Part shown: one piece after another, positions 1 to 53,133 of the stretch | How the letters are laid out: every line of letters starts with the position of its first letter | Numbering within the stretch: the stretch's first letter is position 1 | Source: Crocinitomicaceae bacterium | GTDB lineage: Bacteria > Bacteroidota > Bacteroidia > Flavobacteriales_D > Sanyastnellaceae | Assembly: GCA_002720375.1 (NCBI GenBank) | Contig: PBIE01000040.1 | Location: 1 to 53,133 of the forward strand | Length of the DNA stretch: 53,133 nt | Direction: 5' to 3' | Notes under the pieces: generated by a model | What the model was told of the DNA's origin: nothing | What the model saw: only the letters and a program-made list of their open reading frames with translations | Database searches by the model: none | Made by a program: the position numbers and the translations under genes

Positions 1-1
1 G

Positions 2-157
2 GTATTCTCCGTTTACAACCTGTACAACAGGCAGAATCCATATTTCATTTATTTCGGTAACGACGGTGATTTAACCGAGGGAACTCTCGATATACAGGCC
101 TACCAAGTGAGTCTGTTTCCCATTCTCCCATCGGTCACCTGGAACTTCAAGTTCTGA
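2..157 (+). CDS. TonB-dependent receptor, C-terminal end (partial)
   Basis: The gene is cut by the left edge of the window; only the last 51 residues are visible, in frame 2, ending in TGA at 155-157. The peptide contains VYNLYNRQNPYFIYF and QVSLFPILPSVTWNFKF, the last transmembrane strands and terminal aromatic residue typical of Bacteroidota TonB-dependent outer-membrane receptors. Receptors of this family import large substrates across the outer membrane using energy from TonB. The substrate cannot be judged from this fragment. The match is to remembered family tails, with no search behind it. Confidence 0.75.
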   Translation, partial: VFSVYNLYNRQNPYFIYFGNDGDLTEGTLDIQAYQVSLFPILPSVTWNFKF

Positions 158-183
158 GGCGCCCAATCGATTATGTCCACTCA

Positions 184-2142
184 ATGCCTGCCGCAGAGGC
201 CATGTTGACGCCCCAGTCACAAGAAGCCAAGCGCCGCTACCTTCGCTTCATGGGACCGCTTTCCGCGCTCAATCCGTTTTTCTGGAAATACCGCGGACGG
301 TTGTTGCTCGGATTTCTATTTGTCTTCTTGACCAATGCATTTGCAGTCTTCGCCCCTGTCGTAATTGGCGAAGGCATCAATGCCTTGGAAGATGGCTATT
401 CTCGTTTTCTGCGCCCCATATCTGAAGGTGCCGACCTCGAGAATCTGTTTCTGAACGCTTCTCTGGATTTGCCACCGACCTTAAGTCACATCGCAGACTG
501 GACAGGATGGGGTGAAAATGGGTTTGTTTCCCTGAACAACCAGAATGACGTCATCCTGGCCATCGCAACCATTGCCGGACTTCAAGCCGTCCTCTATCTG
601 CTGGCATACCTGCTAAAGGGCATCTTTTCGTTCATGACAAGGCAAACCATCATTGTGATGAGCCGACTCATCGAATACGACCTCAAGGCGGCCATCTACG
701 ATCACTACCAGCGCCTTCCGATCTCGTTCTATAAAGTCCATGCCACAGGGGACCTCATGAACCGAATCTCCGAGGATGTTTCTAAAGTCAGGATGTACCT
801 CGGACCGGCAGTGATGTATGGTCTGACACTGGTCACCATGATGGTGCTCACCATCGGGGTCATGATTCAAATTGACCCCGTCCTAACCCTGTGGTCATTG
901 GCCCCACTTCCATTCATGAGTGTGTCAGTTTATTTCGTGAGTGCGCGGATTCACCAAAAGAGCGATGCTGTTCAAACCCAGCAAAGCCTGCTCAGCGCAA
1001 TGGTACAGCAAGCTTTTGCGGGCATCCGCGTCTTGTTGGCCCACCGCAGAGAGGCCCGTGCTGAAGCTCGATTTGCCATTGAGGCAGACCTGTACAAAGC
1101 CCGAACGCTTGACCTGGTCAAGGTCGATGCCCTATTTATGCCCATCATCGTAATGCTCGTTGGTCTGAGCACCATTCTTACCATTTATGTAGGTGGCCTT
1201 CGGGTCCTGTCGGGTGACCTTCAACTGGGCCACATCTTCCAATTTGTATTCTATGTGAACCTGCTGACTTGGCCTTTCGCCTCGATTGGCTGGGTCACGT
1301 CTCTCGTTCAAAAAGCCTCTGCAAGTCAATCGAGAATCAACGCCTTCCTCGACGTCGAGCCGAACATTGCCAGCCCTCTGCAACCAGCAGAATTAGAAGA
1401 AATACAAGGTCGAATTGAATTCAAATCCGTTGGTCTGACTTACCCCGATTCGGGCATCATCGCACTCAAAGACATCAACTTCAAACTCGATCCAGGCCAG
1501 ACATTGGCCATCATCGGTCGGACAGGAAGTGGCAAGAGTACACTCGCGCAACTCGTGGCCCGCTTGTACGACCCCACGGAAGGAGAGGTCTTGGTAGATG
1601 GTGTCCCTCTACGTTCTCATAATCTGCATCATGTGCGGCACGCCATAGGGTATGTGCCGCAGGATGTTTTCCTTTTTTCTGACACCATTATGGCCAACAT
1701 CGGCTTTGGAGTAGACCATTCAGAAACAAACGCAATCGAGCAAGCTGCCCGCGATGCAGATGTTCATGACAACATCATGGGCTTTCCAAATGGATACAGC
1801 ACCCTTCTTGGCGAACGTGGAGTGAACCTCAGCGGTGGCCAGAAACAGCGCATTTCGATCGCCCGTGCGATTCTGAAGCGCCCGCGCATTCTCATTTTCG
1901 ACGACTGTCTGTCTGCTGTGGATACCGAAACAGAGGCCACGATTCTAGATAATCTGCAGCGAATCATGAAAGGACGAACTTCCATCCTGATTTCCCACCG
2001 GGTCTCCACTGTCCGTTCTGCAGACCTCATCCTGGTTCTCGACCATGGCCGTGTGGTTGAACGGGGACAACACGACGCGTTGATCAAACAGGATGGCCTC
2101 TATGCAGAGCTCCATCGCAAGCAGCTCCAATCTGTGGGTTGA
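184..2142 (+). CDS. ABC transporter, fused permease and ATP-binding protein (exporter type)
   Basis: The 652-residue protein has the half-transporter layout of MsbA/multidrug exporters: an N-terminal membrane domain with about six hydrophobic segments (roughly residues 35-360), then one nucleotide-binding domain. The ATPase motifs are complete: Walker A GRTGSGKST near residue 446, signature LSGGQKQR near 548, Walker B RILIFDDCLS just after it, and a switch histidine in SILISHR. It would act as a dimer in the inner membrane; lipids or drugs are the usual substrates, but the real one is unknown. Between membrane helices 1 and 2 there is an unusually long soluble loop (about residues 60-115). 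The start at 184 could also be the ATG at 202. It follows the receptor gene by 26 bases and converges on the next gene with a 3-base gap. Confidence 0.9.
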   Translation: MPAAEAMLTPQSQEAKRRYLRFMGPLSALNPFFWKYRGRLLLGFLFVFLTNAFAVFAPVVIGEGINALEDGYSRFLRPISEGADLENLFLNASLDLPPTLSHIADWTGWGENGFVSLNNQNDVILAIATIAGLQAVLYLLAYLLKGIFSFMTRQTIIVMSRLIEYDLKAAIYDHYQRLPISFYKVHATGDLMNRISEDVSKVRMYLGPAVMYGLTLVTMMVLTIGVMIQIDPVLTLWSLAPLPFMSVSVYFVSARIHQKSDAVQTQQSLLSAMVQQAFAGIRVLLAHRREARAEARFAIEADLYKARTLDLVKVDALFMPIIVMLVGLSTILTIYVGGLRVLSGDLQLGHIFQFVFYVNLLTWPFASIGWVTSLVQKASASQSRINAFLDVEPNIASPLQPAELEEIQGRIEFKSVGLTYPDSGIIALKDINFKLDPGQTLAIIGRTGSGKSTLAQLVARLYDPTEGEVLVDGVPLRSHNLHHVRHAIGYVPQDVFLFSDTIMANIGFGVDHSETNAIEQAARDADVHDNIMGFPNGYSTLLGERGVNLSGGQKQRISIARAILKRPRILIFDDCLSAVDTETEATILDNLQRIMKGRTSILISHRVSTVRSADLILVLDHGRVVERGQHDALIKQDGLYAELHRKQLQSVG

Positions 2143-2145
2143 GAG

Positions 2146-4218
2146 TCAGCAAGAATTGCCCAGATACCCCAGCATGAGAAGCAAATCAGCCACCCCCACG
2201 TGTTGATCAAAGTTGAAGTCGGCCTCGAGGAAACCGGAACTGCCGAAGAAATTCAAAAACGTCAGAAGGTCTTGGATGCTGACGTAATTGTCGGCTGTTA
2301 AATCACCGGGACACCCCCCATCTAGCTGTTCTAGACCAAGGATGAATCCGTTGCAGTCGTTGTCCACTCCCGCCATGGTCGGCGGCGCACCAGGATAGAC
2401 AGTAGGGTCAAAATCATTACAGTCTTGACCAGGACTCAAGAATCCGATTGTCGGAGGTGCGCAAGTCTCAAAGGCTGTACTGCCTGCTTCTCCATCGCCA
2501 TCAAGGTCTAGATAAAATGGAATGGACACCCCATCCTCGTCAATGAATTGGTCACAATCGTTGTCCACCCCATCACACAGGTCTTCTTGGCCCGGATGAA
2601 TTTCGGCATTTTCATCGTTGCAATCTCCCCCCACATGGACATAGCCGGTACCAGGACTGCACCCATTCACCACGCCCTGAAACGTCCCATAGCCATCGCC
2701 ATCCGAATCGGGATAATGGGCGGCATCTGGCGTCACATTAACAAAAATCCGGTCTGCGTGCACGACACCTTCGCCCTCCATTCGAAGGGTAACTCCTGAC
2801 ATATTTGACCAGTCAAATCCCGCAATGTGCACATCCCATATTCCAGGGCCAGGAAGGCTGCTGGGAGAAATCCATGATACTCCATCGGGAGCAAATAAAG
2901 ACAAGGGTCCCCGCACGCATTCACCAATGGTTACTTTTATGTGAAGTGTATCCGAGGGACAAACTTCAGAGAACTGAGGCCATGCTGTCATGAACTGAGT
3001 CCGGATTAAGAAGAGGCCATTTTCCTGATCCGAAACTGCAACGGTGCCCGAATTGAAAAAGGGATAGTTGCTCCAATTCCCATCGAAAGACTGGTCAGAT
3101 GTAGTTGGCTGCGTGTCAAAATGGGCCTTGAGCTGGAGAAGTCCCTGCTCACCCAATGGGTCGAAGTTGAACAGCCGCCAACCGTCGGTGTAATTGCTCT
3201 GATGCACAAAATGACCCCGTGTGAACAGGTTGTGGTCGACGGCCTCCGTACCCTGTCCGTGGCTTGCAATCCACTGAGGATCATCAAGGTCTTCCAAATC
3301 GAATATGTACGTTGTTGTCTCCGAGACTACCCCGCTGGTCTCATCCGCTTCATCGCAGAGAAAAAAATACCGTTGGTCTTCGGACATCCAGCCCTGATGT
3401 ATATAACCATACGGATCAGGACCAGTCACCGCCAACTGCACCACATCGCCCGGATCGGTGACATCGAGTATTCTCAGGTCGTCACCACAGGACGCAATCA
3501 TGATTCTGTGTCCGGTAAAGTCCAAGTCTGGACCGGCATAAGTGACCACCTGTGCATCGTGAACGTATGCTTCGTTCCAACTCCCGACCAAATTGGGGTC
3601 ATCCGGATCTGAAAAATCATAAATGAGCAGCCCTTGAATCGAATTGGCCCCGCATACGAACACCAATTCGTCTGCGTCGTGAGTCACAACATTGTGCGCA
3701 GTAGAGAATCCATTGAACAGGGAATCAGCAGAGAAAGTTATGGGCGGTCCTACGGTTGTATGGTCACGCAATCTGGTTAGGTCAAACAACTGCATCTGTG
3801 AATTGATGACCTCACTCACAACGACCATATGAGTGCCCACGACCTTCATGTCCCGCCATAGGCTATGTGTCTCACCGGCGGTGGGCAATTCCCCTACAAG
3901 GCGAGGCAAGGTGGGCTCCGAGATATCCACGAACCACGTGCCATTGCGTTTGCCCAAAAGAACGTACTCCCGACCGTCCAATGGATCTGTCCAACCCCAT
4001 AAATCATTGGCCTCCATTCCACCCGTATTCTCATTGGATATCCTTGCCAAGAGCTCCACGTTCGAACAGGGCCATTGGCCATCCACCATTCCGTTCAGAC
4101 ATGCAACTTGGGCTAGAAGTCCCCCGGAAAGGAAGACACCCCCCATCCCCCAAGTGAAGGCAACAACAAGAAACAAAAGCAGGCGACTCACAAGTACGTA
4201 ATTGCGCACAAGATACAA
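2146..4218 (-). CDS. Secreted choice-of-anchor B family protein with metal-binding and dockerin-like repeats
   Basis: The 690-residue protein starts with a hydrophobic signal segment (about residues 10-36). The first 430 residues match the choice-of-anchor B type, a beta-propeller-like family (segments such as NDLWGWTDPLDGREYVLLG and NGTWFVDISEPTLPRLVG). After a beta-rich linker come two Asp-rich repeats of the MopuM putative metal-binding kind (DGDGYGTF, then GGDCNDENAEIHPG followed by CDGVDNDCDQFIDEDG, and a second DGDGEAG/DCNDFDPTVYPGAPP copy). The tail carries two dockerin-like calcium loops (LTADNYVSIQDLLTFL and FNFDQHVGVADLLLML) and ends in Cys. These proteins are secreted or surface-bound; their function is unknown. 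The start at 4218 is uncertain because GTG codons follow soon after. Confidence 0.85.
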   Translation of the reverse strand: MYLVRNYVLVSRLLLFLVVAFTWGMGGVFLSGGLLAQVACLNGMVDGQWPCSNVELLARISNENTGGMEANDLWGWTDPLDGREYVLLGKRNGTWFVDISEPTLPRLVGELPTAGETHSLWRDMKVVGTHMVVVSEVINSQMQLFDLTRLRDHTTVGPPITFSADSLFNGFSTAHNVVTHDADELVFVCGANSIQGLLIYDFSDPDDPNLVGSWNEAYVHDAQVVTYAGPDLDFTGHRIMIASCGDDLRILDVTDPGDVVQLAVTGPDPYGYIHQGWMSEDQRYFFLCDEADETSGVVSETTTYIFDLEDLDDPQWIASHGQGTEAVDHNLFTRGHFVHQSNYTDGWRLFNFDPLGEQGLLQLKAHFDTQPTTSDQSFDGNWSNYPFFNSGTVAVSDQENGLFLIRTQFMTAWPQFSEVCPSDTLHIKVTIGECVRGPLSLFAPDGVSWISPSSLPGPGIWDVHIAGFDWSNMSGVTLRMEGEGVVHADRIFVNVTPDAAHYPDSDGDGYGTFQGVVNGCSPGTGYVHVGGDCNDENAEIHPGQEDLCDGVDNDCDQFIDEDGVSIPFYLDLDGDGEAGSTAFETCAPPTIGFLSPGQDCNDFDPTVYPGAPPTMAGVDNDCNGFILGLEQLDGGCPGDLTADNYVSIQDLLTFLNFFGSSGFLEADFNFDQHVGVADLLLMLGYLGNSC

Positions 4219-4317
4219 ATTCGTCGATAATTAATAGTGTTTCGTCGACTATTTTGCGGGTGGATGAGGTCGAAATCGAGAGAACCTTTGCCCGTATTTA
4301 TGGGTTTATACAATGCT

Positions 4318-5265
4318 ATGGCGACCGTCAAAACCCACACCGATGCATTCCCTAAAGTGGTGCTAATGACAGGTGCAACAGGCCTTGTCGGAACCGCTAT
4401 GGTTCAGAGAATTGCCCATGGGCATCCGGCCACTACTGTCCGAATTTTAAGCCGTTCCGGAGACCAGGTGAATCATATTGGAGGCGTTCCTGTTGAAGGG
4501 TGGAGCTGGGACCCCCAAGCCGGAACTGTGCCCCCAGCAGTGGTTGATGGCGTGGAATGCATTGTCCATCTGGCTGGTGAAACGGTTGCCCAGAGGTGGT
4601 CCCCCAGCATTAAGCGTCGAATACGAGCGAGTAGAATCGATTCACTTGGCCTGTTGCAAGAAGCGTGCAAGCGACGGGGCGTTGCACCTCGAATCGTATC
4701 CGCCAGTGCCGTTGGCTGGTATCCTTCCAGCGCAGAAATTCAGCGAGAATCTCAGCCGCTTGGAACGGGCTTTGTTGCAGAGGTAGTCCGCGACTGGGAA
4801 GCCGCTGCCGCTGGATTAGGTGAACTGGGTGGCGGTCATGTTTCCCTGAGAATTGGCTTGGTTCTTTCCAAGCAAGGCGGCGTCATTGCCAAATTGGCCC
4901 CCCTGTATAATTGGGGGTTAGGCTCGCCCCTTTCGCCCGGGACCCAATGGCAAAGCTGGATTCACATCCAAGATCTGGTTCGGCTTTTTCTCTGTGCCAT
5001 GGGACGCCCCGATTGGAGTGGTGCCTTCAATGCGGTTTCTCCTACTCCCGTGCAACAGAAGTGGTTCAGCGCAAGCATTGCAGAGGCACTTAGCCGCCCC
5101 CACTTTCTACCACCTGTACCACGAATGGCCATTCGACTCATGTACGGAGAAGCGGCAGATGCTTTGCTCGCTTCACACCGTATCATTCCCGAACGGGTTT
5201 TACATGAAGGATTTCAATTCGACCACGTCGAATTGGACGCAGCCCTCCGAGATGTATTTGGCTGA
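4318..5265 (+). CDS. TIGR01777 family NAD-dependent epimerase/dehydratase-like protein
   Basis: The protein has the extended SDR layout with an N-terminal nucleotide-binding motif TGATGLVGTAMV right after the start, the family segment VHLAGETVAQRWSP, and SASAVGWYPS, typical of the TIGR01777 (YfcH-like) group. The C-terminal part contains FNAVSPTPV and a DUF1731-like end. The substrate is unknown; some homologues are linked to cell-division or chloroplast phenotypes. I prefer ATG 4318 (315 aa), because the glycine-rich motif should sit near the N-terminus. The frame stays open upstream to a GTG at 4237 and has another ATG at 4300. It is divergent from the choice-of-anchor B gene. Confidence 0.85.
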   Translation: MATVKTHTDAFPKVVLMTGATGLVGTAMVQRIAHGHPATTVRILSRSGDQVNHIGGVPVEGWSWDPQAGTVPPAVVDGVECIVHLAGETVAQRWSPSIKRRIRASRIDSLGLLQEACKRRGVAPRIVSASAVGWYPSSAEIQRESQPLGTGFVAEVVRDWEAAAAGLGELGGGHVSLRIGLVLSKQGGVIAKLAPLYNWGLGSPLSPGTQWQSWIHIQDLVRLFLCAMGRPDWSGAFNAVSPTPVQQKWFSASIAEALSRPHFLPPVPRMAIRLMYGEAADALLASHRIIPERVLHEGFQFDHVELDAALRDVFG

Positions 5266-5421
5266 TACCCATTTAGAACCTGCCTGTTCCTCATCATGTC
5301 CTGTTGGGGCCATTTTTTTTTCGATTCCACGTGAACATGATGGGCACACCCCTGTTCTTTTTTCATCCCCGAACGAGGGGTTCATGATCAGTAAGGTGTT
5401 AATGATCACGTTTGATTTGCT

Positions 5422-5454
5422 GACGGCCCGGGTTCACGCCCGGGCTGTCTTTTT
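5422..5454 (+). terminator. Rho-independent terminator (possible attenuator before photolyase)
   Basis: An 11-bp stem (5422-5432 with 5439-5449, one G-T pair) closes a 6-base loop and is followed by TTTTT. It lies 157 bases after the epimerase stop and 28 bases before the photolyase start. It may simply end the epimerase transcript, or it may gate read-through into the photolyase. Confidence 0.75.
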
Positions 5455-5481
5455 CTGGTCTTTTCTTTCATCTCCATTCGC

Positions 5482-6825
5482 ATGACTCCCATCTCTCTTT
5501 TTTGGCACCGTCGCGACCTCAGGACCCATGACAACCGCGGCTTGTCTGCTGCACTCTCTTCTGGCCGTCCCGTGGTCGCCTTCTTCTGTTTTGACCAAAC
5601 CATCCTCAATCCACTTCCCAAGCGGGATTCTCGCGTCGGATTCATTCACTCTGAATTATCTGGGTTGTCACTTAATTATGCCGAAGCCGGAGGGCAACTT
5701 GTCGTTCGGTATGGCTCGCCTGTGGAACAATTGCAAGTGTTGTATCAGGACCTCCAATCCGCTGGGTTTGAGTTAAAGGAAATCCACACGAATCGGGATT
5801 ATGCGCCCTATCCAGTAGAAAGGGACCAAATGGTCGAGGAATGGTGCCGCTCGGCGGGTGTCGGGTTTACCCTGTGGGATGACCACGTGGTGCTTCCACC
5901 GGAGGCGGTATTGAAGGACGATGGTACGCCATATACCGTGTTCACGCCCTACAGCAGGAAGTGGCACAAGGTCTTTTCCGCCAGAGAGCAAGACCCTTTA
6001 TCCGAAGCTGTAGTGGAACTTAGGGGACATTGCATTGCACCACTTGAGACGGTCGCTATGCCCACGTTAGAGTCTATGGGATTTGATTCCCAGTCAGCCA
6101 ACCCTGACGGCTGGTCAGCTTTCGAGAATAGGAAGCCCGAGCAAGGGATTCTCGAAAACTATGAGGAAAATCGGGATACGCCCTCTGTGATAGGAACAGC
6201 GAGAATGAGCCTTCATCTTCGCTTTGGCACCGTCTCAGTTCGCGCACTGGCTCGCCTCGGTTTCGCCCACAGCGAAAAGTGGCTCACCGAACTTATCTGG
6301 AGAGAATTTTATCAAGCCATCCTGCACCATTTTCCCCACAGTGCAAGAGATGCGTTCCGTGCCAAATACGACAGGATTCCTTGGCGCCATGATGAGGAAC
6401 ATTTTGCAGCCTGGTGCCAAGGGAGAACGGGCTATCCATTGGTGGATGCCGGCATGCGAGAACTAAACACGACCGGATTTATGCACAACCGAGTTCGAAT
6501 GGTTGTGGCCAGTTTCTTTTGCAAGCACCTGCTACTCGATTGGCGCCTTGGAGAACGCTACTTTGCCGCAAAGCTCCTTGATTTTGAGCTCGCATCCAAT
6601 GTGGGCGGTTGGCAATGGGCATCGGGGAGCGGGTGCGATGCCGCTCCCTATTTCCGCGTTTTCAACCCTGAAAGCCAACTAAAAAAGTTCGACCCTTCTG
6701 GCGCCTATGTCCGCCGCTGGGTTCCAGAATGGGGTTCTCCAGATTACCCCTCACCCATTGTCGAGCACAAGTTTGCGCGCCAACGGGCCATCGACACATA
6801 CAAGGCGGCACTCAGCGAAGCCTAA
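5482..6825 (+). CDS. phrB: Deoxyribodipyrimidine photolyase / cryptochrome family
   Basis: This 447-residue flavoprotein would use light to split UV-induced pyrimidine dimers in DNA. The N-terminal antenna-binding Rossmann domain begins with LFWHRRDLRTHDN. The C-terminal FAD-binding helical domain has the family signatures WREFYQAILHHFP, GYPLVDAGMRELNTTGFMHN, NRVRMVVASFFCKHL, and NVGGWQWASGSGCDAAPYFR. The last of these includes the Trp/Asn/Gly motif of class I CPD photolyases. Length matches class I enzymes (about 450-480 aa), so CPD repair is the most likely job; a cryptochrome role cannot be excluded. The CoA-transferase gene follows after 9 bases, which suggests co-transcription. Confidence 0.92.
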   Translation: MTPISLFWHRRDLRTHDNRGLSAALSSGRPVVAFFCFDQTILNPLPKRDSRVGFIHSELSGLSLNYAEAGGQLVVRYGSPVEQLQVLYQDLQSAGFELKEIHTNRDYAPYPVERDQMVEEWCRSAGVGFTLWDDHVVLPPEAVLKDDGTPYTVFTPYSRKWHKVFSAREQDPLSEAVVELRGHCIAPLETVAMPTLESMGFDSQSANPDGWSAFENRKPEQGILENYEENRDTPSVIGTARMSLHLRFGTVSVRALARLGFAHSEKWLTELIWREFYQAILHHFPHSARDAFRAKYDRIPWRHDEEHFAAWCQGRTGYPLVDAGMRELNTTGFMHNRVRMVVASFFCKHLLLDWRLGERYFAAKLLDFELASNVGGWQWASGSGCDAAPYFRVFNPESQLKKFDPSGAYVRRWVPEWGSPDYPSPIVEHKFARQRAIDTYKAALSEA

Positions 6826-6834
6826 ATTGCAGGC

Positions 6835-7953
6835 ATGCGCCAAGGCGATGCAACTCCTCCTCTCGGAGATGACCGACCGCTCGAAGGGCTGAGGGTCGTG
6901 GAATTGGCCTCTGTGCTTGCGGGACCTCTGGTGGGAACGTTCCTTGCCGAACTCGGGGCCGAGGTGATTAAGGTAGAGCCACCTGGACAGGGCGATGTGA
7001 CTCGAAACTGGAGGTTGGCTTACGAGCCTTTAGAAGGACCCAGTGCCTATTACAGTGCTGCGAATGGCCCCAAGGAAACCATTCAAATCAACCTTAAATC
7101 CAAAGAAGGACAAAACCAATTATCCAGCCTGCTGAACGGAACAGACATTCTCCTTCAGAATGCTCGTCCAGACGCACTTCCTTCTTTGGGCCTTGACCCT
7201 AAGGAGCTCGCCAATCGCTATCCAAATTTGATTCACGTGCACCTTTTGGGGTTTTTCGACCAGCCTGGTCGCGGCGGATACGATATCGTGGTGCAAGCAG
7301 AGTCCGGTTTTCTTTCAATGAACGGAATGCCTGATGGAACCGGGTTCAGAATGCCTGTTGCGCTCATGGATGTCCTGGCTGCTCACCAAATGCGTTCGGC
7401 CCTCTTGTTGGCCCTCTACGAGCGAGAACGCGGGGGATGTGGAGCCTACATCGAAACTTGGCTGGACGCGTCCGGATTCAGTGGCTTGGTGAACCGCGCA
7501 ACAGAACATTTAGTGGCTGGGCAGACGCCCAAACCACTCGGCGCCCTGCACCCCCAAATCGCCCCCTATGGAGAACTTTTTTCTTGTCGATGTGGTGCGG
7601 TCATCGTGACTGCGATCGGAAACGACCGTCAATTTTCGGCCCTCTGCGGGTTGCTAGGGGCTGAAGAACTTGCAGCTGACCCCCAGTTTTATTCCAATCC
7701 GATTCGCGTTCAGCATCGTGAAACGTTGGCCCAGAAGCTCGAGCCATACTTCGCCTCCCTTGATGCCCAATTCGTAATGGAACAGGCCATGGTACACGGC
7801 GTTCCATTGGGCCGCGTCAAGTCGGTACCTGAGGCCTTGTCCGATGGAACAGGGCGCGCCATGACCGCAGAATTCGAAATCGAAGGTCACCCTGTTCGTC
7901 ACATCCGACAGGTGGCGTTTCGGCTTCACCGCAATGGCAGTCGGACCACATAG
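6835..7953 (+). CDS. CaiB/BaiF family CoA-transferase
   Basis: The 372-residue protein is a family III CoA-transferase, which moves coenzyme A between carboxylic acids, or an alpha-methylacyl-CoA racemase relative. Visible motifs are LRVVELASVLAGPLVGTFLA at the N-terminus, GAEVIKVEPPGQGD, and GYDIVVQAESGFLSMNG. The aspartate in VALMDVLAAHQM is at the position of the catalytic Asp that forms the mixed anhydride in formyl-CoA transferase. The substrate acid is not predictable. It starts 9 bases after the photolyase stop, and its last 28 bases overlap the 3' end of the convergent lytic transglycosylase gene. Confidence 0.88.
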   Translation: MRQGDATPPLGDDRPLEGLRVVELASVLAGPLVGTFLAELGAEVIKVEPPGQGDVTRNWRLAYEPLEGPSAYYSAANGPKETIQINLKSKEGQNQLSSLLNGTDILLQNARPDALPSLGLDPKELANRYPNLIHVHLLGFFDQPGRGGYDIVVQAESGFLSMNGMPDGTGFRMPVALMDVLAAHQMRSALLLALYERERGGCGAYIETWLDASGFSGLVNRATEHLVAGQTPKPLGALHPQIAPYGELFSCRCGAVIVTAIGNDRQFSALCGLLGAEELAADPQFYSNPIRVQHRETLAQKLEPYFASLDAQFVMEQAMVHGVPLGRVKSVPEALSDGTGRAMTAEFEIEGHPVRHIRQVAFRLHRNGSRTT

Positions 7954-8849
7954 TACTGATTGTCCTGGATGGGCAACCTTTCAGAGCGGAGCCATGGATT
8001 CAAAGTCTTCAGCGCATTGTAGCTGACTCCTGCATCACCGGCAAAATCAGCGAGGTCATCCACGGTATCGACCAAGACAGTGTCCCGACCGGGAATTGGA
8101 GCATACCAATCTCCAGCGGCCAGAATGAAGCCATGGGACTCCGGCGATTCCATTACCTGCTTCGTTGCATACAATCTGTATATGTATCGCGCCGTCTCCT
8201 CATTGAGCATCAAATCCCAATAAGAATCGCCACGCTGCTTTTCAAGCCTGCGGGAAAGTCCAGACATGCCCATATTGTAACTGGCCGCGGCGAGAATCCA
8301 ATCCCCGTAGCGGCGATGGGCTTCGTTGAGGTAGGCGCAGGCTGCTCTGGTGGCCTTTTCTACGTGATACCGCTCGTCTACATCACGGTCTACCCTGAGT
8401 CCGAATTCCTTTGCAGCCGGCTCCATAAACTGCCAAAATCCACGCGCATCCGATGGAGACACCGCATTGGCCAACCCAGACTCAATCACCGATAGGTATT
8501 TGAAATCTACGGGAATACCTGAGTCCACAAGGATGGGTTCAATCAGAGGAAACCACCGACCAGATCGCTTGAGCGTCAACAGACTACTGCTGTGTCTAAA
8601 AGTCCCGATCAGAAGCTCTTTCTCCATTCTCTCCCGCACCCCAACACGTTCCAATGGCAGTGGACTTCCGGCAAACTCGAGGTCCTCGACGATGCGAGGC
8701 GGCGTCACCCATTGGGGCAATGAATCAATCTGATTTGATTCAGTTGCCGCGCCGGATTGCTCGCGCGATCCAGAAAGGACAAAAGCGAGAAGGACCAAAC
8801 TTGCTGCACCCAATGAAATGAACCCTCGCATGGAAACTGTGGGCGTCAT
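7926..8849 (-). CDS. Membrane-associated lytic transglycosylase (SLT domain), MltD-like
   Basis: This protein cleaves the glycan strands of peptidoglycan. A short N-terminal hydrophobic segment is followed by an SLT domain: the catalytic Glu sits in SVIESG (about residue 123), followed by ARGFWQFMEPAA, ACAYLNEAHRRYGDW and AAASYNMG. The C-terminus (DLADFAGDAGVSYNALKTLN) resembles one LysM-like repeat. The best start is the ATG at 8849, overlapping the rfbC stop by one base (TGATG); a later ATG at 8831 also fits the signal segment. It is the last gene of the minus-strand envelope operon. Confidence 0.88.
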   Translation of the reverse strand: MTPTVSMRGFISLGAASLVLLAFVLSGSREQSGAATESNQIDSLPQWVTPPRIVEDLEFAGSPLPLERVGVRERMEKELLIGTFRHSSSLLTLKRSGRWFPLIEPILVDSGIPVDFKYLSVIESGLANAVSPSDARGFWQFMEPAAKEFGLRVDRDVDERYHVEKATRAACAYLNEAHRRYGDWILAAASYNMGMSGLSRRLEKQRGDSYWDLMLNEETARYIYRLYATKQVMESPESHGFILAAGDWYAPIPGRDTVLVDTVDDLADFAGDAGVSYNALKTLNPWLRSERLPIQDNQYYVVRLPLR

Positions 8850-9406
8850 CAAAAGGGCGAATCAAAGTCAGCAAAAGAAGCTGCAATGGCATCCCTAGGT
8901 GATAACAGCGGAGCGTCAACCCCCCAGTCAATGCTTAAATCTGGATCATTCCATTGCAAGGCACGTTCGTGCTCCGGGCTGTATACCTCCGTGCATTTAT
9001 AGCAAAATATGGTGTCGGGCTCAAGCGTCAGAAATCCATGCGCAAACCCTTCTGGAATCCAGAACTGCCATCGATTCTCTGCCGTCAATAGGGCCATTTG
9101 ATGCTGTCCATAGGTGGGACTTTCGGTACGCAGGTCAACCGCAACGTCCAACGCGCGTCCCTGCACCACACGAACCAACTTTCCCTGTGCCCGATCTGGA
9201 ATTTGAAGGTGAAGCCCCCGGAGCACCCCCTTCCCTGAAATGGACTCATTGTCTTGAACGAATTGAACAGGCCTGCCCAAAACCTCTTGAAAATGCCCAG
9301 CCCGCCAAGTTTCTGAAAAGCGCCCTCGGTCATCACCGAACTGTCGGGGGCGAACCATCAATGGTCCCTCGATGGAGCCAGTTTGCACTTCCAATGGTTG
9401 GTTCAT
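8849..9406 (-). CDS. rfbC: dTDP-4-dehydrorhamnose 3,5-epimerase
   Basis: This cupin-fold enzyme catalyses the double epimerization step in dTDP-L-rhamnose synthesis for surface polysaccharide. Family motifs are FGDDRGRFSETW, GVLRGLHLQIP (with the catalytic His), VRVVQGRALDVAVDLR, WIPEGFAHGFLTLEPD and CYKCTEVYSPEHE. At about 185 residues it has the normal length. I chose ATG 9406, directly after the upstream gene's stop (9414-9416), rather than the in-frame ATG at 9433 that lies inside the upstream gene. No rmlA, rmlB or rmlD is present nearby, so the pathway must be completed elsewhere. Confidence 0.92.
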   Translation of the reverse strand: MNQPLEVQTGSIEGPLMVRPRQFGDDRGRFSETWRAGHFQEVLGRPVQFVQDNESISGKGVLRGLHLQIPDRAQGKLVRVVQGRALDVAVDLRTESPTYGQHQMALLTAENRWQFWIPEGFAHGFLTLEPDTIFCYKCTEVYSPEHERALQWNDPDLSIDWGVDAPLLSPRDAIAASFADFDSPF

Positions 9407-9413
9407 TTGGATT

Positions 9414-10220
9414 TCAATTGTTGTTGCCCACAATGCTGATGAGGGCGATGAAACTGGAAATGGTTGTCAACAGGCTCAACACAGGTGTGACATCTGCTAA
9501 AATTTCATTTAGGTATTGAGGAAGGGGCTCCACGTAGACAATGTCCCCTGCCTGAACGGTTGTTGTGGCGTATTCAAGGCCTTCGATTGTCGACAAATCG
9601 AACTGGTGAATTGTCGGGCGATCTGTTCCCCTGCGAATCAGCTTAACCTTGCGGGCGTCCCCCCTGCCCCTTATTCCACCGCTGAGAGCCAGCACTTCAA
9701 GGAGGCTCGTGTTGGGATTGACCAAAGTGACCACGGAAGCAACACCGGCTTCGCCCGGAAACACCAAGACGCGTTGGTTGGTTACCTCAATCAAGGCTAG
9801 GGGCTTGACATAGTTGCTTCGGTAGGCCTCCTCAAGCTTGGTCTCGGCCTCACTGATGTTGAGACCAGCCAGTTGAACTGGGCCCAACTCCGGGAGCTCC
9901 ACCGTGCCATCGGGCCGAACTTCGTAAAGAAACCTGTTGTTCTGATTCAACATATTCATCCCCCTGGCATTGCCCGCTGCATCTCCAGCTGCGCCTGCTG
10001 TTAGGGACAGCAGTCGCTCGCCTTTGTTGGAGAACAACTGGAAAGACAACAGGTCATTTGGCGCAATGCGGTAGTTGACATCGCTGATCGGGTTGAATGG
10101 ATCAAAAACGAAATCAGAAGGGGTTCGGAACATCATGTTCCGGTTGATTGTACACCCACTCCACCCGATACTGCAAAGGAGGAACAAAACGGGCATCAAG
10201 CGAAGCATAAATCGCATCAT
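9414..10220 (-). CDS. Polysaccharide biosynthesis/export lipoprotein (Wza-like, SLBB domain)
   Basis: The 268-residue protein has a lipoprotein signal ending in IGWSGC, so it should be anchored in the outer membrane. The segment DVNYRIAPNDLLSFQLFSNKG is the start of the Poly_export domain. An SLBB-like ligand-binding domain follows (VLVFPGEAGVASVVTLVNPN, LLEVLALSGGIRG). The C-terminus carries a hydrophobic helix (VLSLLTTISSFIALISIVG). Proteins of this type form the export channel for capsule or exopolysaccharide. It leads the operon with rfbC and the transglycosylase. Several in-frame ATGs cluster at the start (10220, 10217, 10208, 10196). Confidence 0.9.
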   Translation of the reverse strand: MMRFMLRLMPVLFLLCSIGWSGCTINRNMMFRTPSDFVFDPFNPISDVNYRIAPNDLLSFQLFSNKGERLLSLTAGAAGDAAGNARGMNMLNQNNRFLYEVRPDGTVELPELGPVQLAGLNISEAETKLEEAYRSNYVKPLALIEVTNQRVLVFPGEAGVASVVTLVNPNTSLLEVLALSGGIRGRGDARKVKLIRRGTDRPTIHQFDLSTIEGLEYATTTVQAGDIVYVEPLPQYLNEILADVTPVLSLLTTISSFIALISIVGNNN

Positions 10221-10224
10221 GGTT

Positions 10225-10232
10225 CAAAATTA
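10225..10232 (-). promoter_or_regulatory. Candidate -7 box upstream of the polysaccharide export operon
   Basis: TAATTTTG on the minus strand matches the Bacteroidota -7 consensus TAnnTTTG exactly. It ends 5 bases before the first ATG, so the transcript would have almost no 5' leader, or translation starts at a later in-frame ATG. No clear -33 TTG is seen. Confidence 0.35.
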
Positions 10233-10280
10233 ACTGCATGCCTTCGCGTCAGGAACCCGATCGAACCGACTTTGTCCAAG

Positions 10281-10288
10281 TATTTTCG
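10281..10288 (+). promoter_or_regulatory. Candidate -7 box upstream of the GNAT gene
   Basis: TATTTTCG matches five of six defined bases of TAnnTTTG and lies 8 bases before the ATG at 10296. This favours 10296 over 10272 as the start of the acetyltransferase. No good -33 element is visible. Confidence 0.25.
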
Positions 10289-10295
10289 ACCGTCC

Positions 10296-10832
10296 ATGAA
10301 TCTCCCTTCTGACTTGCTCCAAAATGGACCGATCCGACTCCGGATGTTGGAACCTGATGATGTCGACTGTGTTTTGCAGTGGGAAAACAACCCTGAGCAC
10401 TGGTCAGTCACTGGCAATGTGACCCCTTTCTCACGGGCCGCCCTAGACGCCCTATGTCTCGGCCATCAGGATATTTATTCGGCGGGACAATTGAGATGGA
10501 TCATCGAAAATGACGGTCACAGGGTCGGTGCCGTCGACCTTTATGACTTTAAGGCGCGAGACTTGCGCGCTGGTATTGGAATCCTGGTGGCACCCGACTC
10601 GCGTGGCCAAGGGGTCGCCGCTCGTGCACTCGCAATCGCCCTTCGACATGCCGCCCTCGCTTTGATGATGCGTTCTGTCCATGCCGAAATCCATGCCGAC
10701 CACACCGAAAGTTTGGCCCTGTTTGAAGGTATTGGTTTCAGCCGTGTCGGCCAATACACCGATTGGACCAAAACCCCAGAGGGATGGAAAGATGTCGTCC
10801 TGCTTCAACACATGCTGAACCCGACGTCATGA
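10296..10832 (+). CDS. GNAT family N-acetyltransferase (RimJ/RimL-like)
   Basis: The roughly 178-residue protein has the GNAT fold seen in protein and antibiotic acetyltransferases. The N-terminal strand PIRLRMLEPDDVDCVLQWEN is typical of the RimJ/RimL (Acetyltransf_3) subgroup. The acetyl-CoA loop appears as APDSRGQGVAARALAIALR, and AEIHADHTESLALFEGIGF is the C-terminal motif. The acceptor is unknown. I prefer ATG 10296 to 10272 because a promoter-like box lies between them. Its stop overlaps the mltG start (ATGA), indicating translational coupling. Confidence 0.85.
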   Translation: MNLPSDLLQNGPIRLRMLEPDDVDCVLQWENNPEHWSVTGNVTPFSRAALDALCLGHQDIYSAGQLRWIIENDGHRVGAVDLYDFKARDLRAGIGILVAPDSRGQGVAARALAIALRHAALALMMRSVHAEIHADHTESLALFEGIGFSRVGQYTDWTKTPEGWKDVVLLQHMLNPTS

Positions 10833-11857
10833 ACAACCGACGTGTCTTCACCCTGACCCTCATTGCCTTGCTCATCGGGTTGTTCATCGGGTTCGTTTTG
10901 CGAACCTCCATAGGCGCCAACACTGTGGAGCGCGATGGCCGGTTTGTCCTGAATCCCTCGCAGCCCGTAGACAGTGTGGTTGCCCAATTAGAAAGAGAAG
11001 GACGCCTAGAGCGGGCTGGGTCACTGATGCGCTACCTGTCTTGGAGGGGTTGGACCGAAACAGGCACGCTCAAGGCCGGCCGCTATTTGATTCCGGGAGG
11101 CATGGACAACCGCTCGCTTGCCCGTCTTCTGCTGTCCGGATCGCGGGAAGCAGTCCGGGTGCGTTTCATAGGGGGACGGTCTTTGGAAGAACTGGCAAAA
11201 TCTGTGGCACCCCAGGTCACTTTTGATGCGGACGATTTGGTCCGGGCCATGAAAGACCCCTTGCTCGCCGCTCGCAAGGGAACGGATGTAGAAGCCCTGC
11301 GCACGCGTTTCATCCCCAACACCTACGAAGTGTGGTACGATGTAAGCGCAGCAGATTTTATCGATCGCATGGTGAGTGAATGGGAGCGCTGGTGGACGGA
11401 TGAGCGCCGGCAAAAGGCGGAAGACATCAACCTCAGCCCGACTGAAGTTGGCATACTTGCCTCTATTGTGAAGGCTGAAACAAGCAAGATGGACGAGGCT
11501 CCCACTGTCGCTGGGTTGTATTTGAATCGACTGGATAGGGGCATACGCCTACAGGCGGACCCCACCCTCATTTATGCCCTTGGAGACCCCACCATTCGTC
11601 GTGTTTTGAATGCCCACAGGGAAATAAACAGTCCCTACAATACCTATCTGAACGACGGCCTTCCTCCTGGCCCAATCAATTTCCCGGAGCCCTCCTACCT
11701 CAAAGCGGTCCTGAATGCCGAGGAGCACGATTACATTTTCATGTGTGCTCGTGAAGATTTCAGTGGTTACCATGCTTTCGCCAAGACAAACCGAGAGCAC
11801 GAGCGCAACGCGCGACGCTACAGACGGGCCCTCGACAAGCAAGGTGTTTATCACTGA
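10829..11857 (+). CDS. mltG: Endolytic transglycosylase MltG
   Basis: MltG cuts nascent peptidoglycan strands at the inner membrane and acts as a terminator of glycan synthesis. One N-terminal membrane helix (VFTLTLIALLIGLFIGFVL) is followed by a LysM-like region and the YceG catalytic domain. The catalytic Glu is in ILASIVKAETSK (about residue 217). Conserved flanks are TVAGLYLNRL, LQADPTLIYALGD, SPYNTYLNDGLPPGPI and FSGYHAFAKTNREHERN. The ATG at 10829 overlaps the GNAT stop as ATGA, which fits the operon better than the earlier in-frame start at 10763. At 342 aa the length is normal. Confidence 0.95.
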   Translation: MNNRRVFTLTLIALLIGLFIGFVLRTSIGANTVERDGRFVLNPSQPVDSVVAQLEREGRLERAGSLMRYLSWRGWTETGTLKAGRYLIPGGMDNRSLARLLLSGSREAVRVRFIGGRSLEELAKSVAPQVTFDADDLVRAMKDPLLAARKGTDVEALRTRFIPNTYEVWYDVSAADFIDRMVSEWERWWTDERRQKAEDINLSPTEVGILASIVKAETSKMDEAPTVAGLYLNRLDRGIRLQADPTLIYALGDPTIRRVLNAHREINSPYNTYLNDGLPPGPINFPEPSYLKAVLNAEEHDYIFMCAREDFSGYHAFAKTNREHERNARRYRRALDKQGVYH

Positions 11858-11882
11858 GTGAACATCAAGGTCCATAGCGGTG

Positions 11883-11890
11883 TAATTTTG
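11883..11890 (+). promoter_or_regulatory. Candidate -7 box upstream of the DUF5916 gene
   Basis: TAATTTTG is an exact TAnnTTTG match, 7 bases before the ATG at 11898. It suggests the DUF5916 gene has its own promoter in the 40-base gap after mltG. No -33 TTG is seen at the expected distance. Confidence 0.35.
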
Positions 11891-11897
11891 CCGCCCG

Positions 11898-14318
11898 ATG
11901 CCGCGTCGAACCCCCATTTGTCCCTGTGTAATCGCATGCACTGCGCTGCTGTTTATGTGCACTTGGCCATCGGGACATCTGGCTGCACAGGACTGGCCTC
12001 AGGGCCTTCCCAGAAAGCCAGAAGCAGAGGCCATAAGGGTAGAGCACGGCGCGATTGAAGTGGATGGGTCTTTGGATGAGGAAGGCTGGAGAAGCATTGC
12101 CCCAGAAACTGAATTCCGAGAACTCAGCCCCCAGCCGTTTGCCATGCCCAAACAACGAACAGAAGTGCGGTTCGCATACGATGACCGGGCGCTGTATGTG
12201 GGAGCACGAATGTGGGACTCCGCACCAGACAGCATCCTCCACCAATTGATTCAGCGAGATGGCGAAGGCAATACGGATGTCTTCGGAATTTGGTTCAATT
12301 GCTTTGACGATGGTGTCAACGGCGTTCGCTTTTCCGTGACGCCGGATGGGGTCCAGTCCGACGAACTCCTGTCCAATGATGATGCCGATGGCAGCTGGAA
12401 TGCAGTGTGGGAAGCCGAATGCCGCATTGACGACAATGGATGGGTGGCCGAACTTGCCCTGCCCTGGTCCGTATTCCGATTCAATGACACAGGAGGATCT
12501 CCTCAAAGCTGGGGGATGAACTTTTACCGCTATGTCCGTCGATACCGATCGGATTACGTCTGGCGTGCCATGGACCCCAACCAAGAAGGCCTGATGAATC
12601 AAGGAGGACTGCTCACCGGCATTCAAGGAATTGCCCCCCCACCTCGCTTCAGTTTGTACCCCTATGCCAGCGTTTACTACGACGCTGAAGGCATTGAATC
12701 AGTGACTCGTATCAATGGCGGCCTTGACATGAAAGTGGGCATCGGAGATGCCTTCACGTTTGACATGACTCTCGTGCCTGATTTCGGCCAAGTGGTTGCC
12801 GATAATCTCGTTTTAAACCTGAGTCCATACGAGGTCAGGTTCAATGAAAACCGGCAGTTTTTTACCGAGGGTACAGAGCTGTTCAACAAAACGGGCAACT
12901 TCTACAGTCGTCGCGTGGGCGACCAAGAACAGCTAATCAATGCATCTAAGGTCACGGGCAGAACACAGAATGGAACTGGATTGGGATTGCTCAATGCCAT
13001 ATCCAGAGACGGCGATGGTTCACTTACCGACTTCTCCGTTGCCGTGGTGGACCAAAACCTGCCCAACAACGGCTATATTTCAGTGCAAAGCGGACAGGTT
13101 ATCCGCGGAAATGGACGGACTGACGATTGGGTCGGCAGTGCCGCGTTCCAAGTTCGGGATTCACTGCAGCGTTGGTCTCTTACCGGAAGAGGTGGAATGA
13201 ACCGCAGAACAAATGACCCACTCGGTTCCTCGGAATCTGGGGAGGGCCACACATGGGGCATGGAGCTTAGCCGTCTGAAAGGCAGGCTCAGCTGGTCCAT
13301 TGGGCACTATACGGAAACCCCGGAGTACGACCCCAATGCCGTGGGCTTTCTCGCCGCTCCTAACGCCGTCGCTGAATACGCCAACATTGAGTACCGAATC
13401 CCGAAACCATTCAAGTTTTTGGGTATTGGCTTCAACCATATGTCCTGGGAGTTTGAGGTAGAGCGGGAAATGCTCCACACCCCGAGGTCCTTCGTAAGTC
13501 AGAATTACGACCTCGAGTGGCGACTGGCCCTAGCGAGCTTTGATTTCTTCAAAATAGGTGCCTCTGCATCGCCTTACGATGGCCGAGACTACTTCGCTCC
13601 GCGCCTCGAGAATCGCTATTGGCAAGTCCCCAAATGGTGGTCTTGGGATGTCTATTTCAGCTCAGATTATCGAAGGAAATTCGCGATTGATGTCGGAGGT
13701 TGGGGGTCAGGCGGCCTTCTGTACCCAGACTGGAGGGAGCGCAACTTTAGAATTAGGCCCATTTGGCGGCCCAACGATCACTTCCGAATCAGCCATGTAT
13801 ACAGCCACCAAGACAAGTATAACGAGCGGGGTTGGTCAGCCTTAGTGGACATTCTACCCAACGGCACCCCCCTCTCGGAGACCCGGAGTCTCTGGGCCAA
13901 ACGCAACAACTATTCGCGCACCCACGTCTTGAATGCATCCTATGTGCTGGACAACCGCAAAGGCATCACCTTCAGACTCCGGCACTACTGGAGTCGGGTG
14001 GAAAATGACAGCTTCTTCTTCCTCGATGAGAACGGATTGCTCGAGCCTACCGATGACGTCACACTAGCCGACGACGGTACTTCCGTTTATGACATCAGCT
14101 ACAATGCTTGGTCGATTGACTGTGTGTTCCGGTGGATTTTCGCTCCCGGCAGCGAGGTGTCCGTGGTGTGGAAAAACCTGCTGGAAAGCCAAGGAGACAT
14201 GCTCCCTGACAATTACGGAGAGAACCTCGAGGATGTTCTTCGCGTCCCTCACCGGAACAGCTTCTCCATCAAGGCAATTTATTTCTTGGATTACGCCGAT
14301 CTCACCGGGCGACGTTAA
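11898..14318 (+). CDS. DUF5916 domain-containing outer-membrane protein with CBM9-like N-terminus
   Basis: The 806-residue protein has a signal peptide (hydrophobic residues about 8-30, ending near HLAAQDW). A CBM9-like sugar-binding-type fold follows: IEVDGSLDEEGWRS, RTEVRFAYDDRALYVGARMWD and WVAELALPWSVFRF. The remaining two thirds match DUF5916, with the family motif VVADNLVLNLSPYEVRFNENRQFFTEG and many amphipathic strands, consistent with an outer-membrane beta-barrel. Function is unknown; the family is widespread in Bacteroidota. It ends 3 bases from the convergent M23 peptidase gene. Confidence 0.85.
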   Translation: MPRRTPICPCVIACTALLFMCTWPSGHLAAQDWPQGLPRKPEAEAIRVEHGAIEVDGSLDEEGWRSIAPETEFRELSPQPFAMPKQRTEVRFAYDDRALYVGARMWDSAPDSILHQLIQRDGEGNTDVFGIWFNCFDDGVNGVRFSVTPDGVQSDELLSNDDADGSWNAVWEAECRIDDNGWVAELALPWSVFRFNDTGGSPQSWGMNFYRYVRRYRSDYVWRAMDPNQEGLMNQGGLLTGIQGIAPPPRFSLYPYASVYYDAEGIESVTRINGGLDMKVGIGDAFTFDMTLVPDFGQVVADNLVLNLSPYEVRFNENRQFFTEGTELFNKTGNFYSRRVGDQEQLINASKVTGRTQNGTGLGLLNAISRDGDGSLTDFSVAVVDQNLPNNGYISVQSGQVIRGNGRTDDWVGSAAFQVRDSLQRWSLTGRGGMNRRTNDPLGSSESGEGHTWGMELSRLKGRLSWSIGHYTETPEYDPNAVGFLAAPNAVAEYANIEYRIPKPFKFLGIGFNHMSWEFEVEREMLHTPRSFVSQNYDLEWRLALASFDFFKIGASASPYDGRDYFAPRLENRYWQVPKWWSWDVYFSSDYRRKFAIDVGGWGSGGLLYPDWRERNFRIRPIWRPNDHFRISHVYSHQDKYNERGWSALVDILPNGTPLSETRSLWAKRNNYSRTHVLNASYVLDNRKGITFRLRHYWSRVENDSFFFLDENGLLEPTDDVTLADDGTSVYDISYNAWSIDCVFRWIFAPGSEVSVVWKNLLESQGDMLPDNYGENLEDVLRVPHRNSFSIKAIYFLDYADLTGRR

Positions 14319-14321
14319 AGG

Positions 14322-15986
14322 TCAATCTAAGGGCCAACCGAATGTTCTGTGGCCCAAGTTGCCGGCTTTGTCCACGGCCCACACTCGAATCTGATTTCCA
14401 GGCTGAAGGATGTTGTCCCCGAGGAGGTGAACCAACACCCCTTTCTCCATGGCCAAGCGGAGCCATTGGTTCCCGCAACGCCCTTCCCAATGGTCAATCC
14501 CCGACAGGTCGTCCGTCACAGCAATGCGCAAAGTTTCCGACTCCACCATGGGCTCCCCCAGTACGGGAGCAGTGGTATCCGGTCGCACTTCAAACGTCCC
14601 AAACTGCTTGACTTTGAACCCGATCATGCCCCCCCTTTCATCGGAAACCCAAGTGCCGTCGACATCGCCCTTATCGTCGAGGGCACAGAGAACAAGAGGC
14701 TCCCCCGTCCCCTTCCATTGCTCGGGTGCTGGCACAGTCAATTGAAAGGCCGTTCGTGTCAAGCGAGCCTCAGACAAAACAGAGAATTGCCCAGATGAAT
14801 CATCTACCAATGTAATGGCCGCATCGGCATACAAGGCACCAGCTGGAATTTCGATGCCCATCCGTCCATACGTCAGGCGGTGGCGCCGTCTGTGGTCCAT
14901 CATGTCCTCTCCGCCCCAGGTTGAATCGAGCCGCATGCTGTCGCCTATAAGCAAAACGTTGGCCTGAGACATATTTCCAGCGAGATCCAGCACCGTCACC
15001 CCCAATTGGGCTGTGTCATCAGGCATCACTTCCAACGGCGTCATGTCACCGGTCAAATGATAGATGTCCAACCGGTTACCTGGCAACCGATGCAATCGAT
15101 GCACCCGTGCCCGTCGGTCCTGCCATGCGGCGATGTCCACGTGCGCCGAGACGTCTTTGTTGGTCGCGAAATCCAGCGTGTCCATCCGGTGGCGATAGAT
15201 GAGGCTGTCCTCCAGATAGACATCCACCCCATAGGGGCCATGTGTAAAGGGCGCACCGTCCAACTTGTCAAATGCCTCAACTCCAAGCCTAAAGGGACCC
15301 GCCACCTTAACAGACTCACCATAGGCTGGACTCCATCGAAACCGCTCCCGCACACCTTCCACCTCGCTCGAATCACATGGCAATACCCAAACGCCTCGAA
15401 ACTCAGGTGGTACATCATCTAGCGTGATGCCCTCCCCCATAAAAGTCCAGTGCAACGGATTGATGGGCCACTGGGTACGCTGGTCCCGAATCTCAAAATG
15501 AAGATGTGGCCCATAACTCCTGCCAGAATTGCCACTCCATGCAATGGTGTCACCCGCCTCAAACCGAAAGTCCTCGGAAGGAGAACCATCGAAGGCCCAA
15601 GACTCGGCGGCATACTGGGCCGCCTTCAACCATGCTTCAATGTCGGGGTGAAACGATGACAAGTGAGCATAAACTGTTGTCAACCCTTGGCCATCCAGGT
15701 ACAAGGCAAGACCGTAACCGCGGTCCGACACTTTGATTCTGCTGATTTGGCCAGACTGCGCTGCCAACACGGGAACACCCTCGACTCCACCTGTTCGAAT
15801 GTCCAGTCCTGTATGGAAGTGTCCTGTCCGGATTTCACCAAAATTGCCGCTGAACTGCAAGGGAATGGGCAAAGGGGAGTGCAGTGTATCCTGTGCCCAC
15901 ATTTGAATGAATGCAACCAACCATCCTCCCAAACAAAGCCATCTCCAGCGGTTTCCGCCTCGACTACCGTTCATACCCCATCTCAT
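14322..15986 (-). CDS. M23 family metallopeptidase (LytM-type endopeptidase)
   Basis: The 554-residue secreted protein would cut peptide cross-links in peptidoglycan. After a signal segment (WLCLGGWLVAFIQMWAQ) the M23 domain has its zinc ligands: His and Asp in GHFHTGLDIR and the HxH motif in HLHFEIRD, with the usual GYGLALYLDGQGLTTVYAHL between them. The long C-terminal region (about residues 200-554) is beta-rich and may hold Ig-like domains (VTVLDLAGNMSQANVLL, WAVDKAGNLGHR). In-frame ATGs at 15986 and 15974 are both possible starts. The gene is divergent from the zapA cluster; this fits cell-wall work at division, but that link is inference. Confidence 0.9.
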   Translation of the reverse strand: MRWGMNGSRGGNRWRWLCLGGWLVAFIQMWAQDTLHSPLPIPLQFSGNFGEIRTGHFHTGLDIRTGGVEGVPVLAAQSGQISRIKVSDRGYGLALYLDGQGLTTVYAHLSSFHPDIEAWLKAAQYAAESWAFDGSPSEDFRFEAGDTIAWSGNSGRSYGPHLHFEIRDQRTQWPINPLHWTFMGEGITLDDVPPEFRGVWVLPCDSSEVEGVRERFRWSPAYGESVKVAGPFRLGVEAFDKLDGAPFTHGPYGVDVYLEDSLIYRHRMDTLDFATNKDVSAHVDIAAWQDRRARVHRLHRLPGNRLDIYHLTGDMTPLEVMPDDTAQLGVTVLDLAGNMSQANVLLIGDSMRLDSTWGGEDMMDHRRRHRLTYGRMGIEIPAGALYADAAITLVDDSSGQFSVLSEARLTRTAFQLTVPAPEQWKGTGEPLVLCALDDKGDVDGTWVSDERGGMIGFKVKQFGTFEVRPDTTAPVLGEPMVESETLRIAVTDDLSGIDHWEGRCGNQWLRLAMEKGVLVHLLGDNILQPGNQIRVWAVDKAGNLGHRTFGWPLD

Positions 15987-16031
15987 GTTCGCAAATTACC
16001 CTTCCGTTTTCAGCCCCGGTCTTGTGCGATG

Positions 16032-16039
16032 TAAATTTG
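16032..16039 (+). promoter_or_regulatory. Candidate -7 box of the zapA operon
   Basis: TAAATTTG is an exact match to TAnnTTTG, 11 bases before the ATG at 16051. It supports 16051, rather than the upstream in-frame ATG at 15907, as the start of the first gene. A T-rich stretch (16006-16010) lies about 21 bases upstream but is not a clean -33 TTG. Confidence 0.45.
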
Positions 16040-16050
16040 AATTTGTGGAT

Positions 16051-16380
16051 ATGAACCAAACCTCGGAACAAGTACTCCTGAGCACCATGCTTCAGGAGAT
16101 TCGGGATAAGGCGGCCAAGCTCATCGAAGAGCGCAACCGTCTGATTGAGGAAAAACGCACCCTTGTGGATCAATTGGTTGCGCTTCAAACACGCGTAGCA
16201 GAGCAAGAGACGCAGCTGGCTCAACGCCAAGCCGAACCAGAACCACAACGCGCGATGACGAACACCTCCGACCCCATTGTCGGTGAACGCATCCGGGCCC
16301 TTGTTGAGGAAATTGACGCCTGCATCGCACTGATGCCCCACTCGCGCGACATGGCCAACGTAGAACTGCTTTCCGCATGA
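16051..16380 (+). CDS. Small coiled-coil protein encoded upstream of zapA
   Basis: The 109-residue soluble protein has a heptad-rich coiled coil (about residues 8-60; LIEERNRLIEEKRTLVDQLV) and a conserved C-terminal motif RIRALVEEIDACIALMP. A similar protein with an EIDKCIALL-like end is commonly encoded just before zapA in Bacteroidota. Its function is not established; by position and shape it could be a ZapB-like divisome partner (inference). ATG 16051 is chosen from the promoter box and from where conservation begins. Its stop overlaps the zapA start (ATGA). Confidence 0.75.
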   Translation: MNQTSEQVLLSTMLQEIRDKAAKLIEERNRLIEEKRTLVDQLVALQTRVAEQETQLAQRQAEPEPQRAMTNTSDPIVGERIRALVEEIDACIALMPHSRDMANVELLSA

Positions 16381-16706
16381 ACGAATCCTCCATACAAGTC
16401 ACCATTGCTGGACGGACCTACCCGCTGACCGTGGCGGATGGTGAAGCGATGCGCGTTCGAGAGGCAGCAGGAAAAATTGATGAACTTGTCCAGAGGTTTC
16501 AAAGAGACTACGGCGTGTCAGACCGCCAAGACCTCATTGCAATGGCCGCACTCCAGTTGCTCAGCGACACCCCCGCAGAAATGCAAAAGGAAACGCAAGA
16601 AGTGCATGTCATTCCATCGGAAGTCTTTGAAGGACTGGAGGAGGTGAGGTCCCTTTTGGCTCAAGCAGGCATGGCTCCAGAGGAGACAGGGGAACAAACC
16701 CCCTGA
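16377..16706 (+). CDS. zapA: Cell division protein ZapA
   Basis: ZapA binds FtsZ and bundles its filaments at the division ring. The 109-residue protein has the typical N-terminal strand pair ([20 protein letters not shown]), the helix [16 protein letters not shown], and the short motif [14 protein letters not shown]. Start and stop are both tightly packed: it overlaps the upstream coiled-coil gene by 4 bases and is followed after 4 bases by the shortened RNase Y homologue. Confidence 0.88.
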
Positions 16707-16710
16707 ATCC

Positions 16711-17328
16711 ATGGACCCCACGCATTACATCCTCGGCGGACTCGCCGGCCTTCTTCCCGGAGGCGCTGCCGCATATTCCATTCTAAACAGTGTGCTCAAA
16801 GGCAAAGCGCCTGCCATCATCAAAGAGGCTGAGCAAACAGGAGACCATATCAAGGAGAAGAAAATTCTCAAAGCCAAGGAAAAATTCCTCAAACTCAAGG
16901 AGGAACACAACAAAGAAATCAAGACGCGAATTGCCGAGGTTCAGTCGCTAGAAGACAAACCAAAAGAGCCCGATAAGGCCCAAGCTCAGGAAGCCAAATT
17001 GCAATCGGAAGCGTCCGGCATGACAGTCAAGTCTGACAAGGAAGAACTCAAAGAGCAGATTCTAGGCGATGCGCGAGCCATGGCTGCGCAACAAACGCAG
17101 GAAATTCAGGATGAAGCGCGAACCCGCGCCAACCAAGAGGCCAAGAAAATCGCCACCCAATCAAGTCGTGAACAGCGTGTCATGGTGGAGAGCGATCAAG
17201 TCAATGAAGAGATGGCCGATCAAATCAGCTTCAACATCTTGCAGCGAATTATGAACGCGATGACCTACCCTGGTCAGGTCAAGGTCACCGTCATCCTCGA
17301 GACACGGGCTGTGAGCGTCGCAAAATGA
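16711..17328 (+). CDS. RNase Y homologue lacking the KH and HD domains
   Basis: The 205-residue protein aligns by eye with both ends of ribonuclease Y but not with its middle. The N-terminus has the membrane helix (about residues 7-28) and the coiled-coil start [20 protein letters not shown]. The pre-KH segment [17 protein letters not shown] is present near residues 135-150. It then jumps directly to the RNase Y C-terminus ([15 protein letters not shown], then [20 protein letters not shown]). About 300 residues, including KH and the HD metal site, are missing, so it cannot be a ribonuclease. The coiled coil is also shortened. The frame is intact and coupled to the next gene by ATGA. It may be a scaffold protein, a decaying gene or an assembly deletion. 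Confidence 0.8.
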
Positions 17329-18827
17329 GTGAAAATAGAGACGGCACTTTCTCGCGCTCTGTGCAGTGGCAAACCCTAAATGTTGGGGTTCAGATTGTCA
17401 TTCAACTGGCTTTTGTTCGCTTTTTGGGGGAAATACTCACACCGTCCGAGTGGGGCTTGGTCGGCGTTGTATTGGGCTTTGCTGGACTCCTAGAAATATT
17501 TGCCCAACTCGGTGTAGGCCCATCGCTGATTCAGCGCAAAGATTTAACGCGAAAACAAGTATCAGCCGCATTCTGGTTCTCCTTGTTTCAGGGGATGGCC
17601 TTCTGTGCTTTGGTCTACTTCACTGCTCCCAGCATCGCAAAGTGGTTTGAGAAGCCCGACATGGAGCCTGTCATGCGGTGGGTTGCCTTCAGCTTCTTGA
17701 TTGCCTCTGTGGCACTGGTCCCCCGGTCGATGCTGATTCGACGCATGGACTTTCGCAGCCTCTTCTGGTCCTCCTTGATTGCCATGGGTTTGGGTACGGG
17801 AGCATTCGGTATCTGGGCCGCCTCTGCTGGCTGGGGGGTTTACGCTTACATCGGCGCCTTGCTCGTTCAAAACGTTCTGCTTGGCATCAACTACTGGGGT
17901 CGCGCAGGATTGCGCGTCTCTCTTTTCCCTCAGTTTCGCGAAGCCCGGTCCCTTTTGCGGTATGGTGCCACGAGCACGGTGTTTAACTTTTTGAATTACT
18001 CCGCTTCCAAACTCGACCTGCTGGTGTTGGACAAATTCCTTCCCATTGCCAAAGACGCGATGGTCGGATTGTATGAACGAAGCGTATATATAATGAACAC
18101 CCCTGTCACAGTTCTGGGCAAACTGTCAGACAGCGTCCTCTTCAGCGGCATGAGCGGGGTTCAAGACGAACAACAGAGGCTTCGCCAGATATTTTATGGC
18201 GGAGTATACGTGGTGACCACGCTGGTGCTACCCGGAATCGTCCTGCTGGAGCTGTTTATGAAGGACGTCGTGCTCATCTTGGTGGGAACGAAACTACTCA
18301 GCGTTGTCCCCTATGCCCGCATTCTCGTTTTGGCCATTCTGTTTCGCAGCTGGATCAAAGTGTGCGACGCCGTGGTGCGCGCAGTCGATGCCATTGCGCC
18401 GGCCTCTGCAATTAAAGCCTGCTTCTGCCTTATGGTCGGATGTTCAGCTTGGTTAGGGGCAACCACAGAACTAAGCGCGCTGTGCATCGGCATGGTGGTG
18501 GCCACAACCATTCAAGCCATCGCCATGCTTATTTTGACGCAGCGGCACGTTCAATTCGAATGGTCCATGCTGCTTCGCCTCGTGCTTCCCGGCCTTCGCG
18601 CGGCATTGGCCGCAATGCTCGGGGCCACACCGGCGATGCTCTTTCACGAACATCTGAACTGGGCTTTGCACTTCCTTTTGGGCCTGACGGGCATCGGCTT
18701 TACGGTCATCGCAGCGTCTTGGCTTCGACCACGGTGGTTTTGCGTGGGCGACTTTAACCTGCTTGCACAAATTGCACAAAGACTGCCTTCCAGCACACTC
18801 AAAACCCGCTGGTCTGACAGGGTATAA
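17325..18827 (+). CDS. Oligosaccharide flippase / polysaccharide biosynthesis protein (Wzx, MOP superfamily)
   Basis: The 500-residue protein is almost entirely hydrophobic, with about 12-14 membrane segments. Its N-terminal pattern ([20 protein letters not shown], then [20 protein letters not shown]) is typical of Wzx-type lipid-linked sugar flippases of the lipopolysaccharide biosynthesis group. The motif [21 protein letters not shown] and [18 protein letters not shown] match the central region. It would move lipid-linked glycans across the inner membrane. Its ATG overlaps the stop of the RNase Y-like gene, so it is probably translated from the zapA transcript. Confidence 0.88.
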
Positions 18828-18861
18828 CGCTGAGCCAGTTGCGCATTAATTTCGCGGCCGC

Positions 18862-19542
18862 ATGCCCCGCGTTTCTCTCCATTCGCTGATTCTGAGCCTT
18901 ACTCTTGTCTCGACTATTGCGGGACTTGCTCAAAATTCAAAAGACAGCGTTTGGGTGCGCGGTACTCTCCTTCTGGCAAACGACTCTATTGCCCTAGAAA
19001 TGGACTGGAGACTGGACGGTGAAATCCCAAAACCTGGTGCAGATACCCTGTGGACTCAAGTGCTTCGAAACAGTGAATTGACCGCATGGGCACGCACCGA
19101 TTCGACCCAAGTACAAATGGCCTCTAACTGGCCTAAATGGCGGGACAGCCTCGCATTCACTTTGGTGCTCGACACCGGGGGTTTCAAACTCAGGAGCCCA
19201 GAGGATACACTGACGGCCTTTTGGCAACCACTTCAATCCGGTTGCTTCCCGACCACGTCGACGCGAGACTTGGAAAAAATGCTCGCTTCACTCTCGGACA
19301 CACCGTTTGAGGCCCAACGGTTTGATACGGCCATACTCTGGCTGCGTCGTCATTGTTTGACAATACCCAGCCTGCGCAGACTGGTCAACGGCTTCGATGA
19401 TGAACGGCGGAAGCTCTCCCTGCTTCAGGGTGCCCGCATCACCCACCCAGAAGGCCTGCCATCGCTTCGCTCGCTCTTTTTTACCGCACGATACCAAGAA
19501 GAGTTCCAGCAATGGGTGGGAGCACCCCCTTCGCTTCATTGA
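18862..19542 (+). CDS. Secreted DUF4476 domain-containing protein
   Basis: The 226-residue protein has a signal peptide (LHSLILSLTLVSTIAGLAQ). Residues about 130-222 look like DUF4476: a helical domain with DLEKMLASLSDTPFEAQRFD, LTIPSLRRLVNGFDDERRKL and LPSLRSLFFTARYQEEF. The N-terminal half is a beta-rich region without a recognised family. Function is unknown. It is a separate small unit between the flippase and serC. Confidence 0.65.
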   Translation: MPRVSLHSLILSLTLVSTIAGLAQNSKDSVWVRGTLLLANDSIALEMDWRLDGEIPKPGADTLWTQVLRNSELTAWARTDSTQVQMASNWPKWRDSLAFTLVLDTGGFKLRSPEDTLTAFWQPLQSGCFPTTSTRDLEKMLASLSDTPFEAQRFDTAILWLRRHCLTIPSLRRLVNGFDDERRKLSLLQGARITHPEGLPSLRSLFFTARYQEEFQQWVGAPPSLH

Positions 19543-19637
19543 ACTGCTCATATGGCGTCTTCAATGTGTGGGAAACTCCGCCAAACCTCAATTGAACTGA
19601 AGGGGTTTACCGTTTGTTTTGATGTCAACTTTGCCGC

Positions 19638-20723
19638 ATGATGCCGACTTCCACGTACACCATCCACAACTTTTCTGCCGGCCCTTGCATTCTGCCCCAA
19701 TCTGTCATGCATCAGGCCGCTGATGCCGTTCGCGAATTAGACGCTTCAGGCCTGAGCCTTATTGAAATATCTCATCGAAGCAAGGCTTTTGTTGACATCA
19801 TGGAAGAGGCCCGGAACCTGGTGCGCAGCGAACTCGGCCTACCAGACCATTTCGAAGTGCTTTTTCTTCAAGGCGGAGCCAGTCTGGGCTTCTTGACCGC
19901 GGCAATGAACTTCACGCCCGAGGGCAGCAGCATGGATTATGCTGTGACAGGCACCTGGGCCAAGAAAGCGTTGAAGGAGGCCATGAAGATGGGAAATGCA
20001 CAGGCCATCACCTCGAGTGAAGACACCGGATTCAACTGCATCCCTCCCCTTCCCTCTCAAAGCAATGCTGGGGCCGTGCACATCACGACCAATAACACCA
20101 TCTACGGCACACAATACGCTACAGACCCCAACACGGACAAACCAATGGTGGCCGACATGAGTTCGGATATCTTTTCCAGACCGGTGGACCTGTCCAAGTA
20201 TGCTTGTATTTACGCTGGCGCTCAGAAAAACATGGGGCCAGCTGGGACCGTGCTTTACATCTACGACAAGGACGCCGCCGGCAAGCATGGCCGCGACTTG
20301 CCCAGTTATTTGGACCTTGAGGTCCATGCCGGGAAGGACAGCATGTTCAACACCCCTCCGGTCTTCGCCATATACACCAGTATGCTCACACTCCGCTGGC
20401 TAAAGGCCGAGGGTGGTGTCTTAGAGATGCAGAAACGCAATGCTGCCAAAGCCAGTTGTCTGTATGGTGAAATTAATCGGAACCCACTTTTTAACGGCTT
20501 CGCAAAATCTGATTCCCGTAGCGTAATGAATGTCACGTTTACCGCTGCCGATGATGCGCACACCCAGATGTTCCTCGAGGCCTGTGCCGCAGCAGACATC
20601 AATGGTATCAAGGGTCATAGATCCGTCGGCGGCTTCCGGGCCTCCATGTACAATGCACTGCCGATTTCCAGCGTCGAAGTTCTGGTCGATGTAATGAAGG
20701 AATTCGAACGAACCCACGGCTGA
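19638..20723 (+). CDS. serC: Phosphoserine aminotransferase
   Basis: SerC converts 3-phosphohydroxypyruvate and glutamate to phosphoserine and 2-oxoglutarate using PLP. The 361-residue protein has the family start HNFSAGPCILPQSVMHQAA, the phosphate-binding loop FLQGGASLGFLTAAMN, the PLP-lysine in IYAGAQKNMGPAG, and the C-terminal GHRSVGGFRASMYNALP. There are two adjacent ATGs (19638 and 19641). serA follows after 30 bases, so the two steps of serine synthesis are probably co-transcribed. The serB phosphatase step is not in the window. Confidence 0.95.
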   Translation: MMPTSTYTIHNFSAGPCILPQSVMHQAADAVRELDASGLSLIEISHRSKAFVDIMEEARNLVRSELGLPDHFEVLFLQGGASLGFLTAAMNFTPEGSSMDYAVTGTWAKKALKEAMKMGNAQAITSSEDTGFNCIPPLPSQSNAGAVHITTNNTIYGTQYATDPNTDKPMVADMSSDIFSRPVDLSKYACIYAGAQKNMGPAGTVLYIYDKDAAGKHGRDLPSYLDLEVHAGKDSMFNTPPVFAIYTSMLTLRWLKAEGGVLEMQKRNAAKASCLYGEINRNPLFNGFAKSDSRSVMNVTFTAADDAHTQMFLEACAAADINGIKGHRSVGGFRASMYNALPISSVEVLVDVMKEFERTHG

Positions 20724-20753
20724 CCTCGTCCTACCTTCTCGCCTATCATCCCA

Positions 20754-21719
20754 ATGAAAGTCCTCGCCAACGACGGCATTTCTGCCAAAGCCAAAGCCGC
20801 CTTGGAGGCGGAAGGCATCACAGTCTCCACAGAACACGTCGAGCAATCCAACCTCATCGACACCCTCAATCGAGAAGGCTACGAAGGCATTCTTGTTCGC
20901 AGTGCCACAAAGGTCCGGCAGGACCTTATCGACGCTTGTCCCGACCTCCGTTTCATCGGACGTGGCGGTGTCGGCATGGACAACATCGATGTCGCTTATG
21001 CCCGCGAACAAGGTAAGGTGGTCTTCAATACGCCTGCCGCCAGCTCCCAAAGCGTGGCAGAGTTAGTGATGGCACATCTATTCGCCATGTCCCGGTCCCT
21101 ACACCGAAGCTATCCCGCCATGCCACAGCGTGGTGCCGATGAATTCAAAGTCTTGAAGAAGGCCTATGCCAAAGGCATCGAGCTTCGCGGAAAGACACTC
21201 GGTATTGTCGGTTTTGGCCGCATTGGAACTGCGGTTGCCCAATACGCTCTCGGATGCGGCATGCAAGTCATCGGAGTGGACCGAGAAGGCACCTCACGCA
21301 CGGTGCATGTTCAAGTTCAAATAGGGGTCTCTAAAGTCCAGGACATCGCTGTCGAAATCCCCTTGGTCCCCATGTCCGAGATGCTCGCTCAAGCAGATGC
21401 CGTAACCTTCCATGTGCCCGCACAAGAAGACGGCTCCCCAGTCCTTGATGCGGCGGGTGTAGCCTCCATGAAAGAAGGCGCCATGCTCGTAAATACCGCC
21501 CGTGGTGGCACGGTGGATGAAGCAGCGGTTAGTGCTGCCGTGACCACAGGCCACTTGCGGGCCGCTGCCCTCGACGTTTTTGTGGGTGAGCCCAAGCCTG
21601 ACCCGGCCTTGCTGCAAGTGGACGGTTTAGCCCTTACACCGCACATCGGAGCTGCCACTCTCGAAGCCCAAGACCGCATTGGCGAAGAGCTCGTCGAGCG
21701 CATTCTCGAATTGCGTTAA
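20754..21719 (+). CDS. serA: D-3-phosphoglycerate dehydrogenase (short form)
   Basis: This NAD-dependent 2-hydroxyacid dehydrogenase catalyses the first step of serine synthesis. Visible motifs are LRFIGRGGVGMDNIDV, the NAD-binding GIVGFGRIGTAVAQ, and the catalytic Arg (NTARGGTVDE), Glu (VGEPKPD) and His (LTPHIGAAT). At 321 residues it lacks the C-terminal ACT regulatory domain of longer SerA forms, so serine feedback through ACT is not expected. It sits directly after serC and before a DUF1015 gene, a common Bacteroidota order. Confidence 0.92.
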   Translation: MKVLANDGISAKAKAALEAEGITVSTEHVEQSNLIDTLNREGYEGILVRSATKVRQDLIDACPDLRFIGRGGVGMDNIDVAYAREQGKVVFNTPAASSQSVAELVMAHLFAMSRSLHRSYPAMPQRGADEFKVLKKAYAKGIELRGKTLGIVGFGRIGTAVAQYALGCGMQVIGVDREGTSRTVHVQVQIGVSKVQDIAVEIPLVPMSEMLAQADAVTFHVPAQEDGSPVLDAAGVASMKEGAMLVNTARGGTVDEAAVSAAVTTGHLRAAALDVFVGEPKPDPALLQVDGLALTPHIGAATLEAQDRIGEELVERILELR

Positions 21720-21730
21720 TTCAAATTCCC

Positions 21731-21747
21731 CACCGGTTGCACCGGTG
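21731..21747. repeat. Perfect inverted repeat between serA and the DUF1015 gene
   Basis: CACCGGT (21731-21737) and ACCGGTG (21741-21747) form a perfect 7-bp dyad around a 3-base centre, 11 bases after the serA stop. No T-run follows, so it is not a standard terminator. It may be an operator or an RNA-processing hairpin. Confidence 0.5.
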
Positions 21748-21761
21748 CGGCGCTGAGTTCA

Positions 21762-22946
21762 ATGACCACGAAGCCCGCTATTCTCAAGCCCTTTTGCGGC
21801 GTATTGCCGCCGGCAGACAAGGCCCATTTGGTGGCCACTCGAAGCTATTTGACCTATAGCGACTACGAGTTGAAGGACAAATTGGCTCGAAACCCATTCA
21901 GCTACCTCCACGTCATCCACCCCACAGGGCAACAAATGCCGCATGGGTCAGAAATGAAGCCCATCCGCACCGCTTATGAGTCCTTCTTGGACCGCGGTTG
22001 GTTAAAAGAGGATGAATCGCCCACTTACTATGTCCTTCGACAAGAGAGTAAGCTGGGAAGCATCACTGGACTGGTGGGCCTCGTCCCTACCCAAGCCGTT
22101 CGAGACGAGCGCATCAAGGTGCACGAATTGACACTGAGCCATCGTGAGATGCTGTTTGCCAATTACCTCGCCCAAGTCGGTCTTAACGCGGAGCCAGCGC
22201 TGCTTGGTCACAAACCATCGGACCGCATCGAATCCCTCACAATTGAGGCTGCCACAGGACGTCCAGACATGGACTTTACCACTGCCGACGGAACCCGCCA
22301 TACCCTCTGGCGTGTTGCAAATAAGTCGGTGCAGGCATTGAAGGCGGCCATGGCCGAACTCGAGGAGGTCTACATCGCAGATGGACACCACCGTGTAGCA
22401 TCAAGTCTGCGCATGGCAGATGCCCATCCAACGCACACGGATGCACAGCATTTCATGGCGCTCCTTGTTCCCGGTAATCAATTGGTTTTTAAAGGATACC
22501 ACCGCATTGTGAACCTCAACGGACACGCGCGATCTCCACGGGAAATACGAACAGCCTTGACCAACCTTCCCGAGGTTCAGATAACAAATAGCAACACCGA
22601 AAGTCCTGGACAAATCCAAATGAAAGGGGCACTGAAAGGCACACTGTCGGTGGTCCCCTCCCCTGAAGGCCTAACCTTGCCCGAGTGGCTTCAAGCGCGG
22701 GTGCTGTCCCCGCTTTTTGACATTGGAGAACCGCGAACAGACCAAAGACTGAAGTGCGTGACCGATGAAGAATTGAAGACATGGAAGGCGCGGACCGGTG
22801 ACCTCGCCTTTGTTATGCCTCCCATGGATTTCGATGGACTTCAGGCCGTGGCCGATGCACAGCGTCACATGCCGCCCAAAAGCACATGGATTGCACCTAA
22901 GTTGCGCAGTGGCCTTGTCTTGTTTGATTTTGGTCCTGCCATCTGA
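21762..22946 (+). CDS. DUF1015 domain-containing protein
   Basis: The 394-residue protein belongs to DUF1015: KPFCGVLPPADKAHLVATRS at the N-terminus, NPFSYLHVIHP, and the signature YIADGHHRVASSLRMADAHP. It is a soluble protein with no signal peptide. Homologues are frequently encoded next to serA/serC, which suggests a role linked to serine or phosphoserine metabolism. No reaction can be asserted from the sequence alone. Confidence 0.88.
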   Translation: MTTKPAILKPFCGVLPPADKAHLVATRSYLTYSDYELKDKLARNPFSYLHVIHPTGQQMPHGSEMKPIRTAYESFLDRGWLKEDESPTYYVLRQESKLGSITGLVGLVPTQAVRDERIKVHELTLSHREMLFANYLAQVGLNAEPALLGHKPSDRIESLTIEAATGRPDMDFTTADGTRHTLWRVANKSVQALKAAMAELEEVYIADGHHRVASSLRMADAHPTHTDAQHFMALLVPGNQLVFKGYHRIVNLNGHARSPREIRTALTNLPEVQITNSNTESPGQIQMKGALKGTLSVVPSPEGLTLPEWLQARVLSPLFDIGEPRTDQRLKCVTDEELKTWKARTGDLAFVMPPMDFDGLQAVADAQRHMPPKSTWIAPKLRSGLVLFDFGPAI

Positions 22947-22957
22947 AATTTGCAAGA

Positions 22958-23638
22958 ATGCGAGAAATCAGTGAAGCTTGGCGTTCGGTGCGTGACGCTG
23001 TTCCAGACCACGTCACCGTCGTGGCCGTGAGCAAGACCAAACCGGTCGAAGCTGTTGAGCAAGCCCATACAGCGGGTGCGCGTGTGTTTGGCGAAAACCG
23101 AGTGCAAGAACTCGTAGGTAAGCACGAGGCCCTGACCCACCCCGAGACCGGACGCCCTTCAGAATTTCCGGACTTGCGCTGGCACCAGATCGGAACATTA
23201 CAGCGCAACAAAGTCAAATACATCGCTCCCTTTGTCGACTTGGTGCATGCTGTCGATCAAGTCTCCCTGCTGGACGAAATTGAAAAGCGGGCCACCTCTA
23301 ATGACAGGAAGTTGCGCGTCCTGCTTCAGGTGCACATCGCGGAAGAGCAAAGCAAATTCGGATTTGACACCGAGGACCTTCCCGCCTTATGCGACCGACT
23401 CGATGCTGGAACATGGGAACATGTTGAAGTTGCCGGGCTTATGGGCATGGCCACTTTCACCCCTGATGTTGTGCAAGTGGCCCGGGAATTCGCCGGTCTT
23501 CGCCGACAATTCGAGACACTCGGCGATGCGCGTGGATGGTCCACTTTGTCCATGGGCATGAGTGGCGACTGGCGCATTGCAGTGGAAGAAGGCAGCACCA
23601 TGGTGCGCATAGGTAGCGCCATTTTTGGAAGCCGATGA
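22958..23638 (+). CDS. YggS/PROSC family pyridoxal phosphate-binding protein
   Basis: The 226-residue protein has the alanine-racemase-like N-terminal barrel fold of the YggS family, which binds PLP and maintains PLP homeostasis without a known catalytic reaction. The PLP lysine lies in VTVVAVSKTKPVEAV. Other motifs are ARVFGENRVQELVGKHEAL, LRWHQIGTLQRNKVKY, and the C-terminal LSMGMSGDWRIAVEEGSTMV with RIGSAIFGSR. The gene lies 11 bases after the DUF1015 gene and overlaps the next small gene by ATGA. Confidence 0.93.
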   Translation: MREISEAWRSVRDAVPDHVTVVAVSKTKPVEAVEQAHTAGARVFGENRVQELVGKHEALTHPETGRPSEFPDLRWHQIGTLQRNKVKYIAPFVDLVHAVDQVSLLDEIEKRATSNDRKLRVLLQVHIAEEQSKFGFDTEDLPALCDRLDAGTWEHVEVAGLMGMATFTPDVVQVAREFAGLRRQFETLGDARGWSTLSMGMSGDWRIAVEEGSTMVRIGSAIFGSR

Positions 23639-23907
23639 CACCCGGAGTTCGCCCATATGAGCCGTGGTTTAAGGCGTGGCTCATCCTCGCCCCTTTGGTG
23701 GCCTACGGGAGTCACTTCATCATCTTCAATGCGCGAATGAGGCTGGCCCAACTCGCAAAAGACAGCATGGAGGTAGCAGATCCCTTAGGAACCTGGGGAT
23801 ACGCAGCCGCATGCACAACGGCGTTCACCCTGCTCATGGCCATCATTGCCCGTCTCTGGGTCAAGATCACCCCACATGAAGGTACTCCAGATAAGGACAG
23901 AGACTGA
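23635..23907 (+). CDS. Small membrane protein of unknown function
   Basis: The 90-residue protein has two hydrophobic segments (about residues 14-30, WLILAPLVAYGSHFIIF, and 53-73, YAAACTTAFTLLMAIIARLW). I do not recognise a family. Its ATG overlaps the YggS-family stop (ATGA), which is the main support that it is real. It converges on the flavoenzyme gene. Confidence 0.6.
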   Translation: MTPGVRPYEPWFKAWLILAPLVAYGSHFIIFNARMRLAQLAKDSMEVADPLGTWGYAAACTTAFTLLMAIIARLWVKITPHEGTPDKDRD

Positions 23908-23924
23908 GCGCCCCGGACATCCAC

Positions 23925-25073
23925 TCACACGGCTATTTTGGTGGCCTCGCCTATCAATGTCTCTCGCGTCATCGAAAACCTGTTCAAGTCGACTTCGGGC
24001 TGAATGCCGAGTGCCATCTGGGCAAGGAGGCGACCAATAAGGGGTCCGAACTTAAATCCATGTCCGCTGAATCCAGCCCCAACAATGAGTCCATCGGGCG
24101 TCCTATCAAGAATAAAATCACGATCGGCGGTCCCACTGTAGAAACAGACGTAATCCAACTCGATCTTTGACTCGGCCAGTTCGGGCAGGTGGGTAGACAG
24201 GAATTCCCTCGCTTGGGCCTTGAACTCAGAACTGACCTTGCGCTCGTCTCCATCGGGATGCCCGGCGCGTCCGGGATGATGATTGGCCACCTTAATGCGG
24301 CCATCCTTGACAGTTGGAATTGCATAAAAGCCACTTGCCAAATCGCTAAAAACAGGAAGCCGATTAAGGCGCTCTCCCAACGCTGACGCATCGAAATACA
24401 CGAGCTCCTGTCTGGTCACTTCCATAGGGACATCGATCCATCTTTGAGTCCATGCCCCCGATGTAAGCACAACTTGGTCATACTCTGACCACCCCCCGCC
24501 ACAACGAACTGCATTGCTTTTAACCTCAAAGGCCTCCTTTTTCCACTCGATGCCTTCATTGCTCAACCAACTTGCCAGCCCCGCCAGAATGACTCCCGGA
24601 TCCAGAACACCACCAAGCCGGTCCACAGTGACTTGATCTGCACGGAAACCCGGCCACTCCTCCGCCACGCGACCCTCGCTCAGTCGATCAGCGCGCAACC
24701 CCATGTCGCGCATTGCACGCCAGCTTTCGAGAGCATGGCGGTCACCCTGCTGCTCCACGAGCAGTTTTCCGGTCTCATGCAGCAAAGGCCACCCCATGCG
24801 AATTGACCATTCGGACCACAACCTTCGGGCCCTGACGGCCATTGATATCAAGTGCTGGTCATTGCCATAGTGTACCCTGAAACTGCGCCCCGTGTCCACA
24901 GAAGCACCGGGCCCCGTGCCCATGGCGTTCGGGTCGTACAGCGTCACTTGAACACCGGCCTGAATCAGGCTAGCGGCGGTGAATCCGCCCATAACTCCGC
25001 CGCCGACCACGGCAAATCGAAGGGGCCTTTCGGCCCAGTTGGCCGGTCGAAAATGATGAGGATGACCGGTCAT
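23925..25073 (-). CDS. FAD-dependent oxidoreductase, monomeric sarcosine oxidase/N-methyltryptophan oxidase family
   Basis: The 382-residue flavoenzyme has the Rossmann FAD motif VVGGGVMGGFTAASLIQAG near the N-terminus. Its C-terminus carries CFYSGTADRDFILDR and GAGFSGHGFKFGPLIGRLL, as in monomeric sarcosine oxidase; the Cys of CFYSGTAD is at the covalent FAD attachment position. The family oxidises secondary amines such as N-methyl amino acids, giving imine and hydrogen peroxide. The real substrate is unknown. The ATG overlaps the stop of the ATP-grasp gene (ATGA), so the pair is translationally coupled and may act in one pathway. Confidence 0.88.
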   Translation of the reverse strand: MTGHPHHFRPANWAERPLRFAVVGGGVMGGFTAASLIQAGVQVTLYDPNAMGTGPGASVDTGRSFRVHYGNDQHLISMAVRARRLWSEWSIRMGWPLLHETGKLLVEQQGDRHALESWRAMRDMGLRADRLSEGRVAEEWPGFRADQVTVDRLGGVLDPGVILAGLASWLSNEGIEWKKEAFEVKSNAVRCGGGWSEYDQVVLTSGAWTQRWIDVPMEVTRQELVYFDASALGERLNRLPVFSDLASGFYAIPTVKDGRIKVANHHPGRAGHPDGDERKVSSEFKAQAREFLSTHLPELAESKIELDYVCFYSGTADRDFILDRTPDGLIVGAGFSGHGFKFGPLIGRLLAQMALGIQPEVDLNRFSMTRETLIGEATKIAV

Positions 25074-26065
25074 GAGGACGCGAAATTGTGACGGTGAAAA
25101 GGCACCTTGGCGAGTTCCCCGCCCAGGAATTCAGCGATCGCTCGCATGCCTTGTCTGGCGTTGCCCAGTCGGGCTTCTGCCTCCGCGTTGTAGTTGGTAT
25201 TGATGTTGACATCGTAGAAATGCAACTGCCCCTTTGCATCCGGGGCCGCTTCCATTGCTGCTACCTCCATACCAGAATCAGATAGGAAGGCAAGGCAACG
25301 CTCCACTTCCTCGGTTTCGTGATGCTCCAAGACCTCAAACTTGGCCCTTCCATCAGCTGGACAAAACGCGGTCCCTACCTGACAGGCATCGGATGGACAA
25401 AGGTCAAATCCACCCTCCGTATCAATGCTGACCGTGTAATAGTGACGTCCACCAATGAATTCGAGCCGCAGCACCCGGCCCTCGGCAGGTTTCACATACT
25501 CTTGCAGGACGACGGTGCCGTCCAATGTGTAAGTCCCAAACGTATTGGCGACAGCGTCGACGTCTCGAACATTTCGCACAAGTGTGACTCCTGTGCCCTT
25601 CCCTCCTCGATTGGGCTTGACGATGAAAGGACGGTCCCAACGCGCTGCCGCCTGGCGAAAGGAATTGACACCTGTGGCAGCCACCGTATGCGGCGCTGTC
25701 AGGCCATGGTCGCGAAGCGCTATAACCTGCTCCACCTTGCTCACTTCAAGAGCTGTGGCCCTGCGGTTGTTGATTACCCTACGACCGTGAGACTCCAACC
25801 AAGCCATCACACCTCGGGTCGCTTCCCAAGCAAAACGATGATCCCGTGTATGACTGCTGGCGCTCATGCGGTTGTAGAAAACACCCTTGGGGGGCAGCGC
25901 AGACATATCAAGCTCTGCCCCATCGATGAACCACTCTCGATACGGCAATCCGTTCAGCTCTAGGTGTGCGATGAGCGGCTCGATCCACACGCTGTTTTCG
26001 TGAAGAATGTGAATGACTGGCTTGGCATCTATGGACTCTGTCAGGGTGGAAATGGGAGAAATCAT
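25070..26065 (-). CDS. ATP-grasp ligase (RimK / alpha-L-glutamate ligase-like)
   Basis: The 331-residue protein has ATP-grasp features: an N-terminal preATP-grasp part (IHILHENSVWIEPLIAHLEL), the segment VFYNRMSASSHTRDHRFAWE, the glycine-rich lysine loop FIVKPNRGGKGTGVTLVRNV, LQEYVKPAEGRVLRLEF, and the metal-binding FYDVNINTNYNAEAEARLG. The family joins a carboxylate to an amine through an acyl phosphate; substrates here are unknown. I take the ATG at 26065 as the start. The frame is open to an ATG at 26200, but a strong terminator hairpin lies in between, so the upstream part looks like a leader. Confidence 0.85.
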   Translation of the reverse strand: MISPISTLTESIDAKPVIHILHENSVWIEPLIAHLELNGLPYREWFIDGAELDMSALPPKGVFYNRMSASSHTRDHRFAWEATRGVMAWLESHGRRVINNRRATALEVSKVEQVIALRDHGLTAPHTVAATGVNSFRQAAARWDRPFIVKPNRGGKGTGVTLVRNVRDVDAVANTFGTYTLDGTVVLQEYVKPAEGRVLRLEFIGGRHYYTVSIDTEGGFDLCPSDACQVGTAFCPADGRAKFEVLEHHETEEVERCLAFLSDSGMEVAAMEAAPDAKGQLHFYDVNINTNYNAEAEARLGNARQGMRAIAEFLGGELAKVPFHRHNFASS

Positions 26066-26087
26066 GGTGGTCGGATTAAGGGCAAAC

Positions 26088-26112
26088 AAAAAGCCCGGCT
26101 GGAGGGCCGGGC
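26088..26112 (-). terminator. Intrinsic terminator in the leader of the ATP-grasp operon
   Basis: On the minus strand a 7-bp perfect stem (26112-26106 with 26099-26093), a 6-base loop and a T5 run (26092-26088) form a standard intrinsic terminator, 23 bases before the ATP-grasp ATG. It could end the priA transcript or, more interestingly, attenuate the operon (see the leader entry). Confidence 0.75.
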
Positions 26113-26200
26113 ACAATACAATCAAGGAGGCGTTTTCACATGGAATTAGCGAACATGATGGTGCTGTGCCCGGAGGGCCAGACAACAAGAGCAACACCAT
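26093..26200 (-). promoter_or_regulatory. Putative amino-acid attenuator with leucine-rich leader peptide
   Basis: The leader frame starts at ATG 26200 and reads Met-Val, then four consecutive leucine codons (26194-26183). Just after them, 26178-26175 can pair with 26171-26168. The segment 26173-26165 is perfectly complementary over 9 bases to 26115-26107, and this overlaps the 5' arm of the terminator (26112-26106 with 26099-26093). These are the three mutually exclusive pairings of a classical protector/antiterminator/terminator leader. The leader frame has no stop before the structural gene, which is unusual. The pairing is seen in the sequence; regulation is inference. Confidence 0.5.
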
Positions 26201-26221
26201 GAAAAATTCCGAATCACGACA

Positions 26222-26252
26222 TGAAGATAATACACATGTTACATTAAATCAA
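26222..26252 (-). promoter_or_regulatory. Candidate promoter of the ATP-grasp leader
   Basis: On the minus strand a TTG (26252-26250) is separated by 20 bases from TATCTTCA (26229-26222), which matches four of the six defined bases of the TAnnTTTG box. Transcription would begin about 20 bases upstream of the leader ATG at 26200. Confidence 0.35.
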
Positions 26253-26264
26253 CAATTCGTCTGA

Positions 26265-28760
26265 TTAATATGGGTCTACATCTATTATAATTCGGATTGC
26301 CTTGTACCCTTGTACTTCTCTGAACGCCTCGATATCCTCCTTCAATGCCGCCTTGACGGCAGCAGGTGACGCCTCGCGTTCAAATTTTAACAGGATATGC
26401 CTGTGGAACTGGTCATTCATCCTCGGTATCGGAGGCTCTTCGGGTCCAATCACACGACCACCAAAACGACTACGCAAACGCCCAGCCAATGCAGAAGCAC
26501 CCTGTCGCACTTTGTGCGGATCACGGTGGCGCAAGACCAAGCGAATGAGGCGAACAACAGGCGGGTACTGGAAGGTCTTTCGCTCTTGTATTTCCGCATT
26601 TGCCATTGAGACCGCATCATGACGGACCACATGGGTAAAGACCCAATGCTCAGGATCAAACGTCTGGATTAACACGCGTCCTTGATCGGCTCTTCGCCCG
26701 GCACGGCCCGCCACCTGTGTCAAAAGTTGGAAGGTTCTCTCCAAGGCACGGAAATCAGGATGGTGCAACATTCGATCAGCCTGAAGGATGCCCACAAGCC
26801 CCACATTTTCGAAATCCAATCCCTTGGTTACCATCTGGGTACCAACAAGAATCTGGACTTCTCCAGTCTCAAAAGCCCGGATGATGCGCTCGTGACCCGA
26901 ACGGGTGCGCGTGGTGTCCAGATCCATTCTCGCCGAGGCCACCTCAGGAAAGTGAGTCGCGATTTCTTCTTCAATCCGCTCCGTTCCAATTCCCTTTGAC
27001 TCCACCTCCTCACTTCCGCAGCGCGGACAAGCTTTCGGCTCAGACTCCCGATAACCGCAATAGTGGCAGTGTAAATCCTTGAGGTATTTGTGCAACGTCA
27101 AGGACACATCGCAGCGTGAGCATTCTGGAACCCACCCACAGGTCCTGCATTGGGAAACCGGGGCATACCCCCTTCGGTTCTGAAACAGAATCACCTGCCT
27201 CCCAGCATTGAGTGTCTCCCCGATGGCCTCCAACAGGGTTCGACTGAAATGCCCTTCCATTCGCCGCTGTTTGTGAGCCTTGCGCAAATCCACAAGCTCC
27301 ACAGAAGGCAGGGACGTGCCCCCAAACCGCTCGCGCAGTGCCACGTGCACAGCGCGATCTGCATCGACTGCCCAACGCGCTTCCAACGAGGGTGTTGCTG
27401 AACCGATGAGTACATGAGCTCTGTGAAGTTGACCGAGCACGGCCGCGACATCGCGAGCCTGATAACGGGGTGCTGGATCCTGTTGTTTGTAGCTGGGATC
27501 GTGCTCCTCATCAACCACGATCAGCCCCAGCTTTCGGAAAGGTAGAAATACGGCGCTTCGGGCCCCAACCAGCAATCGACCCTTGCCCTTTTCTTCAGCG
27601 ACACGTCGGAAAGTCGTCGTGCGTTCTCTCGGTGTAAATCGGCTGTGATAAACCTCGAGTCGATCCCCAAAAAATCGCCTGAGTCGGATGATGAGTTGGG
27701 TGGTCAAGGCGATCTCAGGAACCAAGAAGAGTGCGTCCTTCCCGGCCGCGAGAACATCTTGAATCAGATGGGTGTAGACTTCCGTTTTTCCAGAACCCGT
27801 GACCCCTTCGAGCAGCACAAGTCCTCTTTGATTGAATCCGGCGCGAATTCCATGAACGGCATCCATTTGGGCGGGACTCAACTCCGCGAGGGGCAATATG
27901 TCTTCCTGAACGCCAATCAACCACGGATCTTGCTTGAAAGCGAAGGCGATTCCCTTTTCAACCAATGCCTTGAAGACCTGTGTGTCAAAGCCACGCATGC
28001 TGGCCAGCTCAGCCATGGGTACCCCCACTTTGTGTCTCGAATCCTCTAACAATGCCATCATTGCCCTAGACTGTGCAGGTGCCCGCGCATCCAGTCGATC
28101 CAATTGTTCGCTCAGCCACCGCTCGTCCCCCGCCGCCCGCTCAGACAATCGGACCATGGCGACGACCTTCCGTCCGGGACCACTTCGCATTTCCTCATTG
28201 GACAAGACCCAGCCGGACTCGACCAAAGCGCGTAGCACAGGAGCGGGGTCCTTCAGACCAAGTAAGTCTCCCACTTCTCGGAAGGCCATGGCACCCCTTA
28301 GCCTCAGCGCCTCAACCACCTGGAACTGGCGGTCCTCCAAGTCGGCGTCATCCCGCTCGTCCGCGTCCAATGCCAACTGAAGCTTGGTTTCGCTGGCGAG
28401 ACGCATGCCCCCAGGCAATGCCGCCAAGGCCACTTCACCAGGGGAACAACAATAATGGCCGGCCATCCAATCCCAAAAACCCAAGGTTTCTTCCGACAAC
28501 AAAGGCTCCCGATCCAATAAACTGACGAAGGCCTCGGTCCGGTGCTCCGGTGTCCTGTCGTGGATGGAACGCACAACAGCCGTGTGAAGTCGCTTTCCCC
28601 TCAGCGGCACCACCACCCGACTACCCACCTTTACTGCTCCGGCGTGCTCCGCAGGAACCTGATAGGTCAACAGGCCCGGAAGCGCCAAAGGGAGAATGAC
28701 ATCGACGTATTGCACGAACAGCGAAAGTACCTTAGTCTGCGGCCTCTTCACTTCTCCCAC
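26265..28760 (-). CDS. priA: Primosomal protein N' (replication restart helicase PriA)
   Basis: PriA recognises stalled replication forks and reloads the replisome. The 831-residue protein has the N-terminal 3'-binding domain (YVDVILPLALPGLLTYQVP), the helicase Walker A LLEGVTGSGKTEVYTHLIQD, the DEEHDPSYKQQ Walker B box, GSATPSLE and the LVGTQMVTKGLDF and QVAGRAGR motifs. Eight zinc-binding cysteines lie in QCRTCGWVPECSRCDVSL, HCHYCGYRE and ACPRCGSEE. The 28760 start is a GTG; since homologues begin close to VDVILPL, GTG 28715 is a likely alternative. It is divergent from the peroxiredoxin gene. Confidence 0.96.
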   Translation of the reverse strand: MGEVKRPQTKVLSLFVQYVDVILPLALPGLLTYQVPAEHAGAVKVGSRVVVPLRGKRLHTAVVRSIHDRTPEHRTEAFVSLLDREPLLSEETLGFWDWMAGHYCCSPGEVALAALPGGMRLASETKLQLALDADERDDADLEDRQFQVVEALRLRGAMAFREVGDLLGLKDPAPVLRALVESGWVLSNEEMRSGPGRKVVAMVRLSERAAGDERWLSEQLDRLDARAPAQSRAMMALLEDSRHKVGVPMAELASMRGFDTQVFKALVEKGIAFAFKQDPWLIGVQEDILPLAELSPAQMDAVHGIRAGFNQRGLVLLEGVTGSGKTEVYTHLIQDVLAAGKDALFLVPEIALTTQLIIRLRRFFGDRLEVYHSRFTPRERTTTFRRVAEEKGKGRLLVGARSAVFLPFRKLGLIVVDEEHDPSYKQQDPAPRYQARDVAAVLGQLHRAHVLIGSATPSLEARWAVDADRAVHVALRERFGGTSLPSVELVDLRKAHKQRRMEGHFSRTLLEAIGETLNAGRQVILFQNRRGYAPVSQCRTCGWVPECSRCDVSLTLHKYLKDLHCHYCGYRESEPKACPRCGSEEVESKGIGTERIEEEIATHFPEVASARMDLDTTRTRSGHERIIRAFETGEVQILVGTQMVTKGLDFENVGLVGILQADRMLHHPDFRALERTFQLLTQVAGRAGRRADQGRVLIQTFDPEHWVFTHVVRHDAVSMANAEIQERKTFQYPPVVRLIRLVLRHRDPHKVRQGASALAGRLRSRFGGRVIGPEEPPIPRMNDQFHRHILLKFEREASPAAVKAALKEDIEAFREVQGYKAIRIIIDVDPY

Positions 28761-28801
28761 AAACCCGTGAACCGAGAAGGCAAATTTGCGGTTCTTTTGT
28801 C

Positions 28802-29272
28802 ATGCATCATCTCAACGTTGGCGATCTCGCCCCAGCTTTCTCAGCCCTCGACCAAAACGACAAGACCCACACCCTCGAGGACTATCGCGGCAAGCGGGTC
28901 GTCCTGTACTTCTATCCAAAAGACAATACTCCAGGCTGCACCAACCAAGCATGCAGCTTACGCGACGGGATAGCCGAACTCCAATCCGCCAACATCACGG
29001 TGCTCGGTGTCAGCATCAACCATGCCTCCTCCCACAAGAAGTTCATCGACAAGTATGATCTTCCTTTTGATCTGCTTGTCGACGAAGACCACAGCCTGCA
29101 AGAAACCTTCGGGGTTTGGGGCCTGAAGAAATTCATGGGAAGAGAATACGACGGGACGCACAGAACGACCTTCTGTATTGATGAACAAGGACACATTGCT
29201 GCCATCATCCGAAAGCCGAAGGTGAAAGAACATGCTGCCGAAGTAATCGCTGCTTTCGGGGATAAAAGTTGA
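28802..29272 (+). CDS. bcp: Thioredoxin-dependent thiol peroxidase (BCP-type peroxiredoxin)
   Basis: The 156-residue enzyme reduces hydrogen peroxide and organic peroxides. The peroxidatic Cys lies in [20 protein letters not shown], and the second Cys five residues later is the resolving Cys of the atypical two-Cys BCP/PrxQ class. Other family parts are [19 protein letters not shown] and [14 protein letters not shown]. recA follows on the same strand. Confidence 0.94.
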
Positions 29273-29360
29273 CCTCTCGCTCACAAAAACACGGCACAAC
29301 GTAAATCCCTTACGGAGCGTGGCTTCTACTTTGCTGTCGCTTCTATCGAAAACCACCCAC

Positions 29361-30392
29361 ATGGCTGCAGAAAACAAGGAAAAGCTCAAGGCACTCCAAC
29401 TCACATTGGATCGCATCGACAAAACATACGGCAAGGGCACCGTCATGAAACTCGGGGACGAGGCCGTCGAAAAAATCGACGCCATCTCCTCCGGCTCTCT
29501 CTCACTCGACATCGCCCTGGGCGTTGGCGGATTCCCGCGTGGCCGGGTCGTAGAAATTTATGGACCGGAGAGCTCAGGCAAAACGACACTGGCAACCCAT
29601 GCTCTAGCGGAAGCTCAAAAGGCGGGCGGAATCTGCGCATTCATCGACGCCGAGCACGCCTTCGATAAATACTATGCAGAGAAGCTTGGTGTGGACACCG
29701 AGAACCTGCTGATTTCCCAACCCGACAATGGAGAACAGGCGCTCGAAATCGCCGACAACCTCATTCGCTCTGGGGCCATCGACCTCATTGTGATTGACTC
29801 CGTAGCGGCACTCACTCCTCGCGCTGAAATCGAAGGTGAGATGGGAGACTCTTCCGTCGGACTTCAGGCGCGTCTGATGTCCAAGGCCCTGAGGAAACTC
29901 ACTTCAACCATCAACAAAACCGGATGCTGTTGCGTGTTCATCAATCAGCTTCGCGAGAAAATCGGCGTCATGTTTGGCAATCCAGAGACGACCACGGGTG
30001 GAAACGCACTGAAATTTTACTCCTCCGTTCGTATTGACATCCGCCGGAGCAGCCAGATCAAAGACGGCGACGTCGTGATGGGGAACCGCACCAAGGTCAA
30101 AATCGTCAAGAACAAGGTGGCACCGCCATTTAGACGCGCGGAATTTGACATTATGTACGGTAAGGGCATCTCGCGTGTTGGCGAGGTCATCGACCTTGGC
30201 GTCGACCTCGGCATAGTCAAAAAGTCTGGCTCCTGGTTCAGCTATGGCGAGACCAGATTGGGACAAGGCCGTGATTCAGTCAAGAATCTGCTGTCTGATA
30301 ACCCTGAGCTCATGGAAGAACTCGAAGCCGGCATCAAGGCTGCCCTCAACGACGAAGTGGTCGAAGAAGTGGCAGAGCAGACGGAAGCTTGA
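29361..30392 (+). CDS. recA: Recombinase RecA
   Basis: RecA forms filaments on single-stranded DNA, catalyses strand exchange and triggers the SOS response. The 343-residue protein has the Walker [20 protein letters not shown] (about residue 66), [38 protein letters not shown], and the L2 loop [23 protein letters not shown] 29361 gives the normal length and start ([12 protein letters not shown]); the frame continues upstream to ATG 29319. I saw no LexA-type box. Its stop overlaps the TPR lipoprotein start by one base (TGATG). Confidence 0.98.
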
Positions 30393-31420
30393 TGGGTCGA
30401 CTCCTGTTTGGAATGCTCATCCTGCCCACAATCTGGGCAGGATGCAATTTCCATGAACCCCGAGGAGAAGGTGAGCCCCCCGATGTGGACACCTTGGCTT
30501 TGCTTAACGCCCAAATTCTCAGTTCTCCCTTAGAAGCCGATGGCTACGCCGCCCGGGCGGAATTTCACCTTCGACGCGGAGAAATTGGGTTGGCACTAGA
30601 GGACCTCGAGTTGGTCGTTCAAGCCGACTCGACGCGCATTGAAGAGCGCCACAGACTGGGTCAACTCCGATTTGATGTCCGTGACTTTGAAGGCGCCGTT
30701 CGAGAATGGAAAGGCGTACTCAACGTCAATACCAACCATACACCGACGCTTCTTTCTCTGGCTCGAGTAGATGTCCTGTTGCGTGCATACGAGCCGGCAC
30801 TCAAACGAATCAATGCTGCCCTTCAAGTGGACAGCCGCCTCGACGAGGCCTATTTCCTGAAAGGCAGATTGTATCTGGAAACTGGCGATACAAGTAAGGC
30901 TGCGAGCTCATTCCAAACTGCATCGGAAGTGAACCCAGACCGATACGATGCCTTCATTCAATTGGGCCTGCTGCGCGCCACGGCGCATGACGACCTCGCC
31001 TTGGAGTACTTCCGCACGGCTCGATCTCTTCGTCCCCAGAGTATTGAAGCACTCTACGATGAGGCCATTTTTCTGCAAGAACACGCGAAAAATGACACCG
31101 GTCGCTATACGCTTGCCTTGAACCTTTACGATCGGATTCTTGACCTCGATAATGCCAACGCTTCTGCAGCCTTCAACAAAGGATACATCTACCTAGAATA
31201 CTTGGCTGATTATGGTCAGGCAGAGTCGTGGTTCAAAAAAGCCATTTCGCTACTCCCCCAATACCACCAAGCCCACTACAACTTGGGGCTTGCCATTGAG
31301 AGCCAAGGAAGAAGTCAAGAGGCATTAGAAGCATACGATGCCGCCCTGGTCATCGATCCTGCCTACACCCCCGCTGCCATTGCAAAAGGCCGCATTCTCT
31401 CTGGCAGTCAACCGAACTGA
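30392..31420 (+). CDS. TPR repeat lipoprotein
   Basis: The 342-residue protein has a lipoprotein signal (LLFGMLILPTIWAGC, lipid Cys near residue 18) and then about eight tetratricopeptide repeats. Clear ones are EAYFLKGRLYLETGDTSKAA, AFNKGYIYLEYLADYGQAES and AHYNLGLAIESQGRSQEALE. TPR arrays bind other proteins, so this is probably a periplasm-facing scaffold. It is co-transcribed with recA (one-base overlap), but a functional link is not obvious. A bidirectional terminator follows. Confidence 0.88.
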   Translation: MGRLLFGMLILPTIWAGCNFHEPRGEGEPPDVDTLALLNAQILSSPLEADGYAARAEFHLRRGEIGLALEDLELVVQADSTRIEERHRLGQLRFDVRDFEGAVREWKGVLNVNTNHTPTLLSLARVDVLLRAYEPALKRINAALQVDSRLDEAYFLKGRLYLETGDTSKAASSFQTASEVNPDRYDAFIQLGLLRATAHDDLALEYFRTARSLRPQSIEALYDEAIFLQEHAKNDTGRYTLALNLYDRILDLDNANASAAFNKGYIYLEYLADYGQAESWFKKAISLLPQYHQAHYNLGLAIESQGRSQEALEAYDAALVIDPAYTPAAIAKGRILSGSQPN

Positions 31421-31434
31421 GAACGCCCTTAACG

Positions 31435-31463
31435 AAAAAAGCCGGCGGGAAGCCGGCTTTTTT
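31435..31463. terminator. Bidirectional intrinsic terminator between the TPR lipoprotein and rplT
   Basis: A6, GCCGGC (31441-31446), a 5-base loop, GCCGGC (31452-31457) and T6 form a symmetric hairpin that can end transcripts from both convergent sides. Confidence 0.9.
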
Positions 31464-31480
31464 CGCTTTCTAAAGTGCAA

Positions 31481-31825
31481 TTACTTCACTTGGTCCACCA
31501 CAGACTTAAATGCTGTAGGGTGATTAAGCGCCAAGTCTGCGAGTACTTTTCGGTTGAGCTCTATTCCGGCCTTGCTGCACTTGCCCATGAACTGGGAGTA
31601 GCTCATGCCATGCTGGCGTGCACCGGCGTTAATTCTTTGTATCCAGAGGGAACGAAATTGACGCTTCTTGAGTTTACGGCCTACATACGCGTAGCACAAT
31701 CCTTTCTCCACCGCATTCTTTGCAACGGTCCAGACATTCTTTCGGGCTCCATAGTAACCCTTTGCCATTTTCAGGACTTTCTTTCTGCGGGCTCTGCTGG
31801 CGACAGCGTTATTTGAACGGGGCAT
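31481..31825 (-). CDS. rplT: 50S ribosomal protein L20
   Basis: The 114-residue, highly basic protein begins [20 protein letters not shown] and contains [19 protein letters not shown] and [20 protein letters not shown], all standard for bL20. L20 is needed early in 50S assembly. It is the last gene of the thrS-infC-rpmI-rplT operon and ends just before the bidirectional terminator. Confidence 0.98.
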
Positions 31826-31846
31826 GATTTATCGGGTTTGGCGGAC

Positions 31847-31883
31847 AGCGTCCCGCACTGGCGGGATCTTGGGGGCTGGACGC
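31847..31883 (-). promoter_or_regulatory. Possible structured leader upstream of rplT
   Basis: In the 75-base rpmI-rplT gap, a 6-bp hairpin (31850-31855 with 31861-31866) overlaps an alternative 6-bp pairing (31847-31852 with 31878-31883). L20 autogenously controls its own operon through mRNA structure in other bacteria; whether this gap does so is a guess. Confidence 0.25.
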
Positions 31884-31900
31884 CGGTTTTGATTTTTTGA

Positions 31901-32095
31901 TTAAATGCCCAATTGGGTCTTGATGTTCGGCGTATCCGCCTTGCTCACCAGTCCCGTTTGGGTCAGGTTTCGCTTCTGTTTCGTCCCCTTCTTGGTCAGA
32001 ATGTGAGACTTGAAGGCGTGCTTGCGCTTGAGCTTTCCCGTGCCGGTCACGGTAAAACGCTTCTTTGCGCTGCTTTTGGTCTTCATCTTCGGCAT
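31901..32095 (-). CDS. rpmI: 50S ribosomal protein L35
   Basis: The 64-residue basic protein ([20 protein letters not shown], then [20 protein letters not shown]) is bL35. It sits between infC and rplT, the conserved order, with a 44-base gap after infC. Confidence 0.97.
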
Positions 32096-32139
32096 GTCGT
32101 CCGTATATGGTGGATCCGGCTTTGGGCCTTCTCCAGAAT

Positions 32140-32718
32140 TTACTTTTTAGGTCGGAGCGTGATAAACATCCGTTTTCCTTCCAATTTCGGCATCAGCTCT
32201 ACTGTTCCCACGTCCTCCAATTCCTGAGCAAAACGCAACAACAGAATCTCTCCCCTCTCTTTAAACACAATGGATCTTCCGCGAAAGAAGACATGTGCTT
32301 TAAGCTTGTTTCCCTCCTCTAGGAATTTGCGGGCGTGTTTGACCTTGAAATTGAAATCGTGATCGTCCGTGTTGGGACCAAAACGAATTTCTTTCTGGGT
32401 CACCTTCGCTTGGTTCGACTTGATTTCCTTTTGCTTCTTCTTCTGATCATACAGGAATTTCTGATAATTCAGAATTCTGCAGACCGGAGGATCCGCTTTC
32501 GGGGAAATCTCCACAAGATCCAGCTCCTGCTCCTCTGCCATTTTGATGGCATCTTCCAAATCAACAATGTCCGCATCGCCGACATTGTCACCGACCAAAC
32601 GCAATTGGGGCGCCCGGATATCCCGGTTCGTCCTGTGCGGATTCTTTTTGATCACCCGGGCTGGGCCCCGGGATCGTCTGCGTCGAATGGCGATGGTGCT
32701 ATCAGTTTGGTTGTTCAA
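32140..32718 (-). CDS. infC: Translation initiation factor IF-3
   Basis: IF-3 keeps ribosomal subunits apart and checks start-codon pairing. The protein has the N-domain (INRDIRAP-like [17 protein letters not shown]), the linker, and the C-domain [20 protein letters not shown] and [18 protein letters not shown]. No ATG exists near the start. A TTG at 32718 comes directly after the thrS stop with GGAG 8 bases upstream. An ATC at 32694 matches the usual IF-3 start (M-A-I-R-R). A rare start codon is a known device for IF-3 autocontrol. Confidence 0.95.
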
Positions 32719-34662
32719 TCATCTGTCTCCACCGAGCATTTGGCTCACTTCACTTTCGATTCGTTCGGCAAAAGCGTCGATGGTCATTCCTCCAACATCT
32801 CCCTCCCCTTGCTTGCGCAATGAAACGGTTCCATTTTCGGATTCATCTCCTCCCACAATGAGCATGTAAGGGACTTTGTCGAGCTCCGCTTCGCGGATCT
32901 TCTTCCCCACCTTTTCACTCCGGTCGTCAATGAGGGCGCGAATATCGCGCTTTTCAAGGGATTTTGAAACCTCTTTTGCATAGTCGTTGAACTTGTCACT
33001 AACCGGCAGGATTCGCGCCTGTTCTGGGGTGAGCCACAACGGGAATTTACCCGCGCAGTGCTCGATCAGAATGGCGACAAAGCGCTCCATTGAGCCAAAA
33101 GGCGCGCGGTGAATCATCACCGGACGGTGTTTTTGATTGTCTGCCCCCACATACTCAAGTTCAAACCGCTCTGGGAGGTTGTAGTCTATCTGGACAGTGC
33201 CCAATTGCCACTTCCTCCCGATGGCGTCGCGTACCATGAAGTCAAGTTTGGGGCCATAGAAAGCCGCCTCGCCCAATTCAGTAACGGTCTTTAGGCCCTT
33301 CTCCAATGCGATTTCCGCAATGGCTTTCTCGGCCTTGTCCCAGTTTTCATCGCTTCCTATGTATTTCGTCGGATTGGACGGGTCACGTAAACTGACTTGG
33401 GCAACGAAATCCTCAAAACTCAGTGTTTTGAAAATGTACAGAACAAGGTCAATTACCTTTCCAACCTCTTCTTTGACCTGCTCAACGGTGCAAAAGATGT
33501 GAGCGTCATCTTGTGTGAATCCCCTGACCCTTGTGAGGCCGTGGAGCTCTCCGCTCTGCTCATAACGGTAGACTGTTCCAAACTCGGCAAAACGGACAGG
33601 AAGGTCCCGGTAGCTGCGCGGTCTACTCTTGTACACCTCACAGTGATGGGGGCAGTTCATGGGCTTCAGCAAGTACTCCTCTCCCTCTGCGGGCGTTTTA
33701 ATCGGCTGAAAACTGTCTTCCCCATACTTGTCGTAATGACCGCTGCACACATACAATTCCTTGTTTCCGATGTGCGGCGTAATGACGGCCTCGTATCCCA
33801 TTTTTCGCTGGGCTTCCTTGAGGAATGTCTCAAGGCGCATTCGCAAATCCGCGCCCTTGGGAAGCCAAAGTGGAAGCCCTTGACCAACCTTTTCGCTAAA
33901 GGTGAAAAGATCCAATTCCTTTCCCAACTTCCTGTGATCTCGCTGTTTGGCTTGTTCGAGAAGCTCCAGATGTTCCGTTAGCTGTGATTTCTTCGGAAAC
34001 GCAATTCCATATATCCGCGTCAATTGCTTCTGGGACTCATCTCCCTTCCAGTATGCACCAGCCACGGCGAGCAATTTGACTGCCTTGATGTGGCCTGTAT
34101 GGGGAATGTGCGGACCACGACAGAGGTCGGTAAACCCACCTTGGGTGTACAGTGTGATGTTGCCGTCTTCAAGGTTTTCGAGGAGGTCTAGTTTGTAATG
34201 GTCCCCCTTCTCTTTGAAGAGGGCAATCGCCTCTGACTTGGGGATTGGACGGCGCACATATTCGCTCTTCTGCTTTGCCAGCTCGAGCATTTTCTTCTCC
34301 ACTTCAGGGAAGTCTTTGTCACTGAATGCCTGCTCACCGAAATCGACATCGTAATAGAATCCGCCTTCTATGGCAGGGCCAACCCAAAACTTGACACCGG
34401 GATACAGCGCCTCCAGCGCCTCGGCCATAAGGTGAGCGCCGCTGTGCCACAAGGTGCTCTGTGCACCATCATCTCCCCACGTGAGCAACTTCAAAGCCAC
34501 ATCGCCGCCCAAGGGACGCTGTGCATCCCATACTTCGCCATTGACTTCAGCCGCCAGCACATTTCGAGCCAGCCCTTCGCTGATGCCTCTCGCTACATCC
34601 ATGGCTGTAGAGTCATCCTGCACGGGGCGAACGGTCCCATCTGGAAGGGTGATGTTGATCAT
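32719..34662 (-). CDS. thrS: Threonine--tRNA ligase
   Basis: The enzyme charges tRNA-Thr. It has an N-terminal TGS domain ([13 protein letters not shown]), the editing domain ([20 protein letters not shown], with HxxxH), and the class II core ([48 protein letters not shown]) and an anticodon-binding C-terminus. ATG 34662 gives about 647 residues, the usual size, and is backed by an exact -7 box just upstream; the frame continues to 34731. Its stop directly abuts the infC start. Confidence 0.97.
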
Positions 34663-34679
34663 AATCTCTTGATTCCACG

Positions 34680-34687
34680 CAAAGATA
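34680..34687 (-). promoter_or_regulatory. Candidate -7 box of the thrS-infC-rpmI-rplT operon
   Basis: TATCTTTG on the minus strand is an exact TAnnTTTG match, 17 bases upstream of the thrS ATG at 34662. It supports that start over 34731. No clear -33 TTG is visible. Confidence 0.5.
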
Positions 34688-34835
34688 ACCCCCGCTTCGC
34701 CCCCTGTGGAGGACTTACAAAAGGATGTCAAAACTCAACGTTTTAGCCTGCACGTGCATACCACAGGTCAGCAGATTGCCATTGTATTGATGAAGACCGG
34801 GAACGCCCTGGTCATACATCACAGAATTGCATACG

Positions 34836-35525
34836 ATGAACTCCCCTCTGTCTCGACTACTTTACCCCCTCTATAGCTTATTAATGTTCCCTTGGATTCT
34901 GTCCGCCTCACCGCAAGACCTGAGGGATTTCGACGCCTTTGTACACCATGTTCGGATGGAAGCCAACTCGGGAAACCCAGAGCGCATTGCCGATTGTTTT
35001 GCGGCCCTCATTGTCTCAGATACGCAATGCGCACCAGAACCATTTGGCGATGTCATGGAATATGATGCCCAACGGTTTGGTTGGAGTCAATTGGGCGAGG
35101 ACATCGCCCGATTTGCCGATGGCTTCGTGTTGGTTGATGCCGATGGAACCATGACCAACCTGCACGCCCGTGCCGCAGGTCAATCCCATTACCTTGATAT
35201 TCTAGGAGACCGAGTAAAGTTTCGCCGTGAAGCCGGAAATCAAGGCAGCATCATCGCCATGCTCGATTCCGGAGTGTTGCCCGGTCATATTGACAAAACG
35301 CGCTGGACAGTCACCCGCAATGGCGTCAAATGGACCCCGGTGGTGGCCACCATCCCCGAAATGGGCAAGGTCAAGGGATACATCGGAGAAGATTATGTCA
35401 AGCAGGCCAAAACAAAAGGAGACGTAAAGTTGAGCGCTCAATTCGACGGCCAAAGGTGGGCCCTTACAGGGTACGAACGCACCCGCTCTGAACTCGCCAT
35501 CAAGGACTTCCTTCCCAAGCCTTGA
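34836..35525 (+). CDS. Secreted protein of unknown function
   Basis: The 229-residue protein has a signal peptide (LSRLLYPLYSLLMFPWILSA). The mature part is soluble, with a repeated Asp/Gly-containing beta pattern (FADGFVLVDADGTMTNLHAR, VKGYIGEDYVKQAKTKGDVK). I recognise no family. ATG 34836 is preferred over 34827 because it places the basic residue just before the hydrophobic segment. Its last 26 bases overlap the convergent DUF4442 gene. The preceding 170 bases hold the thrS promoter and no clear signal for this gene. Confidence 0.7.
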   Translation: MNSPLSRLLYPLYSLLMFPWILSASPQDLRDFDAFVHHVRMEANSGNPERIADCFAALIVSDTQCAPEPFGDVMEYDAQRFGWSQLGEDIARFADGFVLVDADGTMTNLHARAAGQSHYLDILGDRVKFRREAGNQGSIIAMLDSGVLPGHIDKTRWTVTRNGVKWTPVVATIPEMGKVKGYIGEDYVKQAKTKGDVKLSAQFDGQRWALTGYERTRSELAIKDFLPKP

Positions 35526-36006
35526 GGTGCCAATGCACGGCAGCTTCAGCGCAATGTTCGCCAGCAGCGTCGTACAGTGAGGAGCGTTGTACGATGCGCG
35601 CAACACCCCGGGCCTCCAACACGCCGGTCAGTCCTTGGACGTCCGGCGTGTTCCTGTTGGCTTTGGCCACACAATCCCCCTTCGGTTTGGCTATGTAGTC
35701 AATCTCCAAACGCGCCATAATGATGCGGTAGTCCCGCATGCCCACCTCGAGGAGAATAGAAGCGCCGGAAGAAAACTCGAGAGCCGTGGCAATGGCACAA
35801 GCGTGCATGCCTCCGAGGTGATTTCGATTGGATTTGCGGTCGGGCAACAGCACAATTACCGCCTCTTCCGAAACAGCATCGATTCGAATTTTGTGGGGGC
35901 GATTAAACGGCAGGGCCACCCTCATCAGCCGGTCCAAAGCCGCTGGGCTCCCCTGCCGGGCCAAACCCAATGCGCGATCTGCTCTTGCTGCAACCCGCGC
36001 GTTCAT
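35500..36006 (-). CDS. DUF4442 hot-dog-fold thioesterase-like protein
   Basis: The 168-residue protein has the hot-dog-fold pattern of the DUF4442/YiiD C-terminal group: LPFNRPHKIRIDAVSEEAV, NHLGGMHACAIATALEFSSG (central helix), and RLEIDYIAKPKGDCVAKANR. These are relatives of acyl-CoA thioesterases; the substrate is unknown. ATG 36006 overlaps the stop of the pyrophosphohydrolase gene (ATGA); an in-frame ATG at 36036 lies inside that gene. Confidence 0.8.
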   Translation of the reverse strand: MNARVAARADRALGLARQGSPAALDRLMRVALPFNRPHKIRIDAVSEEAVIVLLPDRKSNRNHLGGMHACAIATALEFSSGASILLEVGMRDYRIIMARLEIDYIAKPKGDCVAKANRNTPDVQGLTGVLEARGVARIVQRSSLYDAAGEHCAEAAVHWHLKAWEGSP

Positions 36007-36425
36007 GATGGTTCCGGCTTTAGCTCCACGCCCCACCGCGCCAAAACACCGGAAATATCAGGCCGGAAGTAATTGGGTCCTTTCATCACTTTGCCGTCTT
36101 CACGGTAAATAGGCTTCCCATCGGGCCCCAGCTTGGACATATTGGAGTCCTGAATGGTCCGGAATACATCCGCCATCACATCCTGCATCCCGTGCGTGAC
36201 CATCGTGCCGCACAAGATGTAAAGCATGTCGCCCAAAGCATCCGCCACCTCTACCATGTCACCCGCCTTCACTGCGTCCAAGTACTCGTCATTTTCCTCC
36301 GCCATCAAGCGATGGCGAAGCGCCATCTCCTCGATGGAGACTTCAATTGTCGGGTTAGATTCATGGCGTAAGCCATAGGTTTTGTGGAACAAGCCCACCG
36401 CATCTATGCATTCTTTCAATGTCAT
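36003..36425 (-). CDS. MazG-like nucleoside triphosphate pyrophosphohydrolase
   Basis: The roughly 140-residue all-alpha NTP pyrophosphohydrolase has the metal-binding pattern EENDEYLDAVKAGDMVEVAD followed by ALGDMLYILCGTMVTHGM (the ExxE and ExxD ligands). The C-terminal NMSKLGPDGKPIYREDGKVM is shared with a Bacteroidota subgroup. Such enzymes hydrolyse dNTPs, often damaged ones. ATG 36425 (MTLKECIDAVGLFHK) fits the family start better than 36464. Confidence 0.85.
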   Translation of the reverse strand: MTLKECIDAVGLFHKTYGLRHESNPTIEVSIEEMALRHRLMAEENDEYLDAVKAGDMVEVADALGDMLYILCGTMVTHGMQDVMADVFRTIQDSNMSKLGPDGKPIYREDGKVMKGPNYFRPDISGVLARWGVELKPEPS

Positions 36426-36487
36426 GGGGACAAGATGGGCAACATCTTTTAACCGCCCCACCACCCACTGAGGGGCAATGTCACTCC

Positions 36488-36495
36488 TATTTTTG
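36488..36495 (+). promoter_or_regulatory. Candidate -7 box of the Bat operon
   Basis: TATTTTTG is an exact TAnnTTTG match upstream of the moxR gene, giving a 5' leader of about 40 bases to ATG 36540. No -33 TTG is clear. Confidence 0.45.
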
Positions 36496-36539
36496 CATCC
36501 TTCGTGGACAGAAATGGACCAGACGCGACACTAGAACAA

Positions 36540-37577
36540 ATGGAAAGCCAACCTCTTGCCCCCTCCGCGGACTCCTCGAACACCGGTCATGCGGACATTC
36601 AGGCTCTGACCGAGCGCATCGTCTTAGCCAGCTCTTTTGTCGAACCCTTGCGACATGAAGTCGGCAAAGTTGTCGTCGGACAAAAAGGCATGGTTGACAC
36701 CCTCCTTATCGGACTGCTTGCAGACGGCCACGTGCTGCTGGAGGGCGTCCCAGGATTGGCCAAGACCCTCGCTATTCAAACGCTGAGTCAAGCTGTTGCA
36801 GTTGACTTTAGCCGCATCCAATTCACCCCTGACCTCCTGCCTGCCGATGTAGTGGGTACGATGATCTACAACCAGAAAGAGGAGGCATTTTCGGTAAGCA
36901 GAGGACCCATTTTTGCTCACTTTGTCCTCGCCGACGAGATCAACAGAGCCCCTGCCAAAGTCCAGAGTGCACTTCTCGAAGCCATGCAGGAAAGGCAGGT
37001 GACCATCGGATCAGAAACCTTTCCCTTACCCAATCCCTTTCTGGTGCTGGCCACGCAAAATCCAGTTGAACAAGAAGGCACATACCCCTTACCCGAAGCG
37101 CAGGTCGACCGCTTCCTGTTGAAGGCTGTCATTGACTACCCATCACCCGAGGAAGAACAGAACATCCTCAGGGCCCAAGTGGCAGCAGGACCCAAACCTA
37201 AACTGCTGCCTGTCGTGAAGCCCGATGCCTTGCTTAATGCGAGAGAACTTGTTCGAGAGGTGTATATGGATGAGAAGGTGGAGCGATATATCGTACAATT
37301 GGTTCACGCGACGCGCCGTCCGGAAAATCAAGGCATGGGCCATCTGGCACCGCTCATCGGCTTTGGAGCGTCTCCAAGGGCGACCATCGGCTTGGCCCTT
37401 GCAGGCAAAGCCCGGGCATTTATGTCCCAAAGGGGATACGTTATTCCCGAAGACATACGTGCGGTTGCCATGGACGTGTTGCGCCACCGAATTGGCTTGA
37501 CGTTTGAAGCTGAAGCCGAAGAAATCCGTCAAGAACAAATCGTGACCGAAATATTAGACCAGGTTCAAGTCCCCTGA
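36540..37577 (+). CDS. MoxR family AAA+ ATPase
   Basis: The 345-residue MoxR ATPase acts as a chaperone-like motor for VWA-domain proteins. Motifs are Walker A LLEGVPGLAKTLAIQTLSQA, Walker B FVLADEINRAPAKVQSALLE, ATQNPVEQEGTYPLPEAQVD and sensor/lid parts (IGFGASPRATIGLALAGKAR). It is the first gene of a tightly packed operon with DUF58 and Bat genes, the classic MoxR-VWA pairing. ATG 36540 is preferred; ATG 36504 is also in frame. Confidence 0.94.
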   Translation: MESQPLAPSADSSNTGHADIQALTERIVLASSFVEPLRHEVGKVVVGQKGMVDTLLIGLLADGHVLLEGVPGLAKTLAIQTLSQAVAVDFSRIQFTPDLLPADVVGTMIYNQKEEAFSVSRGPIFAHFVLADEINRAPAKVQSALLEAMQERQVTIGSETFPLPNPFLVLATQNPVEQEGTYPLPEAQVDRFLLKAVIDYPSPEEEQNILRAQVAAGPKPKLLPVVKPDALLNARELVREVYMDEKVERYIVQLVHATRRPENQGMGHLAPLIGFGASPRATIGLALAGKARAFMSQRGYVIPEDIRAVAMDVLRHRIGLTFEAEAEEIRQEQIVTEILDQVQVP

Positions 37578-37579
37578 TT

Positions 37580-38446
37580 ATGGAGGCGTCCGAGCTGATC
37601 CGACGGGTCCGCAGGGTTGAACTGCGCGCCAGAGGCCTGAGCAATCAGGTATTTTCGGGGGAGTACCACAGCGCCTTCAAAGGGAGGGGCATGGCCTTCA
37701 GTGAAAACCGAGCCTATCAGCACGGAGACGAAATCCGAACCATCGATTGGAATGTGACGGCCAGAATGCGTTCCCCTTACGTGAAAGTGTTTCAAGAGGA
37801 GCGCGAATTGACGGCCATGCTCCTTATCGATGTCAGTGCGTCGGGAACCATCGGTAGCCGCGGGTCGACCAAGCGAGAACTGGCTGCTGAATTGGCTGCC
37901 GTATTGGCTTTCTCCGCCGGGCAGAATAACGACAAAATCGGAGCGCTTCTTTTCACCGACCGAATCGAACGCTATATCCCCCCTAAAAAAGGCAGAAGCC
38001 ATATTCTGCGAATCGTTCGAGAAATCATCGATCTCAAACCGGAGGGCCAAGGCACGGACATTACAGCCGCCCTAGAACACTTCGGCCGGGCCATGAAAAA
38101 ACGCTGTATCGCATTTCTCATCAGCGACCTTCAAGATCGCGGTTTCGAGGACATCATGAAGAGAACCGCCCGGCGACACGACCTCGTCGCGCTTCAATTG
38201 CGCGACGCCATCGAGGGAAAAGCCATGAAGTTGGGATGGATTGCCAGTTTCGATCCAGAATCTAACGCCATTGGGCACATTGGAACTGGATCACTTCGAT
38301 GGCGGAAACGATATGAAACGGCCCTATCAGAGCACCAATCTCGACTCGAGTCAGAGATGAAGCGCGCTGGCGTGGATCACGCGGTGCTCCATACGGACGA
38401 GCCTTATGTCCAACCCTTGATGCAGTTGTTTGATCGCCGTGGCTGA
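37580..38446 (+). CDS. DUF58 domain-containing protein
   Basis: The 288-residue protein belongs to DUF58, a VWA-like fold found with MoxR. It has the family signature HGDEIRTIDWNVTARMRSPY followed by VKVFQEERELTAMLLIDVSA, with a DxSxS-type MIDAS start (DVSAS), and GTDITAALEHFGRAMKKRC. It starts 2 bases after the moxR stop. It probably works with the MoxR ATPase. Confidence 0.92.
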   Translation: MEASELIRRVRRVELRARGLSNQVFSGEYHSAFKGRGMAFSENRAYQHGDEIRTIDWNVTARMRSPYVKVFQEERELTAMLLIDVSASGTIGSRGSTKRELAAELAAVLAFSAGQNNDKIGALLFTDRIERYIPPKKGRSHILRIVREIIDLKPEGQGTDITAALEHFGRAMKKRCIAFLISDLQDRGFEDIMKRTARRHDLVALQLRDAIEGKAMKLGWIASFDPESNAIGHIGTGSLRWRKRYETALSEHQSRLESEMKRAGVDHAVLHTDEPYVQPLMQLFDRRG

Positions 38447-39431
38447 CCTCCGAACCGTCCTGCTCCTTAGTGGCCTATCCACCTCTGGCCTGACCTTGGC
38501 TCAGGCCTCCTTCTCATTGGTCGCTGACCGAGACAGCGTGGGCATAGGGGAAGCCCTTGTCCTCACATTGGAATCCGACGAACCGCTAACGGAGGGACAA
38601 CACTGGGAATGGCCAGTTCTTGAGGCGGGGGACTCCCTTGCAAAAGGATGGGAAATCCTGAGTATTGGCCCTATTGACAGCGCAGCATCTCCGACCCTTG
38701 CAGCGGGACTTCGAAGAACACAGCAAATTGAGGTTCTCGCCTGGGACACGGGATTCAAAGTAATCGAGCCGATTGTGCTGGGAAATTCTGGCCCCAACCC
38801 AATTCAGAGTACACCGATTTTGGTTCAGGTGGGGGCACACACCCTTGAGCAAAATCCAGCCCCGCGGCCGATGCAGGGCTACACCAACTTCTCCTTCACT
38901 TGGTGGGAGCGTGCAATGCAGGTTCTCCCCGTTTTCTTATCCATCGTCGCACTTTTGGCTTTGCTGATTTGGACTCTACGGCGGTTCCGAAGACGAGAAT
39001 CTTCGACATTGCCCATTACACAAATCGCAAAGCCCCAGGAGCCTGCCCACCTCAGGGCCCTGCACATGCTCGAATCCCTTGCAGCCGAACAACCATGGAA
39101 TCGCGGTGAAGAGAAGGAGGCACAGGTGATCCTGTCAGAAGCGGTCAGGCTCCATCTTCAAGGCACCTTTGGGGTGAAAGCATTGGAAAGGGCAACAGAA
39201 GAACTCACTGCGCACCTTCAAGGCTCACCAATTCGGGGAATGGATTCCAAAGACGCACGTTGGCTGGTGGCGTTACTGCGCCAGTCCGACCTCGTGAAAT
39301 TCGCGAAGCGAAGCATGGCCTCTGATGCCCATGCCCATGCCGTAAATGAAGCAATCGAATGGGTGCGTCGATCTGCACCTCAGGGCGAGCAGGAGCAAGA
39401 GGACAATCAAACGACGGAGTCGCATGGGTAA
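38430..39431 (+). CDS. Bat operon membrane protein of unknown function
   Basis: The 333-residue protein has a signal-like N-terminus (VLLLSGLSTSGLTLAQASF), a beta-rich periplasmic part, one membrane helix (VLPVFLSIVALLALLIWTLR, about residues 163-182) and a helical cytoplasmic tail with charged residues. Genes at this position in Bacteroidota Bat operons encode a similar uncharacterised protein. No ATG is available: the start is TTG 38430 or GTG 38439, both overlapping the DUF58 gene. It overlaps batA by 8 bases. Confidence 0.8.
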   Translation: MIAVADLRTVLLLSGLSTSGLTLAQASFSLVADRDSVGIGEALVLTLESDEPLTEGQHWEWPVLEAGDSLAKGWEILSIGPIDSAASPTLAAGLRRTQQIEVLAWDTGFKVIEPIVLGNSGPNPIQSTPILVQVGAHTLEQNPAPRPMQGYTNFSFTWWERAMQVLPVFLSIVALLALLIWTLRRFRRRESSTLPITQIAKPQEPAHLRALHMLESLAAEQPWNRGEEKEAQVILSEAVRLHLQGTFGVKALERATEELTAHLQGSPIRGMDSKDARWLVALLRQSDLVKFAKRSMASDAHAHAVNEAIEWVRRSAPQGEQEQEDNQTTESHG

Positions 39432-40518
39432 GTGGACTGACTCCGGACAAACAGGTCCCAGGCTAAAGCAGGCCGCTACACAGGGGATGGCATGGCTCAT
39501 GTTGTTGTCCTTGTTTTTCTTGCTGGACGGCAGATTCGAATGGGCAAAGCCCTCGGCTTTTTGGTGGGGAATTGCCATTGTTGCTTGGAGTCTGTGGCGC
39601 GTATCGGCTCCCATGGTCGCCCCCAAATTTCGAATCAACCTGCACCATTTGGAATTGTCCCCCCCCAAGCGCGACCAATGGATTCCTCTTTTTCCAGATG
39701 GACTGAGAACACTGGCTCTGGGCCTCATTCTGTTGGTGATGGCCCGCCCGCAAAGCTCATCCAGCATTGAGAACATGACGCGAGAGGGCATTGACATCGT
39801 GATGGCCATGGATGCCTCCGCCAGTATGTTGAGCAAGGACTTCAGGCCCAACCGCCTCGAAGCGGCGAAAGCTGTCGCTAACGAATTTGTAGAGGACAGA
39901 CCATTTGACCGGGTGGGCGTTGTCGTCTACGAGGGAGAAAGCTTTACCCAAGTCCCCTTGACCACGGATCATCGCGTGGTGCAAGACGGATTAAACGCGC
40001 TGGAAACCGGTCGTGTCGAAGGTGGAACCGCAATTGGGATGGGCCTGGCGACTGCTGTTAACCGCCTTCGAAACAGCGACGCCAAAAGCAAGGTGGTCAT
40101 CCTGATTACCGACGGAGAAAACAACGCGGGCCAAATTGAACCTCAAGATGCTGCCCAACTGGCCAGACTGGAGTCCATCCGCGTCTACACTGTCGGTGTG
40201 GGCACCATTGGCCGTGCGAAAAGCCCCGTAAGAAAACGACCGGACGGCAGCTACATCTACGACTGGGTCGAAGTCAACATCGATGAGCCGACCCTGAAGG
40301 CCATTGCAGAGGAAACCGGAGGCCGCTATTTCCGGGCAACCAGCGGAGAAAAACTGAAGGAGATATACACTGAGATTGACGAATTGGAGAAAACCCGCTT
40401 CAACGTCTTCCGCTACAACAAACGCACTGAGGAATTCCCGTTCATCGGTTGGCTCGCTTTGATTTGCTTGGCCACTGAAGCAACGCTTCGTCACGTCTTC
40501 TTTCGAAACCTACCATGA
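39424..40518 (+). CDS. batA: BatA, VWA domain membrane protein
   Basis: The 364-residue protein has N-terminal membrane segments (GMAWLMLLSLFFLL, WWGIAIVAWSLW, TLALGLILLVMA), then a VWA domain with a complete MIDAS: DASAS at residue 130, GTAIGMGLATAV and VVILITDGENNAG. A membrane helix near the C-terminus (FIGWLALICLATEATL) follows. Bat (Bacteroides aerotolerance) proteins support growth under oxidative or envelope stress; the mechanism is unclear. ATG 39424 is chosen over the upstream in-frame 39346, which lies deep in the previous gene. The stop overlaps the next ATG (ATGA). Confidence 0.93.
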   Translation: MGKWTDSGQTGPRLKQAATQGMAWLMLLSLFFLLDGRFEWAKPSAFWWGIAIVAWSLWRVSAPMVAPKFRINLHHLELSPPKRDQWIPLFPDGLRTLALGLILLVMARPQSSSSIENMTREGIDIVMAMDASASMLSKDFRPNRLEAAKAVANEFVEDRPFDRVGVVVYEGESFTQVPLTTDHRVVQDGLNALETGRVEGGTAIGMGLATAVNRLRNSDAKSKVVILITDGENNAGQIEPQDAAQLARLESIRVYTVGVGTIGRAKSPVRKRPDGSYIYDWVEVNIDEPTLKAIAEETGGRYFRATSGEKLKEIYTEIDELEKTRFNVFRYNKRTEEFPFIGWLALICLATEATLRHVFFRNLP

Positions 40519-42479
40519 GCACCTCTCCGCGCACATACAAGGTCTTCGCACATGTCACAGGCCTCGTTCTGTTCGAGCTGGCATTTTGGTCGGCTGTTCT
40601 TGCCGTCGGTGTTCTTTTGAGAAAGGTCGCCCCACAACTCGACATCCATTTTCCAAACGCTTGGCCGGCTTTGGTTATCGCCCCCGTGGGATTGATCCTT
40701 TTTGCAGGGCACTACAGATGGAAGCAACGCCGAATGGCCGAAGCGACCGAAATCGAACTTAGCCGATCGCTTTGGCCCGATGCGAGGCCCCGACAATCCG
40801 TTTGGAAGTTCCTGATTTGGAGAACGGCTATCGCCATGATTGCTTTGGGCATGATGGACCCGAAATGGGGCACCCGAATGGAGGAGATGGAGTCGGAAGG
40901 GGTCGACATCATGATTGCCCTCGATGTAAGCCGCTCCATGCTTACCGAGGATGTGGGCGTTTCCCGACTCGATCTCGCGAAGCGGAGTTTAGAGCGCATT
41001 GTGCAACAACTGGATGGCGATCGGGTCGGCTTGATTGTATTCGCTGGAGAGGCTTATGTTCAGGCTCCTTTGACCCAAGACCTCTCTGCTGTAAAGCTGT
41101 TTCTCGATGCCATAGGCACGGAATCAGTTCCGCTTCAGGGCACCGCAGTCGGCACAGCATTGGCCCTTGCCGCAGACTCTTTCGATTCCGAAAGCAAAGC
41201 GAGTCAAGTCGTCCTCATCATTACCGATGGAGAAAACCACGAAGGAGATGCCTTGGCCAGAACCTCGGAAGCAGCCGACCTCGGCATCACCGTTCACACC
41301 ATCGGAATGGCATCAGAAGCGGGAGGCCCCATACCGGAATACGACCGCTACGGCCGGTCAAAAGGATACAAAACGGATGAAGCGGGCCAGCCCGTCGTGT
41401 CCACTTTGGACGAGCGCATGCTCGTGGCCATGGCGGAGGCGGGCAATGGAACCTACGTTCGTGCCAACCGCGGGTTCGTGGACCTAGACCCTTTCCTGTC
41501 CAGTTTGGACTTGATGGAAAAAGGACAGGGCAACACTGTATCCTACACGGATTACCGACACCAGTATGCAGGCTTCTTTCTTTTGGGTTTTCTGCTCCTG
41601 CTTATTGAAGGTGGTTGGCCCACCCGAAGGCTGCGTCTTTTTGGTTCTACCTTATGTCTGTTCCTTGCAGTAGGCAGCCCTGAACTTTTGGCCCAAACGG
41701 AAAAAAAGGGCACCAAAAGAGAGGCTGTGGCTGGTTCAGAGGCCATGGAAAAACGCGATTTTGCAGCTGCTGATAGCTTGTTTTCGGCTGCCCGAGGGTG
41801 GCGAGGGGCCAATCCCGGAGCACTCGCGATGAACCGGGGCTTTGCACTTGCTTCCAACAACAATTCGGAAGAGGCCCTTCGGTCATTCCAACAGGCTGTC
41901 TCAGAATCAAAAGACCCCGTCCAGAAAGCGGACGCTTGGAACAACGTGGGCAACGTCCTTTTGGCCAACCAAGACGCTTCAGGCGCTGTGGAAGCGTATA
42001 TGCAGTCCCTGAGGTTAGACCCCAAAGACGCCGACACGCGTTACAACTTGGCCTTGGCCAAGGCTATGCTTCAACAGGAACAGGAGCAAGAAGAACAAGA
42101 CGGAGAACAGCAGCAAGACGGAGAGCAGCAGCAAGACGGAGAGCAGCAGCAAGACGGAGAACAGCAGCAAGACGGAGAACAGCAGCAAGACGGAGAACAG
42201 CAGCAAGACGGAGAACAGCAGCAAGACGGAGAGCAACAGCAAGACGGGGAGCAGCAGCAAAACGGAGAGCAACAGCAAAACGGAGAGCAGCAGCAAAACG
42301 GAGAGCAGCAGCAAAACGGAGAGCAGCAAGTTGATCCCAATGGCATCCAACCCGAGGACGCCGAGCGAATTCTAGACCTGTTGGAGAGGAATGAAGCCGC
42401 ACTGCGTGCCAAATTGCAAGCGCAGGAAAACGCCCAAAGGCGCAAGGCAAAACGACAGAAAATCGAAAAAGACTGGTGA
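40515..42479 (+). CDS. BatB-BatC fusion: VWA domain joined to TPR protein
   Basis: The 654-residue protein combines two usual Bat genes. The first 360 residues are BatB: membrane helices, VWA domain with DVSRS (residue 137), GTAVGTALALAADSF and VVLIITDGENHEG, then a C-terminal helix (YAGFFLLGFLLLLIEGG). A second hydrophobic stretch (LFGSTLCLFLAVGSPELLAQ, about residues 376-395) resembles the former signal peptide of BatC. After it come TPR repeats (AWNNVGNVLLANQDASGAVE) and a low-complexity EQQQDG tract, then a charged tail. TPRs would lie on the same side as the VWA domain. The frame is continuous. Confidence 0.9.
   Translation: MSTSPRTYKVFAHVTGLVLFELAFWSAVLAVGVLLRKVAPQLDIHFPNAWPALVIAPVGLILFAGHYRWKQRRMAEATEIELSRSLWPDARPRQSVWKFLIWRTAIAMIALGMMDPKWGTRMEEMESEGVDIMIALDVSRSMLTEDVGVSRLDLAKRSLERIVQQLDGDRVGLIVFAGEAYVQAPLTQDLSAVKLFLDAIGTESVPLQGTAVGTALALAADSFDSESKASQVVLIITDGENHEGDALARTSEAADLGITVHTIGMASEAGGPIPEYDRYGRSKGYKTDEAGQPVVSTLDERMLVAMAEAGNGTYVRANRGFVDLDPFLSSLDLMEKGQGNTVSYTDYRHQYAGFFLLGFLLLLIEGGWPTRRLRLFGSTLCLFLAVGSPELLAQTEKKGTKREAVAGSEAMEKRDFAAADSLFSAARGWRGANPGALAMNRGFALASNNNSEEALRSFQQAVSESKDPVQKADAWNNVGNVLLANQDASGAVEAYMQSLRLDPKDADTRYNLALAKAMLQQEQEQEEQDGEQQQDGEQQQDGEQQQDGEQQQDGEQQQDGEQQQDGEQQQDGEQQQDGEQQQNGEQQQNGEQQQNGEQQQNGEQQVDPNGIQPEDAERILDLLERNEAALRAKLQAQENAQRRKAKRQKIEKDW
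42099..42329 (+). repeat. 18-bp tandem repeat in the BatB-BatC gene
   Basis: Twelve full copies and a partial thirteenth of an 18-bp unit (consensus gacggagagcagcagcaa) encode DGEQQQ nine times, NGEQQQ three times and NGEQQ once. The unit length is a multiple of three, so copy-number change keeps the frame. Copies differ mainly by silent a/g changes; the last block shares a D-to-N change. Confidence 0.95.
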
Positions 42480-44971
42480 TGCACTCGCTGATTCGCCCTC
42501 TTCATTTCACGCTGCGAGCGTTCATGATGCTCCTGATGATCGGCATAGGTCAAGTCGCATTGGGCCAAGTTTCAGCCTCAATCACTGTGGACCGAAACCC
42601 GGTGGTGGCCAACCAGCCCTTTCGCATCACCTTTGAATTCAAAGGCGCCCAAGTCAAATTCTCATCCCCTCCCACTATTGAGGGGCTTCGTTACGTCAGT
42701 GGCCCTTCCACTTCCAACAGCACTCAAATCATAAATGGTGCGGTTTCCTCAAGCCGCAGCTATACCTATTCGGCCGTCATTGCCGAGGAAGGAACATTGC
42801 GAATCCCTGCCCTACGTTTCCAAGCAAATCGGGAAACGCTTAATACTCGCCCCGTCACATTGAAGGTTCTCAAGGCAGGGAACCAATCGTCAGGTACAGC
42901 CACCAAATTTGAAGCGGTCATTGAAGTGGACAAGCGCTCCGTCTTTCTGGGAGAGCCTGTCAGGATCCAATACCGAATCTACAATCGACTGGACGGGGTA
43001 GACGTGAGGAATTACACATTCCCTGATCTCTCAGGAGCCTGGAGGGAGACCGTTGAAGGTGAAGACCCGAGGTGGGAGAACACCATACTCAATGGCCAAC
43101 GCTTTCAAGTGGCCACCATCCGAACTGACATCCTTTACCCAACACAAACAGGCACGTTGGAACTGGACGGCTTCGATGTCGATGCCCAGGCGCGCATCTC
43201 GTTCTTCAATACGCGCCCACTCGCTTCTTCGGCGCGGCCAGTACAAATCGAAGTTAAACCGCTGCCGGGGGCCGCTCCCGCTCCATCCCTTGGCACATTT
43301 CGAGACCTACAATTGAAGTGGTTCTCAGAAGGGACACTGCCGCTCAAATCCAATGAGGCAGTCAACCTCACACTGGAAATTAGCGGCAAGGGCAACTTGG
43401 GTCTGATTGGTGAACCCGATATCGATTGGCCTTCAGACCTTGAGGTATTTGATCCTGAAATCAAAGACAGAATAAGAACCACGGTCAACGGCCAAAGTGG
43501 GAAACGGACGCTTACATACCTCGTAATTCCGCGAGCAGAAGGGTCTTACGAAATAGGGCTGCCCAACATGGCGTATTTCGACTATGCCAAAAAGCGCTTT
43601 GAGCGGCTATCAACTCCGGTCATCTCACTCAACATCGAAGGTGGCGCATCTGATAATGGTCCGGCGTTCGGGTTCAACAGCAAGTCTGACGTCACAATTC
43701 TGACCCGAGACGTCCGGTTTATCCGAACCAAAACTGCATTGCGCCCCAAGAAACAACCCTTCTTAGGAGGCCCGATTCACTTGGGCCTGTGGTGGTTCCC
43801 ACCACTTGGTCTCGCAGTACTGGCTCTGTTCCGAAGGCGACAAAAGAAAGAGGAATCAGACCCTACTTCCGGATTGAAAAAGCAAGCCAAGAAGACACTC
43901 AAAACCACCTTAAACCAAGCCGAAAAAGGACAGGTCAATCTAGACGATGTTGGAGGCGCAGTTCACGCATACCTCCAGGCACAAATGGAGATTCCAAGAA
44001 GCGAAGCAAACCGCTCTGAATACGAAAAGGTGCTGACCAACACGTGCTCGCCTGAAGTTGCCCGGAACTGGCTTGACATCGTCGACACGCTGGACCGTGG
44101 CCGATTTGCACCGGGGGCACCTGAACCCAGCGACCTCGTCACCCGCATTCAACATGGCATTAAAGGGCTTGAAGGCGCCGCCCGTTCGATGTCTTCAAAT
44201 GTCAAAAGCACCATCGCCATCTTACTGATAATGGCCGGGACTGTCCCGGTATCCGGCGCCCCCAACCCTGATGTCGCCATGGCTGAATTCCAACAGGGCA
44301 ACACGGCATACACTCAGGGAGACTACGACAAGGCAATTGAGGCCTACACCTCTGTTTCCGAAAAGTGGACCTCCTTTGAATTGGAATACAACTTGGGAGG
44401 AGCTCACTACAAGGCTGGGGGAATTGGACCCTGCATCCTGCACTATGAGCGCGCATTGAGAATGCGGCCAAATGACGACGATCTCAAGGCCAATTTGCTT
44501 CTTGCCCGAGCTGCCGTCACTGACCGCATAGAGGGCATGCCCGAAATCGGAATGGCCTCGATTTGGCGCGAGCTTGTCTCCCAAGAACGTTTGACCAGCT
44601 GGACGATTGCATCGATTGCATTCTGGTTTTTCGGATTTGCTCTCCTTGCCCTTCGCATGTTCCAGAAGGACATCGCCCAGCGCCGCTGGCTTGGCTTGTC
44701 TGCACCTGTACTCGTACTGCTCGCCATGCTATTCGGTGCACTGAGCAAACAGACCCACGATAGAATGGTGTCCGAAGAGGGCGCCGTGGTCATGGTGCCG
44801 AGGGTGGAGGTGATGAGTGCTCCAGCAGAAGGCGATGCGCCATCTAAATTGTTCGTGCTTCATGAAGGCACTGTGGTGGAATTGCTCAGACAAGAAGGTG
44901 ACTGGCGCCAAGTCCGCTTGGCAAATGGAAATTCCGGCTGGTTGCAAGCCAATTCCATCGAGGGCATATGA
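42479..44971 (+). CDS. BatD-BatE fusion: oxygen tolerance protein joined to TPR/SH3 protein
   Basis: The 830-residue protein also merges two Bat genes. A signal peptide (MMLLMIGIGQVALGQ) precedes the BatD beta-domains, with the family segments ASITVDRNPVVANQPFRITF and RIPALRFQANRETLNTRPV. A helix (WWFPPLGLAVLALF, about residue 440) leads to a cytoplasmic part. Then TIAILLIMAGTVPVSGAP (about 577-594) resembles the former BatE signal peptide, followed by TPRs (FQQGNTAYTQGDYDKAIEAY), two helices and a C-terminal SH3-like domain (VLHEGTVVELLRQEGDWRQV). ATG 42479 overlaps the previous stop by one base; an internal ATG near 44190 could also start BatE. Confidence 0.88.
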   Translation: MHSLIRPLHFTLRAFMMLLMIGIGQVALGQVSASITVDRNPVVANQPFRITFEFKGAQVKFSSPPTIEGLRYVSGPSTSNSTQIINGAVSSSRSYTYSAVIAEEGTLRIPALRFQANRETLNTRPVTLKVLKAGNQSSGTATKFEAVIEVDKRSVFLGEPVRIQYRIYNRLDGVDVRNYTFPDLSGAWRETVEGEDPRWENTILNGQRFQVATIRTDILYPTQTGTLELDGFDVDAQARISFFNTRPLASSARPVQIEVKPLPGAAPAPSLGTFRDLQLKWFSEGTLPLKSNEAVNLTLEISGKGNLGLIGEPDIDWPSDLEVFDPEIKDRIRTTVNGQSGKRTLTYLVIPRAEGSYEIGLPNMAYFDYAKKRFERLSTPVISLNIEGGASDNGPAFGFNSKSDVTILTRDVRFIRTKTALRPKKQPFLGGPIHLGLWWFPPLGLAVLALFRRRQKKEESDPTSGLKKQAKKTLKTTLNQAEKGQVNLDDVGGAVHAYLQAQMEIPRSEANRSEYEKVLTNTCSPEVARNWLDIVDTLDRGRFAPGAPEPSDLVTRIQHGIKGLEGAARSMSSNVKSTIAILLIMAGTVPVSGAPNPDVAMAEFQQGNTAYTQGDYDKAIEAYTSVSEKWTSFELEYNLGGAHYKAGGIGPCILHYERALRMRPNDDDLKANLLLARAAVTDRIEGMPEIGMASIWRELVSQERLTSWTIASIAFWFFGFALLALRMFQKDIAQRRWLGLSAPVLVLLAMLFGALSKQTHDRMVSEEGAVVMVPRVEVMSAPAEGDAPSKLFVLHEGTVVELLRQEGDWRQVRLANGNSGWLQANSIEGI

Positions 44972-45146
44972 TTTCCCCGAACACCTTTCCCTTCACGCCC
45001 CTTTCTCTTCAATCAAGATGCTTAAATCGACCGGCCCATGACGGGTCTGAATCAATCTCTTTCGGCCAACCCTTTTCGCCTCAGCGTTCTTCGGGTTTGG
45101 CGTAGAGCCTGACTGAAAACGAACGCGTTTCTTTGAGGAAGCTCCT

Positions 45147-46439
45147 ATGCGCTTTCGAACACAGTCTCCAGGATCAAGCAACCACAGTCCGGTATCCAAT
45201 GTGATACGGCTTGTGCTGGCTTCTGCTGGCGTACAAGGGTTGGCGCTCTTGGCCCTGCCCCTGTTGCAGCGCTGGTGCTACGGGCCAGAAGATTTCGCGG
45301 ACTTCGCCTTGTATTCGCAGTGGGCAGGCCTATTCGGCGCGGTTGCCACCGTCAGAATGGACCTCGCGGTGGTCAAGCACGACACGCCCCGACTCGCAAG
45401 CGCAGCATTCGCCAATGGCCTTCGGGCCCTTTTGGCTACGGTCTGCATCTCGTTTATCGTCGTCTTGGGTTTCCGTTGGACAGGCAGTGCTATGGGACGC
45501 GTTGACGGCCTTTGGTTTTGGTTGCCCCTTGGCGTGGCCGGCTTGGGCATCGGAAACCTCTCCACCGCATGGTTAACTAGGCAAGAGCACTTTGGGCTTG
45601 TCGCACGTGCTCGTGCATGGGGCGGGGCGTGGGGAGAAGGACTTCGATTCGCTTTTTCAGGGCTCGCCGGGTCGGGTCTAATCGCTGGACGTGTTGTGGG
45701 TCAGTGGCTCACGGCCGGGATGGCCATGAGGCACTGCCGTCAAGACAAGGCAGAAAAGTCAACCCGTGAGGACCGCATGGCCGCGTGGCGAATCGACAGG
45801 GATTACGTCCGGTACACAACACCGGCCAACCTTCTCGCCATGGGCGCCAACGCCTTGCTTGTGCTGTTTCTGTTTGAATCAGCGCCCCGGGACACGGTGG
45901 GACAAGTCGGCGCAGCTGCTGCCTATTTGACAGTGGCTTTTGGCCTCCTGATCCGAGGAACCAACGATGTGTTTTTTAGGTTGCTCAATGACATTCCGGA
46001 CAGCCAGCTGGTCGGACTTTACTTCAGATGGGCACTTTCATTGGTGGGACTGGCCACTGCTGGAGCGACCTTCCTGTACATCTTGCCACTCGACTGGATT
46101 GTTGTTCTGCTGGGAGAGCGTTGGTCTGACCTGCTTCCCGTCATGCGCATACTCTGCCTTTGGATGATTCCTTGGGTTGCGGCCTCCTCCCTATCCGGTA
46201 TATTTCCCCACTTGAGAAGACAATCTTGGTCCCTGGTATTAGACGTATTTCACCTCTGTTTGATTGGGGGGTGGCTGTTCTGGTTTTCCTCGACACAAGG
46301 CTCTATTGGTCAGGGGGACTGGACCATCATCAGGCAGTATGCTTGGGTACAGTCAGGTTTTTATTCGCTTGCCCTCTGCACTGGGATTTTAGCCTGTGTG
46401 CTCGGCATGCGAAACACCGCGAAATCTAAAGCCAGCTAA
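45147..46439 (+). CDS. Oligosaccharide flippase family protein (second Wzx-like)
   Basis: The 430-residue protein is a polytopic membrane protein with about 12 hydrophobic segments. The N-terminal region LALLALPLLQRWCYGPEDFA followed by DFALYSQWAGLFGAVATVRM is the usual start of MOP-superfamily polysaccharide flippases. It should move lipid-linked glycan units across the inner membrane. It differs clearly from the flippase at 17325. The 175-base gap after the Bat operon holds no gene that I can support; a weak box TTTCTTTG lies at 45128. Confidence 0.85.
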   Translation: MRFRTQSPGSSNHSPVSNVIRLVLASAGVQGLALLALPLLQRWCYGPEDFADFALYSQWAGLFGAVATVRMDLAVVKHDTPRLASAAFANGLRALLATVCISFIVVLGFRWTGSAMGRVDGLWFWLPLGVAGLGIGNLSTAWLTRQEHFGLVARARAWGGAWGEGLRFAFSGLAGSGLIAGRVVGQWLTAGMAMRHCRQDKAEKSTREDRMAAWRIDRDYVRYTTPANLLAMGANALLVLFLFESAPRDTVGQVGAAAAYLTVAFGLLIRGTNDVFFRLLNDIPDSQLVGLYFRWALSLVGLATAGATFLYILPLDWIVVLLGERWSDLLPVMRILCLWMIPWVAASSLSGIFPHLRRQSWSLVLDVFHLCLIGGWLFWFSSTQGSIGQGDWTIIRQYAWVQSGFYSLALCTGILACVLGMRNTAKSKAS

Positions 46440-46470
46440 GCCCCTTAGTGAGGGCAAAACATCGGAAGCG

Positions 46471-47028
46471 TCAATGGGCGTGCCCATATACCCCATCCAC
46501 ATTTAAAGCGCGCTCCGCAGCGGGCAAAGACTGCACCGTCAACACCTCATGTGTGTGCCCTGATTCTTCCGCGTGACCGCGGTCGTCGTTGAGTTCGTGA
46601 TTGTGCGCGTGCTTCTCGCCATCATGGTGGTGACCTTCATCTGCTTCATGATGGTGCTCCCCCCCTTCGTGATTGCCATGAGAGACAAATTCAATCTCGC
46701 ATCGGATCTCTTGAAAGTGGAGGTTGCCGTCGCGGTAATATTCAAGCCTCAAAACCCCCTTACTCTTCTCATTAGAGCGGAGAATAAAGAATGAGCCAGC
46801 AGTCCATTGCCCTTCGTTCATGAAGGCAAATCTTCCATCCTCATAAAATCGGATTTGTCGCGCAACATCACCCTCTGAATTCAATTCCCAATGGCCGGAA
46901 AGCTGCTCGTGAAAGGGCGCACCATGGTCAGGGTGTAAAGTGGCAATGTCCGAATTGGCCGCACCCCTCATGTTCAAGGGCAGCAAAAAGAGGACGGCCA
47001 ACACAGATGAAAAACGGGCTCGAATCAT
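46471..47028 (-). CDS. Small secreted protein with a histidine-rich segment
   Basis: The 185-residue protein has a signal peptide (FSSVLAVLFLLPLNMRGA), a lipocalin-like beta domain (LSGHWELNSEGDVARQIRFY, YEDGRFAFMNEGQWTAGSFF), and then a His/Glu/Asp-rich stretch (HGNHEGGEHHHEADEGHHHD, continuing to HTHEV) with about 15 His. Such stretches often bind zinc or other divalent metals in the periplasm. I do not recognise the family. The start could be ATG 47028 or 47043; the open frame further upstream overlaps the divergent M1 gene and is not believed. Confidence 0.7.
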   Translation of the reverse strand: MIRARFSSVLAVLFLLPLNMRGAANSDIATLHPDHGAPFHEQLSGHWELNSEGDVARQIRFYEDGRFAFMNEGQWTAGSFFILRSNEKSKGVLRLEYYRDGNLHFQEIRCEIEFVSHGNHEGGEHHHEADEGHHHDGEKHAHNHELNDDRGHAEESGHTHEVLTVQSLPAAERALNVDGVYGHAH

Positions 47029-47115
47029 GCAGCGAACATACATCATGCCCGAGGTCTTATCTTGCAGATTCTGTCCCTGCTTTTTTAAGCATGACGCCTG
47101 CAAGAAGAGAATACG

Positions 47116-49470
47116 ATGCAACAATACATTCTTCGTCTCCCCCTCCTGTTTAGCCTTCTTGCGCTGGCCACGGTGGCCTCTGCGCAGTTGGAAGGAAACA
47201 CCAACGACAATCCTTTCCGGCAACTCTATGATGTACTGCCGACTCCCAACAGTGTCCGCACAGCAAGCGGGGCCCCTGGGCACGCATACTGGCAACAGGA
47301 AGTGGACTACGTAATGGACATTCGTCTGAACGACGGTACGCAGCGCATTGACGGCAAGGAAACGATCATCTACAAGAACAACTCTCCTGATGAGCTCCGC
47401 TACCTCTGGCTTCAGCTGGACCAAAATGTGCGTGACCTAGACAGCGACAGCCACATGATTCGAGAAGGTTTCATGGAAGACCGCATGTCATTCGAAGGCA
47501 TTGCCGACCTCCAACCGGATTTTGACGGAGGATTCAAGATAGAAGCAGTGAAAGATGCCAGTGGAAAGGCCCTGCCCCACACCATCAACCAAACTATGAT
47601 GAGGGTGGACCTGCCCAAGCCCCTCGCTCCAGGAGGCAAATTCACGTTTCAAGTGGATTGGTGGTACAACATCAACGACCGCATGGCCATTGGTGGCCGC
47701 AGCGGGTATGAATATTTTGAAGAAGAGGACAACTACCTCTATACCATCGCCCAATTCTTCCCTCGCCTCTGCGCCTACTATGACCGCATGGGATGGCAAA
47801 ACAAGCAGTTCCTCGGCAACGGAGAATTCACGCTCGAATTCGGAGACTACGATGTGAGCATCACCGTTCCGAGTGACCACATCGTGGGTTCAACCGGAGT
47901 CCTGCAAAACCCAAAAGAGGTCCTCACAGCTAAACAACGCGCCAGGCTCGAACAAGCCAAGACCGCAGACCGTCCTGTACTCATCGTCACGGAAGAAGAG
48001 GCACGAGAAGCCGAAAAAACCAAAGAAAAAGGCTTGGCTACCTGGCGATTTAAAGCCAAGAATGTTCGCGACTTCGCATTTGCATCCAGCCGAAAGTTCA
48101 TTTGGGACGCAATGGCAGTGCCCCTTGAGAACAACACGCCAATGGCCATGAGCTACTACCCCAAAGAGGGCAACCCATTGTGGGAACAATACAGCACAGA
48201 GACCGTGGCGCAGACCCTGATAACCTACAGTGAATTCGCCTGTGAGTACCCCTACCCTGTCGCCATCAGTGTCCACACCAAATGGATTGGCATGGAGTAT
48301 CCCATGATTTGCTTTAATGGTGGACGACCGGAACCGGATGGCACCTACAGTGCGCGCACCAAGCATGGCATGATTTCGGTGATCATTCACGAGGTGGGCC
48401 ACAACTTCTATCCCATGATCATCAACTCTGATGAGCGCCAATGGACCTGGATGGACGAGGGACTAAACACCTTCGTGCAATACCTCACCGAAAAGGAGTT
48501 TGATCGAAACTATCCGACCCGCCGGGGCCCTGCTCGAAATATTACGGGGTACATGGGAGGTGAAGTCTCGCGCATCTCACCGATTATGACCAACTCGGAA
48601 AGCATTTTCCAATTTGGTCCAAACGCATACGGAAAGCCCGCCACAGCGCTGAATATTCTGCGGGAAACGGTCATGGGCCGGGAGCTCTTCGACTTCGCCT
48701 TCAAAGAATACGGACGCCGGTGGGCATTCAAGCGCCCCACACCTGCGGACCTGTTTCGCACCATGGAGGACGCATCCAGCGTCGACCTCGACTGGTTCTG
48801 GCGTGGTTGGTTTTATACCAACGACCATGTGGACATGGCCCTGTCTGATATCCAATGGTTCCAGATTTCAACTGGCGACCCCGATGTCGAAAAGCCATTG
48901 GCCAAAGTCGAGGAGGAGTCCCAGCCCATGGACATCAGCCTTGATCGAGATGTGGAATACATACCCGAAAGCAGACTCGAGGCCCGTCCAGAACTGCATG
49001 ACCACTATACCACTGTCGACCCACATGCAGTGATGGCAATTGAACGGAAGGAATATCTCGAATACGTTGCCGCCTTGGACGAAGATGAACTCGAAATGCT
49101 GTCTTCTGGGAAGCATTTCTACCAACTTACTTTCGAGAATGTGGGGGGCTTGGTCATGCCTCTCGTCGTGGAATTCACATACACGGATGGCACAACGGAT
49201 GTGCGCCGTGTGCCCGCAGAAATCTGGCGAAAGGGGGGCAAAGAGGTGACCAAAGTCTTCGTCACACCCAAGGAGGCCACCCGCGTGGTCTTGGACCCAT
49301 TCCTTGAAATTGCCGATACGGACTTGACCAACAACGCTTGGCCAAGGAATGTGAGGCCCACCCGCATCAACCTCTACAACGACGCAACGCGCAGCTACGG
49401 TTCTTCATCAGGAAACCCGATGCAAAGGGTCCGCGAGAACCAGGACTACATCGATTCCATCGAGGATTAA
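47116..49470 (+). CDS. M1 family metallopeptidase (aminopeptidase)
   Basis: The 784-residue secreted zinc peptidase has a signal peptide (LPLLFSLLALATVASAQ) and the M1 active site: HEVGH at residues 425-429 and the third zinc ligand Glu448 in WMDEGLNTF (HExxH-x18-E). The N-terminal beta-domain has FEIGGRSGYEYF-like IGGRSGYEYFEEEDNYLYTI and AQFFPRLCAYYDRMGWQNKQ. The classic GxMEN substrate loop appears changed to GMEYPM. These enzymes release N-terminal amino acids from peptides outside the cytoplasm. It is divergent from the His-rich gene. Confidence 0.9.
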   Translation: MQQYILRLPLLFSLLALATVASAQLEGNTNDNPFRQLYDVLPTPNSVRTASGAPGHAYWQQEVDYVMDIRLNDGTQRIDGKETIIYKNNSPDELRYLWLQLDQNVRDLDSDSHMIREGFMEDRMSFEGIADLQPDFDGGFKIEAVKDASGKALPHTINQTMMRVDLPKPLAPGGKFTFQVDWWYNINDRMAIGGRSGYEYFEEEDNYLYTIAQFFPRLCAYYDRMGWQNKQFLGNGEFTLEFGDYDVSITVPSDHIVGSTGVLQNPKEVLTAKQRARLEQAKTADRPVLIVTEEEAREAEKTKEKGLATWRFKAKNVRDFAFASSRKFIWDAMAVPLENNTPMAMSYYPKEGNPLWEQYSTETVAQTLITYSEFACEYPYPVAISVHTKWIGMEYPMICFNGGRPEPDGTYSARTKHGMISVIIHEVGHNFYPMIINSDERQWTWMDEGLNTFVQYLTEKEFDRNYPTRRGPARNITGYMGGEVSRISPIMTNSESIFQFGPNAYGKPATALNILRETVMGRELFDFAFKEYGRRWAFKRPTPADLFRTMEDASSVDLDWFWRGWFYTNDHVDMALSDIQWFQISTGDPDVEKPLAKVEEESQPMDISLDRDVEYIPESRLEARPELHDHYTTVDPHAVMAIERKEYLEYVAALDEDELEMLSSGKHFYQLTFENVGGLVMPLVVEFTYTDGTTDVRRVPAEIWRKGGKEVTKVFVTPKEATRVVLDPFLEIADTDLTNNAWPRNVRPTRINLYNDATRSYGSSSGNPMQRVRENQDYIDSIED

Positions 49471-49525
49471 GAACACGGTACTTCTTACAGGGTTATTTCT
49501 GTAGCCTATTATTAAAACGCTGACG

Positions 49526-50959
49526 ATGAAGTGCATTTTCAACCTCCTCATCTCGGGAATTCTGACGACCTGTATCCTGCCCAACCTCGATGCGCAGGGT
49601 TACGCTATCGAATGGGAAGACCCCATTGAAGTCGCCACCTCTGACTACGGTCAAAGCAACCTGAGAATGGAGTTGGATTCAGATGGTCTCCCCATTGTAT
49701 TGCTCGGGATGACAGGTCCCGATGGCGGCCTGTATTCGACACGATGGAATGGACTGCAATTCGACACACCAGTTCCAGTAACCCAGGAAACCGGGCTCTT
49801 CATTAACGACAGTCAAGGTGCTCGGATGGCCGTTTATGAAAACGAAGTCTTGGTCAGCTATCAAATTTCTGGAGCTTGGGCTCAAGGGGGAAGAACCACC
49901 CGATCAATTGATTCAGGTCAGAATTGGCTCGAACCAGTTTCCATCGCACCAGAAGCCATCGAAGATCACTTCATGCCCGCTCCAGCATTTGATGAAAATG
50001 GCTTGCCATGGGTGGCTGTAAAGTGGGGAGTAAATCCAGTCTTAGAAGGCGTGCTGCGTTGGGATGATGCAACTCAATCCTATGGGCCTGCAGAAGACGG
50101 CGGCTTCAGCTTTCCCGGTGGTATTGCTTGCGACTGCTGTGCCTCAATGCCCTTTGAACACGAAGGGACACTTTACAATGCCGTTCGCATTAACAACAAC
50201 AACACCCGTGATTTCCATCTCGCGCGAACAGATGCTTTGGGCCAATGGTCAGAAAGCTTGGATATCGATCCAACAAATTGGATCCTCGGATCTTGTCCCG
50301 CATCCAAAACGGAAATGGCCTTGCTCGGAGATGGCCAATTTGTTTTTGTTTTCATGTCTGGAGCTGAAGGGGGCAGTCGAGCCTATTGGAGTACAGTAAA
50401 TCCTGACAGTTGGAGTCTCAGTGGCTCAGACCGCATACAACCAGGGAATGATTTCATAGAGAACAACCCTTCAGTCTCAGCCCATGGCGACCATTGTGTT
50501 AGCGCATGGGAACGCAACGATGGAGGTTATGATATCGTTGTGGGAATTTCTGAAAACACAGCGGATGGGATGGCCACATGGGCCAATTCGAATGATGTGG
50601 TGACTTCATCACTTAGTGGACACAGCAGAAGGCCTGTCATTCGAATTCACAACAACACGGTACACTTGGTATACCAGCGCCCTTCAGAGGGAATTGCGCA
50701 CTACCGGCGAGGGACAGTGGTAACCAGTTATGTCCCCTCCGAAATTTCACCGGTGTCATGGACCTGCAAAAAGCGAGAATTTGGTTGGCTGATTCACGGT
50801 TGCAACACACCATTTGAATGGACACTGTTTAACGCGGTTGGACAAATCATCGATTCTGGGAAGAGTGCGGACTCCATGGTCCAATCCACTGAAAATGGGT
50901 GGGGAATCCTCGAAATTCAAGCCGGGAATGTGCGACGGGCATTCCACGTGAATCGCTGA
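49526..50959 (+). CDS. Secreted sialidase-like beta-propeller protein with a sorting-type C-terminus
   Basis: The 477-residue protein has a signal peptide (LLISGILTTCILPNLDAQ). Blades of a BNR/sialidase-like propeller recur (SIDSGQNWLEPVSIAPEAIE, VSAWERNDGGYDIVVGISEN), with a Cys cluster GGIACDCCASMPFEHEG seen in related propellers. The last 45 residues (WTLFNAVGQIIDSGKSADSM, then GILEIQAGNVRRAFHVNR) resemble a divergent type IX secretion sorting domain. Function is unknown; sialidase activity is not claimed, because the catalytic set is not clear. Confidence 0.7.
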   Translation: MKCIFNLLISGILTTCILPNLDAQGYAIEWEDPIEVATSDYGQSNLRMELDSDGLPIVLLGMTGPDGGLYSTRWNGLQFDTPVPVTQETGLFINDSQGARMAVYENEVLVSYQISGAWAQGGRTTRSIDSGQNWLEPVSIAPEAIEDHFMPAPAFDENGLPWVAVKWGVNPVLEGVLRWDDATQSYGPAEDGGFSFPGGIACDCCASMPFEHEGTLYNAVRINNNNTRDFHLARTDALGQWSESLDIDPTNWILGSCPASKTEMALLGDGQFVFVFMSGAEGGSRAYWSTVNPDSWSLSGSDRIQPGNDFIENNPSVSAHGDHCVSAWERNDGGYDIVVGISENTADGMATWANSNDVVTSSLSGHSRRPVIRIHNNTVHLVYQRPSEGIAHYRRGTVVTSYVPSEISPVSWTCKKREFGWLIHGCNTPFEWTLFNAVGQIIDSGKSADSMVQSTENGWGILEIQAGNVRRAFHVNR

Positions 50960-51120
50960 ATTAGGCTGGGGTATGGCCACACCTTGATACGGGCAACAAG
51001 TGACTTGGCGACGCCGGTGCTGGATTGTGTCGGCCTGGTGACCAAAATTCTGATTGCTTTTGCGGTTTGCGAGGAAAGGTGGTTTGTAATGGCTAAATTG
51101 TATTATCAATACAGAGGCGA

Positions 51121-52395
51121 GTGGCCCATTTCGCAACACCCAAAATGGTGGAGCAGCGCAAGCTCCTGATTGCAGACGCAAGGTCTTTCCTTGCGACCAT
51201 GCGCCGGGATGCAAAAGGCCGCAATCTGGAATTGGACTGGGACCTCCGCTTGCAAGAGGTTGTATCCGAAATTCAATCTTCTGGGACCTACGTGCACACA
51301 GCAGAGGAATTGCAATTTGGCGCCTGCTTGGCATGGCGCAACAGCAACCGGTGCATTGGCCGCCACATGTGGCGCTCTCTTAAAGTCATCGACAGAAGGG
51401 ACACCAAGGAAAAAGATGCCGTCATCTCTGCCATGGGACACCATTTGGAGGTCGCCTACAATGGTGGCCGGATACAGAGTGTCATCTCCATTTTCGCCCC
51501 GCGCCACCCTGAACAACCGAATCAACCCGATTCAGTGCGGTTTTCCAACCATCAACTGACGCGCTATGCCGGATTCAGAGATACCGCGGGTCAAATCCTC
51601 GGGGACCCAGCTTCAGCCGAACTGACGGAAGAGCTACTCCAAAGCGGATGGAAACCGAAAAAAAAGACAGCGTTTACCCCACTGCCATGGAGTATCTGGA
51701 TTGACGACCAGTGCCAAGCACCCTATGACGCTTTCGCAGAGCATCCAGAATGGCTTCACGAGGTCGAAATGCGCCACCCTGAGAATTCTGACTTTACCAG
51801 CCTTGGACTGAAGTGGTACGCCGTGCCCGCCATCAGCGAAATGGCCCTAGTCATTGGGGGCATCGTCTACCCCTGTGCCCCCTTCAATGGCTGGTACATG
51901 GGAACAGAGGTGGGCGCACGAAATTTCGGTGATGCAGACCGCTACGACATGCTTCCCGAGGTGGCGCGAATCTTTGGACTGGATACGTCGTCAGATCGTC
52001 AACTCTGGCGGGACCGAGCACTGGTTGAGTTGAACCGCGCGGTGCTTCACAGCTATGACGAGGCCGGTGTCCACATCGGAGACCACCACGAACTGGGCCG
52101 CCAATTCGAGCGGTTCTGTGAAGCTGAGGAGAAAAACCAGCGCGATGTGACTGGCGATTGGGCTTGGTTAACGCCCCCAATTTCAGCTTCTTCAACACCT
52201 CAATTCCACAGGAAATTTGATAACCGGGTGATTCCCCACACCAACTATTTCTATCAGAGCCCAGTGCAATTGGATGTCGAAGCGCGGAGATCAAACCGTC
52301 CCAACTCAAGCATGCCCCACCCAGACCCCTACCATCTGGGCAATGCCCATCCGACACCCCAATGCCCCTACGGATTTGACCGGAAGGGGAGCTGA
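51121..52395 (+). CDS. nos: Nitric oxide synthase oxygenase (bacterial type)
   Basis: The 424-residue protein is the heme oxygenase half of nitric oxide synthase, which turns L-arginine into citrulline and NO. The heme-ligand Cys is at residue 78 in ACLAWRNSNRCIGRHMW; animal enzymes have AWRNAPRCIGR. The substrate Glu is residue 263 in GWYMGTEVGARNFGDADRYD. The later segments IGDHHELGRQFERF, GDWAWLTPPISASSTPQFHR and HTNYFYQ match the pterin and dimer parts. No reductase domain is present, as in Bacillus enzymes, so electrons come from another flavoprotein. The start is GTG 51121 or ATG 51145. A 161-base gap precedes it. Confidence 0.92.
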   Translation: MAHFATPKMVEQRKLLIADARSFLATMRRDAKGRNLELDWDLRLQEVVSEIQSSGTYVHTAEELQFGACLAWRNSNRCIGRHMWRSLKVIDRRDTKEKDAVISAMGHHLEVAYNGGRIQSVISIFAPRHPEQPNQPDSVRFSNHQLTRYAGFRDTAGQILGDPASAELTEELLQSGWKPKKKTAFTPLPWSIWIDDQCQAPYDAFAEHPEWLHEVEMRHPENSDFTSLGLKWYAVPAISEMALVIGGIVYPCAPFNGWYMGTEVGARNFGDADRYDMLPEVARIFGLDTSSDRQLWRDRALVELNRAVLHSYDEAGVHIGDHHELGRQFERFCEAEEKNQRDVTGDWAWLTPPISASSTPQFHRKFDNRVIPHTNYFYQSPVQLDVEARRSNRPNSSMPHPDPYHLGNAHPTPQCPYGFDRKGS

Positions 52396-52398
52396 CGC

Positions 52399-52818
52399 TT
52401 ACTGTCTTCGCCATATGCAGCGCCGGATTCCGCTGCCGCAGGCTTCCGTAATACTGTTCCCACGAACGTTGTAGTCAGAGATGATGATGTCTCCGATTAA
52501 ATCAGCATGAAACGGGCCAGAACTGTCGGGATACAATAACAAGCTGTTTCCTGTAGAGTCCACGGCCTGGAAAATATAGGTGCCCCCATGGCCCTGGCCC
52601 TCTGCATGGTCAAACCGATATCGAGGTTGGACAGTTGGAGATTCAGCACCATCAAACCACATCACGAGAGGGCCACCCTGGGGACAATCACTACACCCAG
52701 ATTCTGTATCCAATTCAAAGGTGCCGACAATGCGCACTTCAATTGGACGACACCCCTGATTGAAAGAAGAACATAAGGCGATGACGGAGGCAAAAAAGAC
52801 AGACAATCGACGCTTCAT
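52399..52818 (-). CDS. Small lipoprotein of unknown function
   Basis: The 139-residue protein has a lipoprotein signal (RLSVFFASVIALCSSFNQGC) and a short beta-rich mature part with two pairs of Cys (SGCSDCPQGG and ACGSGIRRC). I do not recognise a family. ATG 52818 is preferred to 52827. It is convergent with the NOS gene, with a 3-base gap, and lies downstream of the metallo-hydrolase gene on the same strand. Confidence 0.65.
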   Translation of the reverse strand: MKRRLSVFFASVIALCSSFNQGCRPIEVRIVGTFELDTESGCSDCPQGGPLVMWFDGAESPTVQPRYRFDHAEGQGHGGTYIFQAVDSTGNSLLLYPDSSGPFHADLIGDIIISDYNVRGNSITEACGSGIRRCIWRRQ

Positions 52819-52833
52819 GAGGTGCAATTTGAA

Positions 52834-53133
52834 TCAGAGGCCGTGGCGGTCCCCAAACCGAGCAACGTGGCACCCAGCGTCTAATACACGCCGGGTCGCA
52901 GGTGAATTCGGGTCGAGCAACCGATTGGTGTGGTTAAGGTGAATGAAGTGAACCTTGTCTCGCTCCTCGGCAGGCCATGACGACATCAAGCCCAAGCTTT
53001 CCACGATGAAAGGATGAGGGATTTCGGCCATGTTACGGTGCCCAAGTTCGGCCCCATCGAAGAACGTTCCGTCCAAGAACGCGAGATCGACTGCCGACAC
53101 CTCGGACTCCAGGCTCTTCTCCCACTTCGACCA
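52834..53133 (-). CDS. PqqB-like MBL-fold metallo-hydrolase, C-terminal part (partial)
   Basis: The gene runs off the right edge; the last 99 residues are visible, open to the edge. The segment DLAFLDGTFFDGAELGHRNM with FIHLNHTNRLLDPNSPATRR matches the C-terminal part of PqqB-like metallo-beta-lactamase-fold hydrolases, including a metal-site Asp (FLDG) and His (HLNHTN). No pqq genes are visible, so a PQQ role is not implied. Confidence 0.75.
   Translation of the reverse strand, partial: WSKWEKSLESEVSAVDLAFLDGTFFDGAELGHRNMAEIPHPFIVESLGLMSSWPAEERDKVHFIHLNHTNRLLDPNSPATRRVLDAGCHVARFGDRHGL

Follow-up and report, generated by a model that had tools for sequence, protein, structure and literature searches.

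The open reading frame that follows zapA in the draft genome of a Crocinitomicaceae bacterium (G000) is best read as a dying rny, the gene for RNase Y, in a genus that includes members without rny. It is likely that this gene is degenerate, with its core lost, its remainder drifting, its frame kept by overlap with the next gene, and mRNA turnover left to RNase E/G and PNPase. The window, the whole stretch of 53,133 nucleotides that was analysed, is contig C40 of an assembly of 1,563,190 bases in 56 contigs, which is 64.7% complete. The locus reads, in order, an M23-peptidase-like ORF on the minus strand, a 157-aa coiled-coil-like ORF, zapA, the 205-codon frame, a flippase-like ORF, a 226-aa ORF and serC; all names other than zapA are ones that we take from the character of the sequences. 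The features are as follows.

16377–16706, plus strand: zapA (cell division protein ZapA), upstream neighbour of the rny remnant (ORF; PF05164, E 9.8e-15)
16711–17328, plus strand: remnant of rny, an open frame of 205 codons without the catalytic core (ORF, TIGR03319, PF12072, alignment)
16726–16800, plus strand: membrane-helix segment, residues 6–30 (hydropathy; boundaries by eye)
16801–16956, plus strand: first coiled-coil segment kept, residues 31–82 (alignment)
16956–16957, plus strand: join at deletion 1, where G001 has 39 further coiled-coil codons (117 nt) (alignment)
16957–17151, plus strand: second coiled-coil and pre-KH segment kept, residues 83–147 (alignment)
17151–17152, plus strand: join at deletion 2, where G001 has 269 further codons (807 nt), KH and HD among them (alignment)
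17152–17325, plus strand: retained C-terminal segment, last 58 residues (alignment)
17325–17328, plus strand: ATGA overlap of the rny stop TGA and the start ATG of the next ORF (junctions read)
17325–18827, plus strand: membrane protein of 500 aa, presumably flippase-like by its sequence character (ORF; located behind rny or zapA in those genus loci that were read)

The truncated RNase Y frame

The frame runs from ATG to TGA and encodes 205 residues with no internal stop. Its N-terminal region is recognised by PF12072 (RNase_Y_N), which matches residues 31–83 with E 2.3e-8 and 34.2 bits against a cut-off of 32. TIGR03319 matches in two pieces that lie in one frame, at model positions 30–142 and 454–514 of 514; their scores of 52.9 and 17.7 bits fall short of the curated cut-off of 454.35, which is set for the whole protein, and the frame thus does not reach the threshold for RNase Y. 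With the closest relative, G001, as reference, the remnant aligns end to end with RNase Y except for two missing blocks, one of 39 codons after Asp82 in the coiled coil and one of 269 codons after Ile147. The KH RNA-binding domain and the HD domain with its catalytic His-Asp lie inside the larger block and are both absent from the remnant; they were placed there by what we take to be their motifs, GRIIGREGRNIRALE and HDIGK. Identity to G001 at 157 of the 205 residues excludes a chance resemblance to RNase Y, and descent is clear.

The remnant shares with RNase Y its locus between zapA and the flippase-like gene, its start, its membrane helix, the ends of its coiled coil and the C-terminal 58 residues. 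It differs in having neither KH nor HD and a shortened coil, so that it cannot be an endonuclease, and in protein-level signs of relaxed selection. The membrane helix is weakened as well, with a best 19-aa hydropathy of 1.55 compared with 1.89–2.26 in the four relatives computed. The gene lies after zapA as in the nine full-length relatives of its genus, 4 nt behind the zapA stop, and overlaps the next ORF as ATGA. The 157-aa ORF (15907–16380) and zapA also overlap as ATGA, and the genes follow closely on one another as far as the flippase-like gene; a pattern scan of the plus strand of 15900–17700 returned no promoter-like or terminator-like site.

A preliminary description of this DNA had portrayed an intact 205-residue frame made of RNase Y ends, without KH and HD, with a shortened coil and close neighbours on both sides, and each of these points stands, as does its statement that rny follows zapA, which is the gene order in this genus. 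It had placed the join near 17160 and given the tail 55 residues; a join and a kept tail exist, the former at 17151 and the latter of 58 residues in the alignment with G001. No RNase Y without KH and HD is reported in the titles, abstract openings and passages (of PMC3071783 and PMC9775385) covered among open-licence PubMed Central papers.

Sequence change in the retained parts

Constraint on the remnant was judged from changes at sites where the other genus members do not vary, a test chosen because synonymous sites are saturated. The alignments held only G000 and the nine full-length relatives (G015 and G016 were excluded), and sites gapped in any genome were dropped; they comprised ten genomes for up157, zapA, flippase and rny, nine for serA, DUF1015, hyp226, serC and M23, and six for CBM9. 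G000 has changed 23 of 138 invariant sites in rny, compared with 54 of 1610 in nine neighbouring genes pooled (odds ratio 5.8, p 5e-9). Seven of the nine controls taken singly differ from rny at p < 0.01, while hyp226 (2/35, p 0.11) and up157 (3/44, p 0.14) do not differ significantly. For rny in other genomes the count is 0/115 in G001, and the next highest is 9/124 in G013 (7.3%, against 16.7% in G000); the single-genome maxima in control genes are 10.9% (G007, up157) and 10.6% (G013, flippase). All four regions of the remnant are hit (1/10, 5/38, 8/38 and 9/52).

The protein branch of G000 relative to the rest of the tree is 0.48 for rny and 0.05–0.25 for the nine controls, the highest value of the ten stretches; in absolute length the rny branch (0.321) is shorter than those of hyp226 (0.610), up157 (0.515) and DUF1015 (0.335). 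The retained part carries 36 residues found only in G000, compared with 1–16 such residues in each of the nine relatives (five in G001). Among the changes are prolines at residues 16, 34, 84 and 87, positions without proline in all nine relatives; Pro16 lies in the membrane helix, and Pro84 and Pro87 just after the coil join left by deletion 1. The 23 invariant-site changes are not conservative (mean BLOSUM62 -0.43, against -0.21 for random missense changes). At second codon positions where outgroups agree, 17 changes fall on the G000 branch and none on that of G001. Third positions hold 99 of the 143 differences between G000 and G001. Taken with the open frame and the codon-model result below, this pattern fits long constraint followed by a recent relaxed phase.

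A check for purifying selection had been proposed in the preliminary description, and its outcome is divided. Under the codon model, omega = 1 is rejected for the G000 branch as a whole (lnL -3550.27 vs -3528.31), and the protein-level tests show relaxed selection. The G000 omega of 0.056 is not significantly above that of the rest of the tree (-3528.31 vs -3528.89), with synonymous sites saturated. Per-branch dN/dS was dropped as the main test, since synonymous distances saturate and omega on G000 is unreliable. Neutral survival of the frame was simulated for 25 changes, the estimated excess, at 0, 0.05 and 0.1 indels per substitution, and came to 25, 4 and 1%; the corresponding values are 44, 18 and 7% for 15 changes and 13, 1 and 0% for 36. 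Two marks of a pseudogene are thus present, namely loss of needed domains while relatives are intact and, at the protein level, relaxed selection on the remainder, to which the codon model with its saturated synonymous sites adds no significant rise in omega. The third, a frameshift or premature stop, is absent.

An open frame could also belong to a functional protein, a non-catalytic membrane scaffold in which the anchor, partial coil and partial C-terminal region organise decay proteins such as PNPase and cut nothing. The retained anchor, coil and C-terminal parts are those proposed to dimerise RNase Y. For such a protein speak the frame that stayed open despite two in-frame losses, the whole-branch omega below 1 and the rarity with which a neutral frame survives once indels are allowed. 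In Bacillus subtilis, a passage of PMC9775385 relates, earlier two-hybrid work saw no self-interaction of the C-terminal region of RNase Y. A scaffold is hard to reconcile with a branch ratio that is the highest of the ten stretches, with invariant-site changes in every region, which leave the retained ends not specially conserved, and with four new prolines, two of them just after the coil join. Structure prediction points the same way: AlphaFold, given the remnant with nine relatives, returned a poor model (mean pLDDT 59.8) with predicted helices at 4–81, 90–150 and 166–183, a break at 82–89, and no strands, none at the C-terminus either. Among the 114 family assemblies, moreover, the other partial matches seem to be due to contig ends or, for G061, to one-base errors. 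Functional scaffolding is thus unlikely. Of the two readings that the preliminary description had left side by side, scaffold or dying gene, the latter is better supported, by accelerated change, the prolines and relatives whose rny is intact or absent, and the former has found little that speaks positively for it. It is improbable that RNase Y is reducible, once RNase E/G has taken over cleavage, to a non-catalytic membrane-bound coiled-coil protein that goes on serving as a platform for RNA decay; if true, this broader proposal would describe a cell midway between reliance on RNase Y and reliance on RNase E.

Distribution of rny in the genus, family and order

The genus is represented by 17 assemblies including G000, and 12 of them, G000 among these, match the short protein used as query. 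Nine relatives carry a full-length rny at the same place, with one RNase Y match in each, and in G015 and G016 the gene is cut by contig ends. The remaining five (G003, G005, G008, G009 and G012) show no match to the short protein. In G005, which is 96% complete, and in G003, zapA runs into the start of the next gene, with overlaps of 4 and 8 nt and no rny in between, and those two assemblies have no RNase Y match elsewhere either. Neither zapA nor the flippase-like gene was found in G008, G009 and G012. The comparison with relatives suggested in the preliminary description has thus yielded nine full-length genes, two cut ones, two rny-less genomes and no parallel short form among them. In G005, the flippase-like frame and the ORF of the 226-aa type that follows it form one 648-aa frame (L106, 6137–8083), a possible fusion or frame error.

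The remnant-bearing genome shares with G005 and G003 the genus, the gene order and the lack of RNase Y, and RNase E/G is found in G005. It differs from them in that there rny is fully gone, zapA overlapping the next start directly, and in that the fragmented G003 yielded no RNase E/G. Because the closest relative, G001, is intact, the remnant looks like an event separate from the other losses of rny, as far as the sequences tell.

At the family level the RNase Y model is matched in 106 of 114 assemblies (G000 included), and five of the eight that do not match belong to this genus. In a sample of the order limited to assemblies with completeness of 90% or more and contamination of 5% or less, 229 of 238 match the model, two of them only weakly (G207, E 3.0e-4, and G053, E 6.7e-4); among the matches listed are weak or partial cases such as G153, G222 and G207. 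The nine order assemblies without an RNase Y match include all three sampled assemblies of genus g64. Assemblies G043, G299, G300 and G301 have no RNase Y match at 100, 92, 97 and 96% completeness. It is probable that rny has been lost more than once in the order.

Several candidates for a second short form were set aside. The gene of G061 is full-length, and its frame is broken by four one-base insertions relative to G060 (93% identical DNA), which is attributed to sequencing error; the broken frame lies at about 3748–5253 of L132 (G061:C3:28000-37000). Other partial family matches (G015, G016, G075, G078, G080, G088, G102, G117 and G125) have coordinates that suggest contig ends. A search of genome contigs with the short protein gave no relatives from 44 candidate stretches, and an alignment of the flippase yielded 13 loci, of which 12 are genus contigs already in the set (taken as the same) and one is unrelated.

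The lack of a third of the genome leaves room for a different account, in which the native copy has decayed beside a second intact rny, duplicated or acquired, and RNase Y activity is kept. A spare rny would explain relaxed selection, and a copy in the missing part of the assembly may count against the decay reading. The preliminary description had called for a search for a second full-length rny; TIGR03319 over the 1.56 Mb of G000 matched only the ORF at 16711–17328 in this 64.7%-complete assembly. The nine full-length relatives have one match each, and G005, nearly complete, has none. A second copy is quite improbable. Less credible still is an assembly artefact, in which a normal full-length rny lost about 0.9 kb to the assembler: the draft is fragmented and incomplete, but the gaps are two, separate and in frame, the repeat at the edges is only 7 nt in the closest relative, and what remains around the gaps is abnormal too, with its 36 residues that all nine relatives lack, an effect that dropping a segment would not have. 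The doubt that the preliminary description had cast on a single assembly deletion was well placed.

The truncation is probably a real change and not a slip of assembly, given the excess of invariant-site changes, the four new prolines and the in-frame repeat in G001. In that genome both edges of deletion 2 carry the 7-nt direct repeat CATCCAG, read in one frame, and the window goes on as a single CATCCAG with later changes would lead one to expect. The repeat is that of a present-day relative, G001, and may differ from the ancestral sequence. Across the nine relatives, two share all 7 nt (G001 and G004), three share 6 and four only 4. Deletion between short repeats is a plausible cause of the 807-nt loss. 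For the dying gene the course of events would be as follows. In an ancestor, zapA and the flippase-like gene would have flanked a full-length RNase Y gene; the KH–HD core would have been lost, perhaps when short direct repeats in the same frame recombined, and the coiled coil would have been shortened by a further 117 nt, both losses being in frame. The product would then have had no cutting domain, and its remaining parts would have drifted under relaxed selection.

The open frame and the enzymes of mRNA decay

The rny stop and the next start overlap as ATGA in all 11 genus junctions read, a conserved overlap of the kind expected of a coupled pair. In the rny-less G005 and G003, it is the zapA stop that the start of the next gene overlaps. 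Beyond the genus such an overlap is not the rule, and G025 and G020 have short gaps. In Haloferax volcanii, according to passages of PMC6728339, premature stops in the upstream gene abolished downstream translation in nine of nine overlapping or near-overlapping pairs; in Escherichia coli, the same passages indicate, the effects of upstream stops were not uniform. The flippase-like ORF is possibly coupled in translation to the frame upstream of it. Its translation would need ribosomes to pass through the remnant, which is the probable reason for the open frame; selection acting on read-through and not on the protein would suffice. To the preliminary description the intact frame had indicated function or a real gene; coupling to the next gene could explain the openness as well. 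Compared with decaying operon genes that remain in frame ahead of ATGA-overlapped genes, the remnant has likewise lost its catalytic parts, changed at an accelerated rate and kept its frame; it differs in that its coupling is deduced from the conserved overlap and in that it carries no stop or frameshift. That absence, together with the low neutral survival of the frame, may mean that the protein itself is under selection, which would count against decay.

RNase E/G is found in 15 of the 17 genus assemblies, G000 and G005 included, and PNPase in 16, G000 included. The RNase J model (TIGR00649) matches none of the 17, and the same model matches 13 of 14 control genomes. Parts of PMC8266666 describe rny as quasi-essential in B. 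subtilis, and in that species RNase E can replace RNase Y (passages of PMC9775385 and PMC8266666). In the cell with the rny remnant, RNase E/G may have taken over, and mRNA turnover would probably proceed by RNase E/G with PNPase.

The find is modest and mostly explained. It offers a testable reason for a dead gene to stay in frame, namely that the next gene starts inside its stop codon. Within one genus, rny is held intact, decaying and gone, all at the same place and with RNase E/G in most of the assemblies, which makes a natural series for how a cell gives up a main enzyme of mRNA decay.
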